A stretch of DNA of 38,265 bases. Source: Massilimicrobiota sp. An134 (GTDB taxonomy: Bacteria; Bacillota_I; Bacilli_A; Erysipelotrichales; Coprobacillaceae). Positions 1 through 38,265 of this stretch are shown here, piece after piece. Position 1 is the first letter of the stretch, and the number at the start of each line of letters is the position of its first letter. The stretch spans positions 1-38,265 of the forward strand of contig NZ_NFLH01000024.1 in NCBI RefSeq assembly GCF_002160815.1, given 5' to 3'. The notes beneath the pieces are model-generated. The model searched no databases, was not told the origin of the DNA, and saw nothing but the letters and a program-made list of their open reading frames with translations. The position numbers were made by a program, and so were the translations under genes.

Positions 1-132
1 CACAAACACAAAAATTAAAAATATAAATTATGTCATTTCCAAGATTAAGTTCTACTTATCAATATTTTTTAAGTAGAACTTAGTCTTAAAAAAAGTGGAA
101 TTTACTTTTCAAATTAAATATATTTTTTGAAT
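1..132. repeat. Upstream copy of a 132-bp direct repeat (IS right-end sequence)
   Basis: Positions 1-132 repeat at 1661-1793 with four substitutions and one inserted T. In the second copy this sequence is the right end of the IS30 element (terminal repeat at 1753-1770) plus 23 bp beyond it. The first copy carries the matching terminal repeat at 92-109, with one G/A difference. Seen directly: the repeat and an internal dyad (41-58 with 70-87, one mismatch). Inferred: the window begins inside the right end of a second, adjacent IS copy. Confidence 0.8.
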
Positions 133-142
133 GGTTAATTGT

Positions 143-1770
143 AAAAGTAAATTCTACTTTAAAAAATAAAGTGGAATTTAGTCTTACGAATTTTCTTGTT
201 ATATGTTATTGATTATTTGTTCCTCATTTTCTTGATTAATGATATGAATGAAAATATTTCTAAAAATAAACATATGACCGCTGATCAACGTAATGAGATT
301 TTTACCATGCTAGAAAATGGTGATTCCGTTTCTAAAATTGCTTCAGCTATTTCAAAAGATAAATCTACTGTTTCCAAAGAAATCAGGAAACATAGAATTG
401 AACAGAGAATTTCCAATACCCTTAGTAAAAATGGCACCTGTGCTCATGTTAAAAGCTGCACGCATACTCATTTATGCACTCATATCAAATGCAATCTCAA
501 GTTTTGTAAAAAGTGTGACATCTGTCAAAGCGTTTGTCCTGATTTTGAGCTCTATATATGCAAACGATTAAGAAGAGGTCCCTATGTATGCAATGGCTGT
601 GATTCCCGTAAATACTGTCGCAAGCCTATAAAATATTTTTACAACCCTTCTCATGCTCACAAAGAATATAAGGAAGTTCTTGTCAGTTCGCGTACTGGCA
701 TCAATGTCACTGAAGATGAACTCAAAAAGATCGATTCCATTGTCAGTCCTTTTGTCAGAGATAAGTCTCAGTCTCTCAATCATATATTTGCTTCACATGC
801 TGGTGAGATTGGCGTCTCTCAAAGTACTGTTTACAACTACATTGATGCTGGCTTTCTTGAATGTGCCAACATTGACCTCCCCAGAAGGGTTAGATTCAAG
901 AAAAGAAAGAGAAATGCAAAGAACAATGAGGTAAAAATCAATAAATCCGCATTAAGAAAAAATCGCACATATGATGATTATCTCGCCTATATGAACGAGC
1001 ATCCCGATGCTAATGTCATCCAGATGGATACTGTCGAGGGCATCAAAGGTGAAAATCTTCTCCTTACCCCTCATTGTGTGAAAACGCATTTTCAAATTGC
1101 CCATTTCATTTCAAGCAAGGAAAACACACATCTTGCACAGGTATTTGAATTGTATTACGAAAGATTTGATGATAAGAATCTCTTTAAGAATTTCTTTCAG
1201 GTCATACTTACAGACAGTGGAAAAGAATTCACCGACATAGCTTATCTTGAAGAATTAGGATTAAAGGTGTTTTTCTGCGATCCCAATAGATCAGATCAAA
1301 AAGGTTCGTGTGAAAAAAATCATGAGTTTATAAGATATTTCCTGCCAAAAGGAAAGACTTTCAATAATCTTCATCAAAGGGATGTTTGGAATATGATGTC
1401 GCATATCAATTCATACAAGAGATATTCATTGAATAATAAAAGCCCCTATGAAGTGACGGAATTCATATGGGGCAAAGAATTATTACAGGCATTGCACATC
1501 AAATACATTAAGCTTGATGAAGTGATTTTAAACAATTCAATTTTTAATAAAAACAGATAGGAAAGGATTGAAAATGAGGAACACTAAGAAGTAGAATTTA
1601 GTCTTGCAAATTCATCGCAATCCTTAAAAAAATTGAAATTCACTTCAAATACATTATATACACAAACACAAAGATTAAAAATATAAATTATGACATTTCC
1701 AAGATTAAGTTCTACTTATCAATGTTTTTTTAAGTAGAACTTAGTCTTAAAAAAAGTAGAATTTACTTTT
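143..1770 (+). mobile_element. IS30-family insertion sequence, about 1.63 kb, complete
   Basis: The ends are defined by a perfect 18-bp inverted repeat: AAAAGTAAATTCTACTTT at 143-160 and its reverse complement at 1753-1770. One transposase gene lies between them. Further copies of a GTRGAATTTAGTCTT-like motif lie inside at 171-185 and 1592-1606, both in the same orientation. No clean short target duplication is visible: GGTTAATTGT precedes the left repeat and CAAATTAAAT follows the right one. The 23 bp after the right repeat (1771-1793) also occur before the left repeat (110-132), so the exact ends or a tandem arrangement remain open. Confidence 0.7.
244..1560 (+). CDS. IS30-family transposase
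   Basis: DDE transposase that mobilises the surrounding insertion sequence. The N-terminal helix-turn-helix is the usual IS30 type (MTADQRNEI, then STVSKEIRKH). A cysteine/histidine-rich stretch follows (about residues 65-120), probably metal-binding. The catalytic triad is visible: Asp262 in QMDTVEG, Asp324 in LTDSGKEF and Glu357 in GSCEKN, giving the 33-residue D-to-E step expected of IS30. The reading frame is open from 196, but the first 16 residues are hydrophobic and atypical, so I start at ATG 244; ATG 274 is also possible. No good ribosome-binding site is seen before any of them. The gene looks intact, so the element may be active. Confidence 0.93.
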   Translation: MNENISKNKHMTADQRNEIFTMLENGDSVSKIASAISKDKSTVSKEIRKHRIEQRISNTLSKNGTCAHVKSCTHTHLCTHIKCNLKFCKKCDICQSVCPDFELYICKRLRRGPYVCNGCDSRKYCRKPIKYFYNPSHAHKEYKEVLVSSRTGINVTEDELKKIDSIVSPFVRDKSQSLNHIFASHAGEIGVSQSTVYNYIDAGFLECANIDLPRRVRFKKRKRNAKNNEVKINKSALRKNRTYDDYLAYMNEHPDANVIQMDTVEGIKGENLLLTPHCVKTHFQIAHFISSKENTHLAQVFELYYERFDDKNLFKNFFQVILTDSGKEFTDIAYLEELGLKVFFCDPNRSDQKGSCEKNHEFIRYFLPKGKTFNNLHQRDVWNMMSHINSYKRYSLNNKSPYEVTEFIWGKELLQALHIKYIKLDEVILNNSIFNKNR

Positions 1771-1793
1771 CAAATTAAATATATTTTTTGAAT
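1661..1793. repeat. Downstream copy of the 132-bp direct repeat
   Basis: Near-identical to positions 1-132. It contains the dyad AAGATTAAGTTCTACTTA (1701-1718) with its near-complement at 1730-1747, and the right terminal repeat of the IS (1753-1770). The two copies diverge right after 132 and 1793. Confidence 0.85.
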
Positions 1794-2270
1794 CTTTATA
1801 ATTCTATATATTCTATAATCAATATATATGTATTTTTATAAAAATATTGTTATAAAGAAATAAATTTTACAAAATCATAAAACAATGTCTATAGTTTAGA
1901 ATCAAAAGAATATGAAAACGTTTTACATCAATTTTACGTTCAGAAATTCCTTTATGTATAATTAATAATTTGTTCTACAATAGTTCTAGAAATAATAAAA
2001 AACAGGTAATCATTTTTTAGAAATAAACTTTCAAAGATATTTTTAAGGAATTAAGTTTTGAGGAATAGTTTAATTTTTTTGATTTTTGAGGTCTACTTGA
2101 AAGATTCATCTCTAAAACTATATAGAAAAAACTAAAAAGTTTGGTCATTCTAAAAAACACATATCACTAGTATTAATCTTTGCATAATCAACAATGTAAA
2201 GTAAACGTGAGGTAATTGCATGAAATATTCAAATAATAAATTAAATCTTAAGATTTTTATCAATATAAAT
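1794..2270. other. AT-rich intergenic DNA, no gene seen
   Basis: This stretch lies between the IS right end and the convergent end of the polysaccharide operon. I see no convincing coding region on either strand, no RNA gene and no GC-containing terminator hairpin. There is only an uninterrupted AAATCTTAAGATTT palindrome (2243-2256), with no loop to form a hairpin. The end of the long operon therefore has no obvious intrinsic terminator before the IS. Confidence 0.6.
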
Positions 2271-4010
2271 TTAATTTGAAAACTTATAAATTGACAATCC
2301 TTTATTAGAATTTCCAAATGTTTTTATTTTTTTTACTCTAATTTTTTTATTTAAATTTTCCTCTATATTATTTTTTGTTACTTCTACATAATAATCATTT
2401 GCTGATACAAAAAATATATTATCTCGTAATAAGTCTTCCCAAAAAAGCTGATTTAAACCATTTGCTTTTAACTGTTTGTAATAAAGTTCTGAATAAGTAT
2501 ATGAACCACCAGATACCATAGTATTGCTCGGTTTTTCATTTGGAAAAACTTTAAATGGATCTCTATTTATTGTAGCTACGCTAAAATCATAAACATAGAA
2601 GTTATTTGGATGTTGCACTGCATATTCTTCAAAAGAATCAAATTCTTTTTGTCCAATACTTGTCTCTGTCTGTGTATCTAAATATTCTTGTGTTATATAA
2701 ATAGATTTTATGCTAAGCAATATACACATCGTACTTATAAGGATTGCTACTATCTTTAAATATTTAGCAAAATTTTTATTTTGTAAACGAGCAAAAAACA
2801 TTAGTAATAGAAAAAAATTTGGAACAATCAAAGATATAAAACTTCTTAGCGGTAATCTTCCCCTAATCGCCAAGATAACAAATAAAGTTAATGTAACTAT
2901 TTCCAAAAAAACAATAAATATTTTATCAACATTATTTTTCGAAAGAAAAATAATACTGAATATTAATCCTATTGTTAATATTATCGAAACTTGTGCATAA
3001 GTATTTTCACATATTAAGCTCTCAGATAGCTCAATCGCATCATTAATTGTTTCTTTAGTATTAACAGAATATTCATCAGTTATTCTCTTTAATGAATACT
3101 CATTTATATCTTTATCAAAATATAATAAACACAAAGTTGCGCTATATGTATTCTCCGTCCAATTTACAGAATTATAAAGAGCTTTGTTTTCTTCATAAGA
3201 ATCATGTTGTTTATAATCCATATATTTTACTCGATAATCATTATATGAATTATATGCTTGCGCTATATCATTATCATTTTTTATATTTACACTTATAAAT
3301 TTTAATGAAAAACAAGATATTACAGTTAAAACTCCTAACACAAAAATTGATATATTTTTTTTATTTAACAGTTTTTTATCAAAGACAAAGTTATAGTACA
3401 TTTTATATAAACAAGCAAATCCAAAAAAGAGCATTACACAATACCAAGATAAACTCCTTATCATAAAGCTTATCAATAAAGCTATAAAACAATATATGTA
3501 TGATATTGTGTGAGTAAATTTATCATCATCTTTCTCTAAAACTAAGATTACTGAAATTGCTGATGTTCCTATTATTGCAGATGTTGTAGTAAATTGTAAC
3601 GCAACAAGTGGATATAAAAAAATTGAAAACAATAATGTAATGTGTACGAATATTGGAAAGAAACTATAGTTGCAGCCTTTTTTATAAATTAATTTATAAT
3701 AACATTTAAATATTACAACAATAGAAAAAAATAAAGATACCACATGAAATAATCCATACCAAGGAATTTTTCCATTTAACTCGTATAAAAAACTTATAAA
3801 GCAGCCTAGAAAATAATTAATAAAAGGTTGTTCCGGATTTGTAATCCCTGTTGCATATCCTGCTAAAGCATATAATATTCTCGAATCATCATTTGTTGAA
3901 AAAATTAATTCTTTAGTGAGAATTACAAATGTGAAAAAAATAAATGTAATTGAAAATGACAATAACCATTGCCCTTTTTTATGTTCTAATATATCTCTAA
4001 TTTTTCTCAT
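2271..4010 (-). CDS. Multi-pass membrane glycosyltransferase, GT-C/GtrII-like, last gene of the operon
   Basis: A 579-residue protein with roughly ten to twelve hydrophobic segments over residues 15-435 and a soluble C-terminal part (about 440-579). An acidic pair, Asp41-Asp42, follows the first membrane segment, the position where lipid-linked-sugar-dependent GT-C enzymes carry catalytic acids. It is a paralog of the 584-residue protein at 15667-17421: both have the acidic pair and then an FLYE...WYxLF stretch. AAGGAG sits 7 bp before the ATG. It lies downstream of two small flippase-like genes and an ArnC/GtrB-like transferase, so I infer that it moves a sugar from undecaprenyl phosphate onto a surface glycan outside the membrane. 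The family call rests on topology and context. Confidence 0.6.
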   Translation of the reverse strand: MRKIRDILEHKKGQWLLSFSITFIFFTFVILTKELIFSTNDDSRILYALAGYATGITNPEQPFINYFLGCFISFLYELNGKIPWYGLFHVVSLFFSIVVIFKCYYKLIYKKGCNYSFFPIFVHITLLFSIFLYPLVALQFTTTSAIIGTSAISVILVLEKDDDKFTHTISYIYCFIALLISFMIRSLSWYCVMLFFGFACLYKMYYNFVFDKKLLNKKNISIFVLGVLTVISCFSLKFISVNIKNDNDIAQAYNSYNDYRVKYMDYKQHDSYEENKALYNSVNWTENTYSATLCLLYFDKDINEYSLKRITDEYSVNTKETINDAIELSESLICENTYAQVSIILTIGLIFSIIFLSKNNVDKIFIVFLEIVTLTLFVILAIRGRLPLRSFISLIVPNFFLLLMFFARLQNKNFAKYLKIVAILISTMCILLSIKSIYITQEYLDTQTETSIGQKEFDSFEEYAVQHPNNFYVYDFSVATINRDPFKVFPNEKPSNTMVSGGSYTYSELYYKQLKANGLNQLFWEDLLRDNIFFVSANDYYVEVTKNNIEENLNKKIRVKKIKTFGNSNKGLSIYKFSN

Positions 4011-4021
4011 GTTAATGCTCC

Positions 4022-4363
4022 TTATACTGAGAAAACGATAATTCCTACAACCATAATTGACAAACCAAGTAATTTTTGTTTTGTTGGAATTTCTTTTAAA
4101 AAAATTCGACTTACAAGTGTAACTAAAATGAAACTACATGAATTCCATACTGGAGCATAAGAAACCGGAACAACTCTATGCGCAATTAGTGAACAAAGTG
4201 TTGATACAAACATCATTCCATAACCAATAAAAGTATAAATATTAACATATTGCCATATAATTGAACTGTAATTTTTTATAGCTCCTTTTTTTAAAATTAA
4301 TTGAGATATTGAAGATATAAAAATACCTAACAACATTATTAAATAATACCAATAATCAGCCAT
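4022..4363 (-). CDS. Small EmrE/ArnE-ArnF-like membrane protein, subunit 1
   Basis: 113 residues with four predicted membrane segments (about 5-23, 38-58, 67-87, 95-112), the size and shape of the small multidrug resistance / ArnE-ArnF group. A SQLILKKGA stretch near residue 20 is typical of this fold. The gene overlaps the preceding, related gene by 8 bp, and a GGTGGTGA ribosome site precedes the ATG. In the Arn pathway ArnE (111 aa) and ArnF (128 aa) together move undecaprenyl-phosphate-aminosugar across the membrane. The tandem arrangement next to an ArnC/GtrB-like enzyme suggests the same job here. A drug exporter is less likely in this context. Confidence 0.72.
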   Translation of the reverse strand: MADYWYYLIMLLGIFISSISQLILKKGAIKNYSSIIWQYVNIYTFIGYGMMFVSTLCSLIAHRVVPVSYAPVWNSCSFILVTLVSRIFLKEIPTKQKLLGLSIMVVGIIVFSV

Positions 4364-4712
4364 TAGAAGTCACCACCAAATAAACACCTACTAATATAAT
4401 TGCAGCTCCAATAATCATATTTATGGTAATAGTTTCATTAAATATTAAAAAACCTAAAATCATTCCCCAGATCATGGATACTGGTTTATTACTATAGGCA
4501 GTAGATAGGGGAACTCGTTTTAAAATCATTTGCCATGCAATTGCATAACACCCCAATATACAGATTGAAACTCCAAAATAGAATAAAAATTTTATTGATG
4601 GAATCGTTTCTAGTGCAGCCACCTTATTGAAAACACCTGATAACGAGTAAAAGAAAACAGCAATTTGTATGATAACAATTTGCTTAACTGAAATATTCAT
4701 CTTTTTTTTCAT
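4356..4712 (-). CDS. Small EmrE/EamA-like membrane protein, subunit 2
   Basis: 118 residues with four hydrophobic segments. The stretch AYSNKPVSMIWGMILGF followed by NETIT matches the third and fourth helices of EmrE-like proteins. AAGGAG lies 7 bp before ATG 4712, which favours it over the in-frame GTG at 4715. The start codon overlaps the stop of the transferase gene by one base (TGATG), so translation is probably coupled. It likely pairs with the 113-residue neighbour as a heterodimeric flippase for an undecaprenyl-phosphate-linked sugar. That role comes from gene order and size, not from a substrate-specific motif. Confidence 0.72.
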   Translation of the reverse strand: MKKKMNISVKQIVIIQIAVFFYSLSGVFNKVAALETIPSIKFLFYFGVSICILGCYAIAWQMILKRVPLSTAYSNKPVSMIWGMILGFLIFNETITINMIIGAAIILVGVYLVVTSNG

Positions 4713-5647
4713 CACATTTCTCCTTCTTTTTTTATAATTTCTCTAATTTCGAATTGTGGTTGGTTGCTAATTGTAAGATAAATTCTACCTATATATTCTC
4801 CGATAAGTCCTAGCATAATCATGATCAATCCTCCAATAAATAAAATAATAGTAATTAGAGAAGTATAACCGACTAAGATATTTGGAAATAATAGTTTTCT
4901 TATAAAAAGTACAATTCCAAAAATAAATCCTGTTATAGAGAATATAACCCCTAAAAAAGAGGATAATCTTAATGGGAATATAGAGAAATTAATCATTCCA
5001 TTTAACCATACTTTAAATCTCTTAGAAAAATTATAACCAGACTTTCCCACAATACGTTTATTTTGTTTAACTTTTATACTGGTAATTTTTCCAGCAATCT
5101 GATATAAATATCCAAAAATAGATGGGAAAGGTGATAGATATTTCTTTAAACTTTCAATACACATTCTATTTATTGCAAAATAAGAAGAGGAAACAGCACC
5201 TTTAGGACGCTTACCTGTTATTTGAAATAACTTACTAGAAATAGCACTAGTTAATTTATTAATTTTTTTTGTTTGTTTAACTGAGAAATCAGCACTTACC
5301 AAATCATAACCTTCTTCTATTTTTTGAATTAATTGCGGTAAATATTCAATAGGATGCTGACCATCATCGTCCATATATATTAAACAATCACTATCAATTT
5401 GTTTTAAACATGCCATTCTTGCCGCAGCTTGACCCCAATTTCTAGATAAATCAATACCCATTATATGTGAATCTTTTTGACATAACTCTTTGATAATTTC
5501 AAAAGTATTATCTGGAGAACAGTCATTGATTAAAATAATTTCATAATCATAACGATTTAATTCCTTAAATTTTGATGTAATCTGATCTACGACGATTGAA
5601 ATTGTTTTTGAAGATTTATAACATGGAATTGCTACTGTTACCTTCAT
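4712..5647 (-). CDS. ArnC/GtrB/DPM1-type polyprenyl-phosphate glycosyltransferase (GT2)
   Basis: 311 residues. The GT2 catalytic domain occupies about 1-220, with NDCSPDN at 41-47 and the metal-binding acidic run MDDDGQHP at 92-99. Two membrane helices (about 225-250 and 260-290) anchor the C-terminus, as in ArnC and GtrB. These enzymes move a sugar from its nucleotide carrier to undecaprenyl phosphate at the inner membrane face. The gene is 2 bp from the preceding ATP-grasp gene, with GAGGAA upstream of the ATG. The likely substrate is the dTDP-aminosugar made by the genes before it. Dolichol-type mannose or glucose transfer cannot be excluded from sequence alone. Confidence 0.87.
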   Translation of the reverse strand: MKVTVAIPCYKSSKTISIVVDQITSKFKELNRYDYEIILINDCSPDNTFEIIKELCQKDSHIMGIDLSRNWGQAAARMACLKQIDSDCLIYMDDDGQHPIEYLPQLIQKIEEGYDLVSADFSVKQTKKINKLTSAISSKLFQITGKRPKGAVSSSYFAINRMCIESLKKYLSPFPSIFGYLYQIAGKITSIKVKQNKRIVGKSGYNFSKRFKVWLNGMINFSIFPLRLSSFLGVIFSITGFIFGIVLFIRKLLFPNILVGYTSLITIILFIGGLIMIMLGLIGEYIGRIYLTISNQPQFEIREIIKKEGEM

Positions 5648-5649
5648 AT

Positions 5650-6942
5650 TTATTGTTCCTCGCTTTTCAGTATTTTTTTATAATCAAATTTACCAATAAT
5701 CATACTTTCATCATTATCAGATATAACATCAAATTTTTCATATACTTTTTCAACAGCTTCAGCCATCAATTCATGAGTAGGAGTTTTCAATGTAACTCTA
5801 CATAGAATTTGTCTTTGTGTTCCTATATATTTATCAGTTATCTCTTCGCCACCATAGTACCATTGAGAAACATTTAGCACTTCTTTCATATTGTTTAATT
5901 CATCAACACCTATAACTTTTTTTATTTTTCCTAATTTTCCTAATATTGATAAAGTGCAATATACGGATTTAAAATTTGGATTAGCAAGTTGAGTGATATC
6001 TTTTTCTCCTGTTTCACCTGTTAATGCATAATTAATCATCATATCCATAGTACTAAAATTGTTTTCCTCTTTTAAAATGTTATATTGTTTAGCCCCATTA
6101 AAACGCAATCCCATCTCATAAAAAGGAAATGAATTTTCTAATGCGAAGCCTTGAAGAAATAAAGTTCCATTTTGTAAATTTATGCTTTTAAACATTTCAA
6201 TTACTTTTTCGTTTTGATATTTTTGATATTTTTCTAAATGTTTAGATGGATAAATATACGCTAAAGGTAATTTCATGAATTGACCTTCACTTTCTTTTAA
6301 GTATCTATCATGCATTGCAGTTAATACTACATTTCCATTCTGTATCGCGTAGCTTACTCCAATCTCATCTGCTGTAATATATTTTTCAATGATAACTAAT
6401 TTTTTTGTAGAATAATTTAAAGCTCTATTATAAGCAGTTTTTAACTCATCATAATTATTAGCAATGGAAATTCCTCCTCCACCGCTACCATCCACAGGTT
6501 TTACAATGACTGGGAAGTATGATGAGTCATTTTCATTAAAATCAGACATGTCATATTCTTCTACAACAGGAACATTATATTTTCGGCATAAATTTTTAAA
6601 TGAGTCCTTGTTAGAGCATATATTCCATTGTTCACGATTACAATAAAAAGGTAAATCCAATCTTTCACATAAAGATATAACTCTTTCAATTGAATACTCA
6701 CTAGATCCAGTAAAAACACCATCTACTTTTTCTCTTTTTATAAGTTTTTCAAGCTCATCTAAATCTGCTGTGCTTACATTTTCATTTTGATCTGAATATC
6801 TTTTAGCAGGACATAAATTAACATCTAAATTTCCTGTTACAATTGTATATACCCCTAACTGACGCGCAAATTTTACTACGTCCTCTGCAATAGGATTAAC
6901 TCCGGCTAAAACTAATAAACGTTTTCCTTGTAATTTTTTCAT
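5650..6942 (-). CDS. ATP-grasp ligase C
   Basis: 430 residues with the three-part ATP-grasp layout. A Rossmann-like N-terminal domain starts at KRLLVLAG; the central part has a glycine-rich loop (PVDGSGGGGISI, about residue 155) and an EKYI stretch; a metal-binding FYEMGLRFNGA lies near residue 275. ATP-grasp enzymes join a carboxylate to an amine or thiol through an acyl phosphate. It is clearly paralogous to the next gene upstream (6939-8204), sharing YCN.xQW.xCSNK and FYEMG.R.N, so the pair arose by tandem duplication. The genes overlap by 4 bp (ATGA). I infer an amide-forming step on the aminosugar pathway; the acceptor and acid are unknown. Confidence 0.82.
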   Translation of the reverse strand: MKKLQGKRLLVLAGVNPIAEDVVKFARQLGVYTIVTGNLDVNLCPAKRYSDQNENVSTADLDELEKLIKREKVDGVFTGSSEYSIERVISLCERLDLPFYCNREQWNICSNKDSFKNLCRKYNVPVVEEYDMSDFNENDSSYFPVIVKPVDGSGGGGISIANNYDELKTAYNRALNYSTKKLVIIEKYITADEIGVSYAIQNGNVVLTAMHDRYLKESEGQFMKLPLAYIYPSKHLEKYQKYQNEKVIEMFKSINLQNGTLFLQGFALENSFPFYEMGLRFNGAKQYNILKEENNFSTMDMMINYALTGETGEKDITQLANPNFKSVYCTLSILGKLGKIKKVIGVDELNNMKEVLNVSQWYYGGEEITDKYIGTQRQILCRVTLKTPTHELMAEAVEKVYEKFDVISDNDESMIIGKFDYKKILKSEEQ

Positions 6943-8204
6943 TTTTCCATCCCTTTCAACGGTAATAATAGATCATTTCCATTTTCGTCAATTACATGTA
7001 ATTGGCTGATAATTTTATCGATTTTTTTATGTAGCTCTTCTTCTGTTGAAGAAACAATTTGAATTCTTGCAAAATTTTGATCTAATGTTCCTTCGGTTTT
7101 GATATGATCACCAATATGATAAAATTGAGTTATATGTATAACTTCTTTATCCTTTAATATGTCTTCTAAACCAATAATATTTTTTATAATACCTGATTTT
7201 AATATAGGAGCTATTTCACATGCATAACCTTTAAAATTTTTATTTACATCTTTAATTTTCTGATTCCCAAATTTACCTTCAATTGCATATTGAATCATAT
7301 ATTCTAGTGGACTAAATCCATTAAAATATTCAACAAATTTATACTCCATAGTTGCATTTAATCTATAACCCATTTCATAAAAATAAAAATCTTTTCCATC
7401 AAAAAAAGATTCCATGAAGAAAACACCATTTTCTAAACCAAATTTTTCAAACATTTTACATACTTTTTCATTAGTAGTTTGTAAATAAACATCTTTATGT
7501 TTTGAAGGATGATAGAAGAAAGTAGGTATAGGTGATCCATTTAGATCATTTCTTGTTATTCTATCTGATAAAGTCATTAATTCAACATGACCATCTTGAA
7601 CAATGTAATAAACTTCTACATTATCACATTGCATATATTTTTCTAGTATAATCTGTTTAGATTTTGAGTTATCTAAAGCTTTTTTTATTCCAGCATTTAA
7701 TTCATTTCGATTTCTACAAATTGAAATCCCATGCCCACTATAACTATCTACCGGTTTAATAATTAAAGGAAAATATTCATCCGATATATGAGAACAATCA
7801 TGAGAATCAATAAAATACTCAGGTACTGTATTAACTCCGTATTCTTTACATAATTGCTTAAAACGAGATTTGTTTGAACATGTATCCCATTGCATCATAT
7901 TACAATAAACTGGTAAATTATTTTGATTACATATATTAATCATATTTTTGATATTAAATTCACTTGCACCTGTAAATACTCCATCAATATGATTTTCTTT
8001 AATATATTTGCTTATATTTGTATAATCATCTGTACTATAGTTAATAATTTCATCTGCATATTGTTTAGATACGCCACCTTCTAAATTATCTGTTATTGTA
8101 ACTTTTAATCTCATTTTTTTTGCTGTTTTGACAACATCTAATGTTGATAAGGTTCCACCTAGAATAAGAATGTTTTTATTATTTTGATAATTGATGTTCT
8201 GCAC
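6939..8204 (-). CDS. ATP-grasp ligase B
   Basis: 421 residues starting at GTG 8204, with AAGG six bases before it. N-terminal nucleotide-binding fold (NILILGGTLSTLDVV), glycine loop IIKPVDSYSGHGISI and a C-terminal FYEMGYRLNAT metal site. It is similar throughout to ligase C, but its loop has SYSGHG in place of GSGGGG, so the two may use different substrates. It overlaps the ketopantoate-reductase-like gene by 26 bp, so the two are probably co-translated and may act in succession. Two related ligases in a row suggest two successive couplings, for example a two-residue acyl chain. That is inference. Confidence 0.8.
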   Translation of the reverse strand: MQNINYQNNKNILILGGTLSTLDVVKTAKKMRLKVTITDNLEGGVSKQYADEIINYSTDDYTNISKYIKENHIDGVFTGASEFNIKNMINICNQNNLPVYCNMMQWDTCSNKSRFKQLCKEYGVNTVPEYFIDSHDCSHISDEYFPLIIKPVDSYSGHGISICRNRNELNAGIKKALDNSKSKQIILEKYMQCDNVEVYYIVQDGHVELMTLSDRITRNDLNGSPIPTFFYHPSKHKDVYLQTTNEKVCKMFEKFGLENGVFFMESFFDGKDFYFYEMGYRLNATMEYKFVEYFNGFSPLEYMIQYAIEGKFGNQKIKDVNKNFKGYACEIAPILKSGIIKNIIGLEDILKDKEVIHITQFYHIGDHIKTEGTLDQNFARIQIVSSTEEELHKKIDKIISQLHVIDENGNDLLLPLKGMEK

Positions 8205-9108
8205 AATTTACCTTCTCTCTAGCTTTGACAATATAATATAAAATTTCATTAACAGGGGTAGGGACTCCACATTCTTTTCCCAATTTCATAACTGTTCCCC
8301 CAAAATAATCTATCTCAGTTTTTCTTCCTGCTTCTAAGTCTTGAAGCATTGATGTCTTTTTTTCTGGTGGATAATGAATTAAAACTTCAATCATATCATC
8401 TTTATCTTTTGTAGTTAAATGTATTTCTTTCTTCTTTGCGATATCAACAATTTCTTGCATTGCACAATTCAATGCTTTTTTTATTTCAGGAAATTCCCCA
8501 AAATACTTAAATTTTGCTTGAGTAAGTAAAGAAATTTGATTTGCACCTATATTGACCATCCATTTTCTCCACAGCATTCTTACCATATCTTCATAAACAT
8601 GATATTTTATTTTATTTTTTTCAAATATATCTATCACATATTTGACATCATCAGAAAACTCAATATTTTCTTCTTCTCCAAATTGTATTTCTCCTAAGGT
8701 TTGAAATGTAATATTATCGTCAATTCTATTTGCATCTGTTCTCATCACTATTCCATATAAAACTTTATTATTTGGAAATTTTTCTTTTAAAAAATCAACA
8801 GCTGTAACACCGTTTAATAATGATAAAATAATAGTGTTATCATCAATGACAGATTGAATATCTTCAATTGAACTTTCTAAAGAATAGTTTTTTACCAAAA
8901 CAAGCAAAAGTTTTATTTTACCATGATTTTCTCCAGTAGATACATTAGGGTAAAGCACTTCATTATTGACCTTGATTCCATTCTTTAAAAGTCTATTAGC
9001 TCTTTCTCCATTTGCAACAAATGAAAATTTTTGAATATTATTTTTTATAAAAACACTACCATACGCTGCGCCAACTGCTCCTGCGCCAATAATAGCTATT
9101 TCATCCAT
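8179..9108 (-). CDS. Ketopantoate reductase (PanE/ApbA)-family oxidoreductase
   Basis: 309 residues, the usual family length. The N-terminal NAD(P) motif AIIGAGAVGAAYG (5-17) and the C-terminal helical signature are both present: RMLWRKWMVNIGANQISLL, then GRKTEIDYFGG and the GVPTPVNE stretch. Family members reduce 2-keto acids to 2-hydroxy acids; PanE itself makes pantoate for coenzyme A. Its position between ATP-grasp genes in a sugar operon argues that it makes, or helps make, a hydroxy acid (or a modified acid) for attachment to the aminosugar. A plain pantothenate role is possible but would be misplaced, since no panB or panC is nearby. GAGGAG precedes the ATG. Confidence 0.82.
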   Translation of the reverse strand: MDEIAIIGAGAVGAAYGSVFIKNNIQKFSFVANGERANRLLKNGIKVNNEVLYPNVSTGENHGKIKLLLVLVKNYSLESSIEDIQSVIDDNTIILSLLNGVTAVDFLKEKFPNNKVLYGIVMRTDANRIDDNITFQTLGEIQFGEEENIEFSDDVKYVIDIFEKNKIKYHVYEDMVRMLWRKWMVNIGANQISLLTQAKFKYFGEFPEIKKALNCAMQEIVDIAKKKEIHLTTKDKDDMIEVLIHYPPEKKTSMLQDLEAGRKTEIDYFGGTVMKLGKECGVPTPVNEILYYIVKAREKVNCAEHQLSK

Positions 9109-9121
9109 TTTTATTCTCCTC

Positions 9122-10270
9122 TCAATCTCTTTTCTTAAATAAACTATAAGCTAGGTCTTTATCTCTAGTTGTTCCTATGAAATAACCAAATCTTGTTGAA
9201 CTATCAACAATTTCATGAGAATTTATATTTTCAATCTCACTTATAAATTTAATACTATCAGGATTGTTTTCTTTAAATAATGTCATACATTTAAGATCAC
9301 TATCATTGAAAATAAATTTTATAAATGCATAATTGATTAAAGGAGGTTGAACAATGATTGGTTTATTTCCGCAAGCTACATCAATAACCATCTTAATATA
9401 ATCATGAGAAGTTGAGAGATTAACTAAATGAGACCCTATGCAATCTCCTCCCATTCTTGCTCCAATTTCAATGATTCTCATCTCTCCGTTAGGAGTTACT
9501 TTAAATTCACAATGAGATGCTCCATAATTTATTTTAAGAGCGTCTAAAGCCTTAAAAATATCCTGTGTAAAATTTTTTATTTGATTATTAGATAGATCTG
9601 ATGGTTCAAGATGTCCTGTTTCTATAAAATGTGGTGCCCCTGTTGTAAATTTCTTTGTAAAAGATAAACATGTATGTTTTCCTTCAAAAGAAATACATTC
9701 ACAACTATATTCGTCTCCCTCAATGTATTCTTCTACAATAGCGCAATTCTCAAATGAATTCTTTATAGCTTCACTGATTGCAGAATTCATTTCTTTAAGA
9801 TTCTCTATTTTTGTAATTCCTCTACTTCCAGAACGATCAGTAGGTTTTACAATAAGCGGATAAGTAAAATCTTCAATTTCTTTTTCTTGAACTAATCTAT
9901 CAGTTTTAATAAACTTGGGAACAGGGATACTATTATTTTGAAAAGTTTCACGCATCAAAAATTTATTTGTTGTAATTAAATCTGATTCTTTAGGGTTACA
10001 TACTAAACCAAGATTTCTTGCAATGTAATTCACAGTTAAAACTGCTAAATCTGAACCTATAGATACTACACCCTTAGGTTGAATTTTTTTACATATATCA
10101 AGTATTTCTTGTTTTTCTGTTATACTAATTGGATAAAAATAATCCGCAATTTTTTTTCCAACTGCACCTTCTTCCCAGGCGAAAACATGTGTTTCATAAT
10201 TTAATGATTTTGCCTTTTGGATCAAAGGTAATTGAAATTCTCCTGCACCAATAATAACCAGTTTTTCCAT
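9122..10270 (-). CDS. ATP-grasp ligase A
   Basis: 382 residues. It has an N-terminal dinucleotide-like fold (VIIGAGEFQLPLI), an ATP-grasp loop IVKPTDRSGSRGITKI near residue 140, a VEEYIEGDEYSCE strand and a well-conserved metal-binding IIEIGARMGGDCIGSHL near residue 270. It is closer to the PurT/PurK/carbamoyl-phosphate-type ATP-grasp pattern than ligases B and C are, so it is probably not part of their duplication. It follows the aminotransferase gene by 1 bp, with GGGAG before the ATG. It is placed to act first on the newly made 4-amino sugar, or on the acid to be attached. The substrate cannot be read from the sequence. Confidence 0.82.
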   Translation of the reverse strand: MEKLVIIGAGEFQLPLIQKAKSLNYETHVFAWEEGAVGKKIADYFYPISITEKQEILDICKKIQPKGVVSIGSDLAVLTVNYIARNLGLVCNPKESDLITTNKFLMRETFQNNSIPVPKFIKTDRLVQEKEIEDFTYPLIVKPTDRSGSRGITKIENLKEMNSAISEAIKNSFENCAIVEEYIEGDEYSCECISFEGKHTCLSFTKKFTTGAPHFIETGHLEPSDLSNNQIKNFTQDIFKALDALKINYGASHCEFKVTPNGEMRIIEIGARMGGDCIGSHLVNLSTSHDYIKMVIDVACGNKPIIVQPPLINYAFIKFIFNDSDLKCMTLFKENNPDSIKFISEIENINSHEIVDSSTRFGYFIGTTRDKDLAYSLFKKRD

Positions 10271-10271
10271 T

Positions 10272-11396
10272 TTACAATACTCCCTCGATTGCTTTTACAA
10301 CATACGTAGCATCTTCTTTTGTCATATCTGCATATAATGGTAATCTAAGTAATCGTGCTGCAATATCTTCTGTGATAGGGCAATCTTCTGGTTTATATCC
10401 TAATTTCAATCCATATGGCGAAGAATGTAATGGAACATAACAAATATATGCAACGATGTCTTTTTCTTTTAATTTTTTAATTAGATCATCTCTTATTTCT
10501 GCAGTAGGTAATAAAATATTAAACATATGTGCATTATGTTGTATACCTTCTGGAATGATAGGCAAACGTAATTTTTTATTTTTTTCTAAATCTTGTAATC
10601 CTTCATAATATGTATTCCATACTAACATTCTTTTTTCCATAATCTCATCATATCTATCCATTTGAGCACTTAATAATGCTGCTAAAAGATCCGATGGAAG
10701 AAATGATGAACCAATATCATGCCAAGTATATTTATCAACAAGACCTCTTAAAACATTTCTTCTATTAGTTCCTTTTTCACGAATAATTTCAGCTCTTTCC
10801 ATGTATTTTTCTTCATTAACGATGATTGCTCCACCTTCACCCATTGCATAATTTTTTGTTTCATGGAAACTATAGCAACCAAACTCAGTCATTGTACCAG
10901 CCACTTTTCCTTTGTAAGTTGAACCAACAGCTTGTGCTGCATCTTCAATAATGAATAAATTATATTTATTAGCAATTTCAATGATTTTATCCATTTCACA
11001 TGGAATACCAGCATAGTGGACAACATAGATTGCTTTTGTCTTATCAGTAATTAAATCTTCTATTTTATTCTCATCTATATTAAAAGTATCTTCTCTTATA
11101 TCACAAAAGACTGCTTTAGCACCTCTTAATAAAAAAGCATTAATAGTAGATGAGAATGTAAAAGAAGGGGCGATGACTTCATCACCATCTTGTAAATCAG
11201 CTAAAATTGATGCCATTTCTAAAGCTGTTGTTCCTGATGTTGTTAACAACATATTCTTTATTCCAAATCTCTCTTGAAATTGTTGGTACACTCTATTTGT
11301 ATATTTTCCATCACCTGATAAAATACTGTTATGTAACGCATCAACAATATATTTTTCTTCTAATTGAGTAATGGTTGGTTTGTTAAACTTAATCAT
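10272..11396 (-). CDS. dTDP-4-keto-hexose 4-aminotransferase, DegT/WecE-like, PLP-dependent
   Basis: 374 residues, matching WecE/FdtB/ArnB length. The PLP lysine is Lys181 in SFHETKN, the motif of the WecE (RffA) branch; Asp152 in EDAAQ is the ring-nitrogen aspartate. The enzyme replaces a 4-keto group of a dTDP-6-deoxyhexose with an amine, usually from glutamate. Placed after a 2,3-dehydratase and a reductase, it probably aminates a dTDP-4-keto-2,6-dideoxyhexose, giving a 4-amino-2,4,6-trideoxyhexose. Direct amination of dTDP-4-keto-6-deoxyglucose, as by WecE, remains possible. A purine-rich GGGGGGAAAT site precedes the ATG. The next gene is 1 bp away. Confidence 0.9.
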   Translation of the reverse strand: MIKFNKPTITQLEEKYIVDALHNSILSGDGKYTNRVYQQFQERFGIKNMLLTTSGTTALEMASILADLQDGDEVIAPSFTFSSTINAFLLRGAKAVFCDIREDTFNIDENKIEDLITDKTKAIYVVHYAGIPCEMDKIIEIANKYNLFIIEDAAQAVGSTYKGKVAGTMTEFGCYSFHETKNYAMGEGGAIIVNEEKYMERAEIIREKGTNRRNVLRGLVDKYTWHDIGSSFLPSDLLAALLSAQMDRYDEIMEKRMLVWNTYYEGLQDLEKNKKLRLPIIPEGIQHNAHMFNILLPTAEIRDDLIKKLKEKDIVAYICYVPLHSSPYGLKLGYKPEDCPITEDIAARLLRLPLYADMTKEDATYVVKAIEGVL

Positions 11397-11398
11397 TT

Positions 11399-12361
11399 TT
11401 ATTTCCCCCCTAAATCTCTTATTTGATTAACTAAATAACTTTGTATTTTTAAATCATCGTATAGTTTTTTTCTTTCATTTTCGTCTCTTAATGCATTCCA
11501 AAATACATTAATTGATTTAGAAAAATGATTATCTTCTTTCAATACAAATTCTTCTACTTGATTATTCTTTGTTATAGTTAGTATTGGTTTATTACCTGGT
11601 GGTGATGTGAAAATTCTATTCGTTGATAATTTTCCTTTTGACCCTATAATTTCTAAAGAGCATGAATAGTCATTATCCATTCCAAAAGCTCCTTGAAAAG
11701 TGACATTATCATTTGAAGCAGAAAAATCTCCAAACAAATCAATATCATGTTCAATAGAATTATAAAGATGTGCACATTCTATATGTAGATTTGTTCCTAA
11801 TAATATTGTAGCCAATTTGACTACATATCCACCTGCATCCAACAAGGCTCCACCGCCTAACTTTTTAGAATAACGAAAATCATTCGATTGTCGTTTTGGA
11901 AAACAGAAGTTGGATCTTATGAGTCTTAAATCTCCTAATTCTTTATTTAACAATACATTCTGTATTTCTGAAAGTTGAGAATGGTATTGGAACATGTAAT
12001 TTTCTTGTAATACGAGATTTCTTTCATTAGCAATTTTAATGAGTTCTAATGTATCTTCATAATTTGTAGTCAGTGGTTTTTCAAGAAAAACATGTTTATT
12101 TTTCAAAAGGGCTTTTTTTGCATATTGATAATGTAATGCTGGTGGTAAAGGTATATATAAAACTTCAATTTCTGGATTGTCGATTAAATCATCAAAACTA
12201 TCGTATATATCTATATGAAATTCATTTTGAAACTTTTCAACTTTAGATTGATCATATTCTTCGGCTAAACCAACACATTGAAAATTCTTATTTTCCATAA
12301 GAGCTGGCAAAAACATTCTATATGCGATATCAGCGGCTCCAAGTATCCCAATTTTTATCAT
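11399..12361 (-). CDS. Gfo/Idh/MocA-family reductase, probable sugar C-3 ketoreductase
   Basis: 320 residues. N-terminal NAD(P) domain (ILGAADIAYRMFLPAL) with the family EKP motif (HVFLEKPLTT, about residue 93) and a GGGALLDAGGY stretch in the substrate domain. Members such as KijD10 reduce the unstable 3,4-diketo-2,6-dideoxyhexose released by NDP-hexose 2,3-dehydratases. This gene directly follows such a dehydratase; its start overlaps the dehydratase stop by one base (TAATG). That adjacency is the main reason to call it a C-3 ketoreductase, since the family as a whole handles many sugars. The stereochemistry of the product cannot be predicted. Confidence 0.85.
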   Translation of the reverse strand: MIKIGILGAADIAYRMFLPALMENKNFQCVGLAEEYDQSKVEKFQNEFHIDIYDSFDDLIDNPEIEVLYIPLPPALHYQYAKKALLKNKHVFLEKPLTTNYEDTLELIKIANERNLVLQENYMFQYHSQLSEIQNVLLNKELGDLRLIRSNFCFPKRQSNDFRYSKKLGGGALLDAGGYVVKLATILLGTNLHIECAHLYNSIEHDIDLFGDFSASNDNVTFQGAFGMDNDYSCSLEIIGSKGKLSTNRIFTSPPGNKPILTITKNNQVEEFVLKEDNHFSKSINVFWNALRDENERKKLYDDLKIQSYLVNQIRDLGGK

Positions 12362-13749
12362 TATTCTACCTCCAATAAAGACATTAAATTTCTTAATTGT
12401 ATATTACATACATTATTAAATTGAATCATTTTATTTATCGTATGAAAGTCTAACCATATGTACTGATCTGTAATATTGATATCATTTTCTTTGATATCGA
12501 TAATGACATTTCTATTTTGTTCATGATAAAATCTTCCACCTTCTTCAGATAAAAGGGTATCAAAAACAATATTCTTTTCTTCTTTTAAGTACTTAAAAAA
12601 GACATCTTCTACAATGTCTCTCTCTTTTTTATTAATTTCGTTTGCTTCAAATTGAATGGATGGTCCGAATTCAACAGTATCAAAGCATCCAATTTCTTTT
12701 TTTAGGTGAACTAAATATTCACGTTTTGAATTATGAATACGTGTTATCAATCCAAAAATAGCTATACCAGTAGCTTCAAATAAAGGTTGAGTCCAATGTG
12801 TTACTTCACGTCCATCAATTTTAATATCACAAAATATGACTTTAAAATTCGCATTAGAATTAGTTATTTCATTGGAAGTGAAGTTCCATGTCTTTAATTC
12901 ATCTAATTTTACAAATTTATATTTTTTTTCTTCAAACATTTTTATATTATTCAATTTATGAAATGCTTCACTCATTTTACTAGAATTATCATCAAAAACT
13001 GAATTCAAAAATTCTTTATTTTTATATTGATTGAATAAAAAATCTCTTTGCTTATCATTTTGAAAAGGGAAAATCGGTAAACAAGATATAACAGTACGCG
13101 TATCCATATTGACTATGTTATCAAATTTCATTAATCTTTTTATTTGTCCTAATGTCATCCATTTAAAATTTTTATGTATCTCTATATCTTTATCAACCAT
13201 AATAACAATGTTTCTATTTCTTTTATGAAAAAAACGAGAAGATTGTTCTGATTGTATCTGATCTACAATAATATGTTTTGGATCTACATCTATAAAATAT
13301 TCTAAATATAATGGTTTTTTTCCACCGTGTTTTTGTGTGAAATTACTTTTTGTAGCTTGAATAGTTGGTGAAATTTGTATCTGATTAATGTTTCCTGGTT
13401 CTATTTTAGCTTGCATTAAAAAATTGAGCTGATTGTCTATAACAGAACATATAATACCTAAAAAACCAATCTCATTTTGAAAAATAATAGGTTGTTCACT
13501 AACAACTTTATCATCAATATATTCCTGAATTCCCTGAATATAAAAAAAACTATTATTTTTATTTGTAATGATTCCTTTATCATGATCATAAAACCAATAA
13601 TTGCTATCATCTAATTTGTTTTTAGTAATAGTGACTTCAATATTCTTATTAAGAAAAGCTATCCATTCATCAATTTCTTGATTAGTAGAAACATTACCAT
13701 TTTTATCTATCCATGAATTAAAGAGAAGATTGTTCCACTGTTCTTTCAT
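12361..13749 (-). CDS. dTDP-4-keto-6-deoxyhexose 2,3-dehydratase (EvaA/TylX3-like)
   Basis: 462 residues in the usual two-repeat form of the NDP-hexose 2,3-dehydratase family. The repeat is visible as [15 protein letters not shown] near the end of the first half and [15 protein letters not shown] in the second. Each is followed by a W...I..M..F(D/N)N(I/V).N...R stretch. The enzyme removes water across C2-C3 of dTDP-4-keto-6-deoxyglucose, the committed step to 2-deoxy sugars. I start at ATG 13749 because GAGGG sits 8 bp before it; the longer frame to 13770 has no matching ribosome site. The gene overlaps rfbA by 32 bp. This family is best known from antibiotic sugars, so its use in a capsule-type locus is notable. 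Confidence 0.88.
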
Positions 13750-14623
13750 ATGTACTTCCCTCAACTGCAATTCTTCTTAAGTATTTCCCATATTCTGTTT
13801 TACATTGTTCTTCAGCCAATTTTAATAGTTGTTCTTTATTGATATATCTTTTAACATATGCAATTTCTTCGATACATGAAATATATAATCCTTGTCGCTT
13901 TTGAATGCTCGCTACATACTGTGAAGCTTCTAGTAAATTATCATGGTTTCCTGTATCCAACCACGCTGTACCTCTACTTAAAAGTTCAACTTTTAATTGT
14001 TTTCTTTTAAGATATTCATTATTAACAGAAGTAATTTCCAATTCTCCTCGAGCAGATGGTTTAATTGTTTTTGCAATTTTAACAACATCATTATCATAAA
14101 AATATAAGCCTGGAACTGCATAATTTGATTTAGGATTCTGTGGTTTTTCCTCAATAGAAATAACATCTTTGTTTATATCAAAAGAAACAACTCCATATTC
14201 TCTTGGATCATTAACATAATATCCAAATATCAAAGCTCCATTTTTAATATGACTTGCTTTTTGTAAAGTTTCTGTAAAATTGGTTCCATAAAAGATATTA
14301 TCTCCCAATATTAAACATACACTATCATCTTCTATGAATTCTTCACCAATAATAAAAGCTTCAGCTAAACCATTTGGTTTATCTTGAATTGCATATTCAA
14401 TATATATACCTAATTGACTTCCATCTCCTAATAATTCTTCAAATACAACAACATCTCTAGGAGTAGAGATAATAAGAATTTCTTTAATACCTGCTAACAT
14501 TAAAGTTGATAATGGATAATAAATCATTGGTTTATCATATACAGGTAAAATTTGCTTTGATACTGATTTTGTGAGAGGATATAATCTTGTCCCTGATCCT
14601 CCAGCTAAAATGATTCCCTTCAT
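13718..14623 (-). CDS. rfbA: Glucose-1-phosphate thymidylyltransferase
   Basis: 301 residues, the normal length of RfbA/RmlA. The N-terminal nucleotidyltransferase signature [13 protein letters not shown] (residues 6-18) is intact and is followed by [15 protein letters not shown]. It condenses glucose-1-phosphate with dTTP to dTDP-glucose in the cytoplasm, the first step of dTDP-sugar synthesis. It lies 2 bp after rfbB and overlaps the 2,3-dehydratase gene. No rfbC or rfbD is present in the window, so the dTDP-glucose appears committed to the 2-deoxy aminosugar branch rather than to rhamnose, at least locally. Confidence 0.97.
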
Positions 14624-14625
14624 CT

Positions 14626-15663
14626 TTATTGTTCTCCCTTTTCTAATCTATTTTTGTACATTTTATCAAAATAGTTTTGATATTCTCCTGAAAGAATGTT
14701 CTGCCACCATTCTTTATTATCGAGATACCATTGAATTGTCTGTTGGATTCCTGTATCAAAGTTATATTTTGGTTTCCATCCTAATTCTGTTTCCAACTTT
14801 GTTGGATCAATCGCATATCTTAAATCATGTCCTTTTCTATCTTCTACATACTTGATTAATGATTCTGGTTTATTCAATGCTTTTAAGATTGTTTTAACAA
14901 CCTGAAGATTTGTTCTTTCATTATGTCCACCTACATTATAAACTTCTCCAACTCTTCCTTTTCTAATGATTAAATCAATAGCCACACAATGATCATAAAC
15001 ATGTAACCAGTCTCTGACGTTTTCTCCTGTTCCATAAACTGGTAATGACTCATCAGCTAATGCTCTAGAAATCATTAATGGAATAAGTTTTTCTGGGAAA
15101 TGATATGGTCCATAGTTATTAGAACATCTGCTGATTGTCACTGGTAAACCATATGTTCTATGGTATGCTAGTACAAATAAGTCAGCAGCAGCTTTAGATG
15201 AACTATATGGACTAGATGTATGTAATGGTGTTTCTTCTGTAAAGAATAAATCTGGTCTATCTAATGGTAAATCCCCATAAACTTCATCAGTTGATACCTG
15301 ATGATATCTTTTGATTCCATATTGATTACAGGCATCTAGTAATGTTGTTGTTCCCATAACGTTTGTTCTGACAAAACTTTCAGGATCTTCAATACTTCTA
15401 TCAACATGTGATTCTGCTGCAAAGTTGACAACAACATCAAACTTTTCTTTTTCAAATAAATCAAAGATAAACTTTCTATCAGCAATATCACCTTTGACAA
15501 ACTTATAATTAGGTTTTCCTTCTACTGGTTTACATGTTTCTAAATTCCCAGCATAAGTTAACAAATCTAAATTAACAATCATATCTTCAGGATATTTATT
15601 CACCATATAATGAATAAAGTTCCCACCAATAAATCCTGCTCCACCTGTGACTAATATTTTCAT
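14626..15663 (-). CDS. rfbB: dTDP-glucose 4,6-dehydratase
   Basis: 345 residues, an extended short-chain dehydrogenase. The NAD motif [12 protein letters not shown] lies at residues 5-16. The catalytic residues are visible: Thr125-Asp126-Glu127 in STDEVYG, and Tyr153 with Lys157 in SPYSSSK. It converts dTDP-glucose to dTDP-4-keto-6-deoxyglucose, the branch point for deoxy and amino sugars. It sits 3 bp after the 584-residue membrane protein gene and 2 bp before rfbA, and is the first of the nine sugar-modifying genes that end at 5650. Confidence 0.97.
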
Positions 15664-15666
15664 TAT

Positions 15667-17421
15667 TTACTCCCCCTTAGCACTTACAATTTTCCATATT
15701 TGATATCCATCGATTTCTTTTATAAATACTTTTTTCTTTTTCGTATCACTTCTTTGATTAATAAAACTTATTATTTCATCAATATAGTAATTTTCTATTA
15801 AATAAACATTCTCGTGATTTAAAAGGGCGAATGTATCTTCAACATTTTGGTTTTCTAGTATCTTTACAACTGTTGGATGTTTCGTATCAGCTCCAGATAA
15901 AAAAAGACTATTTGTAAATATATTAGGTTCTACAATATCAAGAATATTGTAATTAAGATATATACTTTGTACTGTCGTTTGAAATCCTAAAAGATAGATA
16001 TTATCACGATGTCCTATAATTTCATTGAATAAATTGTGTTGATTATTCTCTTTATTGAATGTTGTTCTATATTTTGACAATGAATTATCATTTGCATAAT
16101 ACATAATATCAAACACAGAACTTGAATCATTTTGATAATATAAAGGTATTCTCAATAGAACCATCATTGACAACAAAGTAAGTAAAAAACTTTTATAATC
16201 TTTATTTTGTTTTTTAGCAAAATAAATCATTAAATATATTAAATGAGTGATGACTGTAAATAATATGACACTTTCAATTCTATATACCAGTCTGCCTCGA
16301 TACAAAAGAACATAAAACAAAGATACAAATCCTAATATATATATAAGATAAATAAATAACATTTTTCTTTGATATAACAAAAATAAAATATCGATAATAA
16401 TAATTGTCCATACAAAAATGTAATTCATATAGTTTCGATCTAATAATTTTATGAGTGTATCTTTATATCCAGTTCTATGCTCAGAATGATATTTTTCTAA
16501 TATTTGATTTAAATCTTTGAGTTTTTCTTTAGAAAAATAACTGGTATCTCCAAAATTCCAATGAAGAAATGTCAGATAATCAATTTCAGTAATACCAATT
16601 TTTTGACATTCTTCTTTTATTGCATAATAATCAGGATGAGGATAATCAACTAATTGAGCTCGCAATTGATTATATTCTTTATATTCCGAATAATCAGAAT
16701 GACTGTTTACATACATCTTTTCTGTAATTGTGTTTCCTATAAAACATCCTAGTACTGATATACAGCATATAAATATTTTTAATAGGTTTTTTTTGATTTT
16801 CATTCTATATCTATAGATATAGAATAAAATGATCAAAAAGAAAAATGGAAGTGTAATATACAGAGTATACTGTCTAATAAGTAAACCGATTTCTAAGAAC
16901 ATCAATCCTAAAAAAAAATACTTTTTATTAGCCTTCTCAAAAATATATATTATTAATAACAATCCTCCTGCAATAATGGCTATACCAGCAGTTTTTGTAA
17001 ATTGCATTAACAAATACAGGTCAGCACTTACAAAAGATAAAAATAAGATATCAAAAGTTATAGTTAATAATGTCTTTTTTTGAGAAAGAAAAATATATGA
17101 TATAGCTGACAATGAAAAAAATATAATAACAATTTGGAATAAACTATACCAATTTATATGGGCATATATTTCATATAGGAATGAGAGTACATAGCCAACG
17201 AAAATATGCATAAACATAATTTCTGGAGATGGTTGATTATTATATGCTCCTGATACTATTAATTCCATTATGAAATCATCTGATGTTTCAAATTTCATTG
17301 TGTGGCTTAATATAAATGGTATTAAACATAATAAATTAAAAATAAAAGATAGTTGTAAAGGACTCAGTTGAAATATTTTATTTTTGATTCGTTCCCATGT
17401 TTTATAAATATAATTCAACAT
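15667..17421 (-). CDS. Multi-pass membrane protein, GT-C-like, paralog of the last operon gene
   Basis: 584 residues with about ten to twelve hydrophobic segments up to residue 430 and a soluble tail. After the first helix it has Asp48-Asp49, then an FLYEIYAHINWYSLF stretch that aligns with the protein at 2271-4010. The two therefore share ancestry and topology. GT-C-type membrane transferases use polyprenyl-phosphate sugars outside the membrane. The start overlaps the mutase gene by 20 bp, and only a weak GAGAG ribosome site is seen. Its position between glf and rfbB joins the two halves of the operon. It could serve the same lipid-linked donor as its paralog, or a different one. Confidence 0.55.
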   Translation of the reverse strand: MLNYIYKTWERIKNKIFQLSPLQLSFIFNLLCLIPFILSHTMKFETSDDFIMELIVSGAYNNQPSPEIMFMHIFVGYVLSFLYEIYAHINWYSLFQIVIIFFSLSAISYIFLSQKKTLLTITFDILFLSFVSADLYLLMQFTKTAGIAIIAGGLLLIIYIFEKANKKYFFLGLMFLEIGLLIRQYTLYITLPFFFLIILFYIYRYRMKIKKNLLKIFICCISVLGCFIGNTITEKMYVNSHSDYSEYKEYNQLRAQLVDYPHPDYYAIKEECQKIGITEIDYLTFLHWNFGDTSYFSKEKLKDLNQILEKYHSEHRTGYKDTLIKLLDRNYMNYIFVWTIIIIDILFLLYQRKMLFIYLIYILGFVSLFYVLLYRGRLVYRIESVILFTVITHLIYLMIYFAKKQNKDYKSFLLTLLSMMVLLRIPLYYQNDSSSVFDIMYYANDNSLSKYRTTFNKENNQHNLFNEIIGHRDNIYLLGFQTTVQSIYLNYNILDIVEPNIFTNSLFLSGADTKHPTVVKILENQNVEDTFALLNHENVYLIENYYIDEIISFINQRSDTKKKKVFIKEIDGYQIWKIVSAKGE

Positions 17422-18499
17422 ATTTTAAGCTCTCTTCTATAACATGATGCATATCAAAGTATTTATACATGCCTAGTCTTCCACCAAAGATAACCTTATC
17501 TTCCTTCTGTGCTAATGCTTTGTATTTTTCATATAAGGCATTGTTTTTCTCATCATTCATTGGATAATAGGGTTCATCTCCCTTTTTCCATGTTGCAGGA
17601 TATTCTCTGGTTATAACTGTTTTAGGTTGTGTTCCATATTCAAAGTGCTTATGCTCTATGATTCTTGTATAGGGCACTTCATATTCATTGTAGTTCACAA
17701 CGGCATTTCCCTGATAGTTATCTATATCTAAAACCTCTTCTTCAAATCTTAAACTGCGATATTCCAGTTCTCCATAGCAGTAGTCATAATACTGGTCTAT
17801 CATCCCTGTAAAGACAATCTTATCTGCGATTTCTTCCAGCTCTTTGCGATGTTCAAAGAAATCACAGTTAACTTTCACCTCGATACCTTCAAGCATCTTT
17901 TCAATGATCTGTGTATATCCTCCTATTGGTATACCCTGATACAAATCATTGAAATAGTTATTATCATATGTGAATCTGACAGGCAGTCTTTTAATGATAA
18001 ATGCTGGTAACTCGCTGCATGGTCTACCCCATTGCTTTTGTGTATAGCCCTTGACAAGCTTTTCATAGATATCTTTTCCAACCAGAGAAATAGCCTGTTC
18101 CTCTAAATTTTTTGGTTCTGTAATTCCAGATTCCTTAATCTGTTCATTGATTTTTTCTTTAGCCTGTTCAGGTGTAACAACACCCCATAGTTTATTAAAA
18201 GTATTCATGTTGAAAGGCATGTTATAGATTTCACCTTTATAATTGGCGATCGGACTATTTGTATATCTGTTAAATTCAGCAAACTGCTGAATATAACCCC
18301 AGACTTTCTTATTAGAAGTATGAAAGATATGTGCTCCATACTTATGTACATTGATGCCTTCTACTTCTTCAGTATAAATATTTCCACCAACATGACTTCT
18401 TTTATCAATAACAAGACATGTCTTTCCTTTTTTATGAGCTTCATAAGCAAAGATACTGCCAAATAATCCACTTCCTACTATTAAATAATCATATTTCAT
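17402..18499 (-). CDS. glf: UDP-galactopyranose mutase
   Basis: 365 residues from ATG 18499, with GGGAG nine bases upstream; the open frame runs 37 codons further, into the preceding gene, without a family match. The FAD-binding motif YLIVGSGLFGSIFA is at the N-terminus, then DKRSHVGGNIYTE and the mutase signature HKYGAHIFHTSN, with FGGRLGMYKYFDM at the C-terminus. It interconverts UDP-galactopyranose and UDP-galactofuranose, so the polymer should contain galactofuranose. Part of the gene is clearly richer in G+C than its neighbours (29 of 60 bases at 18001-18060), suggesting a separate origin. It overlaps the GT14-like gene by 11 bp. Confidence 0.95.
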   Translation of the reverse strand: MKYDYLIVGSGLFGSIFAYEAHKKGKTCLVIDKRSHVGGNIYTEEVEGINVHKYGAHIFHTSNKKVWGYIQQFAEFNRYTNSPIANYKGEIYNMPFNMNTFNKLWGVVTPEQAKEKINEQIKESGITEPKNLEEQAISLVGKDIYEKLVKGYTQKQWGRPCSELPAFIIKRLPVRFTYDNNYFNDLYQGIPIGGYTQIIEKMLEGIEVKVNCDFFEHRKELEEIADKIVFTGMIDQYYDYCYGELEYRSLRFEEEVLDIDNYQGNAVVNYNEYEVPYTRIIEHKHFEYGTQPKTVITREYPATWKKGDEPYYPMNDEKNNALYEKYKALAQKEDKVIFGGRLGMYKYFDMHHVIEESLKYVELYL

Positions 18500-19400
18500 A
18501 TATTTCACTCCCTTCCAAATTTTGAAATAATTTGTCAACGATTTTTGAATCCTTACTATAATCAAATTTTCGTATAAAAAAAGAAGAATGTATGTTAACA
18601 ATTTCTTCATAATCTTCTTCTACAAAAGTATAAGGATTTCCTCTTTCCCAATCTACATATCTACCTAATTGAATTTTTCTTTCTTCTTTTGGTAAGTCAT
18701 AATAGTTATCTTTTGAAAATTTAGAATTAAACAATAAAGTTTGTAAGAATAATTCATCTCCACAACAAGAATACTTAAAATATTTATCTATCCATTTTTG
18801 GGATGCAATCACATATTTCGCAAAGTCATGTGTTATATCAAACCAATTTGATCCATATTTAAATTGTTGATTGTCGATTCTATTGATTTTTAAAAACTTT
18901 TGCAATTTTAAAAATGTTTCTCTAATGAAAGTTTGAGGTTTTCTCAAAATTGCATGAGAACTGCGAATTGAATTCATAAATATATAATAATATTTAACTC
19001 TATCAATGACTTTATTTTCTATAGCAATTTCTTCTGGTGAAAATTCAACAAATTCTTTTCCTTTGTTTTTTTCAAAAAAATCTAGAAATTGTTGTTTGGT
19101 AAATAATGGAATATCACACCCCGAAATCAAATGATAATAATCATATTCTTTTTTTATTGCCGTACGTAATAAAATCAATTCAGATTTGATTTGATTATAT
19201 GTTCCCCAATATATTTTTAATGAATCTACAAAATAAACTTGAGATTTATGACATACATTTTTTATAAGATCATACTTATAATGAATTGCTTTCTTATCAA
19301 CATGAATATAAAAATCGATATTTTCATCATCATATGCTTTTAAAAGATGCTGTGTAATTTCTTCATTATTATGTGTTGTAATTAATATTGCATGTCTCAT
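18489..19400 (-). CDS. Core-2/I-branching-type glycosyltransferase (GT14-like)
   Basis: 303 residues. It opens with AILITTHNN and has the family marks YYHLISGCDIPL near residue 105, GSNWFDITHDFAKYV near residue 190, and CGDELFLQTLL near residue 225. Eukaryotic members add beta-1,6-GlcNAc branches or xylose; bacterial members occur in exopolysaccharide loci with varied specificity. No signal peptide or membrane helix is seen, so it should act in the cytoplasm on the lipid-linked repeat unit. It overlaps the flippase gene upstream by 4 bp. Confidence 0.87.
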   Translation of the reverse strand: MRHAILITTHNNEEITQHLLKAYDDENIDFYIHVDKKAIHYKYDLIKNVCHKSQVYFVDSLKIYWGTYNQIKSELILLRTAIKKEYDYYHLISGCDIPLFTKQQFLDFFEKNKGKEFVEFSPEEIAIENKVIDRVKYYYIFMNSIRSSHAILRKPQTFIRETFLKLQKFLKINRIDNQQFKYGSNWFDITHDFAKYVIASQKWIDKYFKYSCCGDELFLQTLLFNSKFSKDNYYDLPKEERKIQLGRYVDWERGNPYTFVEEDYEEIVNIHSSFFIRKFDYSKDSKIVDKLFQNLEGSEIYEI

Positions 19401-20830
19401 TTTAATTTCTCCCTAAATTGATGAAGTGTTTCAAAAATCAATTTATCTTTTACTAGAAATAACAATCCAAAATAAATAAGAATACCTATTAATATAAGAA
19501 TTAATGTCATTATCATGGTTGGTTCTAATATAAAAGATAAAGCAAAGATTAAAATAAACATGATAAATGAAGAAAATATATAATTTTTGGATTTTTTAAT
19601 GACGCTTATCATATTTATTTCTTTATAAATACTACACATTTGAACAACGACAACACCCAATTCAGCAATAACTGAAGCAAATGCAGCACCAGTAGATAAA
19701 AAGATAGGAATAAAAATCCAATTAAGTACTAAATTGATACATGACCCAACAATTGTAGAAATAGTATATATTTTTTGGCGTTGCGTAGGAATCAAATACT
19801 GAAAACCAAGTATATTACTAATGCCAATAAATACAACTATTGGTGAAGTAATAATCAGTATCTGCGCTGACTCTAGAAACTCAGATCCTAAAAACCAAGG
19901 AATTAAATTACACGAAATTCCAATTAATCCAAACATTATAGGGAAAGCAATTAAAAATGTATAAATCAATGAATTCTCTGTATATTGAATGATTTTTTCT
20001 TGATCTTTTTGAACATACAAATTAGCTATTCTTGGTAACATGACAGTACTTAATGAAGTAACGACAGTTAAAGCTAATTTAACAATTTTTTGAGCTTGTT
20101 CATAATATCCTATTTGGGCTGTATTATTAGTAATCAAACCTATCATGAATCGATCTAAAACTGTATAGATTGAAATAGCAATTTGTGGAAAGAATAAAAT
20201 CAAAGTTGGTTTTATGTGTTTTTTGATTTGAAGTGAGCGTAACGGGACTTTACAAACATATTTATGTATTGTTATCCACATAGATAGATTTCCTAATAAT
20301 AAGGAAAATGAATATATGAATGCATATAAAGGTAAATCATTTTTTTCTTTTACAAATGCAAAAATACAAATAATTCCTAATATTTTAACAAGCACATTTC
20401 TAACAACGATTTTCTTAAAATCCTCAATTCCTTGATAAAAATATGTAATATCTAACATATTGGCAATCAAATCAATGATTTGGATATAAAACAAAATTTT
20501 ATATTGATTCATTATTTGAATGGTCATTATAAAAATAATGATACTAATAGTCATAGTACACATTTTTAACAATAGAATTTCAAAAAAAGCAGTACTTCTC
20601 TTTTCTTGATCATTCTGGTAATATGCAATTTCTCTCTGACCATATAAATTTAATCCAATACAACCAAAAAGAATAAAATAAGTAACAATAGAGGTTGTAT
20701 AGCTATAAGTACCAATTCCATCCGGACCCAAAATACGAGATACATATGGAGTTGTTATTAATGGAAGAATAATAACAAGTATCTGATATAAAAGATTAAA
20801 GATATAGTTTACAGTTATTTTTTTCTTCAT
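19397..20830 (-). CDS. Wzx-type repeat-unit flippase
   Basis: 477 residues with about twelve to fourteen hydrophobic segments. The N-terminus (YIFNLLYQILVIILPLITTPYVSRILGPDGIGTYSY) is the hallmark of the polysaccharide flippase branch of the MATE/MVF superfamily. It moves the undecaprenyl-diphosphate repeat unit across the membrane for Wzy polymerisation. The gene ends in an ATGA overlap with the GT14-like gene. It handles the complete repeat unit and so is distinct from the small ArnE/F-like pair at the operon end, which I expect to flip a single lipid-linked sugar. Confidence 0.95.
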   Translation of the reverse strand: MKKKITVNYIFNLLYQILVIILPLITTPYVSRILGPDGIGTYSYTTSIVTYFILFGCIGLNLYGQREIAYYQNDQEKRSTAFFEILLLKMCTMTISIIIFIMTIQIMNQYKILFYIQIIDLIANMLDITYFYQGIEDFKKIVVRNVLVKILGIICIFAFVKEKNDLPLYAFIYSFSLLLGNLSMWITIHKYVCKVPLRSLQIKKHIKPTLILFFPQIAISIYTVLDRFMIGLITNNTAQIGYYEQAQKIVKLALTVVTSLSTVMLPRIANLYVQKDQEKIIQYTENSLIYTFLIAFPIMFGLIGISCNLIPWFLGSEFLESAQILIITSPIVVFIGISNILGFQYLIPTQRQKIYTISTIVGSCINLVLNWIFIPIFLSTGAAFASVIAELGVVVVQMCSIYKEINMISVIKKSKNYIFSSFIMFILIFALSFILEPTMIMTLILILIGILIYFGLLFLVKDKLIFETLHQFREKLK

Positions 20831-20844
20831 TCATTTCAACTCCT

Positions 20845-21744
20845 TTATTGATTTATATATTCAATTTTTGGTTTGAATTTACGACCGTCTCTTATGCCTT
20901 TAATAATAATCTTTATTTTTTTCCATTTTCCACTTTGTTGACTTCTTAATATTTTTTTGATATCTAGGAAAATGCCATAGTAATATAAGAGCATTGATAA
21001 TTTATTTCCTTGTTTCTTATTAACGTAGTACATATTTCTATAAGAAAATTTATATCTAAAGAGTCTATCAGGAGAATCTTGTGATATATCTGTTGGAATA
21101 TTACTATTCATTTTATGGACAACTATGCTTTTAGAAACAAAATATGAATCTTTTGCTTCACTAATTCTTTTTGTATATTCAGCATCATCACCCCAAACAA
21201 AAAATTCCTTCAATGGTAATCCAACTTGTTTAACTATATCAGATGAAAAGAAACAAGAAACAAATGAACATTGTGAAACATTTAATAAACCATACGAAAG
21301 ATATTGTGTATTTGAAATCCAACTATTAGAAATGTTAGGAACATTCATAGCACAAGGATTTCCATCTATCCATTTAACATCACTACATAAAAAGCCATAA
21401 TCTTGTAAAATATTATCTGCTTTAATAAGTTCTTCTAAAGCAGTAGGGGTAGGAATTGTATCATCATCCATAATCCAAATTTTTTGATAGTTTTGTTCTA
21501 CTGCTTTTTTGATTCCATAATGGAAACCACCAGCACCACCAAGATTTTCGCCAGTATTCATATAAGAGATATTTTGAAACTGATCAATTTTTTGTTGAAT
21601 ATAATCATAAGTTCCGTCTGTGCTGGCATTATCAACAATATAAATATCAAATTGATTGAAAGTTTGATTTAATAAAGCATCTATAGCTTCATTTAATAAA
21701 ACTTTACGGTTATATGTGACAATTATAGCTACAATTTTATTCAT
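20845..21744 (-). CDS. GT2-family glycosyltransferase (GlfT2/rhamnosyl-like type)
   Basis: 299 residues from ATG 21744; the in-frame extension to 21819 overlaps the previous gene and lacks family similarity. The GT2 core shows VTYNR, then DNASTDGTYDYI, NLGGAGGF and the acidic site IMDDDTIPT, and a WGDDAEYTKRI stretch provides the acceptor-side motif. The GG.AGG..G and WGDD pattern is shared with galactofuranosyl- and rhamnosyl-type GT2 enzymes. With glf in the same operon, a galactofuranosyltransferase is a reasonable guess, but it is not proven. Confidence 0.87.
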   Translation of the reverse strand: MNKIVAIIVTYNRKVLLNEAIDALLNQTFNQFDIYIVDNASTDGTYDYIQQKIDQFQNISYMNTGENLGGAGGFHYGIKKAVEQNYQKIWIMDDDTIPTPTALEELIKADNILQDYGFLCSDVKWIDGNPCAMNVPNISNSWISNTQYLSYGLLNVSQCSFVSCFFSSDIVKQVGLPLKEFFVWGDDAEYTKRISEAKDSYFVSKSIVVHKMNSNIPTDISQDSPDRLFRYKFSYRNMYYVNKKQGNKLSMLLYYYGIFLDIKKILRSQQSGKWKKIKIIIKGIRDGRKFKPKIEYINQ

Positions 21745-21749
21745 TAACT

Positions 21750-22700
21750 TCAACCTTTCATTTTTAAATCTATTAAAATTTTTGATAAACGATAACATTT
21801 CATACTTATCAAATAACAAAGAATTTTATAACCTTTAGACTGCTGTTGAAAATATTTGTTTTTTTTCCAATTTGGATAATGGTTCTTTAATTTCAAGTAA
21901 CATTGTCTTATTTCTTTGACGCGCATAAAAGGAATCATTCTTAGAGCGTTTTGAAAAAGAAGATTACTTATAAATAGATATTCTTTTTCATCTTTAAAAT
22001 CTGTATCAGAAACCTGATTATCAAAATATTCCATGGCAGTAAGTATATCTAACATCTTTGGATTATAATCCTTTTGCTTCATGATTGAATTTTCTCTTTG
22101 CCTATAGTAGTACAATGGTGTATGTAAGTAATAAATTGTTTGACAAAAATTAATATAATTCGCTGTTGTTGCTCTATCCTCATACCATAATCCTTTAGGA
22201 AAATATATTTGATTGGTCTTAATGATTTCTGTTTTGATAACTTTGTTCCATGCAGCTGGATTCATTAATAAATAATCTTTTTTATTTATAAATCCACTAT
22301 TTTGATTCGAAATATGAACAACTTCATTTTTTGTTTCCCATTTATTAAAATAATCAAATATTATTAAATCAGGATGTTTATCATTAATGATTTTTTCTAA
22401 TTCATCAAGACTGTTGTTGGTAATAACATCATCACTATCAAGAAAAAATATATATTCATTTTTTACAAATGGTATTGCATAATTTCTAGCATCACTTAAT
22501 CCACCATTTTCTTTTTTCAAATATTTGAAAATATGTGGATATTGATGTGCATAATGTTGAGCAATCTGACTTGAATGATCTGTTGATCCATCATCAATTA
22601 GCAGAACTTCAATATTTGATTTATTTTGACATATAATAGATTCTAAACATTCTTTTAAATAGTCTTGCACATTATATATAGGTATAACTATTGAAAACAT
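21750..22700 (-). CDS. GT2-family glycosyltransferase
   Basis: 316 residues from ATG 22700, which has AAGGAG six bases upstream and leaves 2 bp after the previous stop. The GT2 core is standard: FSIVIPIYNVQDYLKECLESI, DDGSTDHS near residue 40, and the FLDSDD metal site near residue 88. It is similar over its whole length to the next gene upstream (22703-23659): both have a NGGL.DARNYA or NGGLGDTRNFA stretch, a WYED motif and NPK(M/I)LD. This is a recent tandem duplication and probably adds similar sugars. Confidence 0.9.
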   Translation of the reverse strand: MFSIVIPIYNVQDYLKECLESIICQNKSNIEVLLIDDGSTDHSSQIAQHYAHQYPHIFKYLKKENGGLSDARNYAIPFVKNEYIFFLDSDDVITNNSLDELEKIINDKHPDLIIFDYFNKWETKNEVVHISNQNSGFINKKDYLLMNPAAWNKVIKTEIIKTNQIYFPKGLWYEDRATTANYINFCQTIYYLHTPLYYYRQRENSIMKQKDYNPKMLDILTAMEYFDNQVSDTDFKDEKEYLFISNLLFQNALRMIPFMRVKEIRQCYLKLKNHYPNWKKNKYFQQQSKGYKILCYLISMKCYRLSKILIDLKMKG

Positions 22701-22702
22701 GA

Positions 22703-23659
22703 TTAACTCCTTTTCAATAAACAATCTTTAAAAAATAATAGCCATTTTGCAAATGTAAATTGTTTTTTAGATAAAAGATAACAAAATAATTTATATAGCT
22801 TTGGCTTTGATAAATAATATTTGTTTTGATTCCAATGATTATAAAATTTTTCATGATTACTTAAACATTTATCTAATTCTTGATATCTTTTTAATGGTAA
22901 TAACTTTAAAGCAGATCCATAAAAAAGATGTTGTAGAGACAGATATTCTAATTCTTCAGGAAATTGATTGTTTAAGTGCTTTCTCAAGTTATCTATAGCT
23001 TCAATCATATCCAAAATTTTTGGATTATATTTATTTTGATTCATAATTGAATTAGTTCTAAATTGATAAAAATAAATACCCTCATGAATATAACCGATTT
23101 TATTTGTATACTTAGCCAAGCTAGGAATAACTGCTAAATCTTCGTACCAAATTTTAGTTGGAAACATAATTTGATTTTCTATAAATAATGATTTTTTAAA
23201 CATTTTATTACACGCATTCGGTGTAGATAAAATGTAGTCTTTTAATGAAACGTTATTCATACTTTTTTCATGAATAAATTTCTCATCGTTATACACTTTT
23301 ACAAAATCAAAGACTAAAATATCTAAATCTTTCTCTTTCATGAAAGAAGTTAATTTTTGCAAACTATTTTCTTTTATATAATCATCACTATCTACAAACA
23401 TAAGATATTGACCATTTGCATAAGGAATAGCAAAGTTTCTAGTATCACCTAATCCACCATTATCTTTGATAAATCCTTTCACTATGTTTGGATATTTCTT
23501 TACATATTCATCTATAATCATTTGAGAATTATCTGGCGAAGAATCATTGACAAGTAAAATCTCATAATTGTCTATATCTTGATTTAATAGTGAATCGATA
23601 CATTTTCTTAAATATTTTTCCGTATTATATATCGGAACTACAATACTTATTTCAACCAT
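22703..23659 (-). CDS. GT2-family glycosyltransferase, tandem paralog of the next gene
   Basis: 318 residues. ISIVVPIYNTEKYLRKCIDSL opens the GT2 domain, with NDSSPDNS near residue 38 and the FVDSDD metal site near residue 90. IWYEDLAVIPSL and YNPKILDMIEAI correspond to matching stretches in the following gene. GGAG precedes the ATG, and the gene overlaps the wzy gene by 13 bp. Cytoplasmic; it adds one sugar to the lipid-linked repeat unit. Donor and linkage are unknown. Confidence 0.9.
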   Translation of the reverse strand: MVEISIVVPIYNTEKYLRKCIDSLLNQDIDNYEILLVNDSSPDNSQMIIDEYVKKYPNIVKGFIKDNGGLGDTRNFAIPYANGQYLMFVDSDDYIKENSLQKLTSFMKEKDLDILVFDFVKVYNDEKFIHEKSMNNVSLKDYILSTPNACNKMFKKSLFIENQIMFPTKIWYEDLAVIPSLAKYTNKIGYIHEGIYFYQFRTNSIMNQNKYNPKILDMIEAIDNLRKHLNNQFPEELEYLSLQHLFYGSALKLLPLKRYQELDKCLSNHEKFYNHWNQNKYYLSKPKLYKLFCYLLSKKQFTFAKWLLFFKDCLLKRS

Positions 23660-25092
23660 TTAAATTCTCCTTTTTTATATTTTTTAGATAAATATTCAAA
23701 AAAGATTACAAGTAATATCGCAAATCCACAATGCCATATATATTCTCTATATATTGCCCCAAAATATCCTCTAATCCAAAAAAACAGGAGGGGAGTAATA
23801 TATGTAGCCAATAAATAAAGAAAATATTTTTTATTTTTTCTAGAAATAACAATTCTATAATATATATAACCTAGAAAAACACCTAATATTAATGCAAATA
23901 GAAAACCAGCCCAATGGAATGAATAAAAGAGTTCCCCTATGTATGAACCACCAATAGGTTGATTAAAAGCATTGATATGATTAGTATAAATCATTTGATT
24001 GACTACATTAGCATTAAAACCACCTATGTTAGGTAAAACCAGAATAATTGGTAAAATATAATTCAGACCAAATGTTGGACCAGGTTTTGAAGCAATAGTA
24101 AAACATACAGTTGAGAATGTTGATCCAAATTCAGATAATGCCATGACAATTTGATTATCAGTTAATGAATATAAAAAAACATTGACAATTTCAGTTAGAG
24201 AAAATCCTGATATATTTCTTACATTTGCTATAAAATTCAATAAAACTAATCCAAAATATCCAAGCAAAATTAAATAAAAGATTTGCTTTCCTGATAGATT
24301 ATATACTAAATTCTCCCAGACAATAAACAATCCTACTAAAAAGACAATTGATTCGCCTCGACCACCACTTGACATCATAATCACTTTATATATGATAGTA
24401 GAACAAAATATGATATTAGCAATTCTCTTTTTATTAGAAAAGCCTATAATTAATGCAAAGATTGAAAAATTAAAAAAATTGGCTATCACTTCTACAAAAT
24501 CATGAACATTTAAATTAAAAGTATTTGCATAACCACCTTGAAAGAACAATATCAAACGTGATATATCAATATACAAGGTAGGAATAATCCCAATCAAAAA
24601 ACATATAATCCCAATTAATTTTATTTTCTTCAACGAGACATCAAATATTGCATGGCTTGTATAAGAATTCGAATGCTTTTTCATCATATATTTATAGAAA
24701 AAAAACAATCCTATAAAAAGCATTGTTTGTGCTAATAAAGCAAATACAGCTGCTTCTTTATAAACATCAAATTGAATATACCATAATGGAAAAAGTACAT
24801 TATTTCCAAAATCCATATTAAAAGCTTTAATTGGGATGTGACCATAATTAAAAATATAGCTTAAAATAAAAAATATGATTGGAAAAGTTATAAACTTTTT
24901 TTCTAATTGAAAAAAAGAAGTCATATGTATAATCAGTTGAAGCAAAGTAATTAAAAAGAAAATAATGAACCAAGTTTGTTGATGAGTGATTAAAAGTGTT
25001 CCACAGCCTAATAGGCATAAAATAACTTCTATACTCAACAAATTTTTATATTTTAAAATATATTCTTTTTGACTTAGTAAATAATTTTTCAT
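23647..25092 (-). CDS. Wzy-type polysaccharide polymerase
   Basis: 481 residues, with about ten to twelve hydrophobic helices spread over the whole length and a long loop in the C-terminal half (about residues 325-380). The stretch SSGGRGESIVFLVG near residue 240 is typical of oligosaccharide repeat-unit polymerases. It joins flipped repeat units into the polymer on the outer membrane face. Such proteins are poorly conserved in sequence, so the call rests on topology, the GGRG motif and the presence of a Wzx gene in the same operon. The gene ends 13 bp inside the next transferase gene. Confidence 0.85.
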   Translation of the reverse strand: MKNYLLSQKEYILKYKNLLSIEVILCLLGCGTLLITHQQTWFIIFFLITLLQLIIHMTSFFQLEKKFITFPIIFFILSYIFNYGHIPIKAFNMDFGNNVLFPLWYIQFDVYKEAAVFALLAQTMLFIGLFFFYKYMMKKHSNSYTSHAIFDVSLKKIKLIGIICFLIGIIPTLYIDISRLILFFQGGYANTFNLNVHDFVEVIANFFNFSIFALIIGFSNKKRIANIIFCSTIIYKVIMMSSGGRGESIVFLVGLFIVWENLVYNLSGKQIFYLILLGYFGLVLLNFIANVRNISGFSLTEIVNVFLYSLTDNQIVMALSEFGSTFSTVCFTIASKPGPTFGLNYILPIILVLPNIGGFNANVVNQMIYTNHINAFNQPIGGSYIGELFYSFHWAGFLFALILGVFLGYIYYRIVISRKNKKYFLYLLATYITPLLFFWIRGYFGAIYREYIWHCGFAILLVIFFEYLSKKYKKGEFKWLK

Positions 25093-25093
25093 C

Positions 25094-25888
25094 TCAAAAC
25101 TTCCTTTTATATATATTCATTATTCTCATTGGTATTAAACCAACAACTAAAGGTTTTATTGCATAAAGATAATAACGAATAGAAACCTTTTCTTTTTTCA
25201 TCCAATAAAATTTTAACTTTGCTTCTTGTAATCTATATTTATACTTTCTTTTTTTTATAGAAAAAAAACTCTCTCTATAATAGAGAAGAGGAATATCTAA
25301 GTTGTATATTTTAAAATTATTTGATAAAAGTTTACACCATAAATCATAATCTTCAGCTCTTTGTGTTAGTTGATTTACAGTATAACCATTCACAAATAAT
25401 AATGCATCCTTTTTCATAAGTACAGTAGGATGAATAATTTGAGTCTTTTTGATTGCGTCTGATAAACACACTTCAAAAGGATGAATCATAAATTCTTTAC
25501 ATGGTTCATCATTTTCATTGATGGTTATGCTTTTTGAACCAACAACAGCATATTCTTTATGTTCTAATAAAAAATAGTATTCAACTTCCAATCTATTTAT
25601 ATAACTAATATCATCACTATCCATTCTTGCAATATATTGACCAGATGCCATTTGTATACATTCATTTAATGATGCAGCTAAACCTAAATTAGTTGAGTTA
25701 TTGATAACTTTAATTCTTGAATCTAATTTTTGAAATTTTTGTATTATTGATAAGCTGGAATCAGTTGAACAATCATTGCATATAATAAATTCAAAATCTT
25801 CAAAAGTCTGACTTAAAATTGATTGAATAGATTTTTCAAGATATTTAGCATCATTATATACACTCATTATCACAGAAATCATTACCAT
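25094..25888 (-). CDS. GT2-family glycosyltransferase
   Basis: 264 residues. ISVIMSVYNDAKYLEKSIQSIL opens the GT2 domain, followed by CNDCSTDSSL near residue 38, NLGLAASLNECI, ARMDSDDIS near residue 89 and a RAEDYDLWCKL motif near residue 180. This is the WcaA/EpsE-like group found in exopolysaccharide operons. ATG 25888 has GGAG nine bases upstream; ATG 25882 is an alternative. It is 3 bp from the GT4 gene and 1 bp from the polymerase gene. No membrane segment is obvious. Confidence 0.9.
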   Translation of the reverse strand: MVMISVIMSVYNDAKYLEKSIQSILSQTFEDFEFIICNDCSTDSSLSIIQKFQKLDSRIKVINNSTNLGLAASLNECIQMASGQYIARMDSDDISYINRLEVEYYFLLEHKEYAVVGSKSITINENDEPCKEFMIHPFEVCLSDAIKKTQIIHPTVLMKKDALLFVNGYTVNQLTQRAEDYDLWCKLLSNNFKIYNLDIPLLYYRESFFSIKKRKYKYRLQEAKLKFYWMKKEKVSIRYYLYAIKPLVVGLIPMRIMNIYKRKF

Positions 25889-25891
25889 TCA

Positions 25892-27004
25892 TTAAAACTC
25901 CAATCCATAGATTTTTTTCATTTCTTTTAATATAGTTTGTAAATTGTATGTTTCCATAGATTTTAAACTAGTCTGAATGATTTTAGGAAAATCATCTTGT
26001 TGTCTTAAAATAATATCAACTACATCTTTCTGAAATTTAGATAAATCCAGAAGATATCCATCTTTTTGATGAGTTATGAGATCAGTGTTACCTCTAATAC
26101 GACTTGCTATGCAAACTAACCCACAAGCTTTTGCTTCCATTAAAGCAACAGATAATCCCTCTCTTTTAGATGGAAATAAAAAAATATGACAAGATTTCAT
26201 GATTTCAATAACATCATTTCTATATCCTAGTAAATGTAATCTATTAGACACATGAAGTTGTTTTGCTAATTGCTCATAACTTTCTTTCATATTACCAATT
26301 CCACAAATAAGATAATGGATATTATTCGGTAAATTAGGCAGACATTCTATAACAACTTTGTGATTTTTATTTTCATTGAGTTCTCCTACTGATAAAAGTA
26401 ATACTGAATTTATAGGTATTTGTAATTCTTCACATAACTTTTTCTTATTTCCTTGAATAGAGTTTATTTTATCCATATCAATTCCTACACCAGGCACATA
26501 TTGAATTTTTCCGGTCTTTTTCAATTTAAATTTTTGTGCAATTTTATAATCTTCTTTGTTAATGGTTATAAGAATATCAGTATAGTGAGAACATATTTTT
26601 TCAATTGGATAATAAATTACCCAATTTTTTAAAGGAGCTCCTTTAAAAAAATGAAAACCATGTGCAGTATAAATCATTTTTGTACTTTTATAATGCTTGC
26701 TCATTCTATTTGCAATACGAGCAATAACACCACCTACAGGTGTATGACAGTGAATAATATCAAAATTGTATTGATTTATAATTTTTTTTAATTGTCGTAA
26801 AGCTTTTAAATTATGAGTGTGAAATGGATTTCTTTCAAAAGGAAGGTCATGTTTAATATCACAAGATTCAAAAACATGTTCTCCATGAGAAGCTACATGA
26901 ACTTCATATCCATAATCATGAAACATTTTTAAAAAGGGAATATGAAAAGCCTGTATATGACTATCTACATGTGCAACAAATAAGACTTTTTTCTTATTTT
27001 CCAT
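25892..27004 (-). CDS. GT4-family glycosyltransferase (EpsD/CapJ-like)
   Basis: 370 residues with the two-domain GT-B fold. The N-terminal domain has KVLFVAHVDSHIQAFHIPF and the HCHTPVGGVIARIA stretch, with AHGFHFFKGAP near residue 130. The C-terminal domain begins at LLLSVGELNENKNH near residue 200 and ends with the donor-binding FPSKREGLSVALMEAKACG (Glu-X7-Glu type). It resembles EpsD-like enzymes, which add the second sugar to the lipid-linked primer. Its early position in the operon fits that. It overlaps the epimerase gene by 11 bp. Confidence 0.93.
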   Translation of the reverse strand: MENKKKVLFVAHVDSHIQAFHIPFLKMFHDYGYEVHVASHGEHVFESCDIKHDLPFERNPFHTHNLKALRQLKKIINQYNFDIIHCHTPVGGVIARIANRMSKHYKSTKMIYTAHGFHFFKGAPLKNWVIYYPIEKICSHYTDILITINKEDYKIAQKFKLKKTGKIQYVPGVGIDMDKINSIQGNKKKLCEELQIPINSVLLLSVGELNENKNHKVVIECLPNLPNNIHYLICGIGNMKESYEQLAKQLHVSNRLHLLGYRNDVIEIMKSCHIFLFPSKREGLSVALMEAKACGLVCIASRIRGNTDLITHQKDGYLLDLSKFQKDVVDIILRQQDDFPKIIQTSLKSMETYNLQTILKEMKKIYGLEF

Positions 27005-27779
27005 ATCTCAAATCTCCAAAACATTTTGTAATAATTTCTACTTTTCCAATAAATAGTCGAATAATAGGATTAAATATTGATAGATAAAATACTTTGACAT
27101 TCTCTTCCTTCATCTGTCTTCTTATCATATCAACCGTACACATATATTCCTTGTTCTGTGGCAGATATAATCCCTGACTATCCTCATCTATATATTCTTT
27201 TATATCCTGACATAGCTTCTCTATAGATATTGAGCTTCTCTCATTTCTAAGAGTAGGGAAAATATGAAACTTTCTGACAGCTTTATATAATCTTTCCATA
27301 TTTCCTGGAGCTCCTTTTCCATATACCATTGGTGGTCGAACAATACATACTTTGAAATTATCATCATCTAATTCATTTAATTTTAATTCAGCTTCATATT
27401 TGCTTTTTCCATAGTATGTATGAGGATGACATTTCGTATCTTTCGTAATAAGCTGATCTGAATAATTTAAACCATATACACTCATTGAGCTCATAAAGAT
27501 AAATTGATGAATATTTTCTGACTTTGCTTTCTTCGCAATATCAACTGCTAAATCTCTATTGACTTGATAATAAAGTTGCTCATTTTCTTTAACTTCTTTT
27601 TTATGTGCAATACCAGCCACATGATAGACAACATCAAATGGAGAGAAGTCAAACTCTTTCCAGCTGTCATCTCGAACATCAAGCTCTTCTACATAATAGT
27701 TATCTGGATACTGTTCAAGGTATTTCTTGAAGCTTGTCCCTATATAGCTGTCCTTTCCAGTAATCAGGATTCTCTTCAT
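26994..27779 (-). CDS. Short NAD-dependent epimerase/dehydratase
   Basis: 261 residues, about 40-60 shorter than typical extended SDR epimerases. The nucleotide motif reads ITGKDSYIG, so the usual middle glycine is replaced by Ser. The catalytic Ser (MSSMSVYG) and the Tyr-Lys pair (YYGKSKYEAE) are intact. A hydrophobic C-terminal patch (YLSIFNPIIRLFIG) replaces the usual end of the substrate domain. This variant is common next to PglC-like transferases and probably modifies the first sugar, for example a 4-epimerisation or 4-keto reduction of a UDP-HexNAc made by CapD. It overlaps the next gene by ATGA. Confidence 0.8.
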   Translation of the reverse strand: MKRILITGKDSYIGTSFKKYLEQYPDNYYVEELDVRDDSWKEFDFSPFDVVYHVAGIAHKKEVKENEQLYYQVNRDLAVDIAKKAKSENIHQFIFMSSMSVYGLNYSDQLITKDTKCHPHTYYGKSKYEAELKLNELDDDNFKVCIVRPPMVYGKGAPGNMERLYKAVRKFHIFPTLRNERSSISIEKLCQDIKEYIDEDSQGLYLPQNKEYMCTVDMIRRQMKEENVKVFYLSIFNPIIRLFIGKVEIITKCFGDLRYGK

Positions 27780-28390
27780 GCTTCTTCCTCCTTATGGAGT
27801 TCACCAGTTCCACCTTCAACCACGCCTTCATGCTTCAATACGGATGTGATTGTTCCAAAGAAGCATTTCACATCAAATGGAAATGACATGCGTCTGACGT
27901 ATTCTCCATCTAAAGCAGCTTTGACATCTATCTCTAGTTCATCTCTTCCATTGATCTGTGCCCATCCTGTCAGTCCTGGCTTGATATCATTGGCTCCATA
28001 TTTATCTCTTTCAGCTATCAAATCATCCTGATTCCACAGTGCAGGTCTTGGACCTATGATGGCCATCTCTCCCTTTAATATATTGATGATCTGTGGCAGT
28101 TCATCAAGCGATGTCTTTCTCAGGAACTTTCCAGCTTTTGTTATATACTGGTCTGGATTGGACAGCATATGTGTTGGCATATCCTTTGGCGTATCTATAT
28201 ACATTGTTCTGAATTTTAATATGTTGAAATGCTTTTTATTCTTTCCAACTCTCTTCTGTCTAAAGAAGATAGGTCCCTTACTGTCAAGCTTGATCCATAC
28301 GCAGAGAATAATAAAAACAGGACTTAATACAATAAGTCCAATCAACGAAAGTATAAAATCTATAACACGTTTCAAGAAGTGCTTATACAC
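27776..28390 (-). CDS. Initiating phosphoglycosyl transferase (PglC/WcaJ C-terminal type)
   Basis: 204 residues, the short single-domain form. One N-terminal membrane helix (about 8-32) is followed by GPIFFRQKRVG, the FNILKFRTM stretch, TSLDELPQI with the catalytic Asp-Glu pair, and GPRPA near residue 115. It moves a sugar phosphate from a UDP-sugar to undecaprenyl phosphate and so starts each repeat unit. The start is GTG 28390, with GGGAGGG seven bases upstream, right behind the terminator hairpin. It is the first gene downstream of that terminator, so its expression should depend on readthrough. Base composition is closer to the NusG-paralog gene than to the AT-rich transferases. Confidence 0.95.
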   Translation of the reverse strand: MYKHFLKRVIDFILSLIGLIVLSPVFIILCVWIKLDSKGPIFFRQKRVGKNKKHFNILKFRTMYIDTPKDMPTHMLSNPDQYITKAGKFLRKTSLDELPQIINILKGEMAIIGPRPALWNQDDLIAERDKYGANDIKPGLTGWAQINGRDELEIDVKAALDGEYVRRMSFPFDVKCFFGTITSVLKHEGVVEGGTGELHKEEEA

Positions 28391-28407
28391 CTGTTTTCCC
28401 TCCCAAT

Positions 28408-28435
28408 AAAAAAAACAAGAATTGTTTAATTCTTG
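28408..28435 (-). terminator. Intrinsic terminator between the NusG paralog and the polysaccharide genes
   Basis: Read on the minus strand: CAAGAATT (28435-28428), loop AAAC, then AATTCTTG (28423-28416), followed at once by eight T (28415-28408). The left arm overlaps the stop codon of the NusG-paralog gene. It is the only clear intrinsic terminator I find inside the 26-gene run. The stem has just two G-C pairs, so termination may be partial. Confidence 0.8.
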
Positions 28436-28938
28436 CTTATGATTTCTAGTCCTACCTTTGCTGTTGTATCGTTGCCGAAGATATGCAGACTGATATAGGC
28501 AATGCGCTTATGCCTGTCTATCTTCGTTATCATTCCTTCATATCCCTTCAGTGGTCCTTCGCTGATGTGTATCGTTTCTCCCTCGATGAATCCTACTGAC
28601 ATGTCTACCAGATGGTCATCTCCAGCAAACCTCTTTAAAAACTCCACCTCGCCATCCTGCAACGGATAGATGACGTCCTTCTTCTTACCGATGATCTTGG
28701 TGAGATCCGGTATCTTCTTGAGCTCCACATAGAGTTCTTCTATATGCTCAGTAATCATGAAGACATATCCCCGAAAGAGCACGCATCTGACATCCTGCCA
28801 GACTCCTCGAAACTTCTTCCTTGCGACAAACTCGGGAATGAAGCAATCATAAAGAACATCGTCTGAAATAAGAAACCTGCATCTATCGGCTATCTCCCTT
28901 TCATGACCGCTTCGTACCTGCATGACATACCAGTTCAT
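28426..28938 (-). CDS. loaP: NusG paralog, LoaP/UpxY/RfaH-type antiterminator
   Basis: 170 residues. The N-terminal NGN domain starts with NWYVMQVRSGHE and includes FRGYVFMITEH. The C-terminal KOW motif is ISEGPLKGYEGMITKIDRHKR. Such paralogs bind elongating RNA polymerase at a leader signal and let it pass terminators in long operons. It is the first gene of the polysaccharide operon. I choose ATG 28938 because AAGGAGG lies eight bases before it; the upstream ATG 28944 is only two bases from that site. The terminator directly after the gene fits a design in which this protein opens transcription of the genes behind it. The assignment to LoaP rather than another NusG branch is by context. Confidence 0.88.
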   Translation of the reverse strand: MNWYVMQVRSGHEREIADRCRFLISDDVLYDCFIPEFVARKKFRGVWQDVRCVLFRGYVFMITEHIEELYVELKKIPDLTKIIGKKKDVIYPLQDGEVEFLKRFAGDDHLVDMSVGFIEGETIHISEGPLKGYEGMITKIDRHKRIAYISLHIFGNDTTAKVGLEIISKN

Positions 28939-28944
28939 TTCCAT

Positions 28945-28953
28945 GACCTCCTT
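28945..28953 (-). promoter_or_regulatory. Start-deciding ribosome-binding site of the NusG paralog
   Basis: AAGGAGG is followed by TC and then ATGGAAATG. Spacing is 2 bases to the first ATG and 8 to the second, so the protein most likely begins at the second (MNWYV), as is usual for NusG-like proteins. Confidence 0.7.
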
Positions 28954-28973
28954 AAAAAGGGTAAGCTTCGCCT

Positions 28974-29006
28974 GTCGAACATGCTTTTGAATAAAAAATG
29001 TTCAAC
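28974..29006 (-). promoter_or_regulatory. Leader RNA hairpin upstream of the NusG paralog
   Basis: Minus strand: GTTGAACAT (29006-28998) can pair with ATGTTCGAC (28982-28974) as a nine-pair stem including one G-U, with a 15-base loop. A competing pairing exists between ATGC.TTGAA (29010-29001) and TTCAA..GCAT (28991-28981). It lies in the roughly 165-base leader. NusG paralogs recognise leader hairpins or pause sites, so this is a candidate recognition element. No family consensus was matched. Confidence 0.4.
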
Positions 29007-29115
29007 GCATCACACATCTATGACCATACCTCAAGACAAACGTGACAAGGCAACGATTTCCCTCTACAGCATTCCTGACGGATAACTCTCTATTATCCTT
29101 TATAAAACCAAAGAC

Positions 29116-29144
29116 ATAATACTACAATTTTATTCAGATTGCAA
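29116..29144 (-). promoter_or_regulatory. Promoter of the polysaccharide operon
   Basis: Minus strand: -35 TTGCAA (29144-29139), 17-bp spacer, -10 TATTAT (29121-29116). Transcription should start near 29109, giving a leader of about 165 bases before the NusG paralog. It lies between the capD-like stop and the operon. Confidence 0.65.
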
Positions 29145-29168
29145 CTGTATAAAAATGTAATATCATCG

Positions 29169-31040
29169 TTAAGAATTTTTATCAGAAATAATCAAATTCA
29201 AAATTGTTTCTTTTATTTCTGATGGAGTTACATTTTCTTTATAAATCACATTATGTAATTGACTTAATCTTGCATCAATATCTTCAACAGATATATCCAT
29301 TGGTGCATTCTTATAAATCAAATCATTCTTTGTACGTGTTGTATCTTCACCGTCTAAGCGTAACTCCTCAAACATTTTTTCTCCTGGTCTAAGACCAATC
29401 TCTTTTATTTCAATATCTTCATAAGGTTTTAATCCTGCTAATCTAATCATCTTTTCAGCTAAATCTAAAATCTTAACAGGTTCGCCCATATCTAAAACAA
29501 ATATATCTCCCTGATCAGCATAATATCCTGCCTGTAAAACAAGTTGTGCAGCTTCAGGAATTGTCATAAAATAACGTATAATTTCTTTACTCGTTAATGT
29601 GACAGGTCCTCCTTCAGCAATCTGTGCTTTAAAAATAGGAATAACCGAACCATTAGAACCCAATACATTTCCAAATCTAACAGCTGCCATTTTTGTAACA
29701 CCATTATGACCATTAGCCTGTAAAATCATTTCTGTCATACGTTTTGTTGCTCCCATAACATTTGTAGGATTAACAGCTTTATCTGTACTAATCATAATGA
29801 ATCTTTTCACTCTATGTTCAATACATGAATGAATGACATTGTTTGTTCCAAATACATTGTTTTTAATAGCTTCCATAGGTCTTGTTTCCATTAATGGCAC
29901 ATGTTTATGTGCTGCCGCATGATAAACAACATCTGGATGATATCTACTAAATATTTCATCAATGGCTTTTTTATCTCTAATAGATGCAATTAATGATTTC
30001 ATTTCAATATTCTGACTCATTTGACCATGTCCAATATGACGTTTAAATTCCTGTTCTAACATATATAAAGAATTTTCATTAATATCAATCATAACCAATT
30101 TTCTAGGTTGAAATTTCACAATCTGACGACACAACTCAGAACCAATACTTCCACCAGCCCCTGTCACAACAACAACCTGATCTTGTAAATAAGAGCTGAT
30201 TTCACTTTGATCAAGATGAATTTCACCTCTACCTAATAAATCCTCAATCTTAATATCTGCAACAACACTATTATTTTTCGTATTGTTCTTAAATTGAAAA
30301 TTCATAATCTTTGTATCTAAACCATTATTCACACATTCATCATAAATACGTCTTAAATCTTTTTGATTCACATGTGATATAGCAATTAAAGCACTTTCTA
30401 TATTGTACTTACTTTTAATCTTTGCTAAATCTTCAGTTGCTCCTAAAATAGGATACCCACCAATCATTAAATCTTTCTTAAAGTCATCAATAAAACCAAC
30501 AATTTTATAATTCAAACTATTGTTCTGTCTTAATTCTCTTAATAATAAGTTTCCAGCATCCCCTGCACCAATAATAATTGTTTTCACTTCTTTAGCATTT
30601 TTCTTCAAACTATAACGTCTAAGCAAGCGATATAAAACTCTCACTCCTGACATAATAATCAATGCATAAACTCCAGCAATCAACTCTAAACTAATCAATG
30701 AAAACATGCCAAAATAAAGTTGTGATAAAAACATCACAATAATCATCGCTAATATATTAGAAGCAGTTAATCTTAATAATTCATCTACCCCAATATATTT
30801 CCATAAACTTTTATAGACTTTAAAAAAAGCAAAACTAAATGTATATACAATCAATAATACCAAAAGCCCCACTGCAACTTCAGTTCCCGTTAATCCAAGT
30901 TGCATAGTTCTTAATTGAAAATCATTTTTTGACCAATAAGCAATCAAATAAGAAAACAATACTATCAATAAATCTAATATCAATAATAATTTTTCCCTAT
31001 GTTTTCTGTATATGGCATTTTCAAAAAAAACATGTAACAT
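29169..31040 (-). CDS. Membrane-bound nucleotide-sugar 4,6-dehydratase (CapD/PglF/EpsC family)
   Basis: 623 residues from ATG 31040, with GGGAG upstream; a TTG at 31055 is an alternative. Four membrane helices span about residues 15-125. A CoA-binding-like Rossmann domain follows (TIIIGAGDAGNLLLRE), then the catalytic SDR domain with VVVTGAGGSIGSEL near residue 290 and STDKAVNPTNVMGATK. The Met of NVMG stands in the place of the usual Tyr, as in PglF. It makes UDP-4-keto-6-deoxy-HexNAc, the first step to bacillosamine- or FucNAc-type sugars, and probably feeds the initiating transferase. It has its own promoter and lies upstream of the NusG-controlled unit. Confidence 0.93.
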   Translation of the reverse strand: MLHVFFENAIYRKHREKLLLILDLLIVLFSYLIAYWSKNDFQLRTMQLGLTGTEVAVGLLVLLIVYTFSFAFFKVYKSLWKYIGVDELLRLTASNILAMIIVMFLSQLYFGMFSLISLELIAGVYALIIMSGVRVLYRLLRRYSLKKNAKEVKTIIIGAGDAGNLLLRELRQNNSLNYKIVGFIDDFKKDLMIGGYPILGATEDLAKIKSKYNIESALIAISHVNQKDLRRIYDECVNNGLDTKIMNFQFKNNTKNNSVVADIKIEDLLGRGEIHLDQSEISSYLQDQVVVVTGAGGSIGSELCRQIVKFQPRKLVMIDINENSLYMLEQEFKRHIGHGQMSQNIEMKSLIASIRDKKAIDEIFSRYHPDVVYHAAAHKHVPLMETRPMEAIKNNVFGTNNVIHSCIEHRVKRFIMISTDKAVNPTNVMGATKRMTEMILQANGHNGVTKMAAVRFGNVLGSNGSVIPIFKAQIAEGGPVTLTSKEIIRYFMTIPEAAQLVLQAGYYADQGDIFVLDMGEPVKILDLAEKMIRLAGLKPYEDIEIKEIGLRPGEKMFEELRLDGEDTTRTKNDLIYKNAPMDISVEDIDARLSQLHNVIYKENVTPSEIKETILNLIISDKNS

Positions 31041-31101
31041 ATATCCATCTCCCAAATTTTATTTTAGCATAACTTATGACTAAATAGTAACTATCAATGC
31101 C

Positions 31102-31130
31102 ATTATAACCAATTTACCGACATATTTCAA
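31102..31130 (-). promoter_or_regulatory. Promoter of the CapD-like gene
   Basis: Minus strand: -35 TTGAAA (31130-31125), 17-bp spacer, consensus -10 TATAAT (31107-31102). The predicted start near 31095 leaves a leader of about 55 bases to ATG 31040. Confidence 0.75.
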
Positions 31131-31435
31131 CACAATATCCATCATCTTCATTGTTCATCATCATCCCAATTATCTATTATCTGTTTGAAAGCTTTATCAA
31201 AATAAAAAGATAAAAAACCTTCATTATAATAAATTCAGATTTTTATCCCTTCATCTATATATCATCCATATATTTTATATGAAACAATCAAAGATATACC
31301 CATATACCTTATTTTATCTCTATTTTGTAAATTATAAACATAAAAAACAATTCTCATTTTATCTACATAAATCTAATAGGGCATTAAAAATAGTGCTCAT
31401 GTTTATCCTAACTAAATAACAACAAAATGAATATA
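31131..31435. other. Intergenic DNA upstream of the CapD-like promoter
   Basis: AT-rich, about 305 bp, no coding region seen. It holds a short CATATA-TTT-TATATG palindrome (31267-31281) and a weak six-pair hairpin at 31382-31397 without a T run. I found no long inverted repeats that would mark an invertible promoter segment. Confidence 0.5.
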
Positions 31436-31903
31436 TTATTTATGATATTTATCAATCACAGAATATATGAGATTTGCTAATTCTAACTCACTCCTAAAAA
31501 ATCTAACTCTATTTGTTCTAAGCCATGTGATTTTTCCTTGCCATGTATTGTTCTGCCTATACATCACTTTCACCATAAAAATATCTTTACTCTTTTTAGG
31601 ATACATTAATGAACGATTTAAATACTTTTCAAAATTATCTTGTTTTAATTCCTGATAATCCAATTCAACATCAAGTAATTGATTTTTTATGATCACATGA
31701 TGATATCTTTCATCATATTCAGGGATATTTAAATCTTTCATGATTTGATCCATTATTAATATAAGTTCTGTTAAATTATGTAACTGGATACTTTTCTTTA
31801 AAACTGGACTATGTAAATGACCACAGATCACACCATTTTCATATGATAAAAGTGCAATTGTAAAATACATTTCTTTCGTCATAAACGACACATTTTTCAA
31901 CAC
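31436..31903 (-). CDS. Small protein of unknown function with two internal repeats
   Basis: 155 residues, no signal peptide or membrane helix. It looks like a tandem duplication of one motif. The N-terminal half has CGHLHSPVLKKSIQLHNLTELILIMDQIM; the C-terminal half has WQGKITWLRTNRVRFFRS, then ELELANLIYSVID. Both read as G-x-[LI], a basic stretch, then E-L-x-x-[LI]-I-x-x-I. Short proteins with the C-terminal pattern occur in many gut Firmicutes, but I know no function. The start may be GTG 31903 or TTG 31900; GGAG (31911-31908) is better spaced for the latter. It lies between the recombinase and the CapD-like gene and has its own likely promoter. Confidence 0.75.
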   Translation of the reverse strand: MLKNVSFMTKEMYFTIALLSYENGVICGHLHSPVLKKSIQLHNLTELILIMDQIMKDLNIPEYDERYHHVIIKNQLLDVELDYQELKQDNFEKYLNRSLMYPKKSKDIFMVKVMYRQNNTWQGKITWLRTNRVRFFRSELELANLIYSVIDKYHK

Positions 31904-31918
31904 CTTTCTCCATAAACT

Positions 31919-31952
31919 AAAAAATGAACGATAATGTAGACATTATCGTTCA
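31919..31952 (-). terminator. Perfect 12-bp dyad plus T6 upstream of the small protein gene
   Basis: TGAACGATAATG (31925-31936), loop TAGA, then CATTATCGTTCA (31941-31952). On the minus strand it is followed by six T (31924-31919), so it can end recombinase transcription. It also sits just after the likely promoter of the 155-residue gene and eight bases before that gene's ribosome site, so it could equally be an operator, an attenuator or a 5' stabilising hairpin. Confidence 0.7.
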
Positions 31953-31960
31953 ATGAATTT

Positions 31961-31989
31961 ATAATAAAAATAAGCTTTTCATGAGTAAA
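31961..31989 (-). promoter_or_regulatory. Possible promoter of the small protein gene
   Basis: Minus strand: TTTACT (31989-31984), 17-bp spacer, TATTAT (31966-31961). The predicted start near 31954 coincides with the edge of the 12-bp dyad. Confidence 0.45.
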
Positions 31990-32030
31990 AAAATATAAAA
32001 AAATTTACGATTTTTGATGAAATATAAAAC

Positions 32031-32060
32031 AAAAAGTATGCGTGAAAATGTCTACTTTTT
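32031..32060. repeat. 30-bp dyad AAAAAGTA-N14-TACTTTTT
   Basis: Perfect 8-bp arms separated by 14 bp, about 35 bp downstream of the recombinase stop. The size resembles the crossover or binding sites of small serine recombinases. A 9-bp part (AATGTCTAC, 32047-32055) recurs inverted at 31936-31944. Confidence 0.4.
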
Positions 32061-32094
32061 AAAGGCAAAATCACAAAATAAAATCTCTATATAT

Positions 32095-33058
<964 letters not shown>

Positions 33059-33067
33059 TGGTATAAT
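33059..33067 (+). promoter_or_regulatory. Extended -10 promoter of the AAA-ATPase-like gene
   Basis: TGGTATAAT (33059-33067) is an extended -10 with the consensus hexamer. No good -35 lies 17 bp upstream. The start would fall about 20 bases before the ATG, just ahead of an AGGTGA ribosome site. Confidence 0.5.
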
Positions 33068-33094
33068 AAACAGGAAAAGAAAGCAGGTGAAAGC

Positions 33095-34651
33095 ATGGGA
33101 TTATATCTCAATCCAGGAAATGATAGTTTTCAACAGGCACTTAACAATCCTATATATGTAGATAAATCATTGTTAATTAACTATATGAATCAATTGGTAG
33201 GTACTGGCGATAATAAAATATGTGTGTCAAGGCCTAGACGTTTTGGAAAAAGTACAGATGCGAATATGCTTGTTGCCTATTATTCTAAAGGATGCGATTC
33301 TCACAACATTTTTGATTCACTCAAAATCAGTGAAACCGATCATTATTTAAAACATCTTAACCAACATCATGTCATTCATATCAACATGCAAAGTTTTTTA
33401 AGCAATACACATGATATTGATAAGATGATCCAATTATTAACAATAAGAATTTTAAATGAGTTTAAACAGGCTTATTCAATCATTTTCTTTGATGAAACAA
33501 ATCTGTCACTATCTTTAGAAGACATTTATGCATCCACAAAGAATCAATTTATTTTTATTATAGATGAATGGGATTGTATCTTTAGAGAATATAAGCAAGA
33601 TAAAGAAGCACAAAAACAATATCTTGACTTTTTAAGAAATCTATTGAAAGATAAACCTTATGTAGAGTTAGCATATATGACAGGGATATTGCCTATTAAA
33701 AAATATGGAACACATAGTGCCTTGAATATGTTTGAAGAAATCTCTATGATTGATCCGGGATTATTACCTGAATTTATGGGATTTACTGAAGCTGAAGTTC
33801 AAGATCTTTGTATTCAATATAACGTCAGTTATGATGAAATGAAACAATGGTATGATGGATATCATATGACAGATTCTTTATCAACTCTTTCCCCACGTTC
33901 TGTTGTTGCTTCACTTATAAGAAATAGATTTGGAAACTATTGGACATCTACCGAAACTTATGAAGCCTTACAGGTTTATATAGATTTGAATAAGGATGGA
34001 TTAAAAGATAGTGTTATTGAAATGTTAGCTGGTGAAAGCGTTCCAGTACAGACATCATCTTTCCAAAATGACATGACAACATTTGATACCAAAGATGATG
34101 TATTAACACTTCTGATACATCTTGGATATTTAGGATATAACAGCTCAGATCATACATGTTATATTCCTAATAAAGAAGTGATAGATTCTTTTGTAAACTC
34201 AATCAGAAAGTCCAATTGGGAAGAAACAACAAAAGCACTATTAAACAGCCGTGAGATCTTACAAGCAACGTGGAGAGAAGATGAAGAAGCTGTTGCTAAA
34301 TATATTGAAGAGGCCCATTTGAATACATCAATATTAACTTACAACAATGAAAATGCTTTAGCCTATACATTATCTTTAGCATATATTACAGCTAGGGATT
34401 ATTATACAATCATCAGGGAAATGCCCACAGGAAAAGGCTTTGCTGATCTAGTATTCATACCAAGACATGATAAGCCTGCTATGATTCTTGAATTAAAATG
34501 GGATCAAGAAGTCAAGACAGCGATAGATCAGATTAAAGACAAGAAATATCCAAAAGGATTAGAAAAATATAAAGATAACTTACTGATTGTAGGAATCAGT
34601 TATAATAAGAAAACAAAAAAACATACATGTCATATAGAAAAACACCAATAA
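33095..34651 (+). CDS. AAA-ATPase-like / PD-(D/E)XK nuclease-fold protein (DUF1703 type)
   Basis: 518 residues. The N-terminal AAA-ATPase-like domain starts with YLNPGNDSFQQALNN and has a P-loop-like RPRRFGKST (Lys52, Ser53) and a Walker B-like IIDEWD (Asp157, Glu158). The C-terminal DUF1703 domain carries the PD-(D/E)XK signature GFADLVFIP, then MILELKWD (about residues 448-472). These proteins are very common and multi-copy in gut anaerobes; their role is unclear, with mobile or defence functions proposed. AGGTGA lies four bases before the ATG. It is a single-gene unit with its own promoter and terminator. Confidence 0.92.
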   Translation: MGLYLNPGNDSFQQALNNPIYVDKSLLINYMNQLVGTGDNKICVSRPRRFGKSTDANMLVAYYSKGCDSHNIFDSLKISETDHYLKHLNQHHVIHINMQSFLSNTHDIDKMIQLLTIRILNEFKQAYSIIFFDETNLSLSLEDIYASTKNQFIFIIDEWDCIFREYKQDKEAQKQYLDFLRNLLKDKPYVELAYMTGILPIKKYGTHSALNMFEEISMIDPGLLPEFMGFTEAEVQDLCIQYNVSYDEMKQWYDGYHMTDSLSTLSPRSVVASLIRNRFGNYWTSTETYEALQVYIDLNKDGLKDSVIEMLAGESVPVQTSSFQNDMTTFDTKDDVLTLLIHLGYLGYNSSDHTCYIPNKEVIDSFVNSIRKSNWEETTKALLNSREILQATWREDEEAVAKYIEEAHLNTSILTYNNENALAYTLSLAYITARDYYTIIREMPTGKGFADLVFIPRHDKPAMILELKWDQEVKTAIDQIKDKKYPKGLEKYKDNLLIVGISYNKKTKKHTCHIEKHQ

Positions 34652-34675
34652 AATGAAACATCTTTGGTGTTTTTC
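34637..34675 (+). terminator. Terminator of the AAA-ATPase-like gene
   Basis: GAAAAACACCAA (34637-34648) and its perfect complement TTGGTGTTTTTC (34664-34675) form a 12-pair stem with a 15-base loop that includes the stop codon. The T run lies at the 3' end of the stem. Confidence 0.8.
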
Positions 34676-35087
34676 TTATTTTCTATTAATAATATTATAA
34701 TAGAAAGAAAAAAACGAAACTCTTTCCCACTAAAGATTGAGCTCCATTCTGTACATTTCACACTATGATAATAACAAATTTAATCAACAATTTTAATAAA
34801 AATTTATTCCTGATAAAACACTCTCGCTCATTTCTTTCAGTTATCTGTAGTCAATATAATGCATCCTTAGCTCTGATATTTCTTAACTTATTGGAACATT
34901 CTAACTGTCATGAATCTAGTTTTTTCATTTCACGGCTACTACAAACGTCACATCTACATTCTCGCCAGGAAATACTGCATCCTGATTACAAGAAGAGGAC
35001 TGAAACAAAATCAACTCTTTAAAAAAGTTAATTTGTTACAGCCCACTATTAAAAAAAGTATTTTCTAAATTGTCTGTAAATCTGTCG
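34676..35087. other. Intergenic region, no gene supported
   Basis: About 410 bp between two convergent units. An 85-codon open frame (34765-35022, +) shows no recognisable domain, and I do not call it. The right part holds a long imperfect dyad (34997-35044). The block may be a decayed mobile-element end, but I recognise no element. Confidence 0.45.
34997..35044. terminator. Long imperfect dyad between convergent genes
   Basis: GGACTGAAACAAAATCAACT (from 34997) pairs with GTTAATTTGTTACAGCCC (to 35044) over about 22 positions, with roughly four mismatches and one bulge. The loop is A/T only. It sits downstream of the minus-strand coiled-coil pair and may stop transcription from both sides; alternatively it is an element end. 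Confidence 0.45.
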
Positions 35088-36323
35088 TCAGGCATTTTGA
35101 TCACTTGGTGTGGATGAAAGCGTAGATTGATATCTTGGATTATCAAAAAACATAGCAATAGGATGTTTATTTTTTTCGTCTTTGATTGTGATACCATAGC
35201 TTTTTAATTTATATATATCATAACTACTGATTAAAGCTTTCAAAATACAATTTAAATATTCCTCTCTAATACCATCTTTCGTATTCTGTTGGAGAATATC
35301 TTCCAATATACTCATATCAAGATTTCCAACAGTTTTCTTTTTCACATCATCTTCCAACATATTTAAAAGAATATCTTTCTGTTCTCCCTGATAATATTCC
35401 TGAATATCACCTTTATTTAAAATACCATATTGATTTTGTAGACTCATTTGTTCTTCTAACATTTCATTTTGCATTTTCAATAATTCTACTTCATTTTCTA
35501 ATTGACTGATTAATTCACTGTATTTGATTTTTTCATTCTCTAATTTTTCCATTTCCTGATCTAACTGATAAACTGTTTCTTCTTCATAATCTTGTGCATG
35601 ATTTTTTAATTCTTCCAGATATCTTTTTTGTAAACTATGAAAATCATAACTTGTTCCATACCGTCTTTGTTTTAAATACAGACTCAAATGATGAAGAATA
35701 CGTTGTTGTAATTGATCTTGGGATTCTTTTTTAAAAAAGCGATATGCCTTATAATCATGATTCAAATAATAGAAAATCACTCGGCTTTGTTGAGGAATGA
35801 GCTGACAATGTTCTTTCATCCATAATGAGACATCATATGATGTTTCATACATAACATGAGCTATTCCTCTTAACTGTCCGGCAAGATAATCAGGATCAAC
35901 AACCTGTTCATAATTAATATAAACAATAGGTAAATTCTCATAAGTTTCAAGCCATTGCATGACTTGTTGACAATGATCCATATCAATTGCTATAGGGCTA
36001 TCACTGATAGGAATTCTACTCGTTTGAAGCAATTGATGTGTTAATAAATAATCAATATAACGATATCCTTTTTGATATCCCTCATTATGAATACACAAAC
36101 CACCATCTTTTTCATTATATATGTATTCCATACGATGATACAAATGAATCACAACACTTTGATCTTGAGGATACTGATAAATATCAAAATAATCTTCAAC
36201 GATTCTTTTCTGTTGTAAATTGAGATTATCATATTGAATATCATAGACTTCAAATAATGAATCTATAAACTGTGGTATTGTCCATTTTTCTTTGAGTTTT
36301 AAATAAGTTGAAAATGATTTCAT
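35088..36323 (-). CDS. Coiled-coil protein of unknown function, second of a paralogous pair
   Basis: 411 residues, no signal peptide or membrane helix. The N-terminal half has LPIVYINYEQVVDPDYLAGQ and then LRGIAHVMYE near residue 160, a motif also present in the upstream gene. A coiled coil spans about residues 230-300, rich in Glu, Lys and Leu. The C-terminal part has a helical block beginning EYYQGEQKDILLNML, and ends with NPRYQSTLSSTPSDQN. I have seen similar block orders (GEI.DIIL, TL..TPSD) in uncharacterised proteins but cannot assign a function. It overlaps the first gene by ATGA, with GGAGA before the start, so the two are co-translated and probably work together. Confidence 0.75.
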   Translation of the reverse strand: MKSFSTYLKLKEKWTIPQFIDSLFEVYDIQYDNLNLQQKRIVEDYFDIYQYPQDQSVVIHLYHRMEYIYNEKDGGLCIHNEGYQKGYRYIDYLLTHQLLQTSRIPISDSPIAIDMDHCQQVMQWLETYENLPIVYINYEQVVDPDYLAGQLRGIAHVMYETSYDVSLWMKEHCQLIPQQSRVIFYYLNHDYKAYRFFKKESQDQLQQRILHHLSLYLKQRRYGTSYDFHSLQKRYLEELKNHAQDYEEETVYQLDQEMEKLENEKIKYSELISQLENEVELLKMQNEMLEEQMSLQNQYGILNKGDIQEYYQGEQKDILLNMLEDDVKKKTVGNLDMSILEDILQQNTKDGIREEYLNCILKALISSYDIYKLKSYGITIKDEKNKHPIAMFFDNPRYQSTLSSTPSDQNA

Positions 36324-37387
36324 ATTGAATCTCCATTCTTTTTTAAAATTGCATTTAAAATATCCAGACGGCGATAAATTTCCTGTGTTGTTTCTAAATC
36401 ATGAGCTTTATGTTGAATATACTGAAGAAGACAATCATGATAGCTTGCTATTTTGTCCATATGATCCACATATATCAAAGCATCATGATATTGTCCCACC
36501 TGCATTAATTTTTGATTTTGTTTTTGGGCCTTTTGTTTATCTTCCATTAACATATGATATATATCTTTCAGTTCATCCACTTCAATTTGTTGACGTTTGA
36601 TTTCTTTTTTAAATTCTTCTTGATAGTCATAAGCATTTTTCATTGTCATATTTTGTTGATGAAGAATCTGATTTTGATAAAGCTGTTCATAAGAAGGCAT
36701 ATGATTTTTATATTTTTTAATGATTTCATTTCTCAACAGTTCATTTAATTCATAAATCTGATATAAACTTTGACGTTTTTTATTCAATTGAAATATACGG
36801 CTTTCATGATCATCAATTATTTCAATATAGCCTTCTTCTTTTTGATTTTTACAATAACAGACATGCGCTAAGCCCAGCATCTTTCTTGCAAGAAGATTTG
36901 CATCTATATATGTGGTATGCATGTAAAGAATCGGTAACTGGTGTTCCTGAACTTTCATAGCTTCAATATCTTTAACATGATGTGCTTTATAAGAAAGCGG
37001 ATAAATATCACTTTTTATATAGGGAGATACTAATATGTTTTTAAACAAAACGGGAATTGATACAGCTGATATATAACGTGAATCATGAGATGTTTCTTTA
37101 GAAAAACGTAAATGTATTTTTTCTTCTAACATATCATATATCACTTCTACTATAAAATGTGTATTTTTATCATTATCCTGTGTAGAAAAATAAATCGTAA
37201 AATATTTTTCATCAAAGATCTGAAGCTTTAAATGTTTATGATCCACTTCATATTCAAATGGAAAAGTTTTTTCTATATATAATCCTTCCATTTTATTTTT
37301 AGAATGTTCCAGCCAATCCCATAAAAAATCTATTAATATATCTTGATTTAAATTTTTTGTTGGAAACACAGCATAATAACAAAGCAT
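36320..37387 (-). CDS. Coiled-coil protein of unknown function, first of a paralogous pair
   Basis: 355 residues from ATG 37387, with AAGGTGAGG just before it; the open frame to 37459 adds 24 residues without a ribosome site. The motif LPILYMHTTYIDANLLARK, then MLGLAHVCYC near residue 165, matches LPIVYIN...DPDYLAGQLRGIAHVMYE of the downstream protein, so the two share a domain. A coiled coil covers about residues 245-295. It lacks the C-terminal GEQKDIL/TPSD block of its partner. Cytoplasmic by sequence. The pair might form a hetero-oligomer; defence or nucleic-acid roles are only guesses. Confidence 0.75.
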   Translation of the reverse strand: MLCYYAVFPTKNLNQDILIDFLWDWLEHSKNKMEGLYIEKTFPFEYEVDHKHLKLQIFDEKYFTIYFSTQDNDKNTHFIVEVIYDMLEEKIHLRFSKETSHDSRYISAVSIPVLFKNILVSPYIKSDIYPLSYKAHHVKDIEAMKVQEHQLPILYMHTTYIDANLLARKMLGLAHVCYCKNQKEEGYIEIIDDHESRIFQLNKKRQSLYQIYELNELLRNEIIKKYKNHMPSYEQLYQNQILHQQNMTMKNAYDYQEEFKKEIKRQQIEVDELKDIYHMLMEDKQKAQKQNQKLMQVGQYHDALIYVDHMDKIASYHDCLLQYIQHKAHDLETTQEIYRRLDILNAILKKNGDSI

Positions 37388-37409
37388 TTGCCTCACCTTC
37401 CTTTGTTTT

Positions 37410-37418
37410 AGTATATCA
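37410..37418 (-). promoter_or_regulatory. Extended -10 promoter of the coiled-coil pair
   Basis: Minus strand: TGATATACT (37418-37410), an extended -10. The start would fall close to the AAGGTGAGG ribosome site, giving a very short leader. No good -35 is seen. Confidence 0.4.
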
Positions 37419-37483
37419 TAATTCCTGACAAATAAAGACAATTTTATCGAAATCAACACAGAGATTCTTTTTTATCCCTATTC

Positions 37484-37527
37484 AAAAAGTTCTATGATAT
37501 AAGCTATAGCTGCTTATCATAGAACTT
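37484..37527 (-). terminator. Terminator of the Rpn-type nuclease gene
   Basis: Minus strand: AAGTTCTATGATAAGC (37527-37512) pairs with GCTTATATCATAGAACTT (37504-37487), bulged by one or two bases, and runs into five T (37488-37484). A T6 tract on the other side (37532-37537) would also allow use in the plus direction. Confidence 0.75.
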
Positions 37528-37549
37528 CTCTATTTTTTATTACATTCTA

Positions 37550-37723
37550 TTATTTATCATGAAGTACCAACTTATAAAATTCTTCATAGCTGATATTCAT
37601 TAAGATATGATCTTGAATTTTCTCTATCTGCTGTTCATTGCACTCCTTGACCCATTCAAAATTCATGCCTGGAAATTTCTTCAACAGAATTTGAATAAGA
37701 CTTTTCATTTCACCTCGTTTTTC
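37550..37723 (-). pseudogene. In-frame C-terminal tail of the Rpn-type gene after a TGA
   Basis: Directly after the TGA at 37726-37724 the same frame stays open for 57 codons to TAA at 37552-37550. It reads EKRGEMKSLIQILLKKFPG, then WVKECNEQQIEKIQDHIL and ISYEEFYKL, a block that usually ends Rpn/PD-(D/E)XK transposase-like proteins. The tail is thus a separated C-terminus, cut off by a nonsense change rather than a frameshift. An ATG at 37708 could start it alone, but its ribosome site is too close. Confidence 0.7.
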
Positions 37724-38265
37724 TCATTTTTCCATCATATCACACATAATTTTCTTTCCTCCTTCTTTTTGTTTAAAATATCTGACTCTTTCTTTCAAGA
37801 CTTCATCATACATGTCTTCATGATTTTCACATCTTAAATCATGCATCAGCTTCCCTAGGGGTGTTTCACCTTCCTTGGTGGCATTCATATAAATGATATG
37901 TACCTTATCCTCAAATGATTCTCCATCTTCTCCATACCTCTGTATATGATTTTTCAATCTGTTTGTTTCTAGAACATCCTTTTCACATATGAAAATAACA
38001 TAAATTTCAGGCAACTTTTCCCACTTCTCATTAACATACGACAGACTGCTATCCAATATACTGGCATGGAACCTCGCCCTTAAGGGTGAAGCGTTCTTTA
38101 GACTTCTTTCCATTTCCACATCAATAATATTCCCATTCTCTGTTGAAGCCACTATATCCATAATGACTGTTCTACCATGAAGATTTCTGTATTCATCCTG
38201 AATATGCCATTCTATAATGGAAATATCCTCTTCAAAAATGATATTGAATAATAATTCAATGCAGT
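37724..38265 (-). CDS. Rpn family PD-(D/E)XK nuclease / transposase-like protein, partial and interrupted
   Basis: The frame is open from the window edge, so the N-terminus lies outside. The visible part runs EEDISIIEWHIQDEYRNLHG, then MDIVASTENGNIIDVEMERS, which carries the Asp and Glu-X-(Q/E)-Arg type nuclease residues, then LPEIYVIFICEKDV and HIIYMNATKEGETPLGKLMHDL. These are all standard for the Rpn (recombination-promoting nuclease) group. It ends at a TGA after MEK, while the family C-terminus continues in frame behind it. The copy is probably inactive or shortened. Such genes are multi-copy in gut Firmicutes. Confidence 0.85.
   Translation of the reverse strand, partial: CIELLFNIIFEEDISIIEWHIQDEYRNLHGRTVIMDIVASTENGNIIDVEMERSLKNASPLRARFHASILDSSLSYVNEKWEKLPEIYVIFICEKDVLETNRLKNHIQRYGEDGESFEDKVHIIYMNATKEGETPLGKLMHDLRCENHEDMYDEVLKERVRYFKQKEGGKKIMCDMMEK

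Follow-up and report, generated by a model that had tools for sequence, protein, structure and literature searches.

The window analysed here carries a 13-gene module, set in a capsule operon, that appears suited to hanging a short chain of acids on a rare amino sugar. In the reading that we favour, with somewhat better than even confidence, the amine of the sugar is decorated by one ATP-grasp ligase (A), the chain is extended or capped by two further ligases (B and C) that draw on an acid made by a PanE-like reductase, and the product is exported as a branch of the capsule. Bacterial sugars that bear amino-acid chains are known mainly through glycan chemistry, and few enzymes have been assigned to their making; the module would offer a compact gene set for building such chains in common gut bacteria.

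The window, by which we mean the whole stretch of DNA, is one entire contig of 38265 bases with a GC content of 28%, from a genome of 2.56 Mb that is estimated to be 100% complete. The order to which the source genome belongs also includes Longicatena and Candidatus Stoquefichus. A Wzx/Wzy capsule operon on the minus strand begins with a LoaP/NusG-like gene (28426-28944), followed by the initial sugar transferase, glycosyltransferases, Wzy and Wzx, and then by the module, whose order is rmlB-rmlA-dehydratase-ketoreductase-aminotransferase-A-PanE-B-C-GT2-EamA-EamA-GT-C. The four genes singled out by a previous, sequence-only reading of this DNA, namely ligases A, B and C and the PanE-like gene, are all intact (4/4) and lie on the minus strand where that reading had placed them, flanked by genes for dTDP-amino-sugar synthesis and by ArnC/ArnEF/GT-C-like delivery genes.

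The synthesis genes are these:

14626..15663, minus strand: RmlB, dTDP-glucose 4,6-dehydratase (TIGR01181, 494 bits, cut-off 365)
13718..14623, minus strand: RmlA, glucose-1-phosphate thymidylyltransferase (TIGR01207, 475 bits, cut-off 361)
12361..13770, minus strand: NDP-hexose 2,3-dehydratase, EvaA-like, for removal of the C2 hydroxyl (PF03559, 394 bits; PDB 4j7g, EvaA, E 1e-67)
11399..12361, minus strand: sugar 3-ketoreductase of the Gfo/Idh/MocA family (top PDB match 3rbv, a sugar 3-ketoreductase, E 6e-56)
10272..11396, minus strand: dTDP-sugar 4-aminotransferase, WecE-like (NF008687, 541 bits, cut-off 375; 6blg, E 3e-119)

The aminotransferase passes the equivalog cut-off for WecE (dTDP-4-amino-4,6-dideoxygalactose transaminase; 541 vs 375 bits) and does lie immediately upstream of ligase A, as had been claimed. 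The best solved matches of the ketoreductase are sugar 3-ketoreductases of the KijD10 type. Judged by the known chemistry of these families, the pathway is complete and its product should be dTDP-4-amino-2,4,6-trideoxyhexose.

Directly after the aminotransferase come the ligases and the reductase:

9122..10270, minus strand: ATP-grasp ligase A, the widespread core ligase (PF13535; AlphaFold pLDDT 93.5; 3vot Z 39.5; 284 relatives)
8179..9108, minus strand: PanE-like 2-oxoacid reductase (TIGR00745, 205 bits, cut-off 141)
6939..8204, minus strand: ATP-grasp ligase B, with an SYSGHG loop (ATP-grasp Pfam; AlphaFold pLDDT 89.6; 3vot Z 35.8)
5650..6942, minus strand: ATP-grasp ligase C, with a GSGGGG loop (ATP-grasp Pfam; 65% identical to the Longicatena caecimuris copy)

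Much of what had been read from the letters alone holds up. By Pfam, all three ligases have an ATP-grasp domain and the PanE-like protein has ApbA and ApbA_C; B overlaps the PanE-like gene by 26 nt, provided that its GTG start is correct, and B and C overlap by 4 nt. The glycine loops of B and C do differ, and A is indeed the more distant ligase, with 23% identity to B and 27% to C over part of its length, compared to 37% between B and C (across 412 aa, E 1e-89). The description of B and C as tandem paralogs stands in part: they share one clade, but in a tree of 12 relatives they are not sisters, and a direct tandem duplication is neither demonstrated nor rejected (p-AU 0.22).

Structure comparison gave the L-amino acid ligase 3vot (BL00235) as the top full-length match for the models of both A and B. 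For B, 3vot stands 4.6 Z units above the next entry, and for A it is followed by 4dim (Z 36.3) and BacD/YwfE (Z 34.2); PurK, PurT and biotin carboxylase also fall within the fold class of the two. K103, K142, E180, E255, E268 and R272 of A are invariant among 42 relatives, and the known ATP-grasp K, E and R positions of B and C are invariant among their 12 relatives. One presumed metal position is Q in C and E in B; Q also occurs there in several relatives and in carbamoyl-phosphate synthetase. The predicted structures of A and B have the fold and ATP-grasp domain of a carboxylate-amine ligase of the L-amino-acid-ligase type, to which C is assigned by its sequence, and the nucleotide- and metal-binding residues expected of such an enzyme are in place. 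Compared to the L-amino acid ligases themselves (BL00235, PDB 3vot; BacD, 3vmm), A shares the E-x-G-x-R metal/phosphate motif of 3vot, whereas identity is only ~20%, the window's ligases lie in a sugar operon, and the predicted acceptor, at least for A, is a sugar amine. All three ligases score far below every NCBIfam cut-off and thus belong to no NCBIfam-assigned family. A Pfam scan did not detect the LAL_C2 C-terminal domain (PF18603) in A, B or C; it was found in the second ligases of two related loci described below (L113 and L108).

If the PanE-like enzyme served pantothenate synthesis, its place beside the ligases would be accidental. It scores above the TIGR00745 cut-off, it has the fold and motifs of a 2-dehydropantoate 2-reductase, with K182 and E265 inside conserved family motifs, and its nearest solved relatives carry that name. 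However, searches of the source genome found neither a second PF08546 protein nor panB or panC; run on 14 control genomes, these searches were positive in 8, 11 and 9, respectively. With a single PanE and neither panB nor panC, the reductase is therefore not completing pantothenate synthesis, which the sequence-only reading had no means of seeing. No gene of the module is better conserved: its L. caecimuris counterpart, which occupies the same slot, is 81% identical, and no further close relative was found among 311 genomes of the order. On these grounds we rejected the pantothenate role, and it is scarcely credible that a housekeeping enzyme ended up in this operon by accident. The simplest reading is that it would be a dedicated 2-oxoacid reductase supplying the ligases.

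Downstream of the ligases is a set of genes that the sequence-only reading had not taken into account:

4712..5647, minus strand: GT2 glycosyltransferase, ArnC/PgfS-like, a probable Und-P sugar transferase (PF00535; ArnC 164 bits and PgfS 165 bits, both below cut-off)
4356..4715, minus strand: small EamA protein, ArnE-like putative flippase subunit (PF00892; ArnE model 33 bits, below cut-off)
4022..4363, minus strand: second small membrane protein, probable flippase partner (3-4 hydrophobic segments; always adjoins the ArnE-like gene in relatives)
2271..4010, minus strand: large membrane protein with ~11 TM, candidate GT-C transferase (hydropathy; conserved position, 46% identity in L. caecimuris)

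The gene types resemble those of the Arn pathway of lipid A (ArnC/ArnE/ArnF/ArnT), in which a 4-amino sugar is carried on Und-P, a pair of small EamA proteins flips it and a GT-C enzyme transfers it outside. Arn, however, serves lipid A, whereas the window holds a Gram-positive capsule operon with a dTDP-linked sugar for which acylation is predicted. As the scores of the GT2 and EamA proteins fall short of the NCBIfam equivalog cut-offs (ArnC 164 vs 529 bits; ArnE 33 vs 92 bits), the set can be said to work like Arn but not to belong to it. The large membrane protein has no Pfam match, and hydropathy and position make it a candidate GT-C enzyme. By analogy, we infer that the downstream set loads the sugar onto Und-P, flips it and transfers it outside the cell.

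These parts suggest the following model. The sugar genes would make dTDP-4-amino-2,4,6-trideoxyhexose, and ligase A would join an ATP-activated carboxylic acid, probably an amino acid, to the 4-amine to form the first amide. PanE would supply a 2-hydroxy acid by reducing a 2-oxo acid, and B and C would add to the chain or close it off, with this hydroxy acid the probable substrate of one of the two. The finished sugar would then be loaded by the GT2 enzyme onto undecaprenyl phosphate and flipped by the pair of small EamA-like proteins; on the outside, the GT-C-like protein would attach it, decorated, as a side branch of the Wzx/Wzy capsule. In this sequence of events, the order of ligations, the identity of the acids and the Und-P route are inferred.

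A search of the order for the 2,3-dehydratase found 22 genomes. Longicatena caecimuris DSM 29481 (loci L038 and L059, which are the same) has the entire 13-gene module in the same order, at 42-81% identity. L. caecimuris belongs to another family of the order. Recurrence of the gene order in a different family at these identities is therefore not a matter of chance. Two further loci hold reduced versions: L043, from Stoquefichus, has A and one B/C-type ligase without PanE, and L041 has A as its sole ligase; both keep the small membrane pair. That pair is present in all four intact dehydratase loci that bear A (the window, L038, L041 and L043) and in one of the 13 with adequate flank that lack an A-type ligase (L053), all of these loci being related. 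Homology and synteny together thus give good support to the predicted sugar pathway, the ligase fold, a role for PanE outside pantothenate synthesis and the conservation of the module.

More widely, a search of genome contigs with an alignment profile of A gave 284 loci. We kept 80, nearly all from gut Firmicutes, and counted neighbours in the 68 with sufficient flank. Within 6 kb of the A-type ligase there was an aminotransferase in 57/68, both small membrane (EamA) genes in 51/68 and a GT2 gene in 49/68; the aminotransferase directly adjoined A in only 32/68, and A recurs next to sugar aminotransferases in gut Clostridia. One locus (L101) encodes an in-frame fusion of RmlB and an A-type ligase, which links A directly to dTDP-sugar synthesis. 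The enzymes could in principle make a free peptide or a bacilysin-like antibiotic and have come to lie in a capsule operon by chance, as their closest structures include BacD and L-amino acid ligases. Given the RmlB fusion, the sugar aminotransferases beside A in gut Clostridia and a gene order, sugar and export genes included, that is kept in a second family, we regard this as very improbable.

A second ligase lies within 6 kb of A in 15/68 loci. This bears on an alternative in which B and C, one of whose building blocks would come from PanE, pre-assemble a free di- or tripeptide-like acid, and A loads the whole acyl group onto the sugar amine. Such a division of labour would suit A, which is the sole ligase in most loci and the sugar-linked one, RmlB fusion included, and the ligases share their fold with dipeptide ligases acting on free amino acids. 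Yet most A loci have neither B, C nor any other second ligase that we could find, so the usual acid of A would be a simple one, and we consider pre-assembly rather unlikely, if worth keeping in mind.

Where extra ligases do occur, their companions vary. An OCD-family reductase accompanies them in L081, L118 and L128, and a hexapeptide acetyltransferase in L113 and L092; L103 has a ligase-GNAT fusion, L077 an RraA-like aldolase and an amidohydrolase, and L083 an aldo/keto reductase and a phosphonopyruvate decarboxylase. In L108 and its relatives (Blautia and others), PLP domains are fused to A. We discounted an apparent 712-aa fusion of A in L128, the N-terminal part of which looks like a spurious extension of the open frame. 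The variety of companions is as expected if A always made the first ligation while extension or capping varied, and PanE fits as one of the swappable cap-making enzymes. The OCD-family reductases of L081, L118 and L128 fill a slot similar to that of PanE, and the glycan of C. difficile includes an N-alkylated alanine (PMC5207245), both of which would suit PanE acting as an imine (opine-forming) reductase whose product would be an N-carboxyalkyl cap resembling the taurine-alanine unit in the C. difficile flagellin glycan, and not a hydroxy acid. We think this unlikely, as the window's enzyme has the standard PanE fold with the catalytic K and E motifs conserved, and its closest solved relatives are named for the 2-dehydropantoate reaction. 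A hydroxy acid remains our preferred product, and the proposal, already made from the sequence, that a short chain is built on the 4-amino sugar has gained support of an indirect kind from the complete sugar pathway, the 3vot-like A and B, the RmlB-A fusion and the pairing of ligases with acid-making or acetylating enzymes.

Simpler versions of the module are common in gut Firmicutes, and there is a good case for a widespread and undescribed family of pathways. More specifically, and at a little under even confidence, we propose a large gut-Firmicutes family of surface-glycan pathways in which a core ATP-grasp ligase attaches amino-acid or peptide-like chains to sugars of the Fuc4N type, interchangeable enzymes provide unusual caps, among them hydroxy acids and OCD products and perhaps also sulfonates or phosphonates, and delivery follows an Arn-like Und-P route; the window would be its three-ligase, hydroxy-acid-capped version. 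The acid-making gene next to the ligases could help to predict the decoration across many other genomes. As L. caecimuris is cultured and has the full set, its glycan is open to direct analysis.

The closest known system, compared by description only, is the sulfonated peptidylamido-glycan of C. difficile type B flagellin, encoded by CDR20291_0244-0247 (PMC5207245, PMC5207246). There, a terminal Fuc3N is acylated by a glycine-alanine-taurine unit (PMC5207245), and mutants in the ATP-grasp gene 0245 or the OCD-family gene 0246 lack the peptidyl-amido unit (PMC5207246). Both systems have a sugar aminotransferase, a PF13535 ATP-grasp protein and a reductase-family gene, and the amino-dideoxy sugar of C. 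difficile bears a peptide-like chain. They differ in that C. difficile uses a 3-amino sugar (FdtB) and not the 2-deoxy 4-amino sugar predicted for the window, one ATP-grasp with a FemAB protein and not three ATP-grasps, and an OCD-family enzyme and not PanE; Pfam detects no OCD or FemAB domain among the scanned genes of the window. In addition, flagellin carries the C. difficile glycan and no Und-P delivery genes have been described for it, whereas the window has a capsule operon with a putative Und-P delivery set. The A-B-OCD loci look like a 4-amino-sugar counterpart of the C. difficile system. Peptidyl- or acyl-amido sugar synthesis is already known in kind; what sets the window apart is its three ligases, PanE, the predicted 2-deoxy 4-amino sugar and the putative Und-P delivery genes. 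Searches of the open-access literature turned up no report of an ATP-grasp ligase that acylates a dTDP-amino sugar in a capsule; the earlier reader's statement that it knew of no described capsule pathway with this combination is therefore sound for capsules within that literature, although a related flagellin system has been described (PMC5207245, PMC5207246). Amide synthesis on a capsule sugar is also carried out by the C-terminal ATP-grasp of C. jejuni Cj1438 (PMC11800379), although with the opposite polarity, an amine being joined to the C6 carboxylate of the sugar by an enzyme with a TupA-like fold (PMC11800379).

Further features of the window that we consider here are as follows:

196-1560, HTH_38 protein
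15667-17421, 584-aa membrane protein without a Pfam match
28426-28944, LoaP/NusG-like protein, encoded by the leading gene of the capsule operon
32095-32691, resolvase-like ORF (by sequence), near the AAA-ATPase_like/PDDEXK_9 gene
33095-34651, AAA-ATPase_like and PDDEXK_9 protein, adjoining the capsule operon

The 584-aa protein is a distant relative of the 579-aa protein encoded at 2271-4010; with about 11 hydrophobic segments each, both may be GT-C transferases. As for the operon head, long operons in Firmicutes often begin with a LoaP/NusG-like gene.

In L055, a locus from a genome (G001) of the window's own genus, the predicted sugar-modification module is present as a decayed copy (4568-12956), in which the dehydratase carries in-frame stops, ligase A is broken into two pieces of 136 and 247 aa, and the GT2 is shortened. 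This decay suggests that the module has been lost in a close relative of the window.

Elsewhere, A-type ATP-grasp ligases occur as fusions. At L101 (8996-11149), from a bin labelled Saccharibacteria, RmlB and an A-type ligase are joined in frame (717 aa, zero stops). At seven loci, mostly from Blautia (L108, L115, L119, L120, L132, L134 and L136), a PLP-dependent domain is fused to the A-type ligase and a second ligase follows, in which a LAL_C2 domain was found in L108. The best NCBIfam matches of the L108 PLP-dependent domain, D-cysteate sulfo-lyase and the coenzyme M enzyme XcbE, both fall below cut-off; decoration with a sulfonated amino acid is possible at these loci.

In Mediterraneibacter massiliensis (L083, 12594-19455), a B-type ligase is followed by genes for an aldo/keto reductase and a phosphonopyruvate decarboxylase, the latter scoring above its cut-off, and then by those for a C-C bond lyase and fumarase halves. 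Here, the decoration could possibly be a phosphonate or an unusual acid.
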